Assembly (NCBI RefSeq): GCF_001748285.1
Contig: NZ_BDGT01000001.1
Location: 124,001-188,000 of the forward strand
From: Thermogemmatispora onikobensis
GTDB taxonomy: Bacteria > Chloroflexota > Ktedonobacteria > Ktedonobacterales > Ktedonobacteraceae
Direction of reading: 5' to 3'
DNA: 64,000 nucleotides
Shown here: positions 1 to 64,000 of the stretch, one piece after another
Layout: the number at the start of each line of letters is the position of its first letter
How positions within the stretch are numbered: the stretch's first letter is position 1
The notes under the pieces: model-generated
Told to the model about the DNA's origin: nothing
The model's input: the letters and a program-made list of their open reading frames with translations, nothing else
Databases searched by the model: none
Translations under genes and position numbers: made by a program

Positions 1-1
1 T

Positions 2-406
2 GGTGTTCTCGAGGCCCTGCGTCAGGCCGAGGCCGTGCTGCTTGCCCCGAGCAATCCCATCGTCAGCATCGGAAGCATCCTGGCCCTGCCCGGCGTGCGC
101 GAAGCATTGCAGGCAACCTCTGCCACGGTGGCCGCCGTCAGCCCCATCGTGGGAGGCTCCCCGCTCAAGGGGCCAGCGGACAAGCTGATGCGCGGTCTCG
201 GCTACGAGGTCTCTGCCCTGGGCGTGGCCCGCTGCTACGCTGACTTTCTGGATGTCATGGTCATTGATCAGCAGGACGCGGCCCTGGCCCCGGCCATCGA
301 GGCCCTGGGCCCGCACGTGCTGGTCACCGATACGATTATGCGTGACCAGGAGGCCAAAGCCCGCCTGGCGCGCGAGGTGCTGCAGAGCTGTGCACGCGCT
401 GTCTAG
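2..406 (+). CDS. cofD: 2-phospho-L-lactate transferase CofD, C-terminal part (5' truncated by window edge)
   Basis: The reading frame is open from base 2, so this is the last ~134 residues of a gene that begins before the window. Near its start it carries the SNPIVSIG stretch, then VSPIVGG..LKGPADKLM, both hallmarks of the CofD/FbiA family, which transfers the lactyl-phosphate (or PEP-derived) moiety onto Fo late in coenzyme F420 biosynthesis in the cytoplasm. The protein ends with a short helical tail. The next gene, cofC, follows after ~35-60 bases, which supports the assignment because CofC makes the activated substrate of CofD. The family call is firm. Whether the donor is 2-phospholactate or phosphoenolpyruvate cannot be read from this fragment. 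Confidence 0.9.
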   Translation, partial: GVLEALRQAEAVLLAPSNPIVSIGSILALPGVREALQATSATVAAVSPIVGGSPLKGPADKLMRGLGYEVSALGVARCYADFLDVMVIDQQDAALAPAIEALGPHVLVTDTIMRDQEAKARLAREVLQSCARAV

Positions 407-440
407 TCCGAGAACCAGCTGTTCGGGAGTGGCGACTACT

Positions 441-1163
441 GTGGCGGCTCACCCAGCACACGAGCAAAGCACAGAGCAGGCGGGGGCCTTTCTGTCCAAC
501 TGCGGCGCGCTGATCCCAGTGAAAGCCTTAGCGGCAGCCAAGGGCCGGCTGGCAGGGTATTTGACGCCAGCCGAGCGCGCCCAGCTGGTGTTGACCATGC
601 TCCACCACGTGGTGGCTGCCCTTCAGGCCACTGGTCGGTTCTCCAGAATCGTGGTGGTGAGCGCCGACGAGCGCGTGCGCGCCTGTACAGTCAGGTGGGG
701 AGCAGAGGGATGGCCCGAAGCACAACCGGGCCACAATGCCGCCCTGGAGGCCGCGGCCCAGCGCCTGCAAGCAGAGGGAGTGGCCGCCTTGCTCACTATC
801 TCCGCCGACCTGCCCTGGCTCAAGACCGAGGAGGTCACAGCGCTGCTGGCCCAGGCCCAACGCTATCCCGTGGTGCTGGCTCCGGCCCACGATGGCCAGG
901 GCACCAATGCCCTGCTCCTGCGTCCTCCCCTGCTGGTGCCCTATCTATTCGGAGAGCAGAGCCTGCAGCGCTACTGTGAGGCAGCCCAGCGTCGCCGCCT
1001 CGCCTACTGTCGCTATGAGAGTCCAGGGCTGGCTCTCGACATCGATACACCGGAGGACCTGCAGCGCTCGGGCCTGGCTGAGCGCTGGCTGACCGCACGG
1101 TCCTCCTTGCACTGTCTCAGGGAGATGACACCATGCCAGTCGTTGGATATTCCGCAGCCTTAG
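441..1163 (+). CDS. cofC: 2-phospho-L-lactate (or PEP) guanylyltransferase CofC
   Basis: About 240 residues, the usual CofC length. The nucleotide-binding start ALIPVKALAAAKGRL is followed by ISADLPWL (the metal/nucleotide DxD-like region) and GLALDIDTPEDL near the end, the layout of the CofC/FbiD guanylyltransferases that activate 2-phospholactate or PEP with GTP for CofD. The frame is open far upstream, inside cofD. GTG 441, preceded at 11 bases by GGGAG, is preferred; GTG 429 is an alternative, and either leaves a ~20-residue lead before the conserved fold. The 3' end overlaps the start of the downstream F420-dependent oxidoreductase by 31 bases, suggesting translational coupling of cofactor synthesis with an enzyme that uses it. 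Confidence 0.88.
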   Translation: MAAHPAHEQSTEQAGAFLSNCGALIPVKALAAAKGRLAGYLTPAERAQLVLTMLHHVVAALQATGRFSRIVVVSADERVRACTVRWGAEGWPEAQPGHNAALEAAAQRLQAEGVAALLTISADLPWLKTEEVTALLAQAQRYPVVLAPAHDGQGTNALLLRPPLLVPYLFGEQSLQRYCEAAQRRRLAYCRYESPGLALDIDTPEDLQRSGLAERWLTARSSLHCLREMTPCQSLDIPQP

Positions 1164-2152
1164 AGCAGTTCCATCCCAGCGACCTCCTGCGCTGGTGCCG
1201 GGAGGCCGAGGAAGCCGGTTTTGGCGGCGTCATGGCCGCTGACCACTTTCATCCCTGGACGCCAACCCAGGGGCAGAGTCCCTTTGTCTGGTCCTGGATG
1301 GGCGCCCTCGGGCTGGCCACCCAGAAGCTCACCTTTGGCCCGGGCGTCACCTGCGCCTCCTACCGCTACCATCCGGCCATCATTGCCCAGGCCGCAGCCA
1401 CCCTGGCGGCCATGTACCCAGGGCGCTTCTGGCTGGGGATTGGCACCGGCGAAGCGCTCAACGAACACGTCGTCGGCGGTGAGTGGCCCGAGGCTCCGAT
1501 CCGCCTGGAGCGCATGATCGAGTCGATCGAGATCATCAAGCTGCTCTTCAGTGGCAAGAAGGTCCGCTACAGCGGCAAGCATCTGCGCATGGAGAGCGCT
1601 CGTCTCTACACCCGCCCGGAGACGCCGCCCCCAATTCTGATAGCGGCCTCCGGCCCCAAGGCGGCAGAGACCGCCGGACGGCTGGGCGATGGGCTGATCA
1701 CACCGGCAGCCCCGCCTGAGAAACTCAAGATGCTGCTCGAGCGCTTCGAGAAGGGAGCGCGCGAGGCCGGCAAGGACCCCAGTACGATGCCGCGCCTGCT
1801 CCAGCTGCATGTCTCCTGGGCCCCCACCTACGAAGAGGCCGCCAACAACGCCCTCAAGGAGTGGCCCAACGGCGGCATCAAGGCCCCCAAGCAAGATATT
1901 CGCTCGCCGGAGGACTTTGAAGCCTTTGCCCAGCTGGTGCGTCCCGAGGACTTCCAGGGCCGCGTCTTGATCTCAGCCGATCTAGACGAGCACCGACGTC
2001 ATATCCAGAGCTTCTTTGATCTCGGCTTCGACGAGGTCCATGTTCATAACGTAGGACGGGACCAGAGCAGTTTTATCAGAGCCTACGGCGAGGCCGTTAT
2101 TCCAGCCCTACGCCAGCCGGCAACAACCTCGCGGCAGGCTCCTACCTCCTGA
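1133..2152 (+). CDS. F420-dependent oxidoreductase of the FGD-like (TIGR03557) LLM family
   Basis: A 339-residue luciferase-like TIM-barrel protein that aligns by eye along its full length with F420-dependent glucose-6-phosphate dehydrogenase. DHFHPW at residues 37-42 holds the FGD active-site His/Trp pair, and TGEALNE near residue 105 contains the catalytic Glu. These indicate binding of F420 and hydride transfer to it from an alcohol or sugar. The residues that bind the sugar phosphate in mycobacterial FGD (Lys198, Lys259, Arg283) appear replaced here (H in LQLHVSW, G in FQGRVLIS, S in GRDQSSF), so glucose 6-phosphate may not be the substrate. Start: ATG after CAGGGAGATGACACC. It overlaps cofC by 31 bases. 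The F420 family call is good; the substrate is unknown. Confidence 0.85.
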   Translation: MPVVGYSAALEQFHPSDLLRWCREAEEAGFGGVMAADHFHPWTPTQGQSPFVWSWMGALGLATQKLTFGPGVTCASYRYHPAIIAQAAATLAAMYPGRFWLGIGTGEALNEHVVGGEWPEAPIRLERMIESIEIIKLLFSGKKVRYSGKHLRMESARLYTRPETPPPILIAASGPKAAETAGRLGDGLITPAAPPEKLKMLLERFEKGAREAGKDPSTMPRLLQLHVSWAPTYEEAANNALKEWPNGGIKAPKQDIRSPEDFEAFAQLVRPEDFQGRVLISADLDEHRRHIQSFFDLGFDEVHVHNVGRDQSSFIRAYGEAVIPALRQPATTSRQAPTS

Positions 2153-2314
2153 GAAGGTGGATTGCCTTTACTGACTCAGCCAGCGAACGGGTGAACACTT
2201 ACCTGACCAGCCCCCAATTCCTGGCCACGGTCGGAACTGGCCGCCAGGGGCTGGGCTGGGGGCTGGCATGACCAGCATCTGTCAGCACAATGGAATGAAG
2301 GAGGCAGACAATCG
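2153..2314 (+). terminator. Nested inverted repeat between the F420 oxidoreductase and the split-barrel gene
   Basis: CCAGCCCCC at 2207-2215 pairs perfectly with GGGGGCTGG at 2258-2266, and an inner CCTGGC/GCCAGG pair can stack inside. There is no T run, so it may be an attenuator, an RNA-stabilising hairpin or a weak terminator rather than a classical one. The remaining bases show only the AAGGAGGC ribosome binding site of the next gene. Confidence 0.4.
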
Positions 2315-2716
2315 ATGGCTGCGCTCTCAGAGCGCGCACGCGCCTTTCTACAAGAGAAGCCGCGCTTTGGCGTCCTCGGTACAGTGAACGCCGACGGCTC
2401 TCCTCATCTGACCACCATGTGGTTTCTGCTCGATGGGGACGAGATTCTTATGAATACGAAGGTGGGACGGGTGAAGGAGCGGAACATGCGCCGTGACCCG
2501 CGGGTCTCCCTGTGCGTTGAGGATGGCTATCGCTACGTCACCATTAGCGGTCGGGTGCGCTTCATCGAGGACCCGACGACGGCTCAGGTCGATATCTATC
2601 GCCTGGCATGCTACTACGATGGCGAGGAACAGGCCCGTCTGCAGATGGAGCACTTCAGCAGGGAACAGCGTGTGACCGTGCGGCTCTCTTGCGAGCAGGT
2701 CCTCGAACGCCTCTGA
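2315..2716 (+). CDS. PPOX-class split-barrel flavin/F420-dependent oxidoreductase (Rv1155/FDOR-like)
   Basis: A 133-residue protein with the pyridoxamine-phosphate-oxidase-like split barrel. FGVLGTVNADGSPHLTTMWF is the first strand pair, followed by the cofactor-phosphate-binding NTKVGRVKERNMRRDPRVSL and the YVTISGRVRFIED strand. This pattern fits the small F420-binding FDOR-B/Rv1155 group that reduces quinones, biliverdin or other electrophiles; FMN-using relatives cannot be excluded by eye. It follows the cofC/FGD-like pair on the same strand, 162 bases downstream, with a strong AAGGAGGC ribosome binding site. This supports an F420 role, although a hairpin separates the transcripts. Confidence 0.78.
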   Translation: MAALSERARAFLQEKPRFGVLGTVNADGSPHLTTMWFLLDGDEILMNTKVGRVKERNMRRDPRVSLCVEDGYRYVTISGRVRFIEDPTTAQVDIYRLACYYDGEEQARLQMEHFSREQRVTVRLSCEQVLERL

Positions 2717-2960
2717 GCACCCTGGTCAGGGGCCAGCCTTCGGAGGGTGAGGCCGCAGCGGCGGTTGGAAGGGAAGGAGAGGAAAAGAAAAGGTTGCCCT
2801 GCCCGGAGTGGAATGCGAAGGAGCAGACCAGGGAAGCAAACGGGGGGAAGCCAGAGCAATGGAACGGAACGTGTTTCCATTCTCTGGCCTCCCCCCGTGG
2901 CATGGTAGGGAGGCTGTGGTGTGACCTTTCAGGCTTCGGTCATCAACGACCCTTTGCGGC

Positions 2961-4004
2961 TTACGAGGTGACCTCTGTAGCCGGGGCTGGAGCCTCGACA
3001 GCTGGAGGTGCCTCGGGACGCCTGGCGGGCTGCTCACCGAGCTGGCGCGGACGCCAGACACGAACATACTCGGCCAGGAAGTAGGAGCCGATCACCAGGA
3101 TCGCCGCCAGAGCCTGGGCCACGAGCCCCTCAACGTTGGGGAAGACCGCGAACCAGAGACCCATCCAGTCGGGAATGGGCAAGGGAACAGGGGTAGTACT
3201 GAGCCAGCCAGCAAGCTGCATTTCCTGAACGCTCTCGCCCACCATCACGATCAATACCACGCCCAGCATCACGCCTGTCAGAACCAGCATCCGCTTGTAG
3301 GGGAGCCGATGGTGAGCCAGGAACGTCAGCGCTCCAACCGTGGCCGTGAAGGCCAGGCCAATCAAGACGCCAATGAGCACGATGCCTGAGCCGACTTGCA
3401 TGCGCAGATTCTGCAGGAAAAGCACAACCTCGAAGCCCTCACGATAGACCGAGGTGAAGCCTAGAACGACCATCCCCCAGACAATCCGCGCTTCCTCGTC
3501 TTCGCCCAGACTCAGCAGGCTGCGTCGTCGGCGATTATGGAAGGAGATCCACCCGGTCCAGTAGACACGGTGGAAGAACCAGTTCATGATAATGAGGAGA
3601 ACAATGACCGCCAGCAGACCAGTGGCAGCCTGGATGTGCAGCTCGGGAGCGCTCACCTGACTGAGAATGCCAACCACCACGAACCAGGTGATCAGGCTCG
3701 CCAGAAGCGCTAACCCGGCCCCAACCGCAATCGGGCGGCGGTATTTGTCGTGCTTCCCCATCATGCTGGCCGTGATCGCCGCCAGCACGAGGATGGTTTC
3801 CAGCCCCTCCCGAAATACCAGCAAACCAGTATCCAAAATAGCTGCGCCCGGGCTCAGATGCGGTACAGTGGGGTCGGGATTACCTTGCGCCGTGATGCCC
3901 TGCCAGACAAGCGCAGTGACAACCACCAGTCCAGCCAGCAGGAGTACTGCGCGAACGATCCGCTGTAGAAGACTCCCGGTAAAGTAGGCTTGTAGGTACC
4001 TCAC
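2961..4004 (-). CDS. FTR1/EfeU-family high-affinity iron permease
   Basis: About 347 residues and six or seven hydrophobic segments. It has the two REGxE iron-binding motifs of the FTR1/EfeU family (FREGLETIL in an early helix, YREGFEVVL in the middle). It would move ferric or ferrous iron across the cytoplasmic membrane. No EfeO/EfeB or multicopper oxidase gene is adjacent. The longest ORF starts at 4148, but that ATG lies between the promoter's -35 and -10 elements, so it cannot be in the mRNA. GTG 4004, with AAAGGA nine bases upstream and a TM segment soon after, is chosen. The last ~25 residues are Pro/Ala/Glu-rich. Expression is probably repressed by iron through the boxes at 4104-4156. 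Confidence 0.87.
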   Translation of the reverse strand: MRYLQAYFTGSLLQRIVRAVLLLAGLVVVTALVWQGITAQGNPDPTVPHLSPGAAILDTGLLVFREGLETILVLAAITASMMGKHDKYRRPIAVGAGLALLASLITWFVVVGILSQVSAPELHIQAATGLLAVIVLLIIMNWFFHRVYWTGWISFHNRRRRSLLSLGEDEEARIVWGMVVLGFTSVYREGFEVVLFLQNLRMQVGSGIVLIGVLIGLAFTATVGALTFLAHHRLPYKRMLVLTGVMLGVVLIVMVGESVQEMQLAGWLSTTPVPLPIPDWMGLWFAVFPNVEGLVAQALAAILVIGSYFLAEYVRVWRPRQLGEQPARRPEAPPAVEAPAPATEVTS

Positions 4005-4103
4005 TCCAGCAAGTCCTTTCGTCTCTTCCTTCTTCTTCTGTCTACCCGGTGGTGACGTGTCTCGTCGCTTCGCTATCCGCTTACTGTCCTCCTGCCTCAC
4101 AGT

Positions 4104-4168
4104 ATTAGGGCAGGCTAATATCTTAGTTATGTACTCGGATATTAGCATGGGCTAATCACTTTTGTCAA
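4104..4168 (-). promoter_or_regulatory. Iron permease promoter with two DtxR/IdeR-like boxes
   Basis: Read on the minus strand: -35 TTGACA (4168-4163), an 18-base spacer, -10 TAATAT (4144-4139). Two copies of ATTAG-N6-CTAAT occur at 4141-4156 (inside the spacer, touching the -10) and 4104-4119 (about +14 to +29), 37 bases centre to centre. The half-sites match the TTAGG..CCTAA core of DtxR/IdeR sites. Blocking RNA polymerase with an iron-loaded repressor is the obvious reading; no dtxR-like gene lies in this window. Confidence 0.7.
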
Positions 4169-4262
4169 GGGGCAGGCTGGCTTTCGTGACGCTCCTCCGC
4201 ATCATTACCGAGGCGTGCATTAAAAATCCGTTAAAATTGAAGGCCACACACTATCTCGATAT

Positions 4263-4299
4263 ATTCGAATTGACATATACAGCCCCTCTTTTCTAAACT
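4263..4299 (+). promoter_or_regulatory. Promoter of the first MPWWFF methyltransferase gene
   Basis: TTGACA at 4270-4275, an 18-base spacer and TAAACT at 4294-4299 lie ~85 bases before the ATG at 4385. The perfect 8-base palindrome ATTCGAAT (4263-4270) abuts the -35. Together with the divergent iron-permease promoter 100 bases away, this makes 4104-4300 a two-way control region. Confidence 0.55.
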
Positions 4300-4384
4300 G
4301 AGAAGTGTTTTGAGCCAGAGCCGCCTATCCCGCAGAGGCACTGGAGGAAGGACGTGGCGGCAGAAACGAGCAAGGGAGGAAAGC

Positions 4385-5326
4385 ATGCCCTGGTGGTTTT
4401 TCCGACGTCAGCGTGCTGAAGTGCCCGCATCTCCTGTTCCAGACAAGGAGAGCTCACCGTTGGTGCAACCCCATTCTTGGGCTGGTGAGGTTGCCTTACC
4501 GCGCCTCAGTGAGGCCGATGAACGTCGTTACCTGGACGAGCAGCCCTATGTTCTGCCCAAGGATCTGAAGGAAGTCAGTCGGCTAGACTTTCAGCACTAT
4601 GTGCTACGAGCTATCTTGAAACGGAACTACCTGGCCCCGATCCGCCAGCCGCGCCACATTCTCGACGTGGGTTGTGGCACGGGCCAATGGGCCTACGAGG
4701 TGGCCCGGGACTTTCCGCAGGCCACGGTGGTCGGGATCGACGTAGAGCAGGCGAAGAACTCGACGGCCCCCCCGCCCAACTACCGCTTTCTGGCCCATGA
4801 TGTGCTCCAGGGACTGCCTTTTGCTGATAACAGTTTTGACTTTGTCCATCAGCGGCTGCTTCACTCGGCCTTGCCACTGGCAGCCTGGCCGGGGGAGATC
4901 AAGGAGCTGGTGCGAGTGACTGCCTCCGGGGGCTGGGTCGAGCTGCTAGAACTCCATCCAGAGGTGGTTCCTTCAGGGCCTGCCGGTCAGCGACTCCGGC
5001 AGCTGATCCTGCAACTGGTGGCGCTGCGGGGACTAGACGCCGAGGGGGTCGTAGCGCGTTCGCTGGATCTCTATCTGGCAGAGGCCGGCCTGGTTGAAGT
5101 GCAGCGTCATGTCGTCGCGGTGCCGCTAGGAGACTGGGGAGGGCGGATCGGCTCGTTGCTGGCACTCGATTTCCGCGAGGTGGCTCTGGCCATGTGTGGG
5201 CCGGTCACTGCCCGCCTGGCGCTCCCGCGCGAAGACTATCTGGGGCTGCTTGAGGCTACGATCCAAGAATGGAACGAGCTGAAAGCCTGCCATCATTTTA
5301 TTGTCGCCTACGGGCGTAAGCCCTGA
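4385..5326 (+). CDS. Class I SAM-dependent methyltransferase, MPWWFF family copy 1
   Basis: A 313-residue protein. After an N-terminal tag MPWWFFRRQRAE and a Pro/Glu-rich linker comes a Rossmann methyltransferase core. Motif I is ILDVGCGTGQWAYEVA (about residues 95-110), motif II VVGIDVE, an acidic turn in FADNSFDFVHQRL, and ASGGWVELLE. The protein ends FIVAYGRKP. It should transfer a methyl group from SAM; the substrate is unknown. A longer ORF starts at 4310, but ATG 4385 has GGGAGGAAAGC directly upstream, and the same MPWWFF start recurs in the next gene. Copy 2, on the same strand 334 bases downstream, matches through the whole core, so this is a tandem duplication. Confidence 0.8.
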   Translation: MPWWFFRRQRAEVPASPVPDKESSPLVQPHSWAGEVALPRLSEADERRYLDEQPYVLPKDLKEVSRLDFQHYVLRAILKRNYLAPIRQPRHILDVGCGTGQWAYEVARDFPQATVVGIDVEQAKNSTAPPPNYRFLAHDVLQGLPFADNSFDFVHQRLLHSALPLAAWPGEIKELVRVTASGGWVELLELHPEVVPSGPAGQRLRQLILQLVALRGLDAEGVVARSLDLYLAEAGLVEVQRHVVAVPLGDWGGRIGSLLALDFREVALAMCGPVTARLALPREDYLGLLEATIQEWNELKACHHFIVAYGRKP

Positions 5327-5660
5327 GTGCCAGTCGGGTGACCAGTCGTTGGGCGAGAGAGCTTTCTCTCGTAAGGAAGTGCTGTGGATGACGAGTGAGC
5401 AAGACTGGTCCATCCTCGCTCGTCCGCCTGCTTTACTACTTTACAGACCCCAGAGAGCAGTCTGTACGCTGGCTGGGGGGGCTGGCCTCTTGTCGCTGGA
5501 GCGGGGCAGAGGTGGATGGATAAAAGAGCAGAACCAGCGCAAGAGGTGTCTGCCCAGAAGGAGCCCAAGTTATGGCGAATCATCGACCTGGTCCAAGCAA
5601 CATGTATCGGACAAGACGGATGGTTATGCATAGCGAGATGCGCGTGAGAAAGGAGGAGCC
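5327..5660 (+). other. 334-base spacer between the tandem methyltransferases, with a hairpin
   Basis: No gene is seen. CGAGAGA (5354-5360), loop GCTT, TCTCTCG (5365-5371) is a perfect 7-base stem just after the first methyltransferase and may act as a weak terminator or RNA end-protector; no T run follows. The second gene has its own AAAGGAGGAGCC ribosome binding site. No clear promoter was found for it. Confidence 0.5.
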
Positions 5661-6560
5661 ATGCCCTGGTGGTTCTTCAAGCAGGGAGGGGGGGGCGAAC
5701 CAGAGCAGCAGAAGGGAGAGCCAACAGCAGGAGCCGGGCAGCTCATGAGCGGCAGCGCCGGCTGGGGTCCGACCTACCGGCTGCCCCAGCCCAAAGGTTG
5801 GCGCGAGATTGACCGGCTTGATCTCCTGCACTATGCCCTCCAGGCGGTGCTGCAGGCCAACTATTTGGCCCCCATAGGCAAGCCGCGCCACATCCTCGAC
5901 ACCGGGTGCGGAACCGCCCGCTGGGCTTATGAACTGTGTCAGGAATTCCCCCAGGCGACTGTCATTGGTCTCGACCTGGAGCCAATCAGGTCGACAGCCC
6001 TCCCACCACCCAACTTCCGCTTTGTACGGGCCAATCTCCTGGATGGTCTTCCCTTTGCCAGCAACAGTGTTGACTTTGTTCACCAACGTCTGATGGCACT
6101 CTCCCTACCCATTACCTGCTGGCCGGTCCTGGTCAAAGATCTCGCGCGCGTCACTGCTCCTGGCGGCTGGGTTGAGCTCGTCGAAGGAGGCGCAGAGATT
6201 GCGCCCGCTGGCCCGGCGACTCAAGAGGTCTTCTCCCTCATCGGGCACTATCTGCAAGCCCGCGGCCTGGATGGACAGGGGAACGTCGCGCGCTCCCTGG
6301 TACGCTATCTTGAAGAGGCGGGTCTGAGCACTGTCCAGCAGCGCACTGTCTCCCTGCCAGTTGGCGAGTGGGGAGGCCCAATCGGCCACCTGATCGCCAG
6401 GGATTTCCACGAGACATTTCTGGCGCTCCGCGAGCGCGTGGCCCAGCGTTTCCAGCTCCCCGCTGAGGCCTTTGTGGCCCTGCTCCAGAGTATGCAGCGT
6501 GAGTGTCGTGATCTGCGGACCTGCTATTCCTTCACCGTGGCCTACGGGCAGAAACGCTAA
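5661..6560 (+). CDS. Class I SAM-dependent methyltransferase, MPWWFF family copy 2
   Basis: A 299-residue paralogue of the preceding gene. It begins MPWWFFKQGGGGEPEQ, then has a shorter linker, ILDTGCGTARWAYELC (motif I), VIGLDLE (motif II), FASNSVDFVHQRL and APGGWVELVEGG, and ends FTVAYGQKR. Conserved blocks between the copies include NYLAPI..PRHILD, EFPQATV and PPN.RF. The glycine-rich linker after the tag differs most. A methyltransferase function is well supported; the substrate is not. The absence of any recognised biosynthetic partner suggests either self-contained small-molecule methylation or modification of a membrane- or RNA-associated target recruited by the aromatic N-terminal tag. 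Confidence 0.8.
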   Translation: MPWWFFKQGGGGEPEQQKGEPTAGAGQLMSGSAGWGPTYRLPQPKGWREIDRLDLLHYALQAVLQANYLAPIGKPRHILDTGCGTARWAYELCQEFPQATVIGLDLEPIRSTALPPPNFRFVRANLLDGLPFASNSVDFVHQRLMALSLPITCWPVLVKDLARVTAPGGWVELVEGGAEIAPAGPATQEVFSLIGHYLQARGLDGQGNVARSLVRYLEEAGLSTVQQRTVSLPVGEWGGPIGHLIARDFHETFLALRERVAQRFQLPAEAFVALLQSMQRECRDLRTCYSFTVAYGQKR

Positions 6561-6592
6561 TCCCACTGCCAGACGACAGGTCGGCTGGCTCC

Positions 6593-7459
6593 TCAACCAG
6601 AGCGGAGGGAGCGGTACAGCGCCAATGGCTGGGCGCTATAGCTAATCCAGAGGCCGCTTGGCGTGGTCCAGGTGGCTGTGGCGCAGTAGCGAAAACCGGC
6701 AGGTAGACCCGCCGGGGCAGGCTGCTCGACCAGCTGCTGATTCAAACGCTCTTCGAAGAGAGCCGCCAGACCGGTCACCGGCAGCCCGCCCAGATCGGCG
6801 CGCAGCACATGCACCTGGAGGTGGCAGGTCTCGACTATCGGCTGGACTTGCAAGAAGAAGGGGCGCGTCAGCGCGATACCGGCGAGAGTCAGCGTCTCCT
6901 CACCCGTGATCTCGATCAGGCGCCCAGGCTGGGGTCTGACACGCACCTGGCTCACCTGGCCTGGCAGGCCGGCGCGGGGAAGATTGCGCGTCACGAGGGC
7001 CGTCAGATAGGCAGGAGAGAGCTGGATCACCAGATCGCTTCCACCGGTGGAAGGCGATGGAGAGGGAAGAGGAGAGCGATCCAGGCCGAGGAAGAGCAGT
7101 GCCACCAACCAGAGGGCCAAGGCGCCCGTGAGCAGACCCAGGAAGAACGTTCCCACCGGGAGCCAGCGCCGAAGGCGGCGCTGCACCGGCGCTGAGGGAG
7201 GTCGTGGCTCCTCTGCCTCGGTGTCGGGCAGCAGGTCGGGGAGTTGCCTGGTCGGACGTGCCCCGCGAGCGAGGGCGGGCTCCGTCTCACCCAGTTCCCA
7301 GATCGGCGGATCATCCAACAGATGGCTTGCCTCCACAGGCTCTACAAAGGCAAGGTCGGAGAGGTCAGCAGCGCTCTCGAAGGGAGGGGGAGAAACGGTC
7401 TCAGCGGCTGAGTCGGCCTCGTCGTCATCGTCGGCGCTGGCCTTACTGAACCAGGACAT
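6593..7459 (-). CDS. Single-pass membrane protein with acidic cytosolic tail and extracytoplasmic beta-rich domain
   Basis: About 288 residues. Residues 1-90 are acidic and low complexity (ADDDDEAD near the start). A basic patch RRLRRW precedes one TM helix (about 100-126), then a Pro/Ser linker and a ~150-residue outside domain. That domain (LVIQLSPAYLTALVTR.., LIEITGEETLTLAGIAL, VTGLAALFEERLNQQL) resembles DUF2140/DUF2993-type lipid-binding beta proteins by pattern only. ATG 7459 is preferred over a longer start at 7495 because AAGGAG lies 11 bases upstream. It is convergent with the methyltransferase gene, with only 32 bases between the stops. The function is unknown. Confidence 0.6.
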   Translation of the reverse strand: MSWFSKASADDDDEADSAAETVSPPPFESAADLSDLAFVEPVEASHLLDDPPIWELGETEPALARGARPTRQLPDLLPDTEAEEPRPPSAPVQRRLRRWLPVGTFFLGLLTGALALWLVALLFLGLDRSPLPSPSPSTGGSDLVIQLSPAYLTALVTRNLPRAGLPGQVSQVRVRPQPGRLIEITGEETLTLAGIALTRPFFLQVQPIVETCHLQVHVLRADLGGLPVTGLAALFEERLNQQLVEQPAPAGLPAGFRYCATATWTTPSGLWISYSAQPLALYRSLRSG

Positions 7460-7498
7460 GGCTGGCAACACTCCTTTTCGTAAGCAAACCTGCACTGT

Positions 7499-7569
7499 AT
7501 CATAGCCGTTCGCCCCCGGCTACGCAAGAGGCCCTCTTTTTGGGCAGATTGCACAAAAGAGGGGCCCTC
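7499..7569 (-). promoter_or_regulatory. Promoter of the membrane-protein gene plus upstream inverted repeat
   Basis: On the minus strand TTGCGT (7527-7522), a 17-base spacer and TATGAT (7504-7499) sit 40 bases before the start codon. Directly upstream of the -35, GAGGCCCTCTTTT (7528-7540) pairs with AAAAGAGGGGCCCTC (7555-7569) with one bulge: a possible operator or the end of a neighbouring transcript. Confidence 0.5.
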
Positions 7570-7885
7570 GCTTTCAGACAAAGTGCCCGTAGTCTCAGCA
7601 GCAAGGGGGAACGTATCATAGAACCAAGGAGGGGGGCTGACCTCGACTGAGGCTGGTAGGGGAAGGGCAGGCAGACGAGCAGGCAGATAGGCAGGCGGAA
7701 GCGCGCAGGCGGATCAATGAGGCAGCTGCCCTGGATGGCGTGCTGACTATCAGCGCGCCTTGGAATCAGTTCAGCAGGATAGTGACTAGCAGTCAGCACT
7801 CAAGAGCACGGAATGGCGACGAGAGCCGAAGGCGTGTCCGGCAAAGAGGCTGGGGAGAGACCAGTAAAGAGGAGAGTTCGACGGC
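7570..7885 (+). other. Non-coding region upstream of glnA
   Basis: About 316 bases without a convincing gene. TATCAT at 7615-7620 is a possible -10 but has no matching -35. A GAGGAGAG-type ribosome binding site lies just before the glnA ATG at 7886. No PII, GlnR or TnrA-type operator was recognised by eye. Confidence 0.4.
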
Positions 7886-9316
7886 ATGACACCTGAAGAA
7901 GTTCTGCAATTTGCCAAGGAGCGCGGTGCCAAGATGGTAGACTTCAAATTTGTGGATCTACCGGGCACCTGGCAGCATTTTAGCGTCCCCTTACATGAGC
8001 TGGACGAGGAGACGTTTGTCGAGGGAAAGTACTTTGACGGATCAAGCATCCGTGGCTTCCAGACCATCGACGACAGCGACATGCTGGTAATCCCCGATCC
8101 AGATACAGCCTTCATGGACCCTTTTACCAGCGTCCCCACGTTGAGCCTCATCTGCACTGTCGCCCACCCAGGGCCGGGCGCGCATAAGCAGCCCTATAGC
8201 CGCGATCCACGCACGATTGCGCGTAAGGCGGAGGAATACCTGCGCTCGTCCGGGATCGCTGACGTGAGCTACTTTGGCCCCGAAGCCGAGTTTTTCGTGT
8301 TTGACAACGTGCGCTTCTCCTCGACCCAGAATGTGCAGTACGCCGAGGTCGATTCGGATGAGGCGCACTGGAATAGTGGCCGCAATGGTGGCGCCAACCT
8401 GGGCCATCGTCTCCGCCCGAAAGAGGGCTACTTCCCGGTTCCACCCAGCGACACGCTGCAGGATCTGCGCAGCGAGATGGTCCTGACGCTGGAGGAGCTG
8501 GGCGTTCCGGTCGAGGCCCAGCACCACGAGGTCGGCGGCGCCGGCCAGTGTGAGATCGATATTCGCTATAACACCCTGGTCAAGACCGCCGATAACCTGA
8601 TGATCTACAAGTATGTGGTGAAGAACACAGCACGCAGGCATGGGAAGACGGCGACCTTCATGCCGAAGCCAATCTTCGGCGACAACGGCTCCGGCATGCA
8701 CGTGCACCAGAGCCTGTGGAAGGGTGAGCGCCCGCTCTTCTACGACCCCGAGGGCTACGCCAGCCTCTCCCAGACGGCACGCTACTATATCGGCGGTCTG
8801 CTGACCCACGCTCCCGCGCTGCTGGCCATCGCTGCCTCGACGACCAATAGCTACAAGCGACTGGTGCCCGGCTTCGAGGCCCCCGTCAACCTGGTCTTCT
8901 CGAAGGCTAACCGCAGCGCCGCTGTGCGTATTCCCAATACCGATTGTCCATCGGCCAAGCGCATCGAGTTCCGTCCGCCCGATCCGACGGCCAATCCCTA
9001 TCTGACCTTCGCTGCTTTGCTGATGGCTGGCCTTGATGGCATCCGCCGCCAGATCGAGCCCAGCGAGCACGGCTTCGGGCCGGTCGACCGCGACCTGTAT
9101 CACCTCTCCCCGGAGGAGCTGCGCGAGATCGGCTCGGTCCCGGGCTCGCTGGAGGAGGCGCTCAAGGCTCTGGAGGATGATCATGCCTTCCTGCTGGAAG
9201 GCGGCGTCTTCACGACCGACGTGCTCGAACACTATGTTGAACTGAAGCGCACTCAGGTCAATGAGGTGCGCATGCGCCCCGTGCCGATTGAATTCGCCCT
9301 CTACTACGACGCCTGA
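7886..9316 (+). CDS. glnA: Type I glutamine synthetase (adenylylation-type)
   Basis: A 476-residue, full-length GSI subunit. It ligates ammonium to glutamate with ATP in a cytoplasmic dodecamer. Readable signatures are [11 protein letters not shown] (beta-grasp), [11 protein letters not shown] (metal ligands), GSGMHVHQS (ATP/metal), [19 protein letters not shown] and [16 protein letters not shown] tyrosine in DLYHLSPEE at about residue 405 sits where enterobacterial-type (GSI-beta) enzymes are adenylylated, so control by GlnE-like adenylylation is plausible; no glnE or glnB is in the window. It is followed by a strong terminator, so it is monocistronic. High C-ending codon use suggests high expression. 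Confidence 0.97.
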
Positions 9317-9348
9317 TCCTTCTGAGCTGATCGTACGCACAAGCGAGC

Positions 9349-9398
9349 GGACCCCGGGATGCTGGAGCTGAAGCAGTGTCCCGGGTCCGTTCTTTTTC
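9349..9398 (+). terminator. Rho-independent terminator of glnA
   Basis: GGACCCCGGGA (9349-9359) pairs with TCCCGGGTCC (9379-9388) with a single bulged C. The run TTCTTTTTCTCC follows, a classical intrinsic terminator 33 bases after the stop codon. Confidence 0.85.
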
Positions 9399-9454
9399 TC
9401 CTCGCCCCATTCCTCTGCGGTACGGCCCTCGCGGCGCCGGCGCTGCCTGCCCGG

Positions 9455-9485
9455 CTGACTGGCCTGGCTCTGGCTGTGATATAAT
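9455..9485 (+). promoter_or_regulatory. Extended -10 promoter of moaA
   Basis: TGATATAAT (9477-9485) is a consensus -10 with a TGN extension; a weak CTGACT (9455-9460) lies 19 bases upstream. It is 62 bases before the moaA ATG. A longer ORF start at 9376 lies inside the glnA terminator and is rejected. Confidence 0.5.
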
Positions 9486-9546
9486 TAAATGTCTATCCTA
9501 CCCACGCGGTATGATGTCATCCTCGCTCTGTCTGGAGAGGCGCTCT

Positions 9547-10539
9547 ATGGACCCGCTTGTTGATAGCTATGGCCGGCGCATTCGCAATCTGCGCATTTCT
9601 ATCACCGATAAGTGCAATTTCCGCTGTACGTATTGTATGCCCGCTGAAGGGCTGCCCTGGCTGAAGAAGGCCGAGATCCTCACCTACGAGGAGATTGAGC
9701 GGCTGGCCCGCCTGGCGGTCTCCATGGGCATTGAACAGATCCGTCTGACCGGTGGCGAACCACTCGTGCGCCGCGATGTCCCCGATCTGGTGCGCCGGCT
9801 GCGCCAGATCGAGGGCCTGCGTAGCCTCAGTCTGACGACCAATGGGGTGCTGCTCAAGCAGCTGGCCCATCCGTTGGCGGAGGCTGGCCTGACACGCATC
9901 AATGTCAGCCTCGATTCGCTGCTACGCGAGAAGTTTGCCCGTCTGACACGGCGCGATCAGCTCGACCGTGTGCTGGAAGGGCTGGAAGAGTTGGAAAAGT
10001 ATCCGACCATTCGTCCCATTAAGATTAATGCGGTGGCGATGCGCGGTTTCACCGAGGAGGAGGTGCTCGATTTCGTGCGCCTGGCCCGGCGCAAGGGCTA
10101 TGTGGTGCGCTGGATCGAGTTTATGCCTCTCGATGCCGATCAGATCTGGCGCAAGGAGGATATTCTGACGGGCGCTGAGATTCAGGCGATTATCGAGGCC
10201 GAGTACGGCCCGCTGGTGCCGATCCAGGGTGATCCCTCCGAAACCGCCCGCCGCTATACCTTCAGCGATGGCGTCGGCGAGGTGGGCTTTATCAATCCTG
10301 TCAGTGAGCCGTTCTGCTCCACCTGCGATCGCATCCGCTTGACCGCCGATGGGCAGCTGCGCACCTGCCTCTTCGCGACCGAAGAAACCGACCTGCGAAC
10401 GCCGCTGCGCTCGGGTGCTTCTGATGAGGAGCTGATGGCGATTATCCGCCGCGCTGTCTGGCACAAGGAGCTAAAACACTATATTGGCGATAAGCGCTTC
10501 AGGCGCGCGAGCCGCACGATGTCTATGATTGGTGGGTAA
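9547..10539 (+). CDS. moaA: GTP 3',8-cyclase MoaA (molybdenum cofactor biosynthesis)
   Basis: A 330-residue radical SAM enzyme for the first step of molybdopterin synthesis, converting GTP to 3',8-cyclo-GTP in the cytoplasm. The N-terminal cluster CNFRCTYC supplies Cys23, Cys27 and Cys30. TGGEPLVRRD is the SAM-binding GGE motif. The second [4Fe-4S] site is formed by CSTCDRIRLTADG..TCLF. The chain ends MSMIGG, the conserved double-glycine tail. ATG 9547 is chosen because GGAGAGG lies seven bases upstream and the family starts a few residues before YGRRIRNLRIS. No other moa gene is adjacent. Confidence 0.96.
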   Translation: MDPLVDSYGRRIRNLRISITDKCNFRCTYCMPAEGLPWLKKAEILTYEEIERLARLAVSMGIEQIRLTGGEPLVRRDVPDLVRRLRQIEGLRSLSLTTNGVLLKQLAHPLAEAGLTRINVSLDSLLREKFARLTRRDQLDRVLEGLEELEKYPTIRPIKINAVAMRGFTEEEVLDFVRLARRKGYVVRWIEFMPLDADQIWRKEDILTGAEIQAIIEAEYGPLVPIQGDPSETARRYTFSDGVGEVGFINPVSEPFCSTCDRIRLTADGQLRTCLFATEETDLRTPLRSGASDEELMAIIRRAVWHKELKHYIGDKRFRRASRTMSMIGG

Positions 10540-10915
10540 ACACTTCCTCGGCCCCTGCGCGCGAGTCTGGGCGTGAGAGGAGAAGGTCAGTGCTGTCTCT
10601 GCTTCCCGGTGTGCCGTATGCCCTCGGGGCTGCCCTTGCCTCCCTGAATATGGTAGACTGGTGGCGCAGTGGCGCCTGCTGCTGCTGGCAAGCGAAGGAA
10701 GGCTGTGCGCCTGACCAAGACAAGACGGTCCAGACGAGCCAAACTGCTTGTAGGGGAGCGCCCGCCGTCTGTTGGTCGGCAGTCTGAGCGTGCTCTCTCC
10801 GTCCCAGGGCTGGCACGGGTGAGCAGGTAAAGAGAGGGCGGGGCCTCCCTCAGCGAGCGCAAGGCGACCACCCCACTATCCGTCACACATGAGCGAGCAG
10901 AGGAGGAGAGTGCGC
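10540..10915 (+). other. 376-base leader/spacer upstream of thyX with a long hairpin
   Basis: No gene is seen. GACCAAGACAAGACGG (10713-10728) pairs imperfectly with CCGTCTGTTGGTC (10765-10777) around a 36-base loop, a sizeable RNA structure ~140 bases before the thyX start. Around 10647-10661 a TATGGTAGACT stretch could be a -10. Ribosome binding site GAGGAGGAG is at 10899-10907. Confidence 0.4.
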
Positions 10916-11836
10916 ATGGCACAGCGATCCGCCGAGGAGTTGTTTCACGAGCTGCAGGGTGAGGAGCACGACGGCTTTGTGGCCATTCATGTCCCGGTCC
11001 AGCGTTCCCCCGCAGGCGTTCCCTACCTGACCGCCCCGGGGGTAGTGCTGTTGGCTCGTCCGCAGACGAACCTGCAGGGCCTGGCCCCGTTTTTAGAGGG
11101 CTTTGATCCGTCCTATCGCTTCCAGGAGTATGTTGCTGATCCGACGGTGTTGCCCGATGGGGCCCAGCTCTGCAAGGTGGCGGGCCAGACCTGCTATCTG
11201 AGCTTTGGGCCGAGGCGCACGCCGAACGCCCAGGCCAGGCGGTATTTCGATCATCTGAAGGAGTCGCGCCACGGCTCGGTGCTGGAGCACGCCACCTTTA
11301 GCTTTTTTGTCTACGGCATCTCGCGCAGCGTGACCCACGAACTGATCCGCCACCGTGCCGGCTTCAGCTATTCGCAGACCAGTCAGCGCTTTGTCGATGG
11401 GCGCACACTCCGCTTTGTTGAGCGTCCCGAGTATCGTCAGGATGAGCACCTGCACCGCCTCTTTGTGCAGCGCATCGAGCGCGCCGCAGCTGAGTATGCC
11501 GAGCTGAGCGAGTATCTGCTGGCCCGCCAGCAGGCCGGCGATCCTTTGTTGAGCGCGGAGGCGCGCACGGATCTGCGCAAGCGCGTGCAGCAATGCTCGC
11601 GTTCGCTGCTGCCCAATGAGACAGAGGCGCCGCTGGTGGTGACAGCCAATGCCCGGGCCTGGCGCCATGTGATCGAGGAGCGGACCGCGCCGCATACCGA
11701 GATCGAGATCCGCGAGCTGCTGGTTCGCATCTTTGTCTGCCTGGCGCTGGTCGACCCTATCCTCTTCGGGGACTATGTGCTCGAGGGCCTGCCAGACGGG
11801 ACCTATAGCGTACGCACACCCTATGAGAAGGTGTGA
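10916..11836 (+). CDS. thyX: Flavin-dependent thymidylate synthase ThyX
   Basis: A 306-residue FAD-dependent enzyme that makes dTMP from dUMP using methylene-THF and NADPH. The diagnostic RHRxxS-type motif appears as RHRAGFSYSQTSQR at about residues 150-163, preceded by HGSVLEHATFSFFVYGISRSVTHEL, the FAD/dUMP pocket. It is longer than the ~220-250-residue minimal ThyX because of an N-terminal ~80-residue extension with an EL..EEHDGFVAIHVPV stretch. ATG 10916 is preferred over ATG 10889 because GAGGAGGAG precedes it by eight bases. No thyA is present in the window. It is convergent with the GNAT gene, 32 bases apart. Confidence 0.93.
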   Translation: MAQRSAEELFHELQGEEHDGFVAIHVPVQRSPAGVPYLTAPGVVLLARPQTNLQGLAPFLEGFDPSYRFQEYVADPTVLPDGAQLCKVAGQTCYLSFGPRRTPNAQARRYFDHLKESRHGSVLEHATFSFFVYGISRSVTHELIRHRAGFSYSQTSQRFVDGRTLRFVERPEYRQDEHLHRLFVQRIERAAAEYAELSEYLLARQQAGDPLLSAEARTDLRKRVQQCSRSLLPNETEAPLVVTANARAWRHVIEERTAPHTEIEIRELLVRIFVCLALVDPILFGDYVLEGLPDGTYSVRTPYEKV

Positions 11837-11868
11837 GAGGGCAGCCGAGGCGGCGTGCTGGCAGGGGA

Positions 11869-12429
11869 CTAGAGCAGCGGATGGCGATAGAGACGGAAGC
11901 CGTCGTCGGCAGCGCGCTGCCCCGCACAGGTCGCGTCAGCAACAGCCTCCAGCTCACAGCGGGCGGCCAGCCGCTCCGAGGCCGGATCACGGCGTGGAAG
12001 CAGGACCTCGAACCAGAGCGGCAGCCCCTGCCGCTGGCTCTCGTCCTCTAGCTCTGTTCCCCAGAGCCGGGCCCGATTGAGGGCGCAAATCAGCAGCGCC
12101 CTTCCGCCACCGCGGCGGCGATGGTCTGGATGGACCGTGCCTTCGCAGCGCAGATGGTACCCTTCCCCATCGCGTACAAGATGCAACAGGGTATAGCCAA
12201 TCAGCTCGCCCTCCACTCCTTCAAGCGTCCCTCCCTGTCCCCACGTATTCAGCTCATCGTCGTCGTCAAGCAAGACGAAGAGCGTGGGTCCCGGCTCATC
12301 GTCCTCAGCCTTCGCCCGCCAGTCCTCCCAGGCTGCTTGCGAAAAGAGACAGCCGTCGACCGTCTGAGCCTGTTGCTGGAGATCCCTGAGCTGCTCCAGG
12401 TCGCCTGATCGTGCCTCGCGAACGCGCAC
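11869..12429 (-). CDS. GNAT-family N-acetyltransferase
   Basis: About 186 residues. The N-terminal VRVREARSGDLEQLRDL is the usual GNAT beta1-alpha1. A central ELIGYTLLHLV strand is followed by CEGTVHPDHRRRGGGRALL, the acetyl-CoA pyrophosphate-binding motif A (R/Q-x-x-G-x-G/A). The C-terminal part, with SERLAARCELEAVA..GFRLYR, matches the family's last helix and strand. Acceptor unknown. GTG 12429 is chosen because AAGGGAGGGAAAGCCC directly precedes it; the longer GTG at 12507 has no ribosome binding site. An acidic loop (LLDDDDEL) is unusual. Confidence 0.75.
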   Translation of the reverse strand: MRVREARSGDLEQLRDLQQQAQTVDGCLFSQAAWEDWRAKAEDDEPGPTLFVLLDDDDELNTWGQGGTLEGVEGELIGYTLLHLVRDGEGYHLRCEGTVHPDHRRRGGGRALLICALNRARLWGTELEDESQRQGLPLWFEVLLPRRDPASERLAARCELEAVADATCAGQRAADDGFRLYRHPLL

Positions 12430-12551
12430 GGGCTTTCCCTCCCTTGCTGCCACTGCGGAGTTGGGAATGTGGTGCGTCTGCCTGGCCCATCTCGTCCAGG
12501 ACGCCACACGGAGCGCCGAGCTGCCAGGAGAAGCCAGGCCGTACCTCTCCT

Positions 12552-12581
12552 ATAATAGCGCGTTTTCTCCTCTGTGGGCAA
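12552..12581 (-). promoter_or_regulatory. Promoter of the GNAT gene
   Basis: Minus strand TTGCCC (12581-12576), an 18-base spacer and TATTAT (12557-12552), giving a leader of about 115 bases to GTG 12429. It has the same architecture as the 5S rRNA promoter (TTGACA-18-TATTAT). Confidence 0.5.
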
Positions 12582-12671
12582 TGCTGACCGCGGCCTGCCT
12601 GTCGCTTTCCCACTTGCTGTCAAGATAGAGCCTGTCACCCGCTCTCACCCCCTCCCGCCGGCTGGCTGTCA

Positions 12672-12677
12672 TATAAT
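12672..12677 (+). promoter_or_regulatory. -10 element for the class V aminotransferase gene
   Basis: A perfect TATAAT within TGTCATATAATG, ~110 bases before ATG 12786. No good -35 is visible. The 356 bases between the divergent GNAT and aminotransferase genes hold only these two promoters. Confidence 0.4.
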
Positions 12678-12785
12678 GTGGATTGTCTGCGCTCTCATCA
12701 ATAGAGAGATTTCGATGTTTGTGGCAAGGAAGAGAGCGCGCTGCCACCAGAATAACCACCACTACCACCAGGAGAGCAAAGAAGG

Positions 12786-13961
12786 ATGGTCTTGCGCGAT
12801 TCTGCTGCTGCTCAGAGACTCCAGGCGATTCGGGAAGCCATGCCGGCAACGACTGCCCACACCTATTTGAATACCGGCACCTTCGGGCCATTGCCGCGCT
12901 GTGTGATTGAGGCCATGCACGAGCGGCTTCAGGAGGAATGGCAGGAAGGGCGTCTTGGGGCAGGGGCGCATGCTTCTCTGTTGGGGCACTACCAGGAGGC
13001 CAGGCGGCGTTGTGCTGAGCTCCTCAATGCCAGCGTTGACGAGATCGCCCTGACGGATAACACTGGTGAGGGACTCAACATCATTGCTTTTGGTCTCAAC
13101 TGGCGGGAAGGCGATGAGGTGATCACGACGAACCACGAGCATATCAGTGCTCTGGCTCCCCTGTACCAGTTGCGCGAGCGCTATGGGGTACGCCTGCGTA
13201 TTGCAGACCTGGGCGAGCGTGGGGAGCGCCCGGCAGAGGAGGAGATCGCCAGGCTGATCACCCCGCGGACGCGCCTGATTGTGCTCTCGCACGTTTCCTT
13301 TATGACAGGGGCGCGCTTCGACGTCAGCGCGGTGACGGCGCTGGGGAGGCGCCACGGGCTGCCGGTGCTGGTCGATGGGGCCCAGGCCGCAGGGGCGATC
13401 GCCGTCGATGTCCAGGAGCTGGAGGTCGATTTCTATGCCTTTCCGATGCACAAGTGGCTCTGCGGTCCCGACGGAACAGGAGGTCTCTATGTCCGGCAGA
13501 CAGCCCTGAGCCAGGTGCAGTCGACCTATGTTGGCTACTATTCGCTCAAGCATGAACAAAGCGGCGCCTGGGGGCTCCACGAGACGGCGCAGCGCTTCGA
13601 GCTGGGAGGAAGACAGACAGCGGCCCTGGCGGGGCAGAGTCGCGTCTTGCGCTGGCTAGGCGAGGAGGTTGGCCATCGCTGGGTGCAGGAACGCATTGCG
13701 GCCCTCAACCGTTATGCCGCCGAGCTGCTCAGCGAGGTGCCGGGGGTCAGCGTGCTCACGCCCCAGCCAGGAGCGAGCGGCCTGCTCTCCTTCACCTTTA
13801 CGCGGGCCGAGCCAGAGGCAGTTGTCCGTCGCCTGGCGGAGGAGCACAACGTACTGATTCGGAGTATTCATGAGCGTCAGGCGTTGCGTCTTTCGACAGG
13901 ATTTTACAATACCGAAGAAGAGCTGGAACGGGTTGCAGCGATTCTCCGGGCCTGGCCCTAG
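12786..13961 (+). CDS. PLP-dependent class V aminotransferase / isopenicillin-N-epimerase-like protein
   Basis: A 391-residue fold-type I PLP enzyme. YLNTGTFGPLP opens the active site, TDNTGEGLN binds the cofactor phosphate, VLSHVSFMTG and VDGAQAAG (Asp about 197) hold the pyridine ring, and Lys223 in FPMHKWLCGPDGTGG is the Schiff-base lysine. The C-terminal LRLSTGFYNTEEELE matches NifS/SufS-like and isopenicillin-N-epimerase-like members. A catalytic cysteine loop typical of cysteine desulfurases is not evident, so desulfurase activity is not claimed. It stands alone with its own promoter; the next feature is the opposite-strand 5S rRNA. Confidence 0.85.
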   Translation: MVLRDSAAAQRLQAIREAMPATTAHTYLNTGTFGPLPRCVIEAMHERLQEEWQEGRLGAGAHASLLGHYQEARRRCAELLNASVDEIALTDNTGEGLNIIAFGLNWREGDEVITTNHEHISALAPLYQLRERYGVRLRIADLGERGERPAEEEIARLITPRTRLIVLSHVSFMTGARFDVSAVTALGRRHGLPVLVDGAQAAGAIAVDVQELEVDFYAFPMHKWLCGPDGTGGLYVRQTALSQVQSTYVGYYSLKHEQSGAWGLHETAQRFELGGRQTAALAGQSRVLRWLGEEVGHRWVQERIAALNRYAAELLSEVPGVSVLTPQPGASGLLSFTFTRAEPEAVVRRLAEEHNVLIRSIHERQALRLSTGFYNTEEELERVAAILRAWP

Positions 13962-14071
13962 TGGCCGCCAGAGAGAGCGACCAACGCGGGAAAAGGTGTC
14001 TCGGTTGGAAGGGGGAGGGCCCGCAGGGGTCGCCAGGTTGAGGGAGCAGAGAGGGGCTACTAACGAAGAAC

Positions 14072-14088
14072 GCCCGTGAGCGCGGGTG
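14072..14088 (-). terminator. Possible 5S rRNA terminator
   Basis: On the minus strand CCCG-CGCTCA-CGGG is followed by CGTTCTTCGTT, immediately after the mature 5S sequence. The stem is short, so this is tentative. Confidence 0.35.
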
Positions 14089-14089
14089 A

Positions 14090-14206
<117 letters not shown>

Positions 14207-14243
14207 CACCTGCACTCACAGGCGTCTGCGCTTGACGTCAGGT

Positions 14244-14273
14244 ATAATAGCATAGCGTAGCCGCTCCTGTCAA
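14244..14273 (-). promoter_or_regulatory. Promoter of the orphan 5S rRNA
   Basis: Minus strand TTGACA (14273-14268), an 18-base spacer and TATTAT (14249-14244). Predicted transcription start is near 14237, ~30 bases upstream of the mature 5' end, consistent with a processed precursor. Confidence 0.7.
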
Positions 14274-14406
14274 GAGGCAAATTGCAGTGGGGGAAAAACT
14301 GGGAGAGGAGGCTGGGGCCGGGGCCACTGCCCTTTCTGGGTGGTGGAGCGGCTCCGGCCTCTCCTCGTTGCTGCCGAGGCGTGGGCAAGAAGACCGGCTG
14401 GTTTGT

Positions 14407-17400
14407 TCAGCCTGAGCGCTGGCGAGCTACCACGGCCTCTGCTTCGCTCAGGCGCAGTGAGGCCAGACGAGAAACGCTGTCACTGCCCATTGAGACGCCG
14501 TAGATGGCCTGAGCGGCGGTCATCGTTACCCGGTTATGGGTAATGACGATGAACTGAGTGCGCTCGGCCAGGCGCTTGAGGATATCGCAGAAGCGCGAGA
14601 CATTGGACTCGTCGAGGGCGGCGTCGACCTCGTCCAGGAGGCAGAAGGGTGGCGGATTGATTTCCAGGAGTGAGAAGAGCAAGGCCGCCGAGACCAGAGC
14701 GCGCTCACCGCCGGAGAGCAGGGAGAGATCCTGCACCTTTTTGCCGGGGGGCTGGACAATGACCTCGACTCCGAAGGGGAGGCCGCTGCGGGCTGTGTTG
14801 GAGGCATCCTCTGAGGGAGGAGTCTCTCCGTCCTCCTCAGCGCTGTGGCCATTGCGGGCTGCCTGGCCACCTCCCCGGACCTGAGAGCCGCCGGGGGAGC
14901 CGTTGGTGGCGGAGTGTCCTCCAGAGCCATCCGGGGAGCGATCTCCTCCCTTGCTGACGACCAGTTCCAGACGGGCCTGGCCGCCGTTGAAGAGGGTCCG
15001 AAAGTGCTCGCGGAAGCGAGCATTGACGGCCTCGAAGGTGGTTTCGAACTGGCGCGTCATGGTGGCATCGAGCTGGCTGATGATAGTGTGGAGTTGTTCG
15101 GCGGCCTGTTCCATGTCGGCGATCTGGGAGCTGAGGAACTCGAAGCGCTGCCGCTCCTCCTCGTACTGACGTGGGGCATCGGGATCGCAGCCCCCAAGGG
15201 CCTTGAGGCGGCTGCGGGTCTGCTCGATCTGGCGACGGAGGCGGCGCAGCGTGGCCTCTTCATCGCGCTCCTGGCCGTCGCCCTCGGCCCCGGCTGGTGC
15301 GAGCTGGGGGAGAAGCTGGGCTAACTCCTGGGGGTGGCTCAGGCCCAGGTCCTCCTGGAGCTGACTCTGCAGGGCTTCGAGGGCATCGCGGGCCCGTTGG
15401 CTCTCCAGCAGGCAGCGTCGATAGAGAACCTCGCACTGACCGTGCGCCTGACGCAGCGTGGTCAGTTCCTGCTCGCTGGTCGTGAGCCGTTGCTCTAGTT
15501 CGCGCAGGGCCTGCTCGTGCTGCTGGACGAGTAGCCCAGCCTGCCGGGCCTGCTCACGGGCCTGGGACAGCTCGCTCTGCTGACGAGCGATGCTCTCGCG
15601 CAGGCGCTGCTGCTGCTCTTCGGCCTGGCGCAGGCGGAGCTGCTGCTGCTCAAGCTGGGTGCGCAGCTCCTGTTGCTGTTCCTGCACCTCTGCTACCTGG
15701 CGCTCCAGGGTCTTGGCTTCCTGGCGTTTGACGGCCATCTGAGTGCGTAGGCGACCCAGCTCCTCCTGCTGGCGACGATAGGAGGCGGCGCGCTCCTCGA
15801 CCTGGGCCTGCAGCTCCTCAACCAGGCCCTGGAGCTCCTGCTGGGCCCGCTCGTGGGCCTGCACTCGCTCGCGAGTGGCCTGTACCTCCTGTTCCAGACC
15901 AGCGATTTCTGCCGCGAGCTGCTGCTCGACCGAGGTAGCCAGCTTCAGCTCGGTCTGGAGCCGCTCCTGCTCACGCTCGCTGTGGGCCAGCGCCCGGCTT
16001 ACTTCCTGCAGGCGGGCTGCGTTTTTCTGCACCTCGCGCTCCAGGGCAGCCTGTTCGGCGCGTCGTCCTTCCTGCGCGCGCTGGATCTCGCTGATGAGGC
16101 CATTGAGGCGGTCGATATGGGCCTTCTGGCCCTCAAGCTGAGCCGGCAGCTCGCGTAGCTCGCGCTCATAGTGGAGAAGACCCCCTTGTTGCTCTCCCTG
16201 GGCGTCGCCGCCGCTCAGCCAGCCCGCCTGCAGCGAAAGCACTGCGCCTTTGCGCGTGACCAGGGCACGTAAGGGCCGCCCGGCCCAGGCGGTGAACGTC
16301 TGTGTCTGGGCAAGGAGCTGGGAAGCGGTGGTCAGGTCTTCCACCAGCAGAACGCCTGCCAGCAAACGGTAGCAGAGCGGCTGGTACTGATCTTCACTCT
16401 CGACCAGTTGCCAGGCCAGCCCGAGCACTGCCTGGCGTAGGGTGGGCGACTCCTCAAGAAGCCGCTGCAGAGCAGCCCGCTCTTGCTCGGCTTGGGGGGG
16501 AAGAGCGGGAGAAGCAGGAAGGCTGCCAGCGGGGGGTAGCTCCTCGTGAAGCCAGAGGAGCAAGGCGCGCCCGGCACGGCTGCGCTCCAGGTAGGCCAGG
16601 CAGTGCTCGGCCTCGGCGCGTGTTGTGACCACCACGCCTTGCAGGGCCTCACCGAGAGCGGCTTCGATGGCGCGCTCCAGTCCGGCGGGTGCCAGAACCA
16701 GGCGCGGAAGGGGGGCGAGCAGGCCCGGTACCTGCTCGCGCGGAGCGCGAAGCAAGGCGCGAACGCCCTCACTATAGCCGCTGAGATCGCGCTGCCAGGT
16801 GCGTAGCATGGCCAGACGGTCGGCCAACGAGCGGCGTGTCCGCTCGGCCTCGGCCAGCAGCCCCTTGAGGCGTTCCAGCTCCTGCTGAGCCTCCTGGAGG
16901 CTGCGCTGGAGCGCCTGTTTGCGCTGCAAGAGCTGCTGCTCCTCGTCGCGGGCCACTTGCAGTTGTGAGCGTTGCTCGGCCAGTCGCGTCTCCAGGGAAC
17001 GCAGCGCCTGCTGCGCCTGGGCCAGTGCCTCGCGGCGCGCCGCCAGCGTGCGATTGCGCTCGCCCAGATGTTTCTGCTGGCGCCCCAGCTCGGTCTGGGT
17101 GGCGCCCAGCCGGGCCTGTGTCTGGATGAGGTCGTTCTGGGCAGCACGCAGCCGGCGCTCGTCCAGCTCGTAATCCTTCTGGGCGCGGGCGACCGTAGCC
17201 TCCAGGGAAGCCAGGGCCTGGGCTGCTTCGTCGAGGGCATCGCGGGCCTGTTCGCGGGCCTCCTCCAGATCGGTCAGGCGCTGCTGAGTGGCGATGAGGC
17301 GCTCGCGCAGCTGGCGCTCTTGGCGCTGCTGCTCTTCGCGCTGCCGCTGCAGGCCAGTCACCCGCTCCTCAGCAACGGCCAGCTCGCGTTCCAGACGCTG

Positions 17401-18291
17401 GAGCTGGCCGTTGGCCTCGCCGGCGGCCCGGCGAGCGGCGCTGATCTGTTGCTGGGCTGCTTGACGCTGGAGGAGCAGGTCAGCGCGCCGACGTTCGGCC
17501 TCAGCCACGTTCTGCTCTAGTTGCTGCAAGCGGGTGGCCTGTTCGCTCTCGGCGGTCTCGGCGCGCGTGGCAGCGGCCTGCAGTCGCCCCCATTGGAGGT
17601 GATACCAGGAGACCAGGGCCTGACGCAGCTCGTCCTGCAGCTGAATATACTCTTGGGCACGTCTGGCCTGCTCTGCCAGCGGTCCAAGGCGTGGCTCGAT
17701 CTCGTTGACAATATCGTGAAGGCGTTGCAGGTTGCCCTCGGTCTGGCGCAGGCGCTGCTCGGCCTCTGCGCGCTGCACCTGGTAGGGGCGAATGCCGGCA
17801 GCATCCTCGAAGAGGCTGCGCCGCTCTTCGGGGCGCAGGCTCAGGGCGGCATCGATGAGGCCCTGCCCGATGACGGTATAGGAATCGTGACCGATGCGTG
17901 CCTGCGCCAACAGCAGCAGGACGTCCCTGAGACGTACTTTCTGCTTGTTGATCAGATATTCGTTCTCGCCAGAGCGGTAGCTGCGCCGCGTGACGGTGAT
18001 CTCGCTGTACTCGGAGGGCATCCAGCCTGTGCTGTTGTCGATGGTCAGCGAGACCTCGGCCATGCCGAGGGCGGCTTTGCCATGCCCGCCGGCAAAGATG
18101 ATATCTTCGCTCTTCCTGCCCCGGAGCTGGCGCATGCTCTGCTCGCCAAGGACCCAGCGAATGGCGTCAGCAATGTTGGACTTGCCGGCGCCGTTCGGCC
18201 CGACGACGGCGGTGATGCCCGGGCTGAATTCGAGGCAGGTGCGTGTTGCAAAGCTTTTGAAGCCAAGTAGCTCCAGACGCTTCAGATACAC
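14407..18291 (-). CDS. smc: Chromosome segregation ATPase SMC
   Basis: About 1294 residues, longer than the usual ~1180. The N-terminal head begins VYLKRLELLGFKSF with Walker A GPNGAGKS at residues 31-38 and IFAGG. Long Gln/Glu/Arg-rich coiled coils flank a hinge (roughly residues 520-680, LLAPLPRLVLAPAGLERAIEAALGEAL.. to ..RPLRALVTRKGAVLSLQAGWLSGG). The C-terminal head has the ABC signature LLSGGERALVSAALL and Walker B FCLLDEVDAALD. GTG 18291 is chosen; the ORF extends upstream to 18522 without homology. About 52 residues of Ser/Gly/Glu-rich sequence (coding about 14788-14945) interrupt the C-terminal head before GLPFGVEVIVQPP. It works in the condensin complex with ScpA/ScpB, which are not in this window. 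Confidence 0.95.
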   Translation of the reverse strand: MYLKRLELLGFKSFATRTCLEFSPGITAVVGPNGAGKSNIADAIRWVLGEQSMRQLRGRKSEDIIFAGGHGKAALGMAEVSLTIDNSTGWMPSEYSEITVTRRSYRSGENEYLINKQKVRLRDVLLLLAQARIGHDSYTVIGQGLIDAALSLRPEERRSLFEDAAGIRPYQVQRAEAEQRLRQTEGNLQRLHDIVNEIEPRLGPLAEQARRAQEYIQLQDELRQALVSWYHLQWGRLQAAATRAETAESEQATRLQQLEQNVAEAERRRADLLLQRQAAQQQISAARRAAGEANGQLQRLERELAVAEERVTGLQRQREEQQRQERQLRERLIATQQRLTDLEEAREQARDALDEAAQALASLEATVARAQKDYELDERRLRAAQNDLIQTQARLGATQTELGRQQKHLGERNRTLAARREALAQAQQALRSLETRLAEQRSQLQVARDEEQQLLQRKQALQRSLQEAQQELERLKGLLAEAERTRRSLADRLAMLRTWQRDLSGYSEGVRALLRAPREQVPGLLAPLPRLVLAPAGLERAIEAALGEALQGVVVTTRAEAEHCLAYLERSRAGRALLLWLHEELPPAGSLPASPALPPQAEQERAALQRLLEESPTLRQAVLGLAWQLVESEDQYQPLCYRLLAGVLLVEDLTTASQLLAQTQTFTAWAGRPLRALVTRKGAVLSLQAGWLSGGDAQGEQQGGLLHYERELRELPAQLEGQKAHIDRLNGLISEIQRAQEGRRAEQAALEREVQKNAARLQEVSRALAHSEREQERLQTELKLATSVEQQLAAEIAGLEQEVQATRERVQAHERAQQELQGLVEELQAQVEERAASYRRQQEELGRLRTQMAVKRQEAKTLERQVAEVQEQQQELRTQLEQQQLRLRQAEEQQQRLRESIARQQSELSQAREQARQAGLLVQQHEQALRELEQRLTTSEQELTTLRQAHGQCEVLYRRCLLESQRARDALEALQSQLQEDLGLSHPQELAQLLPQLAPAGAEGDGQERDEEATLRRLRRQIEQTRSRLKALGGCDPDAPRQYEEERQRFEFLSSQIADMEQAAEQLHTIISQLDATMTRQFETTFEAVNARFREHFRTLFNGGQARLELVVSKGGDRSPDGSGGHSATNGSPGGSQVRGGGQAARNGHSAEEDGETPPSEDASNTARSGLPFGVEVIVQPPGKKVQDLSLLSGGERALVSAALLFSLLEINPPPFCLLDEVDAALDESNVSRFCDILKRLAERTQFIVITHNRVTMTAAQAIYGVSMGSDSVSRLASLRLSEAEAVVARQRSG

Positions 18292-18645
18292 CGCTTGTTC
18301 CTGGTTTGTAGTACCACGGTTGGCTCGTGTGGTGTGTCCCCGATGATACCATAGCCGTGGGCCTGCCGTCGAGAGCGAGCGCCGGTCAGGGAGGCAATGA
18401 GTGAGTGAGCAATCAAACAAACAAGCAAGCTTATAAACAAGCTGGCAAGGGCAGACAGGGTGAAGGTGGTGGGACCTCTGGCGGCGCCGGTGGTGGTGCT
18501 GCTCTCCACAGCGGGCTTCCATGCGATATACTGTTCTCTATAGACCCGCGTCCGCGGGATGGCCTGCACTTGTGGAGGGGTGCTCGTGCGCGCGTGGTGC
18601 GCGAGTAGTATCACTGCCGTTTGATAAGAAGGAGTGCCGGGAGAG
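18292..18645 (+). promoter_or_regulatory. Divergent control region between smc and the following membrane protein gene
   Basis: TATACT at 18527-18532 in GCGATATACT is a likely plus-strand -10. CCCGCG-TC-CGCGGG (18545-18558) forms a perfect 6-base hairpin just downstream in the leader. A T/A-rich patch near 18420-18445 holds the inverted AGCTT/AAGCT pair and may serve the smc side. No gene is seen in these 354 bases. Confidence 0.4.
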
Positions 18646-19338
18646 ATGCTGCGCTGGTTGATCTGTCTGACGGGGTTGCTGGTCGTGGGCCTGGGGCTGG
18701 CGGTAGGCTGGCAATCGCACCAGGTTGCGTACCGCAGTAGCGGGCGAGCGGCAATTGCCCATTATCTGTCGGACCCGCAGACCCACGAGGGATATCTGCA
18801 GCTGGAAGGCAGTCCTACGCTCTATCTGCTCAGGGAGCAGGACTTTACGCCGCCTATCAAGGGGACGGCCACGCTCAAGGATCTGATGCTGGTGGCTGTG
18901 CTCTACCGTCCTGACGAGAGCACGGCGATTGATGTGCGCGCCCGGCTGGGAACCCATCTGGTTGGTTCGGCGTATGCTGTGGTGGCCGTAACGCTCTATG
19001 ACCTGAATGGGGCCGTGACACAGAAGTTCACCAGCGCGCTCTACCGCCAGTATCCCCAGGGCTTTTACGAAAACGACTGGCCGCTGGGAGGGGGAGTGAG
19101 CCTGCTGGGGCTGCTCCTTCTGCTGGGGGGAGGGGTGAGTCTGTGGAGGCGGCGCGGGGAGCGAGGAGGTGGGCCGCAGACAACGCCGGGGCAGAAGACC
19201 CGGTCAGAGGGGCCAGCCCTGGCGCCGTTGGGGCCAGCGCTGCGCCTGCCGACCAGGCCAGGGCCAGGAGCGTCGGGCAGCGGTCACTCAGGTTTGAGGC
19301 CGCCCTCGGGACCCTCCTCGTTAGGGCGGCGGTCCTGA
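18646..19338 (+). CDS. Two-TM membrane protein with an exported central domain, unknown function
   Basis: About 230 residues. An N-terminal hydrophobic helix (LRWLICLTGLLVVGLGLAVGW) is followed by a ~115-residue soluble stretch with the patterned TLYLLREQDFTPPI and DLMLVAVLYRPDESTAIDV. A second TM (VSLLGLLLLLGGGVSLW) comes next, and then a basic, Pro/Gly/Ser-rich tail. The tail looks disordered and may sit in the cytosol. ATG 18646 follows AAGGAG; GTG 18634 would add four residues. The family was not recognised. The next gene, an ArsB-like permease, is 251 bases downstream on the same strand. Confidence 0.6.
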   Translation: MLRWLICLTGLLVVGLGLAVGWQSHQVAYRSSGRAAIAHYLSDPQTHEGYLQLEGSPTLYLLREQDFTPPIKGTATLKDLMLVAVLYRPDESTAIDVRARLGTHLVGSAYAVVAVTLYDLNGAVTQKFTSALYRQYPQGFYENDWPLGGGVSLLGLLLLLGGGVSLWRRRGERGGGPQTTPGQKTRSEGPALAPLGPALRLPTRPGPGASGSGHSGLRPPSGPSSLGRRS

Positions 19339-19589
19339 GTGCAGGGCCTGGCCTGGCTGGCTTGACACTGAACCTGGCTGTCTGCTATCCTGCAGGCAGA
19401 GGCACTACGGGCCGATGGCGAGCAGGAGGGAGCCAGCGTCTGAGCGCGGTGAGGCTGTGGCGAAGCTGTGGGCCTCGTCGGTGACCTTCTCAGACCTGAG
19501 CAGGGACAGAGGCCGCCCACTGGGGGTGTCGTTTCTCTCTCCCTGGGTCTGCTGGCTGCAGTCTCCTGGCTCACCCCTGGCAGGCGCGC

Positions 19590-20906
19590 ATGTTCTTACT
19601 CTTTCCACTGCCGGCGCTCACCCGGACACTTCTGACAGCGCTGATCGCCTTGCTGACGCTGGTCGGTATCATGACACGGCCCTTTCGCTGGAACGAGGCG
19701 CTGATTGCGCTCTCCGGTGCGGTCCTTCTGTTGCTGCTTGGGCTGATCAGTCCCGTGACGGCACTGCAGACGCTGCTGGGCGATTGGAACGTCTTCCTCT
19801 TTTTTCTGGGCATGATGGCCTTATCCGCCTTCGCCGATCAGGCTGGCCTCTTCGACTGGCTGGCGATCGTCGCGGCGCGTCTGGCCCGACGGAGCGCGCG
19901 CCTGTTGCTGCTCAACGTCTTTCTGCTCGGCAGTCTCATTTCGATGGTCCTGTCGAACGACGCAACAGCGCTCATTCTGACCCCGGTGGTCTACACGCTG
20001 GTCACGCGCCTGCGACTGCCGGTGATCCCTTTTCTCTTTGCCTGTACCTTCATCGCTGATACGGCCTCCTTCCTCCTGCCGGTGAGCAACCCCATCAATA
20101 TTCTGGTCCTTTCCCGCTTTCAGCTTGACCTCTGGACCTTTGTGCGACTACTCTGGTTGCCGGCGCTGGCAGCGATTGCCATCAACATCGGAGTCTTTTT
20201 CTGGCTCTATCGTCGGGAGGTGCGAGGGAGTTTTGACCCGAAGCGTCTCCCATCGGCCCAGGAGGCGGTGAAGGAGCCGGGCTACTTTCGCTACTGCTGC
20301 CTGGTGCTGGGAGCAGTAGCGGTGGCCTATGTGGTGGCCTCGGCCAGCGGCTTCCCGCTCTCCTGTGTTGCCCTGGCGGGGGCAGCGCTCTTGCTGGTGG
20401 GGGCGTTGCGCTGGCGGCAATTCAGACCACGCGCGCTGGCTGGTCACATCTCCTGGTCGCTCTTCGGCTTTATTGCAGGCATGTTCGTCATTGTCCAGGC
20501 CGTTGAAGGGACAGGTCTGACGCGCCTGTTTGGCGAACTGCTGCTGCGTCTGTCGGGAGGCAGTGCTCTGGGGGCCGTGCTGGTAGGAACGCTGGGGGCA
20601 GCGCTGGGGACGAATCTGATCAATAATGTGCCGATGGCGGTGGTGCTGAGTGCCTCGCTGCAGGCGCTCCACGGGCAGCTCTCGCCGGCGAGGCAGCTGG
20701 CTTTTGTGGCGGCGACCATCTTCGGCTGTGATCTGGGGCCGAATCTGACGACGGTCGGTTCGCTGGCGACCGTGCTCTGGCTCCTGATCCTGCGCCAGCG
20801 CCAGCTGGACGTCTCGGGTCTGGACTACTTTAAGGTGGGCATCCTGGTAACGCCCCTGATGCTGCTGGTCGGGGCCCTGCTGATCTGGCTGCTCCTGCCA
20901 ACGTGA
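19590..20906 (+). CDS. ArsB/SLC13-type arsenite or anion efflux permease
   Basis: A 438-residue integral membrane protein with about 11-12 hydrophobic segments, the size of ArsB. Motifs match the ArsB/NhaD group of the ion-transporter superfamily: VLSNDATALILTPVV, ADTASFLLPVSNPINIL and LGTNLINNVPMAVVLSA, plus FGCDLGPNLTTVGSLATVLW near the end. It is expected to export arsenite or a related anion using the proton gradient. No arsR, arsC or arsA is adjacent, which weakens the arsenic claim. The gene begins within a few bases of a non-coding GC-rich stretch; the start has only a weak ribosome binding site (TGGCAGG). Confidence 0.75.
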   Translation: MFLLFPLPALTRTLLTALIALLTLVGIMTRPFRWNEALIALSGAVLLLLLGLISPVTALQTLLGDWNVFLFFLGMMALSAFADQAGLFDWLAIVAARLARRSARLLLLNVFLLGSLISMVLSNDATALILTPVVYTLVTRLRLPVIPFLFACTFIADTASFLLPVSNPINILVLSRFQLDLWTFVRLLWLPALAAIAINIGVFFWLYRREVRGSFDPKRLPSAQEAVKEPGYFRYCCLVLGAVAVAYVVASASGFPLSCVALAGAALLLVGALRWRQFRPRALAGHISWSLFGFIAGMFVIVQAVEGTGLTRLFGELLLRLSGGSALGAVLVGTLGAALGTNLINNVPMAVVLSASLQALHGQLSPARQLAFVAATIFGCDLGPNLTTVGSLATVLWLLILRQRQLDVSGLDYFKVGILVTPLMLLVGALLIWLLLPT

Positions 20907-20925
20907 TCCTGTTGCGACAGCTGCG

Positions 20926-20990
20926 CTTCCCCCCCTCCCTCCCTCTCTCCCTCCTTCCCGCTCTCTCCTTCAGCGCACGAGGAAGGGGGG
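20926..20990 (+). terminator. Homopyrimidine tract and GGAAGG hairpin after the ArsB-like gene
   Basis: Bases 20926-20959 are almost pure C/T. CCTTCC (20953-20958) can pair with GGAAGG (about 20981-20986), whose run continues to eight G. This may terminate the permease transcript or form a non-B DNA structure; there is no T run. Confidence 0.35.
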
Positions 20991-21048
20991 GGAGCGCTGG
21001 TAGTGGCGACCTGGACTGCTGGAGTGCAAGAAACGGAGGTGTTGTGCT

Positions 21049-21552
21049 GTGTCTGCTGTGCGTGTGCTCTGTTGCCTTGACGGGGTGAATGCCGAAGTGT
21101 TGGGCCAGGCGCTGACCCGGCTGTGGCCGCTTGCTGGCGACCAGCTGCAGCTGGGCCTCCTCTATGTTAGAGACACGCGCCCGCTAGGAGAGCTGGAACG
21201 CAGGCGAGAGCGCTTCCTGCGCCCTCCTCATCTGCCACCGATGCGTCAGGAGCAGCTGCGGCAGGCTGAGCGAGAGGCGGCACAAGAAATTCTGCAGGAA
21301 GGAGCGCGCTATATGCGGGGGGCGGAGCTGCTGCAACGCGAAGGCAGGGCTGAGCAGGAGATTGTGCGCTGCGCCCAGGAGTGGGGGGCCAGCTTGATCA
21401 TCCTCTGTGCCCGTTCGCCGCGGAGCGGGGGGGGACCTGAGCAAGGGCCGGCTTCGGTAGGCCGGGTGGCGCGCTTTGTCCTGGACCATGCAGGCTGTCC
21501 CGTCTTACTGTTGCGCGGACGGCTCCCCGCCGAGGCCACGGGGGCATCCTGA
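21049..21552 (+). CDS. UspA-like universal stress protein
   Basis: A 167-residue single-domain protein. VRVLCCLDGVNAEVLGQAL opens the fold (beta1-alpha1). GASLIILCARSP is the beta4 region, and SVGRVARFVLDHAGCPVLLLRG matches the UspA C-terminal GS-V-x-x-V-L-x-H-A-x-CPV block. The G-2x-G-9x-G ATP loop is only partly kept because a GGGPEQGPA insertion replaces the first glycines, so ATP binding is uncertain. The start is GTG 21049 with GGAGG about 13 bases upstream. It lies 142 bases behind the ArsB-like permease and may be co-transcribed in part. Confidence 0.7.
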   Translation: MSAVRVLCCLDGVNAEVLGQALTRLWPLAGDQLQLGLLYVRDTRPLGELERRRERFLRPPHLPPMRQEQLRQAEREAAQEILQEGARYMRGAELLQREGRAEQEIVRCAQEWGASLIILCARSPRSGGGPEQGPASVGRVARFVLDHAGCPVLLLRGRLPAEATGAS

Positions 21553-22076
21553 ACGCGCTTCACAGCTGCACTGCTCCCCCGCGCCAGCTAGCATCTCTCT
21601 GGTCAGCCCCCCCTGCTTCGTCTTGAGCGGGCGGCTGCACGGGCTGCTTTCTGGGCTGCCCGCAACGGTGAGGCAGTGGCTGAGGCTGAAACAGCCTGTG
21701 CCCGCCGGGCGTGAAAGACTCTGGCGGCCTCTTCCCTCCAGCCGAGTCAGGTCAGCAGCAGTCAGCCAGCCAGGGGCCAGGGTCTCCCTCCCCCGAGGGT
21801 ACCAGGAGGTTAGGAGGCTAGAGTCGCTGCTGGGAGGGAGCCGGGCTGGCTTGCGCAGTGACCTCTGCCGGAGGAAGTGGCTCTAGAAGGATTGTCTGCG
21901 CGTGATATAATCGTAAAGCGTTCGGAAATTTCGGTCACTACCGAAATAGGGCGCACCATTCCGGGCGAGAAGAGCCAGCACAGATGGCGCCACTCCAGCA
22001 TTGGCCCCCCGGGGAGTGGCAGGCGATCCGCGCAGCCCGAGGCTCTTGCGCCATGCAGTGATTGTGAGATGAGCCT
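21553..22076 (+). other. 524-base gene-free region before the response regulator
   Basis: Bases 21553-21890 are GC-rich with no supported gene and only a short CCCTC/GAGGG stem near 21790. The informative part is 21903-21947 (extended -10 plus operator-like palindrome), annotated separately. From there to the ATG at 22077 is an untranslated leader of ~160 bases. Confidence 0.4.
21903..21947 (+). promoter_or_regulatory. Extended -10 promoter with downstream ATTTCGGT palindrome
   Basis: TGATATAAT (21903-21911), the same extended -10 as moaA, is followed 16 bases later by ATTTCGGT-CACT-ACCGAAAT (21928-21947), a perfect 8-base inverted repeat across the expected initial transcribed region. It may be an operator or a 5' hairpin. 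Confidence 0.55.
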
Positions 22077-22493
22077 ATGTCACACAAGCGTGAGGAGCAG
22101 CAGCCGGAGGAGAGAGCCGGGGCAAAAACGATACTCATTGTGGAAGATGACGACGGCATCGGCGCCTTCCTGGTCCAGGCAATTTCCCAAGAGACTCCGC
22201 ACCGCGTGCTGCTGGTCCACGATGCCTTCCAGGCGCTCAAGGCGGTGCGCTCGATCAGGCCCGGACTGCTGATTCTCGACTATCAGTTGCCGGGGATGAA
22301 CGGCCTTGAATTGTTCGACCAGTTACAGGCAATGGAGGATCTGGCCGCGATCCCGACCATTCTGGTCAGCGCGCGTTTGCCGGAGCAGGAGATTCGCCAG
22401 CGCCAGATCGTGGGGCTGAGCAAGCCCTTAGAGCTGGATGAACTGCTGGAGACGATCGAGCGGCTGCTTGGGGGTGACCCTGCCTCGCGCTAA
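22077..22493 (+). CDS. Single-domain response regulator (receiver only)
   Basis: 138 residues, CheY/Spo0F-like. TILIVEDDDGIG holds the acidic pocket (Asp24-26). Asp68 in LLILDYQLPGMNG is the phospho-acceptor, TILVSAR has the conserved switch Ser (about 98), and Lys116 in GLSKPLELDEL completes the active site. No output domain is present, so it signals by protein contact or passes phosphate on. The first 16 residues (SHKREEQQPEERAGA) are a charged extension. No histidine kinase lies nearby. Confidence 0.9.
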   Translation: MSHKREEQQPEERAGAKTILIVEDDDGIGAFLVQAISQETPHRVLLVHDAFQALKAVRSIRPGLLILDYQLPGMNGLELFDQLQAMEDLAAIPTILVSARLPEQEIRQRQIVGLSKPLELDELLETIERLLGGDPASR

Positions 22494-22516
22494 GAGGGCC
22501 GTGCCAGTTCCCTTCC

Positions 22517-23557
22517 TCAGTCCTGGTCTGGCCTGGCCCTGCTGCCCTCGGTCATGGCAAGGCGCAGGTGAACGAGGCCGCTGCTGCAGCGAAGCAAGCG
22601 CTCGGTTGCTGACAGTGGAGTAGACGGAGGGGCGAAAGGGCGCCCTTCCTGGGGGTCCCACCACTGCAGCGCATCGCTCACCAGCAGCATTTCCTGCTGG
22701 TCCGAGACCAGGAGGGGGCCAGCCCAGGAAGCGACACCTCGAATAAAGTTGTAGACGTGGCGAGCCTTCCAGCGCCAGGCCGGCACGTGCAGATCCTCCG
22801 GTGAGGGGGCAGGTCGATAGCTGCCGTGCTGCTCATCCTGGGGTTCAGGTGCTGCCGTTCCCTGGGCGAGGGCCTGGACAGCGCGCACCAGAAGCTGGGC
22901 TCCGTGTTCGGCACAGCGACGTTCTAACTCCGCATAGCTGATCCCATCGGGCACACTGATCCGTTCCTGAGCCACAATCGGCCCGGCGTCCAGGCGTTCC
23001 TCGACCAAGTGCACGCTGACTCCTGTTTCACGCAGTCCCTCGCGAAAGACCCAGAACAACGGTTCTGGTCCGCGCAGGGCTGGCAGCAAAGACGGATGGA
23101 GGTTGACAGCGCCCAGGCGGGGCAGGGTCAGCAGAGAGGTGGGCAGGCGGCGTGGGAAACAGGCTATGCAGAGCAGATCGGGCTGGTACGAGGCCAGGGT
23201 GGCCCGCGTCTCCTCGGCCTGTAGACGAGCAACCTCCCAAACGGGGAGGCCGGCCCCGAGGGCCAGGGTCACTGGTGATGTTGTCAGGGAGCTGTTGACA
23301 ATGGGCAGCAAAGGGCGGGCGCCGCGTTGCCGGGCAGGGGCCAGCAGAGGACGCAAAGGGGGACGGGGTGGGACCTGCTGGAGCTGGCTCGGGAGCGTGG
23401 GAGGAAGCGGTGGAGCGGGCACTACCAGTGCACAGACAGGAATGCCGGCCTGGAGGAGGGCCTGCAGTGGCAGAGCCGAAAAGATCCCCTCCATGCCGAA
23501 GAAGAGCACGCGCGGTCTCCCTGGGAAGGGAGCAGAAGGATCAAGCGTATTTGACAT
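22517..23557 (-). CDS. Formyltransferase-domain protein (methionyl-tRNA formyltransferase-like, divergent)
   Basis: About 346 residues. RVLFFGMEGIFSALPLQALL opens the formyltransferase Rossmann fold. LGAVNLHPSLLPALRGPEPLFW carries the Asn and His of the catalytic triad, and VSVHLVEERLDAGPIVAQE the Asp. ARHVYNFIRGVASWAGPLL resembles the FMT C-terminal OB domain. A long proline-rich insert (PAPPLPPTLP.. to ..PPRPPLRPLL) interrupts the folate-site side. No def gene is adjacent, and the divergence argues against housekeeping fmt, so the formyl acceptor may be a sugar nucleotide or small molecule. The start is uncertain: ATG 23557 is used, upstream ATG 23569 is possible. It is divergent from the YggX/radical SAM operon, with the promoter overlapping its start. 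Confidence 0.65.
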   Translation of the reverse strand: MSNTLDPSAPFPGRPRVLFFGMEGIFSALPLQALLQAGIPVCALVVPAPPLPPTLPSQLQQVPPRPPLRPLLAPARQRGARPLLPIVNSSLTTSPVTLALGAGLPVWEVARLQAEETRATLASYQPDLLCIACFPRRLPTSLLTLPRLGAVNLHPSLLPALRGPEPLFWVFREGLRETGVSVHLVEERLDAGPIVAQERISVPDGISYAELERRCAEHGAQLLVRAVQALAQGTAAPEPQDEQHGSYRPAPSPEDLHVPAWRWKARHVYNFIRGVASWAGPLLVSDQQEMLLVSDALQWWDPQEGRPFAPPSTPLSATERLLRCSSGLVHLRLAMTEGSRARPDQD

Positions 23558-23579
23558 TGTTCTCAGCATTGGATACCAT
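23551..23579 (+). promoter_or_regulatory. Promoter of the YggX / radical SAM operon
   Basis: A consensus TTGACA (23551-23556), a 17-base spacer and TACCAT (23574-23579) stand 43 bases before ATG 23622. The -35 lies across the first codons of the divergent formyltransferase gene, so the two transcripts must compete or be jointly controlled. Confidence 0.5.
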
Positions 23580-23621
23580 GTAGCCAAACAGCATTTTCAG
23601 GGAAAGCGTGGGGTATCTACC

Positions 23622-23948
23622 ATGCCACGAATGGTCAACTGTGTCAAGCTGGGTCGTCAGCTCCCCGGGCTGGAGAAGCCGCCGATGCCGGGCGAGCTGG
23701 GCCAGCGGATCTACGAACAGGTCTCCGAGCAAGCCTGGCGCCTGTGGGAGACCCAGCGCACGCTGCTGATCAATCACTACGGTCTCAACCTGGCTGATCC
23801 CGAGGCACGCAAGTTCCTGCGCGAGCAGATGGAGGAATTCTTCTTTGGCGGCCAGGAAGAGCAGAAGCCAGAGGGCTGGGTGCCCGAGGACGCCGGGGTT
23901 GGCGTAGGGCCAGGGCGAAAAGGCGGCGGGCCAGCGCGCAAGAAATGA
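23622..23948 (+). CDS. YggX-family Fe(2+)-trafficking / oxidative damage protection protein
   Basis: 108 residues. MPRMVNCVKLGRQLPGLEKPPMPGELGQRIYEQVSEQAW aligns along its length with bacterial YggX: the conserved Cys7 in NCVKLG, PPxPGELG, LLINHYGLNLADPEARKFL and the final MEEFFFGG. YggX proteins protect iron-sulfur enzymes and are thought to handle labile iron in the cytosol. Relative to YggX it has a Gly/Lys-rich tail (PGRKGGGPARKK). The stop overlaps the radical SAM start as ATGA (23945-23948), so the two are translationally coupled, implying that this protein serves the cluster of its partner enzyme. Confidence 0.88.
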   Translation: MPRMVNCVKLGRQLPGLEKPPMPGELGQRIYEQVSEQAWRLWETQRTLLINHYGLNLADPEARKFLREQMEEFFFGGQEEQKPEGWVPEDAGVGVGPGRKGGGPARKK

Positions 23949-25447
23949 AAGCTCCTGGTGCCATTCTCTTGCTCTCCTGCTATGAGCTGGGCCATCAGCC
24001 CCTGGCTCTAGCCTCCCTGCAGGCCCGTTTGCGCGAGGCCGGCTATCAGCCCCGGGTGATCGATAGTGCGGTCGAGCCGCTCAGCGAAGAAGAGATCCGG
24101 GCAGCTCGTCTGGTGGCTATCTCTGTGCCCATGCACACAGCCCTGCGTCTGGGGGAAGTGCTGGCGCGACGCATTCGGGCCGCTCATCCCCAGGCTTATC
24201 TCTGCTTCTACGGCCTCTATGCGCTCCTGAACGCGGACTACCTCTTGCGCGAGGTAGCCGACGCGGTGCTGGGAGGCGAATATGAGGAGCCGCTGCTGGC
24301 GCTGGTAAGGGCCTTGGAGCGGGGGGAGGAACAGCCAGAGGTGCCAGGGGTAGGCACACGTCAGCAGCCCGCGGGAGCCTGGCTTCGGCGTCCGGCTTTC
24401 GTCGTGCCGCAAAGACAGGGTCTGCCGGAGCTGCAGCGCTATGCCCGGCTGGAGTGGAACGGCCAGTATCGGCTGGCAGGCTATACCGAGACGACGCGCG
24501 GCTGTAAGCATACCTGCCTGCATTGCCCCATCACCCCAGTCTACCGTGGGCGTTTCTTTGCCGTCCCCCAGGAGGTGGTCATCGCCGATATTCGCGCCCA
24601 GGTGGAGCAGGGGGCAGAGCACATCACCTTTGGTGATCCAGATTTCTTCAATGGCCCGACCCATGCGCTGCGCATCGCGCGGGCGCTGCACCGCGAGTTC
24701 CCGACGGTGACCTTCGACGCCACGATCAAGATCGAGCACTTACTCAAGCATCGTCACCTGCTGCCGGAGCTGCGCGATCTTGGCTGTCTCTTCGTTGTTT
24801 CTGCCGTAGAGTCGCTCAACGATGAGGTACTGCGCCATCTGCGCAAGGGGCACAGTGCTGCGGATGCGGTAGCGGCCTTTGAACTGATGGAAGAAGTAGG
24901 GCTGACCCTACGTCCGTCGTTGCTGCCCTTCTCGCCCTGGGAGACCCTGGAGAGCTATGTAGCGCTGCTCGATTTCTTTGAGGAGCGCCATCTGGTGGAG
25001 CAGGTGGACCCGGTGCATTTCTCCATCCGGCTGCTCATCCCTCCCGGCTCTGCCCTCTTGGAGAGCGAGGGCCGGCCCGGCTGGCTTGGTGAGCTGGATG
25101 AGGCCGCCTATAGCTACCGCTGGCGCCATCCCGACCCACGCATGGATCGCCTGCACGAGCGAGTGGCGGCTCTCGCCGAGGAGGCGGCTCAGCTGGGGAG
25201 CAATCCCGTCGAGACCTTTTTCCGGATCAAAGCGGAGGCCCTGGCCGCCTGCGGGCGTCCCTTCGACCGCGAGGCGGCCCTGCAGCGCTATGGGGTAGCC
25301 AGGAGACCGCCGCGCCTGACCGAAAGCTGGTTTTGCTGCGCAGAGCCGACCCAGGGCCAGTTCGGCTTCAACTCTTGTTGTGGTCCCGCGCGCCAGGAAC
25401 AGAGCGCCGCGGCGGCATCGAGCGGTTGCTGCAGCGTAGGAACCTGA
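23945..25447 (+). CDS. B12-binding-type radical SAM protein with CCAEP cysteine-rich tail
   Basis: 500 residues. Residues 1-125 have the cobalamin-binding-like Rossmann fold (LSCYELGHQPLALASLQARL, VAISVPMHTALRLG, LGGEYEEPLL) but lack the DxHxxG base-off histidine. The radical SAM core follows with Cys187, Cys191 and Cys194 in GCKHTCLHCPI, then GDPDFFNG. The tail has three Cys-Cys pairs: WFCCAEP (464/465), NSCCGP (478/479) and SGCCS (495/496). I recall a family named CUAEP/CCAEP-tail radical SAM (seleno)proteins, in which the first Cys pair is Cys-Sec in some species; here both codons are TGC. The reaction is unknown. It is translationally coupled to YggX; an ATP-grasp gene converges 119 bases downstream. 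Confidence 0.85.
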   Translation: MKAPGAILLLSCYELGHQPLALASLQARLREAGYQPRVIDSAVEPLSEEEIRAARLVAISVPMHTALRLGEVLARRIRAAHPQAYLCFYGLYALLNADYLLREVADAVLGGEYEEPLLALVRALERGEEQPEVPGVGTRQQPAGAWLRRPAFVVPQRQGLPELQRYARLEWNGQYRLAGYTETTRGCKHTCLHCPITPVYRGRFFAVPQEVVIADIRAQVEQGAEHITFGDPDFFNGPTHALRIARALHREFPTVTFDATIKIEHLLKHRHLLPELRDLGCLFVVSAVESLNDEVLRHLRKGHSAADAVAAFELMEEVGLTLRPSLLPFSPWETLESYVALLDFFEERHLVEQVDPVHFSIRLLIPPGSALLESEGRPGWLGELDEAAYSYRWRHPDPRMDRLHERVAALAEEAAQLGSNPVETFFRIKAEALAACGRPFDREAALQRYGVARRPPRLTESWFCCAEPTQGQFGFNSCCGPARQEQSAAAASSGCCSVGT

Positions 25448-25566
25448 GCGTAGCAGATCTGCCAGACGAAGCGCGCCGTGCCCGCTCGGCCTATCCGGTC
25501 GTCTTGGCCGGGCCGAGCGGGGTGCGTGCAGAGGTTGCCAGGCTGCAGGTGGTGTCAGGGATGGGG

Positions 25567-26895
25567 TCAGGTGAAGACAGTAGTAGTGAGTACGGGGAGC
25601 TCGCGACGAATATCGAAGCGCAGGCAGCGATGGGCCGCGCGCAGGGCCTGCTCTACGGCAGCGGGAGACTCTCCCCGGGCGAAGATGAACCCCAGGTAGC
25701 TGGCGCCCTCTGGCAGCGGGACCAGCGGGTTGTTCAGGGGCGCAGTGATCTCCACCCCCGTGATGAGCGGGACCTGTTTGGCCTCCTCGATGCCCTGTAC
25801 GCCCTTGAGGATGCCGGCCCGAGGGATAGGGATCATCATGACGCCGGCGGCCTCCGGGCGGCGCTCCAGCGAGGGCAGTTTTCTGCCCAGGGCGTGCCGT
25901 AGGATCAGCTCCTCCAGACACATGCCTGCGCCGAACTCCAGGATCGTCGAACACAGTCCCCCAATTGATCGCCCAGCGATCTCCAGCATCCACGGCCCCT
26001 GGTCATTGACGCGCAGCTCGGCATGGGCCGGACCTTCGCGCAAGCCGATCGAGGCCGCGGCCCGTTCGACACAGGCGCGGATGGCCTCCTGGACAGCGGG
26101 GGGCAGGCGCGAGGGGGTGACATAGATGGTCTCTTCGAAGAATGGCCCATCGAGCGGATCGGGCTTGTCGAAGAGCGCCAACACCTGCAGGTGTCCAGCT
26201 GTCAGCAGCCCCTCCAGGGCCACCTCGAAGCCCGGAATAAAGTCCTCAACCAGGAAACCAGTAGTTGCTTCATCGAAGCCCTCAGCGAGCACAATGCGCT
26301 TGAGGCGATAGAAGGCCCTCACGAACTCCTCGGGCGTATTGGCCCGAATGACGCCACGGCTGCCCGAGAGACGCAGGGGTTTGAGCACGCATGGATAGCT
26401 GACCGTGCGCGCCACAGCCGCGGGATCGGCGGTCAGTGGAAAGTGGCGGAAGACTGGGCAGGGAACGCCCCCAGCGGCCATGCGCTGGCGCATCAGATAC
26501 TTATCACGCGCCGCCTCGGCAGCGGCGGGCGAGTTGCAGGGCAAGCCCAGGGCCTCACTAGCCAGAGAGGCCAGCTCAACGGCGCTATCGTCTACCGAGA
26601 GCACAGCCTGCAGCGGGTGCTCCTGGGCGAAGGAGACGATGCGCTGTACGGCCTCCTCCGGCGCTTTGAAGTCGAGGGGCAGAACCCTTGGCGACGGGCT
26701 GGTCGTCAGGCCCGGCGGTGTATCCAGTCCGACGACTACCTCCAGCTCCAGCCGGCGAGCGGCGCTCATGAAGGCTCCTCCCCGATAGGTCGCGGGGGTC
26801 ATCAAGAGGAGGACGCATTGAGGCACAGCAGTCGGTGGTTGCGAGGGCAGCGATGGGTGTCGATGCAATGGCTGATTGTTCATGGCAGACGTCAT
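25567..26895 (-). CDS. ATP-grasp ligase (biotin-carboxylase-like / L-amino-acid-ligase-like)
   Basis: 442 residues. A pre-ATP-grasp Rossmann domain (VLLLMTPATYRGGAFMSAARRLELEVVVG) precedes the ATP-grasp core: DKYLMRQRMAAGGVPCP, YPCVLKPLRLSGSRGVIRA (ATP-binding Lys), FLVEDFIPGFEVALEGLL, AHAELRVND and PWMLEIAGRSIGG (metal-binding Glu/Asn region). Such enzymes join a carboxylate to an amine or thiol through an acyl phosphate, in the cytoplasm. A lipoyl- or biotin-type partner domain is missing. It is convergent with the CCAEP radical SAM gene and divergent from the HAD gene; function in one pathway is an inference. Of two possible starts (ATG 26895, ATG 26883) the first is listed; both lack a strong ribosome binding site. 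Confidence 0.82.
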   Translation of the reverse strand: MTSAMNNQPLHRHPSLPSQPPTAVPQCVLLLMTPATYRGGAFMSAARRLELEVVVGLDTPPGLTTSPSPRVLPLDFKAPEEAVQRIVSFAQEHPLQAVLSVDDSAVELASLASEALGLPCNSPAAAEAARDKYLMRQRMAAGGVPCPVFRHFPLTADPAAVARTVSYPCVLKPLRLSGSRGVIRANTPEEFVRAFYRLKRIVLAEGFDEATTGFLVEDFIPGFEVALEGLLTAGHLQVLALFDKPDPLDGPFFEETIYVTPSRLPPAVQEAIRACVERAAASIGLREGPAHAELRVNDQGPWMLEIAGRSIGGLCSTILEFGAGMCLEELILRHALGRKLPSLERRPEAAGVMMIPIPRAGILKGVQGIEEAKQVPLITGVEITAPLNNPLVPLPEGASYLGFIFARGESPAAVEQALRAAHRCLRFDIRRELPVLTTTVFT

Positions 26896-26976
26896 CTCTT
26901 TATCACAGACAGAGCAGGCAGCTCATGTTCACAGCAGAGGCAGCTGGTCCGCTCTCGACCGCCTCGAACGTGTTGC

Positions 26977-27089
26977 CAGCAGACCTGACTGAGCGGTCTG
27001 CTGCTCGCTGGCCCAGTGGGGCCTGGCGAGGCAGGGCGCCGTTGCCCGGCGCAGGGCACTCGAATCCGCGGTGCTCCTCTGGCATTATA
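26977..27089 (-). promoter_or_regulatory. Promoter -10 and leader hairpin of the ATP-grasp gene
   Basis: Minus strand TATAAT (27089-27084) predicts a start near 27077 and a ~180-base untranslated leader. Within it CAGCAGACC (26977-26985) and GGTCTGCTG (26995-27003) form a perfect 9-base hairpin with a 9-base loop. A leader this long and structured suggests post-initiation control. The whole 26896-27322 interval is otherwise gene-free. Confidence 0.5.
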
Positions 27090-27322
27090 GCGCAACCGGG
27101 CCAGCCAGCGACAGGGGGCACCTGGCCCTGGTCAGAGAGAGAGGGAGCAGGCAGCGAGGGCCGTCTCGTTGGAACCAGCAGGCCAGTTCGGGCGTACTAC
27201 TCCTATCGGCGAGCATCCGAGGGGGCAGCCAGGCAGATGGGAGCTCAGCTCGTGCGCCGCTGGTAGGACGAGGGCCAGGTCTCATGCGAGGCCAGCAAGC
27301 CAGGTAAGGAGGAAAGGAAAGC

Positions 27323-28012
27323 ATGTCCACGCTCGTCTTCTGGATCGACGTTGACAATACCCTGCTCAACAATGACCATGTCAAAGCCGAGCTCGAGCGC
27401 GAGCTGCGGGCAGTCCTCGGAGCAGCCTTGACGGAACGTTTCTGGAGCCTCTACGAAGCGGTGCGCCATGAGCGAGGCGTCGTCGATATTCCCCAGGCGC
27501 TGCGCCGGCTGCGGGCCGAGAGGTCGCAGCGGGAGTTACCGGAAGCGAGGTTTCAGCAAGCCTGTGACCTCTTCGAGCAGTACCCATTTGCGACAGCCCT
27601 TTATCCGGGGGCCCGGGAGGCGCTCGCGCACCTGAGCCAGCTTGGTCTCACCGTCATTGTCTCCGATGGTGACCATCTCTTCCAGGCAGAAAAGATCGTC
27701 AACAGCCATCTAGCCGAAGCTGTAGGGGGGCGTGTCCTCATCTATGATCACAAGGAGCGGCATCTTGAAGAGACCATGAGGCGTTACCCAGGCGAGCAGT
27801 ATGTTGCCATCGACGATCGGCTTGACCTGCTGGCCGCCTGCAAGGTCCAGTTAGGGGAACGGCTGACCACGGTCTTTGTGCGTCAGGGAAGGCATGCGGA
27901 AGAGGGATTACGGCAGCCGGGACATTACCAGGCAGATAGGAGCGTCGAGGCCATTGGCCAGCTCTGTCATTACAGGGCCACGGATTTCCTGCCGGAGGGC
28001 CGGCCCCGCTAA
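27323..28012 (+). CDS. HAD-superfamily hydrolase (phosphatase-like)
   Basis: 229 residues. Motif I is FWIDVDNTLL, with the Asp nucleophile and acid/base at residues 9 and 11. An alpha-helical cap follows. Motif II is VIVSDGD, a lysine of motif III lies around DHKERH, and motif IV is YVAIDDRLDL. The fold predicts Mg-dependent phosphoester hydrolysis of a small molecule in the cytoplasm. Ribosome binding site AAGGAGGAAAGGAAAGC is strong. It sits between the divergent ATP-grasp gene and the JAMM gene; whether it belongs with the former is unknown. Confidence 0.82.
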   Translation: MSTLVFWIDVDNTLLNNDHVKAELERELRAVLGAALTERFWSLYEAVRHERGVVDIPQALRRLRAERSQRELPEARFQQACDLFEQYPFATALYPGAREALAHLSQLGLTVIVSDGDHLFQAEKIVNSHLAEAVGGRVLIYDHKERHLEETMRRYPGEQYVAIDDRLDLLAACKVQLGERLTTVFVRQGRHAEEGLRQPGHYQADRSVEAIGQLCHYRATDFLPEGRPR

Positions 28013-28122
28013 CGAGGGCGAGGGCCGGACTCACGAACAGAGGCTTGTCAGGGCAGGGGCGGTACTTTATCATCTGCAAGCGGAAGGGACAAGACAGTCA
28101 GCAGTCATAGAGGAGGAAAGAC

Positions 28123-28704
28123 ATGTCGCAGGAAGCGTGGAAGGCGAGGCCCGAGGCAGCCGGGAGAGGGAGGAGCACAGTGGTACTTCCCCGTGGAGTG
28201 CAGCGCGCGCTGCTAGACGACGTCTGGAGCCGGAGGAAGATAGAGGCCTGTGGGCTACTCCGAGGGGAAATTGATGCCCAGGGGAACTGGCATGTTGTCG
28301 CCGTGCACCCTCTCGCCAACATTGCCGAGTCGCCCGTCTCGTTCGAATTCGCGCCGGAGGATGTCCTGCAGGTGGAGCTCGCCTATCCGGGGCAGGTCAT
28401 TGGAGTCTACCACAGCCATCCGGGGGGGCTGCGTGGGGCCAGCCGTACCGATCGCGAGACCATGCAGCGTGTCAACGGGGAGCAGCAGATCCCCTGGGTC
28501 TGGCTGATTCTCTGTGGGCCATTCACTGCCAGCCTGCCGTTGGCGGAAGCGAGTGCAGGCGATCGGGCAGCAGAGGAAGCCTGTGCCCGTTGGCTCTCAG
28601 AGCGGTTGCTGGCCTATTACCACGATCCCAGCGAGGGGCTGCGGCAGGTGGTTGCGGTCCTGGAGCCAGGTGTGCAGCCTCAGCGGGCTGAGCGGAGGGT
28701 GTGA
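28123..28704 (+). CDS. JAMM/Mov34-type metallopeptidase-domain protein
   Basis: 193 residues. All JAMM zinc-site residues are visible: Glu41 in KIEACGLLRG, and His97, His99, Ser107 and Asp110 in HSHPGGLRGASRTD. FEFAPEDVLQVELAY is the usual helix before the active site. JAMM proteins of this prokaryotic class remove C-terminal extensions from ubiquitin-like or sulfur-carrier proteins; no ubiquitin-like partner is encoded nearby, so the substrate is open. Strong GAGGAGGAAAGAC ribosome binding site. It is downstream of the HAD gene by 110 bases and probably co-transcribed with it. Confidence 0.85.
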   Translation: MSQEAWKARPEAAGRGRSTVVLPRGVQRALLDDVWSRRKIEACGLLRGEIDAQGNWHVVAVHPLANIAESPVSFEFAPEDVLQVELAYPGQVIGVYHSHPGGLRGASRTDRETMQRVNGEQQIPWVWLILCGPFTASLPLAEASAGDRAAEEACARWLSERLLAYYHDPSEGLRQVVAVLEPGVQPQRAERRV

Positions 28705-28881
28705 GCGGAGTAGGGGGCACCGGGGGGGAGGAGAGAGGAGAGGGGCCATACGCTCACTCAAAAGGGGAAGTATCTGGCAAATTCCTGGCAGATCTGCTAC
28801 ACTCAGGGAGAAATCGCGAGAGGCTGGCTCACAAGCAAACAGGCAGCACTAACAGCGTTACCCAGGAGGATTACGGACTCA

Positions 28882-30219
28882 ATGTCTCAATACAGTGTCT
28901 GTCCGCAGTGCGGCAGCCAGGTGGGGCCAGATGAGGCATTTTGTGGGCAGTGTGGTGCGGCGCTCACATCCCCGGGGTCGCCGGCGCAGCCGACGCAGAT
29001 GACGGGAACGCCGCCCCCACCGGGGTCGAGGAGCGGACTCTTACAGGGCTACAGCCGGGGGGTCTCGCCGCCGCCCGGGCACTATCCGGCGGGGTCTGGG
29101 GGGGGGTCAGGCGCGGGCAGCGCGACGCCGGGTCCGCCCTCGCCCTGGGCGACCGAGCCGATGTCTAGCAGTGCGCTCGGTGGAGGGCCGCGGACGCCGG
29201 CGCCGAGCCAGCGAACAGAGTTCTATCAGGATGCGACGGAGGCGATGCCGGCGGCGGGGGCTGGATATGGGCAGCCTGGTCAGCCGCCCCAGGCGGAGTT
29301 TCCGGCGGCCCCTGGCTACCAGACGGGGTATCAAGGGCCGGCAGGAGGAGCCTATGGCACGGGGGTACAGCAACCCTACCCAGGGGCAGGCGCACCCTAT
29401 CCTCCGACCATGCCGCCGTACCAGCCGGGGCAGACAGGTTTTGCCGGCCCCGGCACCTACCCGGGGACGGTCATGCCGGGGCAGACCTATGGCGGGGGAT
29501 TTCCGCCACGTCCGCAGCCAGGCGGTGGTCCAGGCCCGAATCAGCGGAACACCTGGGTTGTCGTCACAGCTGTGGGGGCTGTGGTTGTGCTTTTCCTCAT
29601 CATTTTACTTGGTGCCTTTGTCTGGATGCGGGGGGGGTCCCAGACGGGAGCGGGGCCGACGGCAACGGTCGCAACGGAGGCGAGTCCGACGCCCAGTCCG
29701 ACGCCTAGCCCAACGCCGACGCCCAGTCCGACGCCCAGTCCGACCCCGACGCCCTCACCGGCAGTGTCACCGACGCCCCCGCCCAGCCCTGGCTTCGCCT
29801 GGTGTGATCAATGCCGCAACGAGGGCTTTACTACGCAGTATCCGCTCGGTTGGAGCCAAAGCTCCACACCTGACGGGACGGGAATTCGTTTCACCAGTCC
29901 CACCAGCAGCGAAATCACCGCCTCTTTTAAGGTGCCGGGGTCTACCAATCAGACGTCGGATCAATTGGTAGCCAGCGAGATTTCGCAGCTGTCAGGGGCA
30001 ACCAATGTCAGCCCGACGACCACCACAACGATCGGCGGGACGACCTGGCGTACAGCTTCCGCTGACTATCAGCAGCAGAGCCAGGATCACATCCAGGTCT
30101 ATGCCACTGTCTATCAAGGCAAGGCCTATCTGATCGAGATCCAGGCGCCGCACGATCAGTTTGATCAGATGAACACGCAGTATTTTGCGACTATGTTGGC
30201 AACATTCCAGTTTGTCTAA
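28882..30219 (+). CDS. Zinc-ribbon, proline-rich single-pass membrane protein with TPSP spacer and exported domain
   Basis: 445 residues. An N-terminal zinc ribbon (Cys7, Cys10, Cys21, Cys24) is followed by ~190 residues of Gly/Pro/Tyr/Gln-rich cytosolic sequence and one TM helix (about 224-249). A threonine-proline-serine repeat (about 265-305) leads to a ~150-residue outside domain with WCDQCRNEGFTTQYPLGW and an C-terminal beta pattern resembling PsbP-like/lipoprotein sensor domains. Double-zinc-ribbon proteins of this layout are common in Ktedonobacteria. The repeat is also visible in the DNA as CCGACGCCCAGT-type units at 29690-29770. The function is unknown; a cell-surface sensor or adhesin is possible. 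Confidence 0.8.
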   Translation: MSQYSVCPQCGSQVGPDEAFCGQCGAALTSPGSPAQPTQMTGTPPPPGSRSGLLQGYSRGVSPPPGHYPAGSGGGSGAGSATPGPPSPWATEPMSSSALGGGPRTPAPSQRTEFYQDATEAMPAAGAGYGQPGQPPQAEFPAAPGYQTGYQGPAGGAYGTGVQQPYPGAGAPYPPTMPPYQPGQTGFAGPGTYPGTVMPGQTYGGGFPPRPQPGGGPGPNQRNTWVVVTAVGAVVVLFLIILLGAFVWMRGGSQTGAGPTATVATEASPTPSPTPSPTPTPSPTPSPTPTPSPAVSPTPPPSPGFAWCDQCRNEGFTTQYPLGWSQSSTPDGTGIRFTSPTSSEITASFKVPGSTNQTSDQLVASEISQLSGATNVSPTTTTTIGGTTWRTASADYQQQSQDHIQVYATVYQGKAYLIEIQAPHDQFDQMNTQYFATMLATFQFV

Positions 30220-30244
30220 GCGAGAGGCTGCCAGGTCAGAGAAG

Positions 30245-30291
30245 CCACTCAGCCGGCTGAGCTAGCGGAGCTGGCGGAGCTGGCTGAGTGG
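30245..30291 (+). terminator. Hairpin after the zinc-ribbon gene
   Basis: CCACTCAGCC (30245-30254) pairs perfectly with GGCTGAGTGG (30282-30291) across a 27-base loop that itself contains GCTGAGCTAGC. It lies 25 bases after the stop; no T run. The rest of 30220-30562 is gene-free and holds the purA promoter. Confidence 0.5.
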
Positions 30292-30475
30292 ACCGGGCAA
30301 GAGGAGAGCGAGGGAAGGGCAAGAGAGCGAGCGGTCTTGTCTGTGGGGTAGCCGAGGCTTGCTGGCAAGAAGGGCAGCGTGCGGGCTGGAGTGAGATGGA
30401 AGGTGGGGAGGTAGAGAGGCAACAGCGCAGTGTTGGTTCGGGGGCGCTCCAGGCGACTCCAGGCGGCCTGCGAGG

Positions 30476-30504
30476 TTGAGAAAGATGGGTTGGGGTGGTA
30501 TCCT
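30476..30504 (+). promoter_or_regulatory. Promoter of purA
   Basis: TTGAGA (30476-30481), a 17-base spacer and TATCCT (30499-30504), 59 bases before the purA ATG. The longest ORF begins exactly at this -35, showing that its upstream start is spurious. Confidence 0.6.
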
Positions 30505-30562
30505 GGATACAGGAGAGCTTACGAGAGCAATCAGGAAGCAGAAGAAGAGGAAGAGCAGTGCT

Positions 30563-31849
30563 ATGGCGGTAGTTGCAGTTATTGGCGCCCAGTGGGGGGA
30601 TGAGGGGAAGGGAAAGATCGTCGATGAGCTGGCGGCGCGGGCGCACTTCGTCGTTCGCTACCAGGGAGGGAGCAACGCGGGTCATCGTGTTGTCCATGAG
30701 AAAGGAGAATTCGTCTTCCGTCTCATTCCCTCGGGGATTCTCTATCCGCAGACCTCCTGCATCATCGGCAACGGGGTCGTCGTTGACCCTCGCGGCCTGC
30801 TCGAGGAGATGGAGGAGCTGGAGCGGCAGGGGGTTGATATCTCGCGTCTCTCCATCAGCGAGCGGGCCCATGTGGTGATGCCCTACCACTTCCTGCTCGA
30901 CCGGCTGGAAGAGGAGGCACGCGGTGAAGAGAAGATCGGCAGCACCCAGCGAGGGATCTCACCGGCCTATGTTGACAAGCATGCCCGCAGCGGCATCCGC
31001 ATGGCCGACTTGCTCGATGTGGATGCCTTCCGAAGCAAGCTGGCCACGATCCTGCAGCAGAAGAACCGCATGATCACCCAGATCTATGGTCAGCCGCCGC
31101 TCTCGTTGGAGGAGATTCATGGCGAATACTTCCGTTATGGCCAGCGGCTGCGCCCCTATATTGCCGACACTCAGGCCATGCTGCATGAGGCGCTTTTCGA
31201 GCGCAAGACCATCCTGCTAGAGGGGGCGCAGGGGGCCCTGCTGGACGTTGACTTTGGCACCTATCCCTTTGTCACGGCCTCCTCGACGCTGGCGGCCAAC
31301 GCGGCCAGTGGGGCGGGTTTGCCACCGCGTTCGATCGATCGTGTGGTTGGGGTCTACAAAGCCTATATCACGCGCGTGGGAAGCGGGCCGATGCCAACGG
31401 AGCTTTTCGACGATGCAGGGGAAGAGATGCGGCGCCGTGGTCACGAGTATGGGACCAACACCGGTCGAGCGCGGCGTTGTGGCTGGTTCGATGCGGTGGC
31501 AGGGCGCTTCGTTGCTCAGCTCAACGGTCTGGACGCGATGGTCATCACCAAGCTTGATGTCCTGGATACCTTTCCCACGATCAAGATCTGCACCGCCTAT
31601 CGTCTCTATGGGAAGATCATCCACAGCCTGCCAGCCAATCTGAACGATCTGGCAGCCTGTGAGCCAGTCTATGAAGAACTTGAGGGCTGGCAGTGCAGCA
31701 CCAGCGGCATCAGCGACTATGATGATCTTCCGCGTGCAGCCAGGCATTACCTGAAGCGTCTAGAGGAGTTGCTGGAGACGCCGATTGCCATGATCTCGGT
31801 CAGCCCTCAGCGTGGGCGCACAATCCAGCTACAGGATGTGCTGGCCTGA
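30563..31849 (+). CDS. purA: Adenylosuccinate synthetase
   Basis: 428 residues, the usual length. The GTP-binding start IGAQWGDEGKGK (residues 7-18) is followed by RYQGGSNAGH, ERAHVVMPYH, the IMP site GSTQRGISPAY, EGAQGALLDVDFGTYPFVTASST and TKLDVLD. It catalyses IMP + aspartate + GTP to adenylosuccinate in the cytoplasm. Start ATG 30563 with GAGGAAGAG upstream, at the family's standard N-terminus. It stands first in a plus-strand group with the YbaK-like and flavin reductase genes, but each of these has its own ribosome binding site and spacing over 70 bases. Confidence 0.97.
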   Translation: MAVVAVIGAQWGDEGKGKIVDELAARAHFVVRYQGGSNAGHRVVHEKGEFVFRLIPSGILYPQTSCIIGNGVVVDPRGLLEEMEELERQGVDISRLSISERAHVVMPYHFLLDRLEEEARGEEKIGSTQRGISPAYVDKHARSGIRMADLLDVDAFRSKLATILQQKNRMITQIYGQPPLSLEEIHGEYFRYGQRLRPYIADTQAMLHEALFERKTILLEGAQGALLDVDFGTYPFVTASSTLAANAASGAGLPPRSIDRVVGVYKAYITRVGSGPMPTELFDDAGEEMRRRGHEYGTNTGRARRCGWFDAVAGRFVAQLNGLDAMVITKLDVLDTFPTIKICTAYRLYGKIIHSLPANLNDLAACEPVYEELEGWQCSTSGISDYDDLPRAARHYLKRLEELLETPIAMISVSPQRGRTIQLQDVLA

Positions 31850-31924
31850 GCGAGAGGAGAGCGTTTCTCGCGCTTCGCTTCTGCCACGTCAGCAGGCAAG
31901 GAAGGAGAGACAGACGGAGGAGCA

Positions 31925-32425
31925 ATGTCCACTGAGGAGTTTGCGCATCTGAGTCCAGCGGCGCGTCGTGTGCAGGAGGCGCTGACCGCGGGGGGCTTTC
32001 GCTGTGAAGTTGTCGAGCTGCCGACTTCGACGCGCACGGCCAGCGAAGCGGCGCGGGCCGTGGGCTGTGCCCTGGGGCAGATTGTCAAGTCGCTGGTCTT
32101 CCGCGGTCGAGAGAGCGGGCGTCCGATTCTGGTAGAAGCCAGCGGAGCCAACCGTGTCGATGAGGGGTGTCTGGGGGAACTGGTTGGCGAGCCGATCGAA
32201 CGCGCCAATGCGGACTTTGTCAAAGAGCGGACGGGCTTCGCCATTGGTGGGGTGCCGCCCGTGGGGCATAAGGAGCCGCTAGAGACCTTTATCGATGAGG
32301 ACCTGCTGCGCTATGAACGCATCTGGGCGGCTGCCGGTACGCCCTCGGCGCTCTTTGCCCTGACGCCTGCTGAGCTGCAGGCGATGACAGGGGGCCGGGT
32401 GGTGGCCATCAAGCAGCGGTCGTGA
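31925..32425 (+). CDS. YbaK/ProX-type aminoacyl-tRNA deacylase
   Basis: 166 residues, one YbaK domain. STRTASEAARAVGCALGQIVKSLVFRG contains the conserved catalytic lysine (IVKSL). FAIGGVPPVGH and IDEDLLRYERIWAAAGTPSALFALTPAEL match the substrate-binding half of the family. Such proteins hydrolyse mischarged aminoacyl-tRNA (Cys-tRNA-Pro or Ala-tRNA-Pro) or free aminoacyl adducts in trans; specificity cannot be told by eye. The ATG follows GGAGGAG closely. A weak GCGAGA/TCTCGC stem lies between purA and this gene (31850-31876). Confidence 0.85.
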   Translation: MSTEEFAHLSPAARRVQEALTAGGFRCEVVELPTSTRTASEAARAVGCALGQIVKSLVFRGRESGRPILVEASGANRVDEGCLGELVGEPIERANADFVKERTGFAIGGVPPVGHKEPLETFIDEDLLRYERIWAAAGTPSALFALTPAELQAMTGGRVVAIKQRS

Positions 32426-32499
32426 TATGCTGAAGGGCAGGGCAAGGCGCCACGAGGTAACTACCCCACGCACGAGAAGAGGAGGAGCGTGCTGGTTTT

Positions 32500-32976
32500 A
32501 TGGATCTGGCTGCCAAAAAACAGGTATTGCGCTTCTTTACCTACGGTCTGTATGCCGTGTCCTGTGCCGATGGAGGAGAAGTCAACGCCTTCACGGCTAA
32601 CTGGTTGACACAAGTCTCCTTTGAGCCGCCGCTGATCGCCGTCTCGGTAGAGAACGACTCGCGGTCGTTGCCCATGATCCTGCGCAGTCGAGCCTTTGTG
32701 GTCAACGTGCTGCCGTCGGGGGCGCGCGAGCTGGCGGGCAAGCTCGGCAAATCGGCCCTGCGTGATCCGCGCAAGCTAGAGGGAGTGGCCTTTCATCCAG
32801 GACCAGGGGGCTGCCCGATCCTGGATGAGGCGCTAGGATGGCTTGCCTGTGAGGTACGGCACACCGTGCCTGCCGGCGACTCGACGCTGCTGGTGGCCGA
32901 GGTCGTAGGGGCCGGTCTGCAGCGGGAAGGGGCGCCCCTGACGATGGCCGAGACTGGTTTCCGCCACGCTGGCTGA
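32500..32976 (+). CDS. Flavin reductase-domain (FMN-binding split barrel) protein
   Basis: 158 residues. RFFTYGLYAVSCADGGEVNAFTANWLTQVSFEPPLIAVSV is the typical flavin reductase start (the NAFTANW and S.EPPLIAVSV strands bind FMN). SLPMILRSRAFVVNVLPS and LACEVRHTVPAGDSTLLVAEVVGA complete the barrel. It would reduce FMN with NAD(P)H for a partner oxygenase, or act as a stand-alone oxidoreductase; no partner is adjacent. A GAGGAGG ribosome binding site lies a little far (about 13 bases). Confidence 0.8.
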   Translation: MDLAAKKQVLRFFTYGLYAVSCADGGEVNAFTANWLTQVSFEPPLIAVSVENDSRSLPMILRSRAFVVNVLPSGARELAGKLGKSALRDPRKLEGVAFHPGPGGCPILDEALGWLACEVRHTVPAGDSTLLVAEVVGAGLQREGAPLTMAETGFRHAG

Positions 32977-33012
32977 GACCGACCGGAAAGGAGGGGGGGG
33001 AAGCCTCAGCCT

Positions 33013-33040
33013 CCTTCCTTCGTGGTGCGGGGAAGGAAGG
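33013..33040 (+). terminator. Terminator-like hairpin after the flavin reductase gene
   Basis: CCTTCCTTC (33013-33021) and GAAGGAAGG (33032-33040) form a perfect 9-base stem with a 10-base loop; no U-rich tail follows. Confidence 0.5.
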
Positions 33041-33136
33041 AAGGTTCACGCCGGCCCAGGCCGCCACGGCTGGTCTGGGCCTACTGCTCGCCAGGCCAGG
33101 GGGTTACCCGTGACTCGAAAGAGGAGGAGCTCGTTG

Positions 33137-33838
33137 ATGTCGTCACAGGATGCGGACCAGCAGTTCCAGGTTCCCGCGCCCAACGGGGACCGGCCCGGCC
33201 TTCCCTGTGTCTTTTGCGATCGTTCGTCCCTGACCACAGTTCTGCATGAGACGTCGGGCTTCCTGCTCGTTGCCGACCATGCACCGTTGGTTGAGGGGCA
33301 TCTGCTCATCATACCGAAGGACCATTATGCCTGCTATGGTGCTGTGCCAGCGGGTCTGGATGAGGAGCTGCGAGCGCTCAAGCGTCTGGTCAGCCATTTT
33401 GCCGCGCGCTTCTACGCGCCGTTGCTCTTTTGGGAGCACGGTGTCTTTGGTCAGACAGTCTTTCATGCCCATCTGCATTGCATTCCCTTTGGCGTTGCCA
33501 GCTATAGGCATCGTCTTGAGCAGGTCGCGGAGATGGCTACCCCAGCGCGAGGGCAAGAGGAGATCCGTCACTGGTACCGTCAGCGGGGTCATTACTTCTA
33601 TCTTGAAGACAGCCAGCAAGCGCTGCTCTTTCCCCCAGATCCGCGCTGCTACCGGGAGGTCATCTACGAAGTGCTCTGGAAGAGTCTCAGTCCTGAGCAG
33701 CAGCAGCGGGGCTGGCAGCGCAAGGAGGTGCGTCTGCAGGAAGGGGCCATGTGGCCGGAGGTCACGGCACGCAAGTGGGAGCAATTCTGTCGTGAGGAGA
33801 AGAGGCATGCCTACCCTGATCGAACCTGTGCGGGATGA
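33137..33838 (+). CDS. HIT-family nucleotide-binding protein
   Basis: 233 residues. A Cys24-x-x-Cys27 pair in CVFCDRS begins the fold, HETSGFLLVADHAPLVEGHLLIIPKDHY is the nucleotide pocket, and His110-His112-His114 in VFHAHLHCIP is the histidine triad. The C-terminal ~100 residues are a family-specific extension. HIT proteins hydrolyse or transfer nucleoside phosphate groups. ATG 33137 has GAGGAGGAGC upstream; an in-frame GTG at 33110 lacks support. The 3' end overlaps the alpha/beta hydrolase gene by 32 bases, so the two are expressed together. Confidence 0.85.
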   Translation: MSSQDADQQFQVPAPNGDRPGLPCVFCDRSSLTTVLHETSGFLLVADHAPLVEGHLLIIPKDHYACYGAVPAGLDEELRALKRLVSHFAARFYAPLLFWEHGVFGQTVFHAHLHCIPFGVASYRHRLEQVAEMATPARGQEEIRHWYRQRGHYFYLEDSQQALLFPPDPRCYREVIYEVLWKSLSPEQQQRGWQRKEVRLQEGAMWPEVTARKWEQFCREEKRHAYPDRTCAG

Positions 33839-34703
33839 ACTCGTTGCTGTAGGTGAGCTACGTCTCCACGTTGTGCAGTGGGGGGAGGCAGGTCCACCAG
33901 TGGTCTGTCTGCATGGGCTGACGGCCAATGCCTTCTGTTTCCAGGCGTTAGCTGATGCTCTGGCCACGGACTATCGTGTCCTGGCCTATGACCTGCGCGG
34001 GCGAGGCAGAAGCGAGCGCCCAGCTCAGGGCTACAGTGTGCCGATCCATGCTACTGATCTCGACCGGCTGCTGACAGTCCTGGGTCTGGAGCGGGTGGCG
34101 CTGCTGGGGCACTCCCTGGGGGCCTTGATTGCCCTCTTCTATGCCGCCTGGCGTCCAGAGCGTGTCGGCAAGCTCATTCTTGTCGATGCCGGGGCGCCCC
34201 TGCCCTGGCGCACTCCCGAGGAGCAGCCAGCCTGGCTCAGCGCCTCGATTGCGCGTCTGGGAACGCCAGTCGCGTCCTTCGAGGAATACCGCCGGCGTTT
34301 GCAGGGGCTGCCCTTTCTGGGACCCTGGTGGAATGCGTATCTCGATCGCTATCTGGAGCACGATGTCGAGCGGCTGCCCGACGGGAGCGTGCGCTCGCGT
34401 GTCTTTCGGGAAGGCGTGCTGGAGGAGGGGAAGCGGGTGGAGGAGGCGCGTCCGGCGGATCAGTGGGAGCATGTGCAGGCTCCGACCCTGGTCCTGCGGG
34501 CGGGGGCAGGCATGTTTGCCCCAGATGATCAGTTGCTTTCCCGAGAGGCGGCTCGCGAGCTGGTGGCCCATCTTCCGCAGGCGCAGCTGATCGAGTTTCC
34601 GACACTCAACCACTACACCATCGTCTTCGGCATCGACCCTGGGCCGGCCCAGGCCATCCGGGCCTTTCTGGCAGGAGGTCTAGCAGCCCAGTCCGATCGC
34701 TAG
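33807..34703 (+). CDS. Alpha/beta hydrolase
   Basis: 298 residues. VVCLHGLTANAFCFQAL is the oxyanion-hole strand, YDLRGRGRSERP follows, GHSLGAL carries the nucleophile serine, the acid is around FAPDDQLL, and the histidine is in FPTLNHYT. Esterase, lactonase or dienelactone-type substrates all fit. The start is ATG 33807 with GAGGAGAAGAGG directly upstream; translation is coupled to the HIT gene by overlap. It is convergent with the cytochrome P450 operon. Confidence 0.85.
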   Translation: MPTLIEPVRDELVAVGELRLHVVQWGEAGPPVVCLHGLTANAFCFQALADALATDYRVLAYDLRGRGRSERPAQGYSVPIHATDLDRLLTVLGLERVALLGHSLGALIALFYAAWRPERVGKLILVDAGAPLPWRTPEEQPAWLSASIARLGTPVASFEEYRRRLQGLPFLGPWWNAYLDRYLEHDVERLPDGSVRSRVFREGVLEEGKRVEEARPADQWEHVQAPTLVLRAGAGMFAPDDQLLSREAARELVAHLPQAQLIEFPTLNHYTIVFGIDPGPAQAIRAFLAGGLAAQSDR

Positions 34704-34774
34704 AGGGGTGCAGTGCAGGCGCGTCCGGTCCGGGGTCTGGCGGGTTTTCCTTTCTTCTCTTCCAGGGCGGGGGG

Positions 34775-34813
34775 CCCCACCCTGGCAGCGCCTGGGCGGG
34801 CTGCAGGGTGGGG
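34775..34813 (+). terminator. Hairpin between the convergent hydrolase and P450 genes
   Basis: CCCCACCCTG (34775-34784) and CAGGGTGGGG (34804-34813), a perfect 10-base stem with a 19-base loop, in the 270 bases between the two stop codons; likely a bidirectional transcript end. Nothing else is seen in 34704-34973. Confidence 0.5.
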
Positions 34814-34973
34814 TATGTGAAGATGGTGGGGCAAGGTCAAGACAGCCAAGACAAGCCAGGACAAGCGGATGGAGGACAAAGAAGGGGAAAGGGAGCGTCC
34901 AGCCTGCGTGCTCTCCTGCATTTCCCGGCTCCTTTACCTCCGATACCTCCGATGTACAGGGTCTCCTGTCAGA

Positions 34974-36350
34974 TCAGACTGTCACCGCGCTGCGCTGGTG
35001 CTGGTGCAGGCGCATGCGGATGCCGTAGCGCGGGCGGAGCGTCACCGCGGCCTCGGGTTCGATGCGCTGTCCCGGTACCAGTTCTGCCTCCCACGAGCGA
35101 ATCAAGGTGGCCAGCACCAGCACGCCCTCCATCCAGGCAAACGGCTCCCCGACGCAGAGGCGAGGGCCGCCGCCGAAGGGGAAGTAGGCGAACTTCGGGC
35201 GAGCGGCGCGGGCCTCGGGGGTCCAGCGCTCTGGGAAGAAGCGCTCCGGCTCCGGGTAGAAGCGCGGGTCGCGGTGGACGACGTACTGACTCATGATGAC
35301 GCGGGCCCCGGTAGGGATAGTCACGCCACGGATGTCGCAGTCGCGCATGGCCGTGCGGTCGATCCCCCAGGCAGGGGGGTAGAGGCGCATAGACTCTGCC
35401 AGCACCCACTCGGCGTAGGTCAGGCGCGGGAAATCGTCGGCGGTAGGCAAGCGGTCGCCGAGGACCTGGACGACCTCCTGGCGCAGGCGGGCGGCCACCT
35501 CGGGGTGCTGGGCTAAGAGGTACCAGGTCCAGGCCAGAGCGTTGGCAGTTGTCTCGTGGCCAGCCAGCAGCAGCGTTGTCATCTCATCGCGCAGCTGCTC
35601 GTCGCTCATGGCCCCCTCCTCGTCGTGGACCTCCAGCAGCCAGGAGAGCAGGTCGCCCTGGTCGCGCCCGCTGCGGCGGTGCTCCTCGATAATGCGGTAG
35701 ATGACGCGATCCATCTCATCGCGGGCGCGGTAGAAGCGGCGGCGGATCGGCAGCGGTAGGAGTTCGAGCTGTTCGGCCCAGGGAGAGAGGCCGATCTTGA
35801 TGAAAGCCTCCATAGCGACGGCCATCGCCTGACTGACGGTACTGGCCTCGCGCTCGACATCGACATTGAAGAGGGTTTTGCCGGCGATGACCAGGGTCAG
35901 GCGCATCATCTCCTCTGCCATATCGACGACCGTGCCATCCTGCCAGGAGCGGGCCAGGCGTGCGGCTTCCTCGACCATAGTGGTCGCGTAGGAGGCGATG
36001 CGCTGGCGGTGGAAAGCCGGCTGGATCAGCTTGCGCTGCCGTTTGTGGAAGTCGCCCTCGCTGGTCAGCAGGCCCTGACCGAGCATGCGGCTGGTCATCC
36101 GCACCCCCTGCCCTTTGTGGAAATTGGCATGTTGGACGACCAGCACCTCGCGGATATCTTCCGGGTGGCTCAGCAAAAAGATTTCCAGCGGGCCGCCCTT
36201 GACGTGGACCACATCGCCGTACTTGCGGGCGAGGCGAAGAAACGTGATCGGCAAATTGCGTCGCGAGAGTAAAGCCAGAATCTCCCGCAGATTGGGAGTG
36301 GCGGGCTGGCGGTGTTGTATCGGTGTCTCAGGCGCGTGCGCTTGCACCAT
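34974..36350 (-). CDS. Cytochrome P450 monooxygenase
   Basis: 458 residues, soluble class. [13 protein letters not shown] is the I-helix oxygen-activation motif, ESMRLYPP the K-helix Exx[10 protein letters not shown] the meander region, and [16 protein letters not shown] (about residue 400) the heme-thiolate cysteine loop. The sequence is closest by pattern to CYP102/CYP197-like fatty-acid or terpenoid hydroxylases, but specificity is not readable. Redox partners (ferredoxin, reductase) are not encoded nearby. It is the last gene of a minus-strand operon: FMO, SDR, TetR, alpha/beta hydrolase, P450, with 69 bases between it and the hydrolase. Confidence 0.93.
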
Positions 36351-36419
36351 AGAGAGCGATTCCCCCTTTCCCAGAGACAGACAGACGGTCAGATGGTGTG
36401 ACGACTCCGGCTCAGGCAG

Positions 36420-37232
36420 TCAAGGCTGGCGAGACAGACGGCTGGTGCCTGGTAGCGTGGCGGGCGCAGGAGCCAGCTCGCCGACCTCCTGGCCCTTAAG
36501 AAAGGCCAGGAGGGCCTGATTGAAGAGCTGTGGCTGATCATACATACAAATGTGATTGGCGCGCTCGATTACGTAGAGACGTGCCTGCGGAATGGCGGCA
36601 TGGAGCTGGTGCCCGAAGGAGAGCGGGACCAGGTCGTCCTTGGCGCCCCAGATGAGCAGTGTTGGAGTGCGCAGCGTTGGGAGGAGCGGGCGAGCGTCCA
36701 GGGCCACGATCTGGTGGGCAGCGCGCAGGATCATCAGGGTGCCGGCGCGGGCCCCATCGTAGAGTAAGGTTGGCCAGAAGGCCGGCGTTGTGCGTGCCAG
36801 AGCCAGAGCCGTGGGCCAGAGGAGCTGCGCCACCGAGCGCTCAAAAGGGATGCCGATGGAGGCCACCAGCACCAGGCGCTTGACCTGCTCAGGGCGTTGG
36901 GCGGCCAGGGCCAGAGAGACGTAGCCTCCCATCGAGTGGCCGACCAGTGAGAAGGTATCGAGACCGAGCGTCTGGCAGAGGCGGTCAAGCCACTGGGGGG
37001 CGCGCAACAGATGAAACTGGCGCCGAAAGCGCCGCATGGCGCCGAAGCCAGGCAGGTCGACCAGGTAGACGCGATAGTGCTGGGCGATGGCAGGAATGTT
37101 TCTGGCCCACCATTTGGTGGAGCCAGAGAGGCCGTGGACAAAAACCACCGGCTCGCCATCGCCGGCGTACTCGTAGCGCACCGGGATGCCATCGACAGTG
37201 ACGACCTGACTGCGTGTCTGAAAGGCGGCCAT
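36420..37232 (-). CDS. Alpha/beta hydrolase of the FMO/SDR/P450 operon
   Basis: 270 residues. GIPVRYEYAGDGEPVVFVHGLSGSTKWW has the HG oxyanion motif, GHSMGGYVSL the catalytic serine, LLIWGAKDDLVP the aspartate and IERANHICMYDQP the histidine. An ester- or lactone-cleaving role in the operon's oxidation pathway is the natural guess. ATG 37232 is chosen because GAGGAGGGAAATGGGC precedes it; the longer start at 37265 is a TTG without a site. Confidence 0.88.
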   Translation of the reverse strand: MAAFQTRSQVVTVDGIPVRYEYAGDGEPVVFVHGLSGSTKWWARNIPAIAQHYRVYLVDLPGFGAMRRFRRQFHLLRAPQWLDRLCQTLGLDTFSLVGHSMGGYVSLALAAQRPEQVKRLVLVASIGIPFERSVAQLLWPTALALARTTPAFWPTLLYDGARAGTLMILRAAHQIVALDARPLLPTLRTPTLLIWGAKDDLVPLSFGHQLHAAIPQARLYVIERANHICMYDQPQLFNQALLAFLKGQEVGELAPAPATLPGTSRLSRQP

Positions 37233-37362
37233 TGCCCATTTCCCTCCTCTGTGGTTTGCAAGCAAGCGAAAAGAGTCGCGCGAGTGCCTGGATGCAGGTG
37301 AGCGGAGCGGGGCCAGCGGCCTTCGCGCCTGGCCCTGGCCTCTCCCGCCGTGTCCCGTCCCG

Positions 37363-37956
37363 TCAGCGCGAAGAGCTACCCAGCTCGTGCAAGCTATTGA
37401 TTGTCGCCAGTAGGGTGCGAATCGCCAGCTCGGCGAGCTGCTCCTTGCTCAGCTGCCGTTCCTCCAACCAGACGAGGCTGAGGGCTTCAACAAAGCCGAC
37501 CCAGCCGGTGATGGCCAGGCGCAGTGCGGGCAGGTGGCGCTCGCTCTCCGGCAGGCCCTGCAAGACGCGCTCGACGTAGGTTTGCCGCACGTGGTTGAGG
37601 ATGGCCGCGACCTCGGGATCGACGCCGACGCCGCCGCGTAGTAAGGCGACGTAGGTGCGTGCATACATCTCTGCGAAGGTGAAGTAGGCCAGCAGGCCGA
37701 CGCGCAGGCGTTCCAGCGGCTCCAGGGAGTCATCCGGCTCGGTCAGCTCCAGCAGCTGGCTGGTGCTGTGGCGAAGCACAGCCAGGTAGAAATCGTGCTT
37801 CGTCGGGAAGTAGTAGTAGAGCAGGCCCTTGGAGATGTTGGCGACGGCGGCGATGTCGTCGATGGCCACTTCATCGTAGGAGTGTCTGCTAAAGAGATCC
37901 AGGCCGACCTCAATGAGCCGCTCGCGGCGTGTTTTGCGTTTCTGCTTGTGAAGCAT
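37363..37956 (-). CDS. TetR-family transcriptional regulator inside the oxidation operon
   Basis: 197 residues. The N-terminal helix-turn-helix reads RERLIEVGLDLFSRHSYDEVAIDDIAAVANISKGLLYYYFPTK, a textbook TetR DNA-binding domain, followed by an all-helical ligand domain. Its ATG overlaps the SDR stop as TGATG, so both come from one transcript. It probably binds the palindromes at 40310-40341 and so autoregulates its operon in response to a substrate or product. The long ORF up to 38145 lies inside the SDR gene in another frame. Confidence 0.92.
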   Translation of the reverse strand: MLHKQKRKTRRERLIEVGLDLFSRHSYDEVAIDDIAAVANISKGLLYYYFPTKHDFYLAVLRHSTSQLLELTEPDDSLEPLERLRVGLLAYFTFAEMYARTYVALLRGGVGVDPEVAAILNHVRQTYVERVLQGLPESERHLPALRLAITGWVGFVEALSLVWLEERQLSKEQLAELAIRTLLATINSLHELGSSSR

Positions 37957-38774
37957 CAGGTTATCCCCCAGCGCTTGATCATGCTCCGGGCCAGCGGCGA
38001 GCGGTCGTAGCGATGGGCACGAGCCAGGCGGCGCAGGCGGAGTAGAATCACCAGGTCGACGAGGGCAGGCAAGTGCCGTGCCAGGCCAATCTCCAGAGCG
38101 CCCAGGCGTGTGGTAGCCACATCGCGGCGCACGCGCCCGCGGCAACAGCGTACAATGGTCCGCACGACGGCCTCGAGCGGCTCCTCGCGTACCAGGTCGG
38201 CCAGGGAGAGGCCGGCGGCCTCGGAGGCGGCGTGGATGGGCGTGCGGACGTAGCCCGGGTAGACAGTGGTGACGCCGATCTGGCTGCCATATTCCATGCG
38301 TAGGGCGTCCGACCAGGCCGCCAGGGCGCGCTTGCTGGCGGCGTAGGCTGAGGCAAAGGGGACCGTGGCGAAAGCCAGACCGGAAGCCACATTGATGACG
38401 CGCCCATGCGACGCCAACAAGGCCGGCAAGGCATAGGCCGTCACTGTCCAGGGGCCAAGCAGGTTGACCTCGAGGGTGAGGGCGACATCCTCGCTCGGCG
38501 GGGCGCCCGCGTCCTGGGGAAGGCCGATGCCGGCGAGGTTGATGAGAAGATCCAGCCCTCCCAGCTCATTGATGGCCTGGGCGACCGCGCGCTCAACGGC
38601 CTCGCTGCTGGTGACGTCGGCCTGAATGATGTCTTCGCCGCCGCGCCGATCCAGGCCGATGACGCGCGCTCCTTGCCGGCGTAGCTCAGCCGCGGTGGCA
38701 CTGCCGATGGCCCCTGCGGCGCCAGTGATCAGTACCCGCTTGCCGACCAATGGGCCACGCTGGTGGCTTTGCAT
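37956..38774 (-). CDS. Short-chain dehydrogenase/reductase
   Basis: 272 residues. ITGAAGAIGSATA is the TGxxxGxG cofactor loop, LDLLINLAGIG the NAG-type motif, INVASGLA the catalytic Ser strand, and YAASKRALAAW the YxxxK pair. GLDRR after beta2 favours NADP or NAD by family pattern. The C-terminal ~60 residues with basic/hydrophobic helices (LPALVDLVILLRLRRLARAH) suggest membrane association. It overlaps tetR by one base (TGATG) and starts 33 bases after the FMO stop. Confidence 0.9.
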   Translation of the reverse strand: MQSHQRGPLVGKRVLITGAAGAIGSATAAELRRQGARVIGLDRRGGEDIIQADVTSSEAVERAVAQAINELGGLDLLINLAGIGLPQDAGAPPSEDVALTLEVNLLGPWTVTAYALPALLASHGRVINVASGLAFATVPFASAYAASKRALAAWSDALRMEYGSQIGVTTVYPGYVRTPIHAASEAAGLSLADLVREEPLEAVVRTIVRCCRGRVRRDVATTRLGALEIGLARHLPALVDLVILLRLRRLARAHRYDRSPLARSMIKRWGIT

Positions 38775-38807
38775 GGTATTCCTCCCTCCGTGCTGCTGGC
38801 CAGCCTG

Positions 38808-40163
38808 TCAGGACTGGCTGGCATGGCCGGTGGCGGGCACGGCGTAGCCAGGTGTGGTCTCGGTAGCGGGCTGCGGCTGGCTCTGGTCGCGGCTGAGGTC
38901 CCCAGGCCGGCTACCGCGAGGGGCCAGGCGCTGGAGCCGACGGCGCAGGCGCTCGATGGAGCGCATGGTTTCCTGGACGCCGACCAGGTAGTGGGCCGAA
39001 GGCGGTTCCCAGCGGGCCACGAGGTTGGCGAGGGGAGCATCCAGTCGCTCCTGACAGCGGATCAGCTCGACGAGCAGGCGAGCGCCGCGACTGATGAGCG
39101 GGCCAGCTCCGCCGCGGGGTTGCAGCAGGCCGAAGATGTAGAGATTGGCCAGGTCGGGGGCCATCAGGTGCGCTACCAGGCGAGGATAGCCGTGCTCCCA
39201 GGTGAAGAGCTTGTGGTCAAGGAAGGGGAAGGAGACGTTGAAGCCGGTGGCCCAGACGATGGTGTCAAACTCCTGGCTACTGCCATCGACAAAATGAACC
39301 TGCTTGCCGTCCAGGCGGGCAATGTCAGGCTTGGGCTGGATCAGGCCGTGACGGATGAAGTAGAGGAGCTGGGAGTTGACGATCGGGTGGCGGTCGAAGA
39401 GATCATGGTCCGGCTTGGGGAGACCATAGCGTGAGTTGGGACCGACAATGAGCGCCAGGGCAGCTTTGATGATGCCTTTCTGGAGCCAGAGCGGCATCCA
39501 GGGCATTTCCATTTCAGCTACGGGGATGCCGGCAATGGTCTTGGGCAGGAAGTAGTAGCCACGGCGCATGGAGATGGCAACCTCTTTGATGCGCTTGCTG
39601 AGGGCCGCTTCGACGGCGATGTCACAGCCGGAGTTGCCGGCCCCGACGACGAGGACACGCTCCCCTTCGAAGTCGTCGGCGTTTTTGTAGTCCTTGGAGT
39701 GGAGCGTCTTGCCGTTGAAGCTCCCTGGATAGTGGGGGATGCGCCGGTCCCAATGGTGGCCATTCGCTACGATGACACCGCGATATTCCAGGCTGCGCCC
39801 ATCGTCCAGGGTGACGCGCCAGCCGCTGAGGCCGCGGGGGTCAAGCGGCTCGATGCGTTCGACGCGACGCCCGAATTGAATGAAGCGCCGGAGCCCGTAG
39901 TGGTCGGCGTAGGATCGCAGGTAGTCAAGCACCTGCTGCCGACTGGGAAAGTCAGGATAGCTGGCCGGCATGGGGTACTCTTCGTAGCCGGTGCTGTTGC
40001 GTGAGGAGATGATGTGCGTTGCATCGTAGACGCCGTTGAGCCAGTTGCCACCGACGTCGTCGTTCTTCTCGAAAATGTCGAAGGCGACACCAGCCTCCTG
40101 GAAGGCGCGGGCAATGCCCAAACCTGAGTAGCCAGCGCCGATGATGCAGTAGCGCGATGCCAT
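38808..40163 (-). CDS. Flavin-containing monooxygenase (class B FMO-type)
   Basis: 451 residues. The N-terminal FAD-binding GAGYSGLGIA is followed by the family signature FNGKTLHSKDY (FxGxxxHxxxY; Baeyer-Villiger enzymes carry W at the end). The second dinucleotide motif is VVGAGNSGCDIAVEAA (NADPH), and IVWATGFN the ATG motif. It should use NADPH, FAD and O2 to oxygenate a soft nucleophile or ketone. It is first in the minus-strand operon, with the palindrome-rich promoter 150 bases upstream. The C-terminal ~40 residues are basic/Gln-rich and probably disordered. Confidence 0.92.
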   Translation of the reverse strand: MASRYCIIGAGYSGLGIARAFQEAGVAFDIFEKNDDVGGNWLNGVYDATHIISSRNSTGYEEYPMPASYPDFPSRQQVLDYLRSYADHYGLRRFIQFGRRVERIEPLDPRGLSGWRVTLDDGRSLEYRGVIVANGHHWDRRIPHYPGSFNGKTLHSKDYKNADDFEGERVLVVGAGNSGCDIAVEAALSKRIKEVAISMRRGYYFLPKTIAGIPVAEMEMPWMPLWLQKGIIKAALALIVGPNSRYGLPKPDHDLFDRHPIVNSQLLYFIRHGLIQPKPDIARLDGKQVHFVDGSSQEFDTIVWATGFNVSFPFLDHKLFTWEHGYPRLVAHLMAPDLANLYIFGLLQPRGGAGPLISRGARLLVELIRCQERLDAPLANLVARWEPPSAHYLVGVQETMRSIERLRRRLQRLAPRGSRPGDLSRDQSQPQPATETTPGYAVPATGHASQS

Positions 40164-40309
40164 GCGTGTTCCTCCTTTGGTGGTGACGGCTTGCTGCGCC
40201 GGTCAACCCCTTGACCGGTCCGGTCCAGGCTGGGCCGGGCCGAACCGAGCGTCAGGCCGTTCTCCTGTTCGTTCCACGCTCGCTCGGCCCGTCTGTGCCC
40301 TGCCCACTA

Positions 40310-40341
40310 TTGAATATAGTTCAAATTTGACCAAAAGTCAA
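40310..40341 (-). promoter_or_regulatory. Palindrome array, probable TetR operator
   Basis: TTGAA-N5-TTCAA (40310-40324), the perfect palindrome TCAAATTTGA (40321-40330) and TTGAC-N5-GTCAA (40327-40341) interlock; the outer two are 17 bases apart centre to centre. They lie in the divergent region between the FMO operon (minus) and the 3-hydroxyacyl-CoA dehydrogenase gene (plus), the natural place for the co-transcribed TetR regulator to act. The 330 bases 40164-40493 contain no gene. Confidence 0.65.
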
Positions 40342-40493
40342 GAAGGATTGGGCCTTGTCTCGGAACCGGGGCGCAGTGCTATAGTAGGTGGGGGGTCGGG
40401 TGGGCACGCAGCCGGCTCTGCGGTGGTTGCTGGGTGGCCGGCTGCTGGGTGGTACTTGCCTTGCTTGTTTTGGATGAAAGGAGGAAAGCCTTC

Positions 40494-41354
40494 ATGGCGC
40501 TGACAACGATTCGCTGCGTTGGTGTCGTTGGTTGCGGCCTGATGGGCAGTGGTATTGCCCAGACATGTGTGCAGGCCGGTTATGAGGTTGTGGTGCGTGA
40601 GGTCAATGAGGAGTTGTTGCAGAAGGGTCTCGGGCGCATCGCTGAAGCCTGGGAGATGTTGGTGAGTAAGGGTAAGATTTCCCGTGAGCAGGCTGAGGAG
40701 TTTCGCGGACGCTTGCGCGGGACGCTCGCGGTGGAGGAGCTGGCCGCTTGCGATCTGGTGATCGAGGCGGTCGTGGAGCGTATGGAGGAGAAGCTGCGGC
40801 TCTTTACGGCCTTGGATCGCTTGCTCAAGCCAGAGGCGCTGATTGTGTCGAATACCTCTTCGCTGAGTGTGACGCAGATGGCGGCGGTGACGCGGCGCCC
40901 GCAGCAGGTCTGTGGGTTGCATTTCTTTAATCCGGCCCCGGTGATGAAGCTGGTTGAGGTTGTCAGGCCGATTACTGCCTCGGATGAGACGATTGAGACG
41001 GTGCGTCGCTTTGCGGAGTCGCTGGGGAAGACGCCGGTGCTGGCGAAGGATACCGCCGGTTTCATTGTGAATTTCTTGCTCATTCCTTATTTGCTCTCAG
41101 CCATCCGTATGCTGGAGAGCGGGATGGCCTCGCGCGATGATATCGATACGGCCATGAGGCTGGGGTGTGGCTATCCGATGGGGCCGTTTACGTTGTTGGA
41201 TTATGTGGGCCTTGATACGACTTTGTGGGCGGCAGAGGCGATCTATGAGGAGTATAAGGAGCCGCTCTATGCGCCGCCGCCTCTGCTGCGTCGGATGGTG
41301 GCGGCGGGGATGTTAGGCCGCAAGAGTGGGCGCGGCTTCTACGAATATTCCTGA
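40494..41354 (+). CDS. 3-hydroxybutyryl-CoA (3-hydroxyacyl-CoA) dehydrogenase
   Basis: 286 residues. VGVVGCGLMGSGIAQTC is the NAD-binding GxGxMGxG motif, SNTSSLSVTQMA the catalytic region start, LHFFNPAPVMKLVEVV contains the catalytic His with the NPxPVMxLVE signature, and FIVNFLLIPYL plus GCGYPMGPFTLLDYVGLD form the C-terminal domain. It oxidises 3-hydroxyacyl-CoA with NAD in beta-oxidation or butanoate metabolism. ATG 40494 has the perfect AAAGGAGG; the earlier 40434 start is unsupported. It is divergent from the FMO operon and shares its palindrome region, so likely co-regulated. Confidence 0.93.
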   Translation: MALTTIRCVGVVGCGLMGSGIAQTCVQAGYEVVVREVNEELLQKGLGRIAEAWEMLVSKGKISREQAEEFRGRLRGTLAVEELAACDLVIEAVVERMEEKLRLFTALDRLLKPEALIVSNTSSLSVTQMAAVTRRPQQVCGLHFFNPAPVMKLVEVVRPITASDETIETVRRFAESLGKTPVLAKDTAGFIVNFLLIPYLLSAIRMLESGMASRDDIDTAMRLGCGYPMGPFTLLDYVGLDTTLWAAEAIYEEYKEPLYAPPPLLRRMVAAGMLGRKSGRGFYEYS

Positions 41355-41464
41355 CCCTGACGCGCTTCTGCCCGTCCGTGCCTGGGGGTGGGTCTGGTTG
41401 TGTGGCTGTGGCCGGGGTCGGTGGCCAGCTGCTGGTAGACAGACTGGCCACTGCTGCTTGTTAG

Positions 41465-41534
41465 GGGACCACCGTGGGAGGGAGGGAAGGGGGGAGGAAG
41501 GAAGGCGAGCGGGGGCGCCTGCCTGGGTGGTCCC
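41465..41534 (+). terminator. Bidirectional terminator candidate
   Basis: GGGACCACC (41465-41473) pairs perfectly with GGTGGTCCC (41526-41534) around a purine-rich 52-base loop, placed between the convergent dehydrogenase and coiled-coil genes. A pyrimidine-rich tail follows on the plus strand. Confidence 0.45.
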
Positions 41535-41535
41535 T

Positions 41536-42459
41536 TCAGTCCTCTTCTTCGTGCTCGTCCTCTTCGGCCAGAGAGACGTGTGGTTCTGGCCCTGGGGGGG
41601 TGCCTGCGTGATGGGGCTGACGGCTGCTGGGGTGTGCGCGCTCGAGGGGCAGGTGCTGATGGTGGTAGAGGCGGTTCGAGAGCAGCGCGTGGTTGGCTGT
41701 CATGGCGACCTGGAGGGATTCGACGAGCTGCTCTAGCCGTTCGATGCTCTGGAAGACTTGCTGGAAGGCGGCCTGGTTGCCGTGGTAGGGTTCAACGGCG
41801 CTGCTGGCGCTGCTGCTGCGCTGGACGGTCAGGTGTTGCTCCCAGTTCCTGGCCAGCTCGTGTAGGGCGCTGTAGAGACGCTCCAGGCGTTCGTCGAGGG
41901 CCCTGCCGATGGCTTCCATGAGGTCGTCCCAGGAGAGTTCGGTCTGGACTTCGATGGCTTCGGCTTCGGCTTCGGGCGGGGGAGGTGAGGCTGGCTCTTC
42001 TCCATCGCTGGCGCCAGGCTCGGCAGCGTCGGGGCCGCCGGGCGCGTTCTCGCTGGCACTGGGGGCTGGGGGCTGCTGGTGTTGGTTGAGCAGTTGGTTG
42101 AGCAGTTGCTCGATGCCCATCAGTTGGGCAGCCAGCAGACGGTCGAGCGTGCTCTCGATGTGCTGTTGCTGCTGGTGCTGGCGTTGCTCGATTTCGTGAC
42201 CCAGGGCTTGCGTCAGTCGCGTCTGTTGGGTGCCGAGCTTTTGGCTGAGGGCGATGTTGAGTTCGTTCTGTTGGTCGTTGAGCTTGTGGGTCAGGCTGCG
42301 AAGCAGCTCCTGCTGGAGCTGGTTGAGGCGCTGCTCGAAGTCGCGGCTCAGGGTGCTGAGGCGCTGCTCGAAGCTCCGTTCCATCTCCTGCCGGTGGATG
42401 GTCAGGCGGCGCTCGAGTATGGTGTTGAAGGATTGCAGTTCATCTTCGGTGAACGACAT
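41536..42459 (-). CDS. Coiled-coil protein of unknown function with acidic C-terminus
   Basis: 307 residues, no TM or signal peptide. Residues about 5-125 are a heptad-rich Gln/Leu/Glu coiled coil (FEQRLSTLSRDFEQRLNQL, LLRSLTHKLNDQQNEL). A Pro/Glu/Ala/Ser-rich linker (SASENAPGGPDAAEP..) is followed by a second helical segment (WDDLMEAIGRALDERLERLYSALHEL), and the chain ends EEDEHEEED. This resembles polar-localised or chromosome-associated scaffolds but no family was recognised. ATG 42459 follows AAGGGACG; the longer start at 42501 is not needed. Confidence 0.65.
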   Translation of the reverse strand: MSFTEDELQSFNTILERRLTIHRQEMERSFEQRLSTLSRDFEQRLNQLQQELLRSLTHKLNDQQNELNIALSQKLGTQQTRLTQALGHEIEQRQHQQQQHIESTLDRLLAAQLMGIEQLLNQLLNQHQQPPAPSASENAPGGPDAAEPGASDGEEPASPPPPEAEAEAIEVQTELSWDDLMEAIGRALDERLERLYSALHELARNWEQHLTVQRSSSASSAVEPYHGNQAAFQQVFQSIERLEQLVESLQVAMTANHALLSNRLYHHQHLPLERAHPSSRQPHHAGTPPGPEPHVSLAEEDEHEEED

Positions 42460-42677
42460 AGCCACGTCCCTTTTGTTCTTCCTGGGTGAGCCTGCAGACA
42501 AGTATAGGGGGAGTGGGGGCGATTGTCAATTCAGTGGATGGTGGGCCTGCCCAGCGCTCTCAACGGGCAGGGCGGGCAGCCACCGGGCTGTTTGGGAAGA
42601 CTGTCTGCTTGCAGTGTGTCAGTCGCTTCCTGACCAGGCCAGGCCGGGTGGTGGCATGGGGTGGCTCTGCCCTGTGT

Positions 42678-42683
42678 TACAAT
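42678..42683 (+). promoter_or_regulatory. -10 element of the amidohydrolase gene
   Basis: TACAAT in TGTGTTACAATG, ~60 bases ahead of the proposed start; no strong -35. Confidence 0.35.
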
Positions 42684-42760
42684 GAGGGGGAAGGCTGGCA
42701 GACGCGCTGCGCTGCGCTGCGGCTGCGCCAGAGTATTCAGTGATGAGGTGTATGCAGGCC

Positions 42761-43636
42761 ATGCCACGTGCTATTGATTTTCATGTGCATCTGCCGACGA
42801 CTGAGTTTATCCAGGTGACGCTTGGTCCTTATGCCAGGGCCGCTGAGCGCTTTTTCCGGACGGAGGTCAAGCTGAAGGATATTGAGCAGCTGGCCGCTGA
42901 TTATGCTGCGGTGGATATGGTCGGGGTGCTGCTGGCCTGGGATGCTGAGACGGCGACCGGTCTACCTCCCCTGGGCAACGATTATGTGGCGGCGATTGTG
43001 CAGCGCTATCCCCAGCAGTTCATTGGCTTCGCGAGCGTCGATCCCCATAAGGGGAAGGCGGCAGTGAAGGAGGTCGAGCGGGCTATTAAGGACTTGGGCC
43101 TGGCTGGGGTGAAGTTCCATCCTGGTGTGCAGGCGTTCTATCCTCATGATCGGGCCTTCTATCCGCTGATGGAGAAGATTCAGGAGCTGGGGGTGCCCGC
43201 TCTCTTCCATACAGGGACGAATGGCCTGGGCGCCGGAGTGCCGGGGGGGATGGGGATTAAGCTCGATTATACGCGCCCGATTTATTTGGATGCGCTGGCC
43301 GCCGATTTCCCCGGCTTGACGATTATTGGGGCCCATCCTTCTTGGCCCTGGCATGATGAGATGATTGCTGTTCTGCAGCATAAGGCTAATGTCTATAACG
43401 ATCTGTCTGGCTGGTCCCCCAAGTATATCCCTCAGTCGTTGCTACGTGAGGCTGCTACCCGCCTGCAGGATCGTATTCTCTTCGGTTCCGACTATCCTTT
43501 TATTACACCGCAGCGCTGGCTGCGCGATTTCGAGGCCCTCGACTTTTTCTCTCCCGAGGTGCGCGAGAAAATTCTGTGGCGCAATGCTCAGAAGCTGCTC
43601 GCTCATACGGCGGTAGCGCATATGCACTTTGGCTGA
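42761..43636 (+). CDS. Amidohydrolase-family metal-dependent hydrolase (ACMSD-like)
   Basis: About 291 residues, TIM barrel. IDFHVHLP is the metal-binding HxH, GVKFHPGVQAF, LFHTGTNGLG and IIGAHPSWPWHDE contribute further His ligands, and ILFGSDYPFITPQRW the Asp. This is the amidohydrolase-2 subgroup, including 2-amino-3-carboxymuconate-semialdehyde decarboxylase and related hydrolases/decarboxylases; substrate unknown. Several in-frame starts exist (GTG 42740, ATG 42743, 42752, 42761); the last is favoured because GAGG lies 12 bases upstream and the fold starts at once, but this is uncertain. Confidence 0.8.
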   Translation: MPRAIDFHVHLPTTEFIQVTLGPYARAAERFFRTEVKLKDIEQLAADYAAVDMVGVLLAWDAETATGLPPLGNDYVAAIVQRYPQQFIGFASVDPHKGKAAVKEVERAIKDLGLAGVKFHPGVQAFYPHDRAFYPLMEKIQELGVPALFHTGTNGLGAGVPGGMGIKLDYTRPIYLDALAADFPGLTIIGAHPSWPWHDEMIAVLQHKANVYNDLSGWSPKYIPQSLLREAATRLQDRILFGSDYPFITPQRWLRDFEALDFFSPEVREKILWRNAQKLLAHTAVAHMHFG

Positions 43637-43763
43637 CCGCTGTCGCTCCTCTCTGGGAAGGGGCATGCTCGTGTAACTCCTGTAACTCCTGGGTCTCTCG
43701 CCCGTATATCTCTCAGTGTTGTTTCGTTTCCCCTTTGGAGCCAGAGAAGGAGGTACCCTTGGG

Positions 43764-44078
43764 ATGATGTCTCGACAGGAGGGCGAGGCTTTCCGTGAGA
43801 TCCCCTACGGACACTATGCAGGGGAGCCGCAGCCTGCTGGTTCTGGTAGCGAGCCTGAGTCGCGTCTGGTCGGAGAGCCTTCGAAGGTCTATCCGCCTCG
43901 GGCAGAGCAGGTCAATCTTTTTCGCTTCTTGGTCGTTTTGATGGCAATGGTGACGATCCTCGCTCTGGCGGTGATCTGTCTGATCATTGTGGGTGGCACC
44001 ATGCCCTGGCTCAGCTTCGGTGCTGGTTCCTTTACTGTTTTCCTGGTCACGGTCGTGGCCCTGGATAAGATTAAGTAG
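43764..44078 (+). CDS. Small two-TM membrane protein
   Basis: About 104 residues. A Glu/Gly/Pro-rich cytosolic lead (SRQEGEAFREIPYGHYAGEPQP) of ~50 residues precedes two hydrophobic helices (LFRFLVVLMAMVTILALAVICLIIVGG split at the centre, and GAGSFTVFLVTVVALDKI). The start ATG 43764 follows GAAGGAGG with good spacing; the ORF itself opens earlier at 43716. The antisense strand is covered by an out-of-frame tail of the BadF-like gene, so this strand is the real one here. The family was not recognised. Confidence 0.6.
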   Translation: MMSRQEGEAFREIPYGHYAGEPQPAGSGSEPESRLVGEPSKVYPPRAEQVNLFRFLVVLMAMVTILALAVICLIIVGGTMPWLSFGAGSFTVFLVTVVALDKIK

Positions 44079-44121
44079 GGTCTTTCCGTCGGCTCTGGCG
44101 TTGGTGTGCAGGTCGTGCAGG

Positions 44122-45152
44122 TCAGTCGAGGGTGTCGAAGAAGCTGGCTGGTGGTAGCGTTGGGACGAGGCGCGAGATGAGCTGCTCGTTGATGGGCTGG
44201 CCGGCCAGCTCCAGGGCACTGAAGAGGACGCAACAACCGGTTCGAAGCGGGGGCGGATAGGCTGCGCCTGCGGTGAGCGGCTGTGGACGCGGGCAATGAT
44301 GGCCTCGGCCAGCAGGGGGGAGGGATGGCGCAGGACGCCGCCAGCCAGTACCAGAGGGAAAGGCTGTCCTTCGAGGCCGACGCGCCGGGCCGCAACGTTG
44401 GCGAAGTCTCCCAGGGCGCTGCCGTGCTCGCTGACCAGGCGGCGAGCGGTGCGGTCGCCGGCCTCTGCTTCGTCGAGGAGGGCTGCTGCTAGTCCCCCAG
44501 GCGGGCGAGTTTCCTGGGGCAAGCGCGCGCTGAGGCGATGGAGGACCTCTTCGACGCTGCTGGCGCCGAAGTAGGCCAGGACGCGCTCGCGTAGGGTGGT
44601 GGGTGGACTGATGCCGAGTTCGGCGTGAAAGACGGCGGTCAGGACCTGCTGGCCGAGATGGCTGGCTCCCTGGACGCTGTCCTGCCAGTGGCTGGAGTGC
44701 CAGGTGCGTCCGTCTGGCCCTCTGGCTCCGGTGGCGGCTCCGGTGCCGCAGATAACAGAGACGCCGCTGTTGGTCAGGCTTCCCATGCAGGCGGCGTGGA
44801 GTACCCCAAGGGCATCGTTCTGTATGAGCAGCCGTTGCCCGTAGCCTCTGGCTCTCATGGCCCTCTCCAGAAGGGCAAAGTCTTCTGGCCAGTCGGCCCC
44901 GGCCATGTTGAAGATGGCGGCCTCCAGGTCTGTGGGGCGGGCCTCGGCTTGCCTGAGAGCGGTTTCGACGGCTCGTTCGATTTCGAGCAGGGCCGCGGGC
45001 TCGTGGGGGCTGGCTCGCTCCTCTGGGGGAATGTGGTAGATGTCGCCGCAGCCGGCACGTCCGTAACCGCGGATCTGGCCGTCAAGGGTGGCTACCAGGG
45101 CCAGGGTTTTGGTGTTGCCGCCGTCGACCGCCAGGACGCAGTTTCTTCTCAT
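44122..45152 (-). pseudogene. BadF/BcrA-type ATPase (N-acetylglucosamine-kinase-like), frameshifted near the C-terminus
   Basis: CVLAVDGGNTKTLALVA is the phosphate-1 loop of the ASKHA fold. FNMAGADWPED, LIQNDALGVLHAAC, SVICGTGAATGAR (phosphate-2) and LVLAGGVLRHPSPLLAEAI (adenosine) follow: a sugar-kinase-type BadF ATPase, likely phosphorylating N-acetylglucosamine or a related sugar. At about 44229-44236 the frame shifts: after FEPVV the current frame runs on for ~165 unrelated residues to 43713, whereas the next frame gives LFSALELAGQPINEQLISRLVPTLPP and a stop at 44122, the expected family ending. One missing G would restore it. Either a real mutation or a sequencing/assembly error. GH4 lies 66 bases upstream in the same operon. 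Confidence 0.75.
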
Positions 45153-45218
45153 CGTTTTTCTCCTGCCTTCCTTTCCTTTCCCTTCTCTTCTTTCCGGGTG
45201 AGTTGCTCCATCGCTGGT

Positions 45219-46541
45219 CTAGTGCAGAAGGCGCTCTGGCAGGTAGGCGCGATGGGCAGCGGCCATTTCGTCGTAGAGGGCTTCGGCCTTGCTCAGGGAG
45301 AGAACCAGGGGATGGCTGGCCAGGGCGCGGATGGCGTCGCGCCGGTTGCCTCGCCAGGCTGCTTCTGCGGTCAGGGCCTGGTATTCGGCGAGTTGACCGA
45401 TGAGGCCCCGCAGGTGGGCCGGCAGTGGCTCGTGGATGAGGGGGGTGACGCCCTGGCGGTCGACATAGCCGACGATTTCGACCACGCGGTCGTCGGGCAG
45501 CCCCGGCAGGGCACCCCGGTTGGGAACGTTGACGTACCAGAGTTCGCCGCGGTCGTTGTAGATGGCGTCCATGACGTCGATGGCTAGCTCGAGTTCGTGG
45601 AGGCCGCCGCGCGAGCGTGCCGGGTCGAGGACTGGGACCTCGCGCTCGGCTTGCTCTCGGTAGTGGGCCCAGTAGCTGGGAACGCTGGCCATGATGTCCT
45701 GGGCGCGCGTCGTTGGCTTGGCCTGCAGTTCGGCCAGCAGTTCGTCCTTGTAGTAATAGTACTGCAAGTAGTGGTTGGGAAGGGCCTGCATGCTCACAGC
45801 CAGGTGTAGTTGTCGCAGCGTGTAGCGCAGCTCAGGGTCGGAGCTGGTTTCGCCTTCGGGATGTGCACGCCGCAGTCGCTCGTAGGTTTCTTCCAGCAGT
45901 GGCAGGAGGTTCTGTCCGTCGTAGCGTGCGTTGAGGCCCCAGGAGCCGTGGTTGAGACCGCGAAAGCGCACGCTGAGCCGGGCCGGGTCCAGCCCGGCGT
46001 AGCGCGCAAAGCGGGCGGCGTCCATGATCGGGCCTTCGCAGAAGGAGATGGTGGGAATGGCGCTGTGGTGGGTGACGGCTTCTGAGATGATGTTGATCGG
46101 GTTGGTGTAGTTGAAGAGGCGGGCCTGTGGGCAGACGGCTTCCATGTCGGCGATGATCTCTTGCATGACGGCCATGCTGCGCAGGGCCATGAAGAAGCCG
46201 CCAGGTCCCTGGGTTTCCTGGCCGATGATGCCGTGCTTGAGTGGGATGCTTTCGTCAAGGTGCCGCGCTTCAAAGCCGCCTGGTCGGTAGCTGGTGAGTA
46301 CGGCGTCGCAGTCGCGCAGCCCGGCTCGCCGGTCCGTGGTGCTGCTGATGGTGAGATCCAGGCCGCGGGCCTGGGCCAGTCTGCGGGCAATAGTGTGTAC
46401 GATCTTCAGGTGTTCTTCGTTGAGGTCGATCAGGACGATCTCGGAGCCGTTGAAGTTCTCTCCTTGGGCAATGAAGGAGGCGAGTGTGCCGGCGGCTCGG
46501 GTGCTGCCTCCTCCGATGTAGGCAAGTTTGATGCGGGCCAC
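45219..46541 (-). CDS. Glycoside hydrolase family 4 (NAD+/Mn2+-dependent 6-phospho-glycosidase or alpha-glycosidase)
   Basis: 440 residues, full length for GH4. LAYIGGGSTRAAG is the NAD-binding GGGS, IVLIDLNEEHLKI the next strand, and ARLFNYTNPINIISEA and FCEGP supply the metal-binding Cys, with GLNHGSWGL the His and NH ligands of the active site. RGALPGLPDDRVVEI is the C-terminal conserved block. The enzyme cleaves phospho-alpha/beta-glycosides or alpha-galacturonides by redox-assisted elimination in the cytoplasm. It is followed 66 bases downstream by the BadF-type sugar kinase, so a glycoside-catabolic operon is likely. Confidence 0.93.
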   Translation of the reverse strand: MARIKLAYIGGGSTRAAGTLASFIAQGENFNGSEIVLIDLNEEHLKIVHTIARRLAQARGLDLTISSTTDRRAGLRDCDAVLTSYRPGGFEARHLDESIPLKHGIIGQETQGPGGFFMALRSMAVMQEIIADMEAVCPQARLFNYTNPINIISEAVTHHSAIPTISFCEGPIMDAARFARYAGLDPARLSVRFRGLNHGSWGLNARYDGQNLLPLLEETYERLRRAHPEGETSSDPELRYTLRQLHLAVSMQALPNHYLQYYYYKDELLAELQAKPTTRAQDIMASVPSYWAHYREQAEREVPVLDPARSRGGLHELELAIDVMDAIYNDRGELWYVNVPNRGALPGLPDDRVVEIVGYVDRQGVTPLIHEPLPAHLRGLIGQLAEYQALTAEAAWRGNRRDAIRALASHPLVLSLSKAEALYDEMAAAHRAYLPERLLH

Positions 46542-46575
46542 GATTCGCTTTGTTCCTCCCCTGGGCTGGAACTGA

Positions 46576-46602
46576 TCTAGACAACTAGATGATTCTAGTA
46601 TA
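46576..46602 (-). promoter_or_regulatory. GH4 operon promoter -10 with overlapping palindromes
   Basis: TCTAG-ACAA-CTAGA (46576-46589) overlaps ACTAGA-TGAT-TCTAGT (46584-46599); the second abuts the minus-strand -10 TATACT (46602-46597). Such an array over -10/+1 suggests a sugar-responsive repressor, e.g. LacI, ROK or GntR type; none is encoded adjacent. Confidence 0.55.
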
Positions 46603-46682
46603 CACTCTCTTGTCCAGCTTCTTGGGTCTCAGGCCAGTTCCCCTGGCTGAGTCGCGGCCACGATGGCCGCGACTCGTCTCAC

Positions 46683-47501
46683 TCAGTTGTTTTCGTGGCG
46701 GTCGGCTGGCTGATCAGGGTCGGTGGTGCTTTGCCAGACAGCGCTGATCAGGGTGGGGAGTATCTCGCCTGCCTTGCCGCGCAGGTCGTAGAGTCGGCTT
46801 GATTTGAGGCCGTAGCTGGTCTCTTCTTGCAGCAGTGGTGTCGCTTCGGGGTTGATGACGGCTACTGTTGCTCCTGCCCGCAGGGCGGTGTGGGGGAGCG
46901 AGGCGGCTGGCTCGACGATGCCCGAGGTGCCGACGACGAGGAGGACGTCGCAGCTGAGCACGGCCTGCAGTGCCTGGTAATAGGTGTGTTCGGGTAGCAG
47001 TTCGCCGAACCAGACGACGTCTGGTCGCAGGTAGCTGCCGCACTGTGGACAGCGTGGGGGGATCTCTTCTTCGCTGGTTGTCTCTGGGGGATCGACTGGG
47101 TGACCCTGGGCGAAGCATTTGCTGCGGAAGAGGTTCCCGTGCAGTTCAAGGACGCGGCTGCTGCCGGCGCGTTGGTGCAGTCCGTCAACGTTTTGGGTGA
47201 TGATGGTGACTTCTTCTACGTAGCGTTCCATTGCAGCCAGGGCACGGTGGCCGGCATTGGGTTGAGCGGTGGCGGCTTGCTGGCGCCGCTCGGCGTACCA
47301 TTCCCAGACGCGATGTGGGTTGTGTTCGAAGGCTTCGCGTGTCGCCAGTTCCTCTGGCTTGAAGCGTGTCCAGAGGCCGCTGGTGGCGTCGCGGAAGGTG
47401 GGGATGCCGCTCTCGGCTGAGATTCCTGCCCCTGTCAGGGCAGCGATCCGTCTGGCCTGGCGCAGTGCCTGGCGGAGTTCATGAGGGATGTTTTGCTCCA
47501 T
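46683..47501 (-). CDS. Sir2-family NAD-dependent protein deacylase
   Basis: About 272 residues. [18 protein letters not shown] is the NAD-binding GAGxSxxSGIPxFR signature, [13 protein letters not shown] the TQNxDxLH catalytic stretch, [20 protein letters not shown] and [18 protein letters not shown] the zinc-finger and PxVVxFGE blocks, and [17 protein letters not shown] the nucleotide end. It removes acyl groups from lysines with NAD. ATG 47501 (AAAGAGAGAC before it) gives a normal sirtuin length; longer in-frame starts to 47837 add low-complexity residues. Confidence 0.92.
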
Positions 47502-47603
47502 GTCTCTCTTTGCCTGCTTGCTTCCTTTTGGCTTGCCTGGGGCTGTGGTGGGACTCTTCTCTTCTTTTTGTTTCTGCCCCTTACCTTTCCCTTGCTCTGT
47601 TTC

Positions 47604-47643
47604 CGCCATATCATACTGTATGGCGTGTGGGGCTTTGTTGCAA
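47604..47643 (-). promoter_or_regulatory. Sirtuin promoter with palindrome over the -10
   Basis: Minus strand TTGCAA (47643-47638), a 17-base spacer and TACAGT (47620-47615). CGCCATA-N8-TATGGCG (47604-47625) is an inverted repeat covering the -10, a good operator position. The 339 bases 47502-47840 hold no gene. Confidence 0.5.
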
Positions 47644-47840
47644 GAGTGCTGGGTAGCTGAGGCCGGTCGCCCCTGGGTGATGGTTGTCTTGTGCCCGCTT
47701 TTGGGTTTGGCTGTGGGGCTTCTCTCCTTCTGGTAATGGTAAGATGCTCTCTGGTAGCGGGTTGCTCTGCAGCCTTGCCGTTCTGGTCTGGTTCCGAGCG
47801 CTGGTTTACGAAAAGTACTGGAAAGGAAGGTTTGCACACG

Positions 47841-48734
47841 GTGACTGAGCGTCTGAGCGTGCCTGGCTTCGCTGGCCTGGGGCGTATGGGCCTTCCTATG
47901 GCTCGTAATCTGCTCCGTGCTGGCTATCGTCTGCGCGTCTATAACCGCACACCTGCCCGGGCTGAGGCGTTGGTGGCTGAGGGAGCGCAGCGCGTTGAGC
48001 GTCCTCGTGATCTGGCTGAGCCAGGGGGGATTGTCTTTTCGATGCTGGCAGATGATGTGGCGCTGGAGGCGGTGACGTTAGGGGACGATGGTCTGCTGGC
48101 TGGTCTGGCTCCTGGTGGGGTGCATGTCTCGTTCAGTACTGTCTCGCCTGCTATTGCGCGCCGTATGCAGCTCCTGCATGCAGAGCGGGGCTGTGCCTAT
48201 GTGGCAGCTCCTGTAGTGGGGCGGCCTGATGCCGCGGCTGCTGGCAAGCTTTGGATCTGCCTGGCTGGTGAGCCGGCGGCCAGGCAGCGGGTCTTGCCTT
48301 TCTTGCAGGTGCTGGGTCAGGCTGTCTTTCCATTTGGCGATGAGCCGGCCCTGGCAAATGTAGTAAAGCTGGCCGCCAATTTCTTAGTCGGCTCGGCTTT
48401 GGAGGCTCTGGCTGAGGCTCTGGCCCTGGCTGAGAAGCATGGGGTTGAGCGGTCGGCCTTGATGGAGATGCTGGCTCAGACGATTTTCGCCTGCTCGGTC
48501 TATCAGAACTATGGACGCATGATCGCTGAGCGTCGTTTTGCCCCCGGTTTCTCTCAGCGTCTGGCTCTTAAGGATCTTGGCCTGGTTCTGGATGCTGCTG
48601 ATGAGGCTCAGGTGCCCATGCCGCTGGCTGGCCTCGTCCATGATCGCTTGCTCAGTGGGGTTGCTCGTGGGCGAGGCGAGGAGGACTGGACAACCCTGGC
48701 CCGGGCTGTTGATGAGGCTGCCGGCCTGGCATAA
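47841..48734 (+). CDS. NAD(P)-dependent beta-hydroxyacid dehydrogenase (3-hydroxyisobutyrate dehydrogenase/6PGDH-like)
   Basis: 297 residues. VPGFAGLGRMGLPMARNLLRAGYRLRVYNRT is the Rossmann domain with GLGxMG. VHVSFSTVSPAIARRM and APVVGRPDAAAAGKLWI match the family's substrate-side loop, and NVVKLAANFLVGSALEALAEAL contains the catalytic Lys. It oxidises a beta-hydroxy acid such as 3-hydroxyisobutyrate or tartronate semialdehyde. The start is GTG 47841 after AAAGGAAGG. Divergent from the sirtuin. Confidence 0.88.
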   Translation: MTERLSVPGFAGLGRMGLPMARNLLRAGYRLRVYNRTPARAEALVAEGAQRVERPRDLAEPGGIVFSMLADDVALEAVTLGDDGLLAGLAPGGVHVSFSTVSPAIARRMQLLHAERGCAYVAAPVVGRPDAAAAGKLWICLAGEPAARQRVLPFLQVLGQAVFPFGDEPALANVVKLAANFLVGSALEALAEALALAEKHGVERSALMEMLAQTIFACSVYQNYGRMIAERRFAPGFSQRLALKDLGLVLDAADEAQVPMPLAGLVHDRLLSGVARGRGEEDWTTLARAVDEAAGLA

Positions 48735-48824
48735 GGCGGGGAGGTTGGTTGGGGGGAGAAGGGAGAGAGGGAGGGGGAGGGCAAGGCGAGTGCCTTCCTG
48801 GCTCTCTCTCCTCTCTCGTCTCCT

Positions 48825-50069
48825 CTAGTGGATGATCCCGTAGCGTAGCTTGAGCAGGAGAATGCGCTCGACTGATTGGTTGATGCGCGTTTCTGTGAGG
48901 TGGCCTTGCTGCAGTGCGGCCTTGAGGGCACTGATGACGTCTGCCACCTGGCTTGGTGTGTAGGGACCTTCGATGAGGTCGTTGCCGGCTTCGATAGCCA
49001 TGACGGATGCTTCGCTCAGTGACCACTGTTCGCTGATGCCTCGCATGTAGAGGCCGTCGGTGATGACTACCCCGTCATAGCCGAGTTGTTGTCGGAGTAC
49101 ACCGTCGATAGCCTTTGGCGAGAGCTCCGCCGGCAGTTGCGGGTCGATGGCTGGCATCAGGACGTCGGTGGCCATGATCATGGCTGGTTGGTCTTTGGGA
49201 ATCATCAGACGGTAGGGGGCCAGGTCGATCTGCTTGAGAGTGGTCAGGTTGCGGTTGACCACTGGGAGGCCACTATGGGGGTCGGAGGTGATGGCTCCCA
49301 GTCCAGGGAAGTGCTTGAGGCAGCCGGCAACCTGGTGCTCTTGCAGCCCCCGCAGGTAGGCTCCAGCATAGGTGGCCACTGTCTGCGGATCACTCCCGAA
49401 CATGCGTGTCTCTAACACTGGCGGGTCGACGGTGTGGACGTCGACGACTGGCGCCAGGTCGCTGTTGATGCCCAGTTGTTTCATCCATTCGGCAGCCTGG
49501 CTGCCTTGCTGGTAGGCATAGGAGGGCTGTCCTGTGGCGGCCATCTCTTCCGCTGAGGGCAGCGGACCATGAAACTTGTAGAGCCTGTTGACAAGTCCCC
49601 CTTCCTGGTCGGTGGCGATCAGGAGGGGAATCCTGGCATCCTGCATGGCCTGCTTCGAGAAGGCGGCCACCGCCTCAATGCTGTCATAGGGCGCGTCGAA
49701 GTTGTGGTTGCTTTCCTGATACATGAAGCCGCCAACGTATTGATCGCGGATCATTTCCTGCAGGCCGCTGGTCTGGTAATCATGGCCCAGGTATTCCACA
49801 ATAATGAGCTGACCAAGCTTCTGGTCAAGGGTCATGCTGGCCAGGATCTGCTGAGCCCTGGCAACCAGCTGCCGATCACTCTCCTGGCTCCGCCCCTGCC
49901 AGTCGGGCTGGGCTGTTGCAGGACGTGAGATGGCAGTTGCTGAGGCCGGAGGCTGGTGGCTCGCCCCTTCGCTGCTTGGGCCACATGCTCCCAGAAGAAG
50001 CAATAATGTACATATAGTGATATAGAAGATGCTTCGTTTTTCCTTAGTGCCCAAAATCTTTTTCTTCAT
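48825..50069 (-). CDS. Glycoside hydrolase family 3 lipoprotein (beta-N-acetylhexosaminidase/NagZ-like)
   Basis: 414 residues. A lipoprotein signal (KKKILGTKEKRSIFYITICTLLLLLGAC) ends in the lipobox LLGAC, so it is anchored on the outer face of the membrane. SMTLDQKLGQLIIVE opens GH3. ATDQEGGLVNRL, CLKHFPGLGAITSDPHSGLP (the KHFPG and D-x-H pair) and GVVITDGLYMRGI (catalytic Asp) follow the NagZ-type layout. It may trim peptidoglycan or chitin-derived N-acetylhexosaminides outside the cell, feeding the GH4/BadF sugar genes. ATG 50069 is chosen as the residue after which the signal sequence starts. Confidence 0.85.
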   Translation of the reverse strand: MKKKILGTKEKRSIFYITICTLLLLLGACGPSSEGASHQPPASATAISRPATAQPDWQGRSQESDRQLVARAQQILASMTLDQKLGQLIIVEYLGHDYQTSGLQEMIRDQYVGGFMYQESNHNFDAPYDSIEAVAAFSKQAMQDARIPLLIATDQEGGLVNRLYKFHGPLPSAEEMAATGQPSYAYQQGSQAAEWMKQLGINSDLAPVVDVHTVDPPVLETRMFGSDPQTVATYAGAYLRGLQEHQVAGCLKHFPGLGAITSDPHSGLPVVNRNLTTLKQIDLAPYRLMIPKDQPAMIMATDVLMPAIDPQLPAELSPKAIDGVLRQQLGYDGVVITDGLYMRGISEQWSLSEASVMAIEAGNDLIEGPYTPSQVADVISALKAALQQGHLTETRINQSVERILLLKLRYGIIH

Positions 50070-50574
50070 TATTGTACCTGTTAGCCTTTGGCATGGCGGG
50101 TGGTGAGCACTGTCGATACGCTCTCTGCTGTTTAGCATAACTCTCCCCTGAAGGGTTCGGACGGTGCAGGCAGCGACAGGTAACAGGCTGAGAGAAAGGG
50201 GCTGTTGCTTGTGCCTGGTATGGTGCTGGTTGTGCTTGGGTGGGCTTCTGTTTGCCTCTTGCTTTCTTCCTTTTTTGGCTCGTTTGGCTTCCAGTGGCTT
50301 CCAGTGGCTTCCAGGGTGATAGCAGGAAGTTGTAGCTAATGGCTATACGAATTTTGAGTCTGACCAGCACCTTCTTCTCCTCACTGGCAGACAGGAACTC
50401 TGCTCTTCCATGGCTATAAGCAAATTTTTGCCTTGGGGGAGCGAGGCGACTTGACGAAGCGCGGGCCTGGCGGCTATCATCCCAAGCAAAGAGAGCATCT
50501 CAAAGGGCGGGCCGTGCTGCAGACGCCTCGCTCGCATCGTGTCGCCAGCAGAGCAGAGCAGAAAGGGAATCCCC
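50070..50574 (+). other. 505-base divergent region between GH3 and the FAD oxidoreductase
   Basis: No gene is supported. It contains a tandem repeat GGCTTCCAGT x3 (50286-50315, last copy ending G), separately listed, and an AAAGGGAA ribosome binding site before ATG 50575. No clear promoter pair was found for either side. Confidence 0.4.
50286..50315 (+). repeat. Three tandem 10-base repeats GGCTTCCAGT
   Basis: Copies at 50286-50295, 50296-50305 and 50306-50315; the first two are identical and the third ends in G. They lie in a non-coding divergent spacer; unit length near one helical turn would put them on one DNA face. Confidence 0.6.
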
Positions 50575-52140
50575 ATGAGCGAGCACTATCACTACGATGT
50601 CATCATCATCGGAGCCGGCCATAACGGCCTCGTTGCAGCCGGCTACCTGGCGCGCGCTGGCAAGCGTGTGCTTGTCCTTGAACAGCGCGACCGTGTAGGG
50701 GGTGCCTGCACACTCGAAGAACCCTTCCCAGGTTTCAGCGTCTCCCCCTGCGCCTACGTTGTCAGCCTACTGCGACCGGAAATCATCCGCGATCTTGAGT
50801 TAGCGCGCTACGGCTTTGAAGCCTACGTCAAAGATCCCCAGATGTTTGTTCCCTTCCTGGACGGCAGCTACCTCTTCATTCGCGCCAGCAGTGAGCAAAC
50901 TGCCGAAGGAATACGGCGCTTCTCGCTGCGCGATGCCGCCGCTTACCCCCGCTTTCTGCGCTTCTTTGAACGCGCCTCAGACCTTCTCACGCCACTCCTT
51001 CTAGAGGAGCCGCCCACCCTGGCAGAGCTGGCGGCCCGTTTTCGCGGCGAAGATGAAGAAATCTTCAGTCGGCTCATGTTCGGCAACCTCTATGATCTGC
51101 TCGCCGAGTACTTCGAATCCGACCAGGTGCGAGCCGCTTTTGCTGGTCAAGGCGTCATTGGCAGCTTCATCGGACCCAAAACGCCGGGGTCCGTCTACGT
51201 AATGTGGCATCACATGTTTGGCGAGGTGAATGGTCAGCGCGGCCTCTGGGGCTACGTTCGCGGCGGCATGGGACGCATCAGCTTCGCCCTGGCGGCCTCA
51301 GCCACTGCCCACGGCGCCCAAATCCGCACCGGCGCCCCCGTGGCCAGCGTCCTGATTCACAACGGGCGAGCCGAGGGTGTACGTCTGGAGAGCGGTGAAG
51401 AGCTGCGCGCTCGCGCAGTCCTCTCTAACGCTGACCCCAAACGGACCTTCTTGCAACTGTGCGCCGACGTCGGCCTTGATTCCGGCTTCCTGGCGCGCAT
51501 CAAGCGCTTCAGAACAGAAAGCCCCGTCATCAAGATCAACCTTGCCCTCAAAGAGCTACCGAGCTTTACCTGCCTGCCAGGCAGCGAACCGGGGCTGCAG
51601 CACGCGGGCTCATGCGAGATTTCGCCGACCCCCGACTGGGTGCAGCAAGCTTACGAGGACGCACTGCGTGGCGAGCTGTCGCGCCGTCCCTACATCGAGG
51701 CCTACATGCAGTCAGCTACCGACCCATCGCTCACGCCACCGGGCAAGCACCTGATCTCGCTGTTCTGCCAATACGCCCCCTACCACCTGAAAGGTCATTC
51801 CTGGAGCGAGGAAGTCAAAGCAGCAATGGCCGAGCGCGTCATTGCTACCATGTGTGAATTCGCCCCCAACTTCGCCGATGCCATCATCGACCGCCAGGTG
51901 CTCAGTCCTGTGGACATCGAGCAGCGCTATGGTATGACCGAAGGGCACATCTTCCACGGTGAGATCACCCCCGACCAGCTCTTTGGTCAGCGTCCAACAC
52001 CCGAGTGCGCCCGCTATCGCACCCCAATCGCCGGCCTCTACCTCTGCGGATCAGGCACCCATCCCGGTGGGGGTGTCATGGGAGCACCTGGCCATAACGC
52101 GGCCCAGGCGCTGCTACGCGACTGGGGAGAAGCTTCCTGA
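50575..52140 (+). CDS. FAD-dependent oxidoreductase of the phytoene desaturase / PYROXD2-like family
   Basis: 521 residues. YDVIIIGAGHNGLVAAGYLARAGKRVLVLEQRDRVGGACTLEE is the dinucleotide-binding motif with the typical GGxxxT region. YLCGSGTHPGGGVMGAPGHNAAQALL near the end is the FAD-binding C-terminal signature. Carotenoid desaturases and mammalian PYROXD2-like proteins share this layout; no carotenoid genes are adjacent, so a carotenoid role is not claimed. ATG 50575 with GAAAGGGAATCCCC ahead. Confidence 0.87.
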   Translation: MSEHYHYDVIIIGAGHNGLVAAGYLARAGKRVLVLEQRDRVGGACTLEEPFPGFSVSPCAYVVSLLRPEIIRDLELARYGFEAYVKDPQMFVPFLDGSYLFIRASSEQTAEGIRRFSLRDAAAYPRFLRFFERASDLLTPLLLEEPPTLAELAARFRGEDEEIFSRLMFGNLYDLLAEYFESDQVRAAFAGQGVIGSFIGPKTPGSVYVMWHHMFGEVNGQRGLWGYVRGGMGRISFALAASATAHGAQIRTGAPVASVLIHNGRAEGVRLESGEELRARAVLSNADPKRTFLQLCADVGLDSGFLARIKRFRTESPVIKINLALKELPSFTCLPGSEPGLQHAGSCEISPTPDWVQQAYEDALRGELSRRPYIEAYMQSATDPSLTPPGKHLISLFCQYAPYHLKGHSWSEEVKAAMAERVIATMCEFAPNFADAIIDRQVLSPVDIEQRYGMTEGHIFHGEITPDQLFGQRPTPECARYRTPIAGLYLCGSGTHPGGGVMGAPGHNAAQALLRDWGEAS

Positions 52141-52233
52141 ATCTCCTGACAGCCGCAGCCAGAAGCAGGGGCTAGGCTGGCCGTCGCTATAATCGATTAA
52201 GGCTATAAGAAATACAGATCAAGAAGAAGGCAG

Positions 52234-53244
52234 TCAGGCAGGCCATTGCTGGTCAGCAAGCAGGGACAGGGCCGCAGAAAAGTGCGCCTCCAGCCAGAGG
52301 TGCAGATCCTCACTCAACGGTGCCGCCAGGGTCACCGGCGCCTCATCGGGATAGCGACGTACCGTCAAACTGGAAGCATGGAGAAACTGGCGCGGCAAAG
52401 CCGCCTGGGGTGTTCCCGGCAGCGGAGGAGGAGCATAGGTCTGGTCACCGACCAGCGCATAACCCAGAGATGCCAGGTGGACCCGAATCTGATGAATCCG
52501 CCCTGTAATTGGGCGCGCTTCCAGCAAGAGAAACGCCCCCTGTTGGGCCAGCACACGAATCACTGTCTGGGCAGACAAGCCGTCTGGCCCCACCACACAG
52601 CGTCGGCGATCCTGGGGGTCACGCTGAATCGGCCCATCGAGCAACCAAAGGCTCCCGACAGGTAATGGCAGCGGCTCCTCTCCAGCAACCGCAAGCACAG
52701 CCGAGTTGGGCAACTCCCCTGTCTCAACCGGGTGAGCCATTTCTCGTCCTGGTCCCTGTTCCAGTGCAGCCAGCGAGAGGTGACGCGCCCGCAGTGGCTG
52801 CAGCGGTCGTGTCCAGGCTGGCGCCCCGGGGAAGGCCACCGCCAGATAGCGCTTCAGCACCCGATGCTCATTGAACTGCCGTCCCAGATAGCGTCGGGCG
52901 TTCTCCGTCCGTGCCAACAAGACCACCCCTGACGTATCCTTATCCAAACGATGCAAGAGCACTGGCCTGGGCAACGGCCCCTCCTGCTTTCGCAAGCGCG
53001 CTGTCCGCCGCTCGCGCAGCATCAAGCGTACGGCCTCGGGCGCCCGTTCCCAGCCCGGTTCATCGGGTAATTCTGGCGGCTGCCACTCCTCCGGTCCCTG
53101 CCGGTCCAGATAGGCCAGGATCATATTCCAGAGCGTATCGTCAGCATGCTTATAGGTGGGATGAATCACCACGCCCGCCGGCTTATTGACCGCCAGCATA
53201 TGATGATCCTGATAGAGAATCAGACCAGGGTTCAGCTCCATCAC
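52234..53244 (-). CDS. RluA-family pseudouridine synthase
   Basis: 336 residues. MLAVNKPAGVVIHPTYKHADDTL opens the fold, HRLDKDTSGVVLLA carries the catalytic Asp in HRLDxxTSG, and RPITGRIHQIRVHLASLGYALVGDQTY is the C-terminal signature. The rRNA or tRNA target cannot be named. No S4 domain is seen at the N-terminus, unlike RluD. The start is GTG 53244 or ATG 53241, with AGGAGG at 8 or 11 bases. A longer middle insert (about residues 170-235) is unlike RluC/RluD. Confidence 0.9.
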   Translation of the reverse strand: MMELNPGLILYQDHHMLAVNKPAGVVIHPTYKHADDTLWNMILAYLDRQGPEEWQPPELPDEPGWERAPEAVRLMLRERRTARLRKQEGPLPRPVLLHRLDKDTSGVVLLARTENARRYLGRQFNEHRVLKRYLAVAFPGAPAWTRPLQPLRARHLSLAALEQGPGREMAHPVETGELPNSAVLAVAGEEPLPLPVGSLWLLDGPIQRDPQDRRRCVVGPDGLSAQTVIRVLAQQGAFLLLEARPITGRIHQIRVHLASLGYALVGDQTYAPPPLPGTPQAALPRQFLHASSLTVRRYPDEAPVTLAAPLSEDLHLWLEAHFSAALSLLADQQWPA

Positions 53245-53342
53245 AGAAACCGCCTCCTGCCACCGGCTTCAGAGCGCACCTGCTCTCTTGCCCGCATCCT
53301 CGGCACGGCGAGCGTCTGCAGGCAGGCCCACATTGTCAGGGT

Positions 53343-53371
53343 ATTATAGCCCGTGCCCCAGGGAGGATCAA
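53343..53371 (-). promoter_or_regulatory. Promoter of the pseudouridine synthase gene
   Basis: Minus strand TTGATC (53371-53366), a 17-base spacer and TATAAT (53348-53343), giving a ~90-base leader to the start at 53244. Confidence 0.65.
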
Positions 53372-53474
53372 GAGCCAGTCGCGGGTGGATCGTCGAGGAA
53401 GAGGGGAGACTGCCCACAATTTCCCCGACATGATAGAATGTGTAGGATACGGTCCAGGGAAGGCAGAGAGAGGT

Positions 53475-54491
53475 ATGAGCATGTCTCTGATCCAGTACTA
53501 TCGTGAACACCTGCAACTACGCAACCCGGTGCTAATTGCCGCCTTAGCCGGCTGGAACGACGCCGCCGACTCGGCCACTACTGCCATCAAATTCCTGATA
53601 GATCGCTGGAAGCCAGTGAAGATCGCAGAAATTGACAGCGAAGACTTCTACGTCTTCACTGAGACGCGGCCTATCGTGCGTATTGTCGACGGCATGCAGC
53701 GTTCCCTGATCTGGCCCGTCAACCAGTTCTCTGCCCACGGCCTTCCCGAGCAAGAGCGCGACATCATCCTCTACCTGGGGGTAGAGCCGCAGCTCAAGTG
53801 GCGCACCTTCAGCGAGTGCTTTCTCGAGGTCTGCCGCCACTTCCACGTCTCGGAGGTCATTCTGCTGGGAGCCATGTTGGCGGACATCCCTCATTCGCTG
53901 GCAGTGCCCATTACAGGCAGCTCGTCGACGCCCGAGCTCCAGGAACGACTACGCGAGTTGGACATTCACAGCTCTGGCTACGAGGGTCCCACCGGCATGA
54001 TCGGCGTGTTGCAGGACGCCTGCCGCCGTGCGAGCATCCCAGCAGCCAGTCTCTGGGCGGCAGCGCCCCACTACCTGGCCGCCACCCCGAACATCAAGGT
54101 GACTGCGGCCCTCTTAACCTATGTCAACAGCCTCCTCTCCCTCGACCTCGACCTCAACGAGATCCAGGCGGACGCCGTCCGCTTCGAAGAGCAGATCACC
54201 GCACTGGTAGCCCGTGATCCCGAAGCCAGTGCCTACGTCCGCCGTCTGGAAGAACAGATCCATGCCCTGGCAGACGAGGAGGATGAGGACGACGAGGATG
54301 ATCCAGAGGACGAGGAGGAGCCACCCGTGGTAGAGACAAGCCGCGGCCTGGCCACCGACCTCGACCACCCCGCCGGCACCGGTCCCCTGCCGAGCGCGGA
54401 TGTGCTCATTCGCAGCGTCGAGGAGCTGCTGCGGCGTGAGCGCGAACAGGGGCCACCCACCGATACCGACGATTCCAAGGACGAGGGTTGA
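53475..54491 (+). CDS. PAC2-family protein (proteasome assembly chaperone-like)
   Basis: 338 residues. LRNPVLIAALAGWNDAADSATTAIKFLIDRW is the PAC2 start, EDFYVFTETRPIVRI follows, then ILYLGVEPQLKWRTFSECFLEVCRHF, VILLGAMLADIPHSLAVPITG, GPTGMIGVLQDACR and ALLTYVNSLLSLDLDL. Residues about 270-290 are an acidic run (EDEDDEDDPEDEEE), and the tail is Pro/Glu-rich. Bacterial members are of unknown function; they resemble archaeal and eukaryotic proteasome assembly chaperones. ATG 53475 or 53481. The stop TGA directly abuts the next gene's ATG (TGAATG), so both are made from one message. Confidence 0.85.
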   Translation: MSMSLIQYYREHLQLRNPVLIAALAGWNDAADSATTAIKFLIDRWKPVKIAEIDSEDFYVFTETRPIVRIVDGMQRSLIWPVNQFSAHGLPEQERDIILYLGVEPQLKWRTFSECFLEVCRHFHVSEVILLGAMLADIPHSLAVPITGSSSTPELQERLRELDIHSSGYEGPTGMIGVLQDACRRASIPAASLWAAAPHYLAATPNIKVTAALLTYVNSLLSLDLDLNEIQADAVRFEEQITALVARDPEASAYVRRLEEQIHALADEEDEDDEDDPEDEEEPPVVETSRGLATDLDHPAGTGPLPSADVLIRSVEELLRREREQGPPTDTDDSKDEG

Positions 54492-55952
54492 ATGAGCAAC
54501 CGGCTGTATACGCTTGAGGAAGTGCTGCACCCGCGCTCTGTCGCCATCATTGGCGCATCGCGCGCCCCCCAGAAGTGGGGGCATGTTGCCGCTCGCCAGC
54601 TATTGGCGAGCTTTCCGGGCGAGGTCTACCTGGTCACGCCCAGCGCCCCCGAGATCCTTGGCCAGCGCACCTACCCGAGCCTGCGTGCTGTGCCCGGGCC
54701 TGTCGATCTGGCCATCATTACAACCGCCTTCCAGCACGTGCCCGCCGCCGTCGACGATTGCATCGCTCACGGGGTCAAAGGCATCGTGATCGTCACCGCC
54801 GGCTTCAGCGAGACCGGCCCCGAGGGCCGCGCCCGCGAGATGGAGCTGGTCTCTCGCTGCCACGAGCACGGCATCCGTATCCTGGGCAGCAACTGCATGG
54901 GGGTCTACGTACGGCGCGCCCGGCTCAATGCCCTGGGCATGGCCTTCCCCCTGCCAGAGGGGCCGATCGGCCTGGTCTCCCAAAGCGGCAACCTTGGGAT
55001 GTATCTCTACGCGCAGGCCCAGCTTGAGGGCCTGGGCTTCACAACCTTCCTCAGCATGGGGAATGGCGCCGATGTGCGCTTCCCCGAGTACCTGCAGTAC
55101 CTGGCCAATGACCCCGACACCAGGGTGATCGCTGGCTATGTCGAAGCCATCGACGAAGAGACACTCCAACAGGTGACCCGGCAGCTCTATCACCAGGGAT
55201 GCTATAAACCGGTGGTCATCTTGCTGAGCGGGGCCACCGAGGTCGGGGTGCGCGCCGCTCTGGCTCACACCGGTAGCCTGGCGACGGTGCGTCCCGACCA
55301 CGATACCGCCTTACTCGGCAGCGGCGTGGTGCGCGTCATCCGCTCGGATGAGCTGTATCCGGTGGCACGGGCCCTGGCGCTCCAGCCGCCGACCCCAGGC
55401 GGGAGACGACGCATCGCTATTGTAGGCGATGGAGGCGGGAGCGTGGTAGCCTCCGGCGACGCCGCTTTGCGCTGCGGCCTGGAGGTGCCCGTCCTCAAGG
55501 AGGAGACACAGCAGCAATTGCGTGCTCTGATGCCCGCCCGCGCAACAGCTACCAATCCGATCGATGTCGCCGGCGCCGCAGACGAGGACCCGCTGGCTTT
55601 CGCTCGCCTGAGCGAGGTCTGTCTGGCCGACCCCGATGTTGATGGCGTCATCATTACGGGGCTCTTCGGCGGCTATCGCTGGCTGCTCTCTGAAGCCTTC
55701 GGGGCGCGAGAGGAGGAGGCCGCCCACGAGCTGGGCCGCCTCGTGCGCCAGTACGCTAAGCCGGTCCTGGTGCAAACCATCTACGCTCGCTACGATCAGG
55801 ATATTCCCGCGCTCCAGCTCCTACGCGAGGAAGGCATTCCTTACTACGAGTCGATTGAGATCACCTGTCGCGCTATGGCCGCTCTCGCCGAGATCGGCGA
55901 GTTCCTGACGCGCATGGCCACCAGTCCCGCCAACCAGGAGCCGGGAAGGTGA
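54492..55952 (+). CDS. NDP-forming acyl-CoA ligase alpha-subunit-like protein
   Basis: 486 residues. VLHPRSVAIIGASRAPQKWG is the CoA-binding Rossmann start, GILGSNCMGVY follows (in IRILGSNCMG), then GLVSQSGNLGMYL. LAHTGSLATVRPDHD places the phosphorylatable His near residue 260, as in the ADP-forming acetyl-CoA synthetase alpha subunit, and VGDGGGSVVASGDAA and ATNPIDVAGA are the ligase-CoA domain. The ATP-grasp beta subunit is absent from this gene and its neighbours, so either the partner is elsewhere or the protein has another acyl-CoA role. Coupled by TGAATG to the PAC2 gene. Confidence 0.82.
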   Translation: MSNRLYTLEEVLHPRSVAIIGASRAPQKWGHVAARQLLASFPGEVYLVTPSAPEILGQRTYPSLRAVPGPVDLAIITTAFQHVPAAVDDCIAHGVKGIVIVTAGFSETGPEGRAREMELVSRCHEHGIRILGSNCMGVYVRRARLNALGMAFPLPEGPIGLVSQSGNLGMYLYAQAQLEGLGFTTFLSMGNGADVRFPEYLQYLANDPDTRVIAGYVEAIDEETLQQVTRQLYHQGCYKPVVILLSGATEVGVRAALAHTGSLATVRPDHDTALLGSGVVRVIRSDELYPVARALALQPPTPGGRRRIAIVGDGGGSVVASGDAALRCGLEVPVLKEETQQQLRALMPARATATNPIDVAGAADEDPLAFARLSEVCLADPDVDGVIITGLFGGYRWLLSEAFGAREEEAAHELGRLVRQYAKPVLVQTIYARYDQDIPALQLLREEGIPYYESIEITCRAMAALAEIGEFLTRMATSPANQEPGR

Positions 55953-56081
55953 CGAGGCTCAGGGAGGTCGAGCCTGGCCGATCAGACGACCGCTCCGTCC
56001 AGCAGGACCTGTCACTCGCCGACGGCGCGAGGATGGCCCCGCTCGACCTTCACTCGCCCGCCTCTCAGCCAGGCGCCTGGC

Positions 56082-57095
56082 TCAGCGCGGTCCGGCAAAA
56101 ACGCCCGGCAGGCGCTGGCTGATCTCCCAGGCTTCTTGAACAATGCGCTCTATCAGCTCCTGGGCCGTGGGAATATCATGGATGAGGCCCACCACCTGCC
56201 CGGCCCAAACAAAGCCTTCGTCGAGAACACCCTCCAGAGCCGCTCGCTTGTTAACAGCGCCGCTGATGAGCGGCAACAGCCGGCGCAGGCGCTCCTCAGC
56301 AGTAGCCCCTGCACGCTCCAGCTCTTCTTCAACCTGGCGAATACGCTCGGCGACTGGCCCTTTGAGAACGCGCGCCGGTCGCCCAATGCTGCGCTCGATA
56401 ATCATGGTATCGGTCTCTTGAGCTTCGAGCAGCGCCTGCTGATAATGCGGGTGGGCATTGCTCTCACGCACGGCTACAAAGCGCGTGCCCAGCTCAATAC
56501 CCTCGGCTCCCAGGGCCAAGGCCGCCGCAAGCCCTCGCCCGTCGGCGATGCCGCCACTGGCCAGGACGGGGATCTTGACGGCCTCGACTACGCGCGGCGT
56601 CAGTACCAGCGTCCCAATATCATCACGCCCGAGATGCCCCCCGCCTTCGAAACCGACGGCAATGACAGCATCAGCCCCCAGGGCCTCCGCTTTGCGCGCA
56701 GCCCGCACCCCTGCGACAAGCACCATCGTGCGTACCTTTACGCCACTCGCTTGAATGCGCTTGAGTAGCGGCTCGGGATTGCCACCGGTGATGCTGATGA
56801 CCGCTGGCTCCTCGCTGAGCGCAGCATCGAGAAACGGCTCTAGGGAAATATGCCCGATGGGGAAGTTGACGCCGAAAGGTTTGTCAGTTAGCCGCTTGGC
56901 CTTCTGGATTTCGGCTCGCAGTTCTTCAGGCGTGGCAAAACAGGCACAGCCGATCTGTCCAAGGCCGCCAGCATTGGAGACCGCCGCCGCCAGCTCGGCA
57001 AAGGAGAGATGGGACAGCCCTCCCTGGACAATAGGATAGCGGATGTCGACGAGTTCCGTGAAGCGCGTCTGCATGCGCTCAGGTAGCGATGTCAA
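56082..57095 (-). CDS. Nitronate monooxygenase-like FMN enzyme
   Basis: 337 residues, TIM barrel. YPIVQGGLSHLSFAELAAAVSNAGGLGQIG is the 2-nitropropane-dioxygenase start. KPFGVNFPI, VISITGGNPEPLL, VIAVGFEGGGHLGRDD and PVLASGGIADGRGLAAALALGAEGIELGTRF are the FMN phosphate-binding loops. It may oxidise nitronates or act as a quinone/enoyl reductase; the catalytic His is in GGGHLG. Minus-strand TATAAT at 57187-57182 is a likely -10. It is separated from the CoA-ligase gene by 129 convergent bases with a long-range AGGTCGAGC/GCTCGACCT pair. Confidence 0.87.
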   Translation of the reverse strand: MTSLPERMQTRFTELVDIRYPIVQGGLSHLSFAELAAAVSNAGGLGQIGCACFATPEELRAEIQKAKRLTDKPFGVNFPIGHISLEPFLDAALSEEPAVISITGGNPEPLLKRIQASGVKVRTMVLVAGVRAARKAEALGADAVIAVGFEGGGHLGRDDIGTLVLTPRVVEAVKIPVLASGGIADGRGLAAALALGAEGIELGTRFVAVRESNAHPHYQQALLEAQETDTMIIERSIGRPARVLKGPVAERIRQVEEELERAGATAEERLRRLLPLISGAVNKRAALEGVLDEGFVWAGQVVGLIHDIPTAQELIERIVQEAWEISQRLPGVFAGPR

Positions 57096-57361
57096 GTGCG
57101 TTCCCGCCTTTCGCCGACCGGGTTCAGAATGGATGCGACAGGCACTTCTTCGCCTCCCGCCTTCGTTGGCCGGCAGAGGATATTATACCATCGACGCCGC
57201 TCGCTCTCTCCTTCTCCCGCGCCATGCTTCAATGGTCAATCGTCTCAATTGTATCACTGCAACATACAATCTTTTGAAGTGGTCTTCTGCTCATCATCTG
57301 ACGATAGTCATCTGTGTACAATCTCTCTCTTGCGTAAAGGAGAGAGCGGCAAACTGCTGAA

Positions 57362-57404
57362 TTGACAACGATTGTGGATTCGCATATACTAGGCTATACA
57401 ATCT
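57362..57404 (+). promoter_or_regulatory. Consensus promoter of the MocR gene with GATTGT/ACAATC motifs
   Basis: TTGACA (57362-57367), a 17-base spacer and TATACT (57385-57390), ~100 bases before ATG 57494. GATTGT (57370-57375) in the spacer mirrors ACAATC (57398-57403) at about +1. TACAATCT occurs also at 57265-57272 and 57317-57324. MocR regulators often bind repeated sites near their own promoter. Confidence 0.65.
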
Positions 57405-57493
57405 TTAAAGGCTCCAAATGGCGAAATGAACCCCATCTGTAACCTATAGTATTTCCCATGAGATAGCAGGTAGGACGAAGCCAGGCAGGGACT

Positions 57494-59131
57494 ATGAGTA
57501 TCACTTTTTCACTGGACAAGAGCACGCGCACTCTGCTCTATCAGCAGCTTGCCGAACAAATCAAAAGTGCCATTGTGAGGGGAGAGTTAACGGAGGGCAT
57601 GCAGCTGCCACCGGTGCGCCGCCTGGCGGCGGAGCTGGGTGTGAGCACGACGACGGTCGCTCAAGCCTATGATCTTCTCGCCAGTGAGGGGGTAATCGGC
57701 GGTCACGTTGGGCGCGGTACCTATATTCTTTCCTCCTCGCTGACGGCCCTGGCACGGGTACGCGCCCCTTTCGGGGGGGATCTCCAGGCGAGCGTTTCGC
57801 TCTCGACCTGCCAACGCCAACGGCTGGATTGGGCCGCGGGCTGGCTCGGGGGATTAGCACCGCAGGCCAGCCGGGCTGGCCAACTGCAGTGGCTGACTCA
57901 GCGCGCCCTGGAGCGCTGGGGCGATCCTGCGACACTGCTCAATCTGAGCAGTGGCTACCCCGATGTTAGCCTCTTTCCGATCGAACGCTGGCAGCGCTCG
58001 ATGGCGCGCGCCGGGCAGCTTCTGGCCGAGGAGGCCCGGCAGGCAGCCAGTCTACAGGTATTGCAATATGGTTCGACCCTGGGCGACGAGGCCCTGCGCA
58101 GCTACCTGAGTCGCTATTTCACCCGTTCTGGTTTCCAGGCAGAACCACAAGAGATTTTGCTCACAAGCGGCAACCAGCAAGGCCTGGACCTGGTTGCGCG
58201 CGTATTACTGGCGCCGGGCGATCCGGTCTTTATCGAAGAGCCGGCTTATCTGGCAGCTCTGGATATCTTCGAGCAGCAGCGTGCGGTCTGTCATCCGATC
58301 GCAGTTGATGAGGAGGGGCTGCGTCTCGATCTGCTGGAACAGGTGCTGGAGGGGCCAGCAGTCCGCCCTCGTTTGCTGTGCGTGGTGCCAACGGCCCATT
58401 CGCCCACGGGCGCTACTATGTCATGTGAGCGTCGCCAGCAGCTAGTCGAGCTGGCCAGCCGCTATAATCTCTTGGTTGTCGAAGATGACTATTGCAGCGA
58501 GCTATGCTATACCGAGTCAGGCAGTGAGCCACCACCGGCCCTGCGGAGTTTTGACCGCGAGGGGCGCGTGATCTATCTGAAGAGCTTCAACAAGTTGCTG
58601 TTTCCAACGCTGCGTCTCGGCTGTATCGTAGCAGCTCCGCCGATCCTGGCGCGCCTGGTCGAGGGCAAGCAGGCGTTTGCTCGCGGCGCTTCACTGCCTC
58701 TGGCCCGTGCTCTTCTGGAGCACCTGAGCGATCCCGCCTTCGAGGAAGAGCTGAGTCTTTCTCGCCAGGAGTATCGGCGCCGGCGCGATACATTGCTGCA
58801 TCTCTTAGAGGAGGAGCTGGCCGGGCTTGAGTGCCGCTGGACGGTGCCGACAGCAGGCTTCAATCTGCTGCTGTCGCTGCCGTCACAGCTGCAAGAATAT
58901 GAGGTGATTGAGAAGGCCGCCGATCGTGGCCTGCTGCTGGCTCCTGGTCAGCTTTTCCGCGTCGAGAACAGCCAGCAGCAGCCGCCGAGTGTGCGCCTGA
59001 CCTTCGCCGATAAGTCCCCGGAGCAACTTCGCGAGGGAGTCAAGCGGCTATCGTCGACGCTGCGCGCTCTGCTCCATGGAAGCAGCCCTGGGCGGGGACA
59101 GGCCTCGCCCGATCTGTTCACCGCCGTCTGA
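57494..59131 (+). CDS. MocR-type GntR regulator with aminotransferase domain
   Basis: 545 residues. Residues about 10-80 form a GntR winged helix (LYQQLAEQIKSAIVRGEL, LPPVRRLAAELGVSTTTVAQAYDLLASEGVI). A long linker leads to an aminotransferase fold: NLSSGYPDVSLFP, LTSGNQQGLDLVARVLL, VVPTAHSPTGATMS, VVEDDYCSELCY and YLKSFNKLLFPTLRLG with the PLP lysine. MocR proteins bind PLP and act as regulators (often activators) of vitamin B6, GABA or similar genes. The usual target, a divergently placed gene, is here the nitronate monooxygenase. Confidence 0.93.
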   Translation: MSITFSLDKSTRTLLYQQLAEQIKSAIVRGELTEGMQLPPVRRLAAELGVSTTTVAQAYDLLASEGVIGGHVGRGTYILSSSLTALARVRAPFGGDLQASVSLSTCQRQRLDWAAGWLGGLAPQASRAGQLQWLTQRALERWGDPATLLNLSSGYPDVSLFPIERWQRSMARAGQLLAEEARQAASLQVLQYGSTLGDEALRSYLSRYFTRSGFQAEPQEILLTSGNQQGLDLVARVLLAPGDPVFIEEPAYLAALDIFEQQRAVCHPIAVDEEGLRLDLLEQVLEGPAVRPRLLCVVPTAHSPTGATMSCERRQQLVELASRYNLLVVEDDYCSELCYTESGSEPPPALRSFDREGRVIYLKSFNKLLFPTLRLGCIVAAPPILARLVEGKQAFARGASLPLARALLEHLSDPAFEEELSLSRQEYRRRRDTLLHLLEEELAGLECRWTVPTAGFNLLLSLPSQLQEYEVIEKAADRGLLLAPGQLFRVENSQQQPPSVRLTFADKSPEQLREGVKRLSSTLRALLHGSSPGRGQASPDLFTAV

Positions 59132-59400
59132 GGTCTGCGAGCCTGAACAGTTGAGGCTTGCCAGTCTGTTCGCTGTGAGAGTGGGCTACCGCAGGGCGAC
59201 CAGGTCCCCCTATTGTGCTGACCTGTCCTTCCGAGGGGAGGGCAACACCGCCAGGGTTAAGTACGGGCTGCTGCTGCCTCGACCCTTCCGGTGCTCCTCT
59301 CCCTACCCTGCCAGGACGACAGGCGGAGATGGCACGGCTCTTTTGGCGCTTGTCTTGCTGTGCGCTGAATCCCGCGCCGCTCCCGCGTCAATTGCTGAGC

Positions 59401-59430
59401 TTGTCCCTCGGTCAGCAGTAATGCTATCCT
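59401..59430 (+). promoter_or_regulatory. Promoter of the third methyltransferase gene
   Basis: TTGTCC (59401-59406), an 18-base spacer and TATCCT (59425-59430), 144 bases before ATG 59574. The rest of 59132-59573 is gene-free. Confidence 0.5.
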
Positions 59431-59573
59431 GATAGGACAGAGGAAGAACGGCGAGCAGGAGGAGCGCTTGCTTCTCAAGGACCTGACAAACGCTGCAGCC
59501 TTGCTTTCTTGCTCAGCCTGAAGCTGTAGCGCTCCCCTTGCTCTGCCAGACTTTGATGAGGAACCAGCAGATC

Positions 59574-60485
59574 ATGAGCAGTTCAGCAGGGCAATCTGCC
59601 GAGCACCCGTCTGGCACGCCATTGTCTGGACGCCGGCATACCTATGTGATCGATCCTGAGAATCCAGGCGAGTTGGCTCGCCTGACAATGCAGGAGCGCA
59701 TTATCACCGAGGGCATGGGGGGCCTCTTCCCCGAAGGGCTGACACTTCCCCCAACGGCCAAAGTGCTCGACCTGGCCTGCGGCCCAGGCGGCTGGGCTCT
59801 GGATCTGGCACGCGCTTATCCCGATGCCGAAGTGATCGGAGTCGATATCAGCCCGGCTGTCGTAGAGTACGCGACGGTCCAGGCTCAGACGCAGCATCTG
59901 GCAAACGTCAGTTTCCAGGTAATGGATGTTATGGAGCCGCTGGCCTTCCCCGAGGCGGCTTTTGATCTGGTGAATGGCCGCCTGCTGTCCGGCTTCATGC
60001 TGCCCGCAGCCTGGCTACATCTGGTGGCCGAAGGCTATCGCCTGCTGAAGCCAGGTGCTGTGCTACGCCTGACTGAGGGCGAGCTGTCGCTGACAACCAG
60101 CCCAACGCTGAGCGCTTTGCACGAGTTGGGAACGCGCGTTCTGAAGATGGCTGGACGCAGTTTTTCACCCGATGGGCGCCACGTTGGGATCACCCCCGTC
60201 CTTCCTCGCTTGCTACGCCAGGCCGGTTTCGAGCAGGTACGCCTCCACGCAAGCGCCATCGAGTGGTCGATCGATACCCCTGCCTACTACAGCCTCTTTA
60301 AAGACTGCCTGATGGGCCTGGAGCTGATCCAGCCGTTCTTGCTGGGTGCCGGCTTAATCGAACGCGAGGAGCTACAGCGTCAGATGCAGCAGGCCCTGGC
60401 TGAGATGCAACAAGACGATTTCTGCGCTCTCTGGACCCTGGTGACAGTCTGGGGTCAGAAGCCAACAGCTCCTGCTCCTGCCTGA
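59574..60485 (+). CDS. Class I SAM-dependent methyltransferase, third paralogue (no MPWWFF tag)
   Basis: 303 residues. VLDLACGPGGWALDLARAYPDAEVIGVDIS is motif I and the acidic turn, followed by AFDLVNGRLLSGFML and AVLRLTEGELSL. The chain ends LWTLVTVWGQKP, echoing the YGRKP/YGQKR ends of the tandem pair at 4.4-6.6 kb, and AWPGEI/AWLHLV-like blocks are shared, but the N-terminus lacks MPWWFF and starts MSSSAGQSAEHPSG. It is expected to methylate a small molecule with SAM. ATG 59574 with GAGGAACC upstream. Confidence 0.8.
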   Translation: MSSSAGQSAEHPSGTPLSGRRHTYVIDPENPGELARLTMQERIITEGMGGLFPEGLTLPPTAKVLDLACGPGGWALDLARAYPDAEVIGVDISPAVVEYATVQAQTQHLANVSFQVMDVMEPLAFPEAAFDLVNGRLLSGFMLPAAWLHLVAEGYRLLKPGAVLRLTEGELSLTTSPTLSALHELGTRVLKMAGRSFSPDGRHVGITPVLPRLLRQAGFEQVRLHASAIEWSIDTPAYYSLFKDCLMGLELIQPFLLGAGLIEREELQRQMQQALAEMQQDDFCALWTLVTVWGQKPTAPAPA

Positions 60486-60499
60486 CCTTGTGCTGGAGT

Positions 60500-60820
60500 T
60501 TAGAGCTGGCCTCCAAGTGCCAGCAGGAGCAGGAGGATGCTCAGGAGAAAACCACTGAGCAGAAGGAAGGCGATGAGTCGGGCCTGACGGCTGGTTTCGT
60601 CGACGGCCATGTTGACGGCCAGCAGCAGGCTCTCATCGTTTGTGGTCGGCTGAATCGGCTCTGCTGGATAGCCCAGCCTCCCAGTGTTCGCGTCGGAGGA
60701 CCAGCGTCTGAGCTGCGTGAGTCGTGGCCGGCCCAGGCCGCAGCGCAGGTAGAGATAGATGAGCACCACCAGGCCGCCGAGCAATAGCATGCAGACGATC
60801 AGAATGAGCAAAGGCAGCAT
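60500..60820 (-). CDS. Small two-TM membrane protein of unknown function
   Basis: 106 residues. An N-terminal helix (LPLLILIVCMLLLGGLVVLIYLYL) precedes a polar loop (LRRWSSDANTGRLGYPAEP), and a C-terminal helix (ARLIAFLLLSGFLLSILLLLLAL) closes it. AAGGAGCGAAACACT precedes ATG 60820. It overlaps no sense gene; the methyltransferase stop lies 14 bases away, convergent. The family was not recognised. Confidence 0.6.
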   Translation of the reverse strand: MLPLLILIVCMLLLGGLVVLIYLYLRCGLGRPRLTQLRRWSSDANTGRLGYPAEPIQPTTNDESLLLAVNMAVDETSRQARLIAFLLLSGFLLSILLLLLALGGQL

Positions 60821-61106
60821 AGTGTTTCGCTCCTTGTGTTTTTCACGGCGCCTCTACTTGTTCTTTTTGTCACCCCAGGAAGAGTGTCGGTCACTTCACT
60901 CTGCCTCTACTTGTAAGGACGCTGACCGTGGGCTTCCGTGAAAATGCAAGTGCCCCTGGCTTCACCTATACGTCCGGGCTGAGCAGATTCAACAGAGACA
61001 GCCTCCTCTTCTCCTCTCCAGCTGGACAGAGAGGCAGGCTGGCAGAACAGCCAGTTCGGTGGAGGATCACGAACACGCGGCACATTTCCACCACACACGG
61101 CTGAGA
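60821..61106 (+). other. Gene-free stretch upstream of msrA
   Basis: About 286 bases with low-complexity C/T and no supported gene, promoter or repeat before the msrA promoter. Confidence 0.4.
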
Positions 61107-61136
61107 TTGTGGCCGCCCCGCCGGCTGTGATACAGT
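61107..61136 (+). promoter_or_regulatory. Promoter of msrA
   Basis: TTGTGG (61107-61112), an 18-base spacer and TACAGT (61131-61136) with a TGTGA lead, 42 bases before ATG 61178. Confidence 0.45.
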
Positions 61137-61177
61137 ACAGGGACGCAGGGAGAACGTGTTTTGAAACGAGGTGTTCT

Positions 61178-61741
61178 ATGAGTGACCATGACCAGTTGGA
61201 ATTGGCCACGCTCGCTGGCGGCTGCTTCTGGTGTACAGAGGCGGTCTTCAAGCGCGTCAAAGGGGTGGTGAGTGTGACGCCAGGCTACGCCGCCTCCCAG
61301 GTTCCAAACCCCAGCTACGAACAGGTCTGTTCAGGGAAGACTGGCGCCGCCGAGGCCGTCCAGATCCGTTACGATCCGCGTATCATTTCCTACGAGCAGC
61401 TGCTCGACATCTTCTGGCACACCCACGATCCCACAACGCTCAATCGTCAGGGGAACGACGTTGGGACACAGTATCGCTCGGCCATTTTCTACCACAACGA
61501 TGAGCAGCGGCGCCTCGCCCTGGCTTCGAAGGAGGCCCTGGAACAGGCGCGGACCTACCGCAACCCCATTGTGACAGAGATTGTGCCTTTCAGCAACTTC
61601 TATCAGGCAGAAGATTACCATCGCGACTATTACGATCGCCACCCGAACCAGCCTTACTGCATGATCGTCATCTCGCCCAAGGTGCAGAAGCTGCTGAAGG
61701 AGTACAGGCCGGTAGTCAAGGAGGATCAGACGAGGGCTTGA
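61178..61741 (+). CDS. msrA: Peptide methionine-S-sulfoxide reductase MsrA
   Basis: 187 residues. [22 protein letters not shown] carries the catalytic Cys in GCFWC, followed by [54 protein letters not shown] and [15 protein letters not shown], a later Cys as a possible resolving residue. It reduces methionine-S-sulfoxide in damaged proteins. ATG 61178 is chosen; the longest ORF adds 23 residues unlike the family. Confidence 0.95.
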
Positions 61742-61823
61742 TGAGCAGGGCCAGGCCAGAAGAGATGATGAGCGCACCCGTCCGCGCCAGAGCCGAGTCC
61801 TGGAACGAACAGGAAGGACGCGA

Positions 61824-61888
61824 GTGACCCCAGGGGGCGTGCCGACAGCCGCTTGAGCATAAAGCCATAGCGCCTGGCCTGGGGTCAC
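61824..61888 (+). terminator. Terminator of msrA
   Basis: GTGACCCCAGG (61824-61834) pairs perfectly with CCTGGGGTCAC (61878-61888), followed by CTTCTTTCTCCC. The 43-base loop holds a further GGCGT/GCGCC pairing. It also ends transcripts from the opposite-strand protease gene, which stops ~80 bases downstream. Confidence 0.65.
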
Positions 61889-61967
61889 CTTCTTTCTCCC
61901 TCGCTGATCAATAACAACGGGGGCGGAAGAGTCTGCGCCAGCAGAGTCCGCGACGAGGCAGCCGCAC

Positions 61968-62978
61968 TTAGAGGACGGCTGTCACACGGCGCAGCTTGCC
62001 ATCGCGCAGGAAGTTCACGATAAGGCGATCACCGGGCACATGGCGCCGCACAATGCGCTGCAGGTCGCGCGGCTCAGTGACTGGCTCACCGTCAGCAGCT
62101 ACAATGATGTCGAGGCGGCGCAGACCAGCTCGCTCAGCAGGACTGTCGCGGTGGACCTCCAGCAGCTCCATAGCGCTGAGCTGATTGAGTTGGACACTGC
62201 GGCGCAGGGCTGGATCAAGCTGGATGCGCATCCCTCCAACTCCCAAGGCGACGCTGCCCGCCCGCGCCGCGCCCTCCCGCGTGATGCGGGCAATAGCCCC
62301 CTGAAGTGTCTCCAGCGGAATCGAGAAACCCAGTCCCTGGGCCAGCGCCACCATCGCGGTCGTCATGCCCACGACCCGCCCGGAGCTGTCCACCAGCGGG
62401 CCGCCCGAGTTTCCTGGATTGATAGGGGTATCAGTCTGAATGAGATTGGTGAGGCGGCGCCCTCCACGCCCTTCCAGCGTCCGCCCGAGAGCGCTGACCA
62501 CTCCCGCCGTCACAGTCCAGTTCAATCCGTAAGGATTGCCCACGGCAATCACCAGCTGGCCTACCCGCAGCTTCCCCCGTCCAAACTCGGCAACCGGCAG
62601 ACGGTCGGCCCCGATGCGCAGGAGAGCCACATCGGCATCTGGATCGGTGCCGACCAGGCCGGCATCAAAGGAGCGTCCGTCGGCCAGCGTCACCCGAATG
62701 CGCCGCGCTCCCTCGACAACGTGGGCATTGGTAAGCACCTGCCCATCGGAGGCAAAGAGAAAGCCTGAACCCAGCCCGGTTGCATCGAAACCGGGTCCCC
62801 CATAGGCCGGGGAAAGGTATGGCCAGCGCAGCCCGCCGCGCTCAACGTCGATTCGCACGACCGCCGGCCCCACCCGCTCCGCTGCTGTTGTTACCGCTCG
62901 CGAATAGGCATCGAGGGCCTGTGCATCACGTTCTTCTGTTTCCATCATCGCTGTAAGCTTTCTGACGTGGAACCCCAT
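61968..62978 (-). CDS. HtrA/DegP-like serine protease with PDZ domain, without signal peptide
   Basis: 336 residues. The catalytic triad is legible: His in LTNAHVVEGA, Asp in DPDADVALLRI, and Ser in INPGNSGGPLVDSSG. A PDZ domain follows from about residue 245 (LNQLSAMELLEVHRDSPAERAGLRRLDIIVAADGEPV). Trypsin-like and PDZ spacing matches HtrA. Unlike most bacterial HtrA proteins no TM helix or signal sequence is found at the N-terminus, so it may be cytosolic. Start ATG 62978 is tentative; ATG 62948/62945 (MMETEE) are alternatives. Confidence 0.9.
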   Translation of the reverse strand: MGFHVRKLTAMMETEERDAQALDAYSRAVTTAAERVGPAVVRIDVERGGLRWPYLSPAYGGPGFDATGLGSGFLFASDGQVLTNAHVVEGARRIRVTLADGRSFDAGLVGTDPDADVALLRIGADRLPVAEFGRGKLRVGQLVIAVGNPYGLNWTVTAGVVSALGRTLEGRGGRRLTNLIQTDTPINPGNSGGPLVDSSGRVVGMTTAMVALAQGLGFSIPLETLQGAIARITREGAARAGSVALGVGGMRIQLDPALRRSVQLNQLSAMELLEVHRDSPAERAGLRRLDIIVAADGEPVTEPRDLQRIVRRHVPGDRLIVNFLRDGKLRRVTAVL

Positions 62979-63002
62979 TTTTCGCCGAGCGTGCGAGGCC
63001 GC

Positions 63003-63029
63003 GAAGCAATGAGATTGCTTCCTATTGTA
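63003..63029 (-). promoter_or_regulatory. HtrA-like gene promoter -10 and palindrome
   Basis: Minus strand TACAAT (63029-63024) with a TGTGA lead. Immediately downstream lies GAAGCAAT-GAG-ATTGCTTC (63003-63021), a perfect inverted repeat over the expected +1. Possible stress-response operator. Confidence 0.5.
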
Positions 63030-63074
63030 TCACATACCTGCTTCAACAAGTAGCGCAGAGGAGGCACCCAGGCA

Positions 63075-63114
63075 CCTGGGAGAGCCTTACATCGACTGGC
63101 TTTTCTCTCCCAGG
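63075..63114 (-). terminator. Hairpin downstream of the LLM oxidoreductase gene
   Basis: CCTGGGAGAG (63075-63084) pairs with CTCTCCCAGG (63105-63114), 25 bases after the stop of the minus-strand LLM gene. It lacks a clear U tract in the minus direction. Confidence 0.45.
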
Positions 63115-63138
63115 GCAGGGCGCCCGTCCGATCGCTGG

Positions 63139-64000
63139 CTAGAGATTACCCAGTAGCTCCATGAGTCGCTCCAGCTCGCGCTGATCATCGACCAGGGGCA
63201 CCGGTGTCACGACCAGTTCATCAAGCCCCTGAGCCAGCAGCTCACGCAGGCGATCGGCCACCGTGGTCTCATCGCCCCACACAACCAGGTTCCTGATCAA
63301 TTCCTCTGGCAAGAGGCCGTCGGACCCCAGGGGATAGCCGGCATCAGCAAACATGTTGCGATAGAAGGGCGCGCGCCCATAAAAGCCGAGATGACTGCGC
63401 GCTGCCTCCAGGACTGGCTGCCAATCCGTTCCCAACGCCACCGGAACGTGGGCCAGCAAGGGTGGCACCGGGCGCCCGCGTGAGGCGGCGCCTTCGACCA
63501 GCGCTGGCCTGGCCTTCTCCAACAGATAGGGATGGGGACACATCCACGAAATGGCCCCATCTGCCACCTCGCCCGCCAGACGGAAGGCCCGTCTGCGCAG
63601 CGCGGAGACGAGTATTGGGACACGCATGGGCCGGGGGAAGGAGGCACGTGCCGTGTAGAAGCGCCCCTGAACGTCCACAGTGCCATCCCATAGCGCCGCT
63701 CGTAGAATGGTCACATACTCGCGGAGCTGCTCCAACGGCTCCACCATCGAGAAGCCATAGATGCCCTCAATCGAGTGGCGATGGCTGGTTCCTACGCCGA
63801 GGCGCAGGCGGCCCGGCCCCAGCTCCTCCAGCGTGTAAGCCTGCTGGGCCATGACCAGGGGATGCCGCGGGTAGGTCGGCACAATCGCCGTTCCCAGGCG
63901 GATGCGCTCCGTCTGCATCAGAGCCGCGGCAAACAGCGTCAGAGTATCCGGTGAGGTGGGCAGCTGCGTCATCCAGAACTGGCACACCCCAGCCTGCTCG
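63139..64000 (-). CDS. LLM-class flavin/F420-dependent oxidoreductase (5' part beyond the window)
   Basis: The frame is open to the window edge, so the N-terminus is missing. Visible parts: QFWMTQLPTSPDTLTLFAAALMQTERIRLGTAIVPTYPRHPLVMAQQAYTLEEL, RLRLGVGTSHRHSIEGIYG and PILVSALRRRAFRLAGEVADGAISWM, the (beta/alpha)8 barrel of the luciferase-like family. Members use FMN or F420; the LGTAIVPTYPRHP region is common in F420-dependent LLM proteins of actinobacteria and Chloroflexota. With the cofC/cofD block at the other end of the window an F420 role is plausible but not certain. Confidence 0.85.
   Translation of the reverse strand, partial: EQAGVCQFWMTQLPTSPDTLTLFAAALMQTERIRLGTAIVPTYPRHPLVMAQQAYTLEELGPGRLRLGVGTSHRHSIEGIYGFSMVEPLEQLREYVTILRAALWDGTVDVQGRFYTARASFPRPMRVPILVSALRRRAFRLAGEVADGAISWMCPHPYLLEKARPALVEGAASRGRPVPPLLAHVPVALGTDWQPVLEAARSHLGFYGRAPFYRNMFADAGYPLGSDGLLPEELIRNLVVWGDETTVADRLRELLAQGLDELVVTPVPLVDDQRELERLMELLGNL

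What the first reader, a model, noticed from the sequence alone, without database searches (positions are those of the whole stretch)
23622..25447. YggX iron protein translationally fused by ATGA overlap to a CCAEP-tail radical SAM enzyme
Seen: the YggX stop and radical SAM start overlap as ATGA; the radical SAM protein has Cys187/191/194, a B12-domain-like N-terminus without DxHxxG, and a tail with three Cys-Cys pairs (WFCCAEP, NSCCGP, SGCCS). Established: YggX handles labile iron; radical SAM enzymes need [4Fe-4S] clusters. Recalled: a named CUAEP/CCAEP-tail radical SAM (seleno)protein family of unknown function. Inference: a dedicated iron chaperone coupled to an enzyme with extra thiol or cluster sites, an undescribed modification system.
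Basis: partly seen in the sequence, partly recalled or inferred. Interest (0 to 1): 0.78.

Follow-up and report, generated by a model that had tools for sequence, protein, structure and literature searches.

The report
Widespread ArsL-like radical SAM ligase module
A bacterial radical enzyme of unknown function, related to the enzyme that builds an arsenic-containing antibiotic, is inherited across several bacterial phyla together with an amino-acid ligase and an iron-handling partner, which marks an undescribed pathway that probably makes an unknown amino-acid-derived molecule.

Summary
YggX (23622-23948) and a 500-aa radical SAM protein (23945-25447) overlap by ATGA. They are two coupled genes, not a fused protein. 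The enzyme belongs to NCBIfam NF040546 (CUAEP/CCAEP-tail; 772 bits, cut-off 500), which has no published function in the library held here. Its closest characterised relative is ArsL of arsinothricin biosynthesis (31-36% identity).

In 201 Chloroflexota genomes, 50 of 51 with the enzyme also encode the ATP-grasp ligase, against 18 of 150 without it. Where the ligase is not adjacent, it was found elsewhere in 20 of 22 genomes. YggX is one occupant of an iron slot: NfuA/A-type/SUF genes or DUF169 take its place in other phyla, and in Thermomicrobia Fmt-YggX-ligase stand together without the enzyme. Tail position 465 is selenocysteine in 73 of 110 loci.

Only the CCAEP pair is family-wide. The other two Cys-Cys pairs belong to a genus-specific, probably disordered extension.

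Most likely mechanism, inferred: ArsL-like radical chemistry on an acceptor held by the tail makes an amino acid, which the ligase then couples. The acceptor and the product are unknown.

The parts
22517..23587 (-). Formyltransferase-like gene (Fmt paralogue), divergent from yggX; likely start ATG at 23569 or 23557
   Evidence: PF00551 99 bits; TIGR00460 123 bits, below its cut-off of 201.5; the genome has a true Fmt elsewhere at 295 bits; NxHxSxLP and LDxG motifs present; same divergent place in 45 of 114 loci
23551..23579 (+). Promoter-like site (TTGACA, 17 nt, TACCAT) ahead of yggX
   Evidence: 1 found against 0.4 expected in shuffles, so weak
23622..23948 (+). yggX, bacterial Fe(2+)-trafficking protein, 108 aa, with Cys7; the only copy found in the genome
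   Evidence: PF04362 125 bits, NF003817 134 bits; single copy; Cys7
23945..23948 (+). ATGA overlap of the yggX stop and the radical SAM start
   Evidence: 4-nt overlap in at least 18 of 27 loci examined
23945..25447 (+). CUAEP/CCAEP-tail radical SAM protein, 500 aa, Cys form
   Evidence: NF040546.1 771.8 bits, cut-off 500; AlphaFold mean pLDDT 93.2, pTM 0.91
24503..24526 (+). CX3CX2C radical SAM cluster motif, Cys187/191/194
   Evidence: invariant in 64 of 64
24785..24787 (+). Cys281, conserved in the CUAEP family (61 of 64) and Val or Leu in ArsL
25334..25348 (+). CCAEP tail motif, C464-C465; Cys465 is selenocysteine (in-frame TGA) in most relatives
   Evidence: TGA in 73 of 110 loci, Cys codon in 37; modelled as ordered (block 461-470 pLDDT 84)
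25370..25444 (+). Genus-specific Cys-rich C-terminal extension (NSCCGP, SGCCS), predicted disordered at 477-482 and 490-500
   Evidence: present only in the six Thermogemmatispora sequences; low pLDDT
25567..26895 (-). ATP-grasp L-amino-acid-ligase-like gene, convergent with the radical SAM gene
   Evidence: PF13535 118 bits and LAL_C2 PF18603; closest solved protein L-amino acid ligase BL00235, 3vot, 143.6 bits; co-occurrence

Best explanation
The four genes (formyltransferase-like, yggX, radical SAM, ATP-grasp) form one biosynthetic module. The radical SAM protein is a paralogue of ArsL. Its [4Fe-4S] cluster cleaves SAM, and the radical formed (by analogy with ArsL, the 3-amino-3-carboxypropyl group) is joined to an acceptor atom held next to the cluster by the tail pair Cys464-Cys/Sec465, perhaps with Cys281. 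The product would be an amino acid. The ATP-grasp ligase then couples it to a second amino acid or similar partner; where present, the formyltransferase may cap an amine. YggX, or NfuA/A-type/SUF proteins in other phyla, supply or repair the enzyme's oxygen-sensitive cluster. Shown here: homology to ArsL, linkage and co-inheritance of the genes, swapping of the iron-slot proteins, and Sec/Cys exchange in the tail. Inferred: the chemistry, the tail's role, the order of steps and the roles of YggX and the formyltransferase. The acceptor atom and the product are unknown.
For: NF040542 ArsL is the second-best family (309.6 bits), and tblastn finds RCCLKC/ArsL proteins at 31-36% identity over residues 7-415. 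ArsL proteins end in FKRCCLKC, and their CC pair aligns with C464-C465. Many residues are shared, including D231, D233, P331-W332, R362 and W393. ArsL-type clusters in Priestia, Alicyclobacillus and Pantoea also carry an ATP-grasp gene (22-24% identical to P0003), so the pairing of ArsL-type enzyme and ligase occurs in both branches. Co-occurrence with the ligase: 50 of 51 against 18 of 150 genomes (p about 9e-31), and 26 of 26 against 12 of 106 genera; 20 of 22 further genomes lacking an adjacent ligase gene hold it elsewhere. The same Fmt-YggX-ligase order without the enzyme occurs in seven genomes and in G158. Iron slot within 3 kb: YggX 50, HesB/Nfu 27, DUF169 19 of 114 loci, with no YggX or HesB/Nfu hit beyond 3 kb. 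In L171 the gene lies in a SUF operon. ArsL is reported to make hydroxyarsinothricin, an amino acid, probably by ACP transfer (PMC8552651).
Against: ArsL's own ACP-transfer mechanism is described as a prediction in the paper (PMC8552651). At 31-36% identity radical SAM enzymes often differ in reaction. The Cys281 position and the linker before the tail differ from ArsL. No ArsR, ArsM or ArsN gene was recognised among the recurrent neighbour clusters (most of these were judged by eye from their first residues, not by a family search). The fold search gives AprD4 and cobalamin-type enzymes, which do ordinary 5'-deoxyadenosyl chemistry. The model's coordinates could not be read, so the distance from tail to cluster was not measured. 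The ligase also occurs with NfuA or YggX in genomes without the enzyme, so it has some use of its own. The partner type changes only three times on the tree, so the swaps are few.
Confidence: 0.4

Rival explanations
1. The module is real, but the enzyme does ordinary 5'-deoxyadenosyl radical chemistry on a small molecule. The tail Cys-Cys/Sec pair is a redox couple or thiol donor, and the iron proteins only supply the cluster.
For: Most radical SAM enzymes form 5'-deoxyadenosyl radicals; the best fold match is AprD4, a dehydratase (TM 0.63). Adjacent Cys-Sec pairs are typical redox pairs (own knowledge).
Against: The closest characterised homologue by sequence is ArsL, not AprD4; its tail is also a CC pair at the same aligned place.
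Confidence: 0.3
2. Sulfur or selenium insertion with a sacrificial cluster: the enzyme gives up atoms from an Fe-S cluster held by Cys281 and the tail, and NfuA or YggX rebuild it each turnover, as NfuA does for lipoyl synthase.
For: The NfuA/A-type/SUF partners recall the LipA-NfuA pair (papers found); CUAEP-specific Cys281 and C464-C465 could give three ligands.
Against: Cys281 is absent in 3 of 64 sequences; no additional Cys triad is invariant; ArsL has a single cluster motif (PMC8552651).
Confidence: 0.15
3. The whole family makes an organoarsenical, as ArsL does, with As(III) as the acceptor.
For: ArsL kinship; an ArsB-type permease gene (PRK15445 267 bits, below its cut-off of 457) lies upstream in this genus and some relatives; thiol/selenol pairs bind As(III) (own knowledge).
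Against: No arsR, arsM or arsN gene was recognised among recurrent neighbours, unlike the ArsL plasmids; the pattern of inheritance and the SUF link fit poorly with arsenic islands.
Confidence: 0.12
4. Chance or merely positional neighbours without a shared function.
For: Partner type is clustered on the tree (three changes), so shared descent inflates raw counts.
Against: Genus-level co-occurrence of 26 of 26 with the ligase, retention across phyla, and unlinked but co-occurring cases.
Confidence: 0.03

Closest known systems
NCBIfam NF040546.1 rSAM_CUAEP (CUAEP/CCAEP-tail radical SAM (seleno)protein)
   Same: Full-length match well over the cut-off; the CCAEP tail is present
   Different: This genus is a Cys form with an added Cys-rich extension after residue 475. 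The family name carries no function, and its partners are not named there or in any paper held
ArsL (NF040542.1, RCCLKC-tail), arsinothricin biosynthesis
   Same: 31-36% identity over residues 7-415, same CX3CX2C and many shared residues, C-terminal CC pair, and in several clusters an ATP-grasp gene alongside
   Different: Below ArsL's cut-off (309.6 against 450); tail CCAEP not CCLKC; longer linker before the tail; Cys281 instead of Val/Leu; Sec in most members; no arsM/arsN/arsR companions recognised; iron/Fe-S companions instead
L-amino acid ligases (BL00235, BacD) for the ATP-grasp partner
   Same: PF13535 plus LAL_C2; 3vot at 143.6 bits
   Different: Substrates unknown; far below the cut-offs of named ligase models such as BacD and DdaF
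LipA with NfuA (lipoyl synthase and its cluster repair protein)
   Same: Radical SAM enzyme genetically tied to an NfuA-type carrier
   Different: No sequence family match to LipA; single cluster motif; amino-acid ligase partner

Membership tests
NF040546 rSAM_CUAEP | Score over the curated cut-off (500 bits) along the full model | tested here: met
   771.8 bits, model positions 1-466 of 468
NF040546 rSAM_CUAEP | C[C/U]AEP tail motif | tested here: met
   WFCCAEP at residues 462-468
NF040546 rSAM_CUAEP | Selenocysteine at the second tail position in many members | tested here: met
   TGA in 73 of 110 loci; downstream folding stronger than in Cys forms, mean z -1.17 against -0.09; at least 9 to 12 changes on the tree. 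This protein itself is a Cys form; the genome keeps SelB
ArsL (NF040542) | Score over the curated cut-off (450 bits) | tested here: not met
   309.6 bits
ArsL (NF040542) | RCCLKC C-terminus | tested here: not met
   CCAEP instead
ArsL (NF040542) | Located with arsM, arsQ, arsN1 or arsR | tested here: not met
   None recognised among recurrent CUAEP neighbours; present in the ArsL plasmids
ArsL (NF040542) | Transfers the ACP group of SAM to arsenite | not testable with these tools
   Needs biochemistry
YggX (PF04362) | Full-domain match over the cut-off and Cys7 | tested here: met
   125 bits, cut-off 27; Cys7
B12-dependent radical SAM methyltransferases | B12-binding domain over the cut-off with DxHxxG | tested here: not met
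   23.8 bits against 32.1; no DxHxxG; many B12 radical SAM enzymes also lack DxHxxG (own knowledge), so this does not wholly exclude cobalamin
L-amino acid ligase (ATP-grasp partner) | ATP-grasp plus LAL_C2 domains | tested here: met
   PF13535 and PF18603 over their cut-offs

The most novel reading that the evidence does not exclude
A widespread, undescribed pathway in several bacterial phyla makes a new amino-acid-derived metabolite: a selenoprotein radical SAM enzyme joins the 3-amino-3-carboxypropyl group of SAM to a thiophilic atom held by its Cys-Sec tail, a dedicated ligase turns the product into a small peptide, and dedicated iron/Fe-S proteins keep the enzyme alive.
Probability: 0.3. 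Interest if true: 0.85.

Novelty: new variant of a known kind. Interest (0 to 1): 0.62.

Why it matters
The family is named but, in the literature held here, without function, although it occurs in about a quarter of the sampled Chloroflexota and in Nitrospirota, Rokubacteria, Poribacteria, Acidobacteria and others. Showing that it belongs to a co-inherited module, and that ArsL is its nearest characterised relative, gives a testable guess at its chemistry (5'-methylthioadenosine against 5'-deoxyadenosine as by-product). If the guess holds, it would extend the very small group of radical SAM enzymes that use the ACP half of SAM, explain a selenocysteine tail, and predict a common metabolite that, as far as the held literature shows, has not been looked for.

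Tried and rejected
Literature searches for CUAEP, CCAEP, RCCLKC and the model accessions found nothing; a 2026 selenoproteome review has no passage that names this family under the terms searched. No RNA family lies in 21000-28900. The idea that extra tail Cys residues compensate for loss of selenocysteine was tested: extra Cys occur in 11 of 37 Cys forms and 0 of 73 Sec forms, but only about three independent pairs bear on it (median p 0.25), so it is left open. Reading the AlphaFold coordinates was not possible, so the tail-to-cluster distance is unmeasured. A weak class of YggX matches (40-65 bits) in Chloroflexota was kept apart; it barely overlaps with the enzyme (one genome). Cluster 5 of the neighbour grouping mixes A-type carriers, NfuA and Nfu proteins and is reported as one iron-sulfur group. 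The shadow ORFs on the minus strand inside the radical SAM gene were disregarded.

Full report
What is there. The window lies in a Thermogemmatispora-like genome: the closest named loci are T. carboxidivorans, aurantia and tikiterensis, and the window is G000:C1:124001-188000. yggX (23622-23948) and the radical SAM gene (23945-25447) overlap by ATGA. Upstream and divergent is a formyltransferase-like gene (22517-23587, minus strand); downstream and convergent is an ATP-grasp gene (25567-26895, minus strand). YggX scores 125 bits against PF04362 and is the only copy found in the genome. The formyltransferase-like protein is not the housekeeping Fmt, which lies elsewhere at 295 bits.

The tail. 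In-frame TGA stands at tail position 465 in most relatives. Over 110 loci there are 73 TGA and 37 Cys codons, and the sequence after TGA folds more strongly than after Cys codons (mean z -1.17 against -0.09). On a tree built without the tail, Sec and Cys exchange at least 9 to 12 times. The window's genus is a Cys form although the genome keeps SelB. The family tail ends soon after CCAEP; the NSCCGP and SGCCS pairs belong to an extension found only in the six Thermogemmatispora sequences. In the AlphaFold model (mean pLDDT 93.2, pTM 0.91) the block with CCAEP is ordered (84) and the extension is not (under 50 at 477-482 and 490-500). So two of the three Cys pairs are unlikely to be part of the core mechanism.

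Closest known enzyme. ArsL is the second-best family (309.6 bits, below its cut-off of 450). A plasmid search finds RCCLKC/ArsL proteins at 31-36% identity over residues 7-415. Aligned with four of them, the protein shares the cluster motif and many other residues, and their terminal CCLKC places its CC pair at C464-C465; that placement follows a long gap and is a best alignment, not a structural match. Cys281 is in 61 of 64 CUAEP proteins but is Val or Leu in ArsL. ArsL is reported to make hydroxyarsinothricin, an amino acid, and is predicted to do so by moving the 3-amino-3-carboxypropyl group of SAM to arsenite (PMC8552651). The fold search puts AprD4 and cobalamin-type radical SAM enzymes nearest among solved structures; no ArsL structure appeared in the PDB sequence search.

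Is it a system? In 39 loci from relatives, YggX lies beside the enzyme gene in 38. In a wider set of 114 distinct loci, within 3 kb there is YggX in 50, HesB/NfuA-type in 27, DUF169 in 19, ATP-grasp in 47 and the formyltransferase-like gene in 45; no YggX or HesB/Nfu match lay between 3 kb and the ends of the stretches. YggX is confined to Chloroflexota in this set. All 12 Nitrospirota loci have DUF169, 6 of 7 Poribacteria loci have an NfuA-type gene, and 5 of 6 Rokubacteria loci have a HesB/Nfu-type gene plus the ligase. DUF169 has no established link to iron. In Ignavibacteriales locus L171 the gene stands in a SUF operon. The partner type changes three times on the tree, so these are a few old swaps, not many independent ones.

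Co-occurrence. In 201 Chloroflexota genomes, 51 have the enzyme, 68 the ligase and 34 the strong YggX form. The ligase is in 50 of 51 genomes with the enzyme and 18 of 150 without (Fisher p about 9e-31); by genus 26 of 26 and 12 of 106. YggX is in 32 of 51 and 2 of 150 (p about 1.5e-21). These p-values ignore shared descent; the genus-level count reduces but does not remove that problem. Of 22 genomes chosen because no ligase lay within reach of the enzyme gene, 20 have it elsewhere at 50-65% identity. In seven of those the ligase stands with YggX and the formyltransferase-like gene in the same order as here but without the enzyme between them, as in G158. In genomes without the enzyme the ligase still stands beside NfuA-type genes or YggX. 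The ligase is thus the near-obligate partner, and the iron/Fe-S link belongs to the ligase as much as to the enzyme.

Parallel in ArsL clusters. The ArsL-type clusters of Priestia, Alicyclobacillus and Pantoea also hold an ATP-grasp gene, distantly related to this one (22-24%). The cluster in Pseudomonas amygdali does not show one in the stretch read. The pairing of an ArsL-family enzyme with an amino-acid ligase therefore occurs in both branches. That fits an enzyme whose product is an amino acid: the nearest solved structure to the ligase is the L-amino acid ligase BL00235.

Most likely working, with its limits. I propose that the enzyme makes an amino acid by ArsL-like chemistry on an acceptor held by the Cys-Cys/Sec tail, that the ligase couples it, and that YggX or Fe-S carriers serve the enzyme's cluster. 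The linkage is shown; the chemistry, the acceptor and the product are not. Ordinary 5'-deoxyadenosyl chemistry is a serious rival. Sulfur insertion with a sacrificial cluster, as in LipA with NfuA (papers found), and an organoarsenical product are lesser rivals. No arsM, arsN or arsR gene was recognised among the recurrent neighbours (most judged by eye), which argues against arsenic as the general substrate, although an ArsB-type permease gene lies upstream in this genus.

Novelty. The protein family is already named, and no function was found in the library held. What appears new is the module, its near-obligate ligase, the swapping iron/Fe-S partners and the ArsL kinship. A paper on this in sources not held here cannot be excluded. 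I rate it a new variant of a known kind.

Noticed in passing
window 19590-20906 (+): ArsB/CitMHS-type permease gene (PRK15445 267 bits, below its cut-off of 457), followed by a universal stress protein gene, kept upstream of the module in this genus and several related genera; its substrate is unknown.
   Followed up: partly
L193, L196, L197: ArsL-type plasmid clusters of Priestia, Alicyclobacillus and Pantoea carry an ATP-grasp ligase gene and a GTP-binding protein gene (CobW-like in Priestia) besides arsenic genes, which suggests peptide forms of arsinothricin-like compounds.
   Followed up: partly
window 25370-25444 and relatives: Extra Cys residues after CCAEP occur in 11 of 37 Cys forms and in none of 73 Sec forms, in about four lineages; too few independent cases to test.
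   Followed up: partly
L171, L184, L168: In Ignavibacteriales, Bacteroidetes and Methylomirabilota MAG contigs the CUAEP gene lies near SUF-type Fe-S assembly genes.
   Followed up: partly
L089, L107, L138, L143, L147, L167 and others: A PLP aminotransferase gene lies within 5 kb of the CUAEP gene in 14 loci of Thermomicrobia and Poribacteria, which would fit an amino-acid pathway.
   Followed up: no
L201, L203, L205, L208, L209, L210, L207: In Chloroflexota without the CUAEP enzyme the same ATP-grasp ligase stands next to NfuA-type genes or YggX, so ligase and iron protein form a pair of their own.
   Followed up: partly
Nitrospirota loci such as L172 9498-10238: DUF169 (PF02596), a family of unknown function, is next to or near the CUAEP gene in all 12 Nitrospirota loci.
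   Followed up: no
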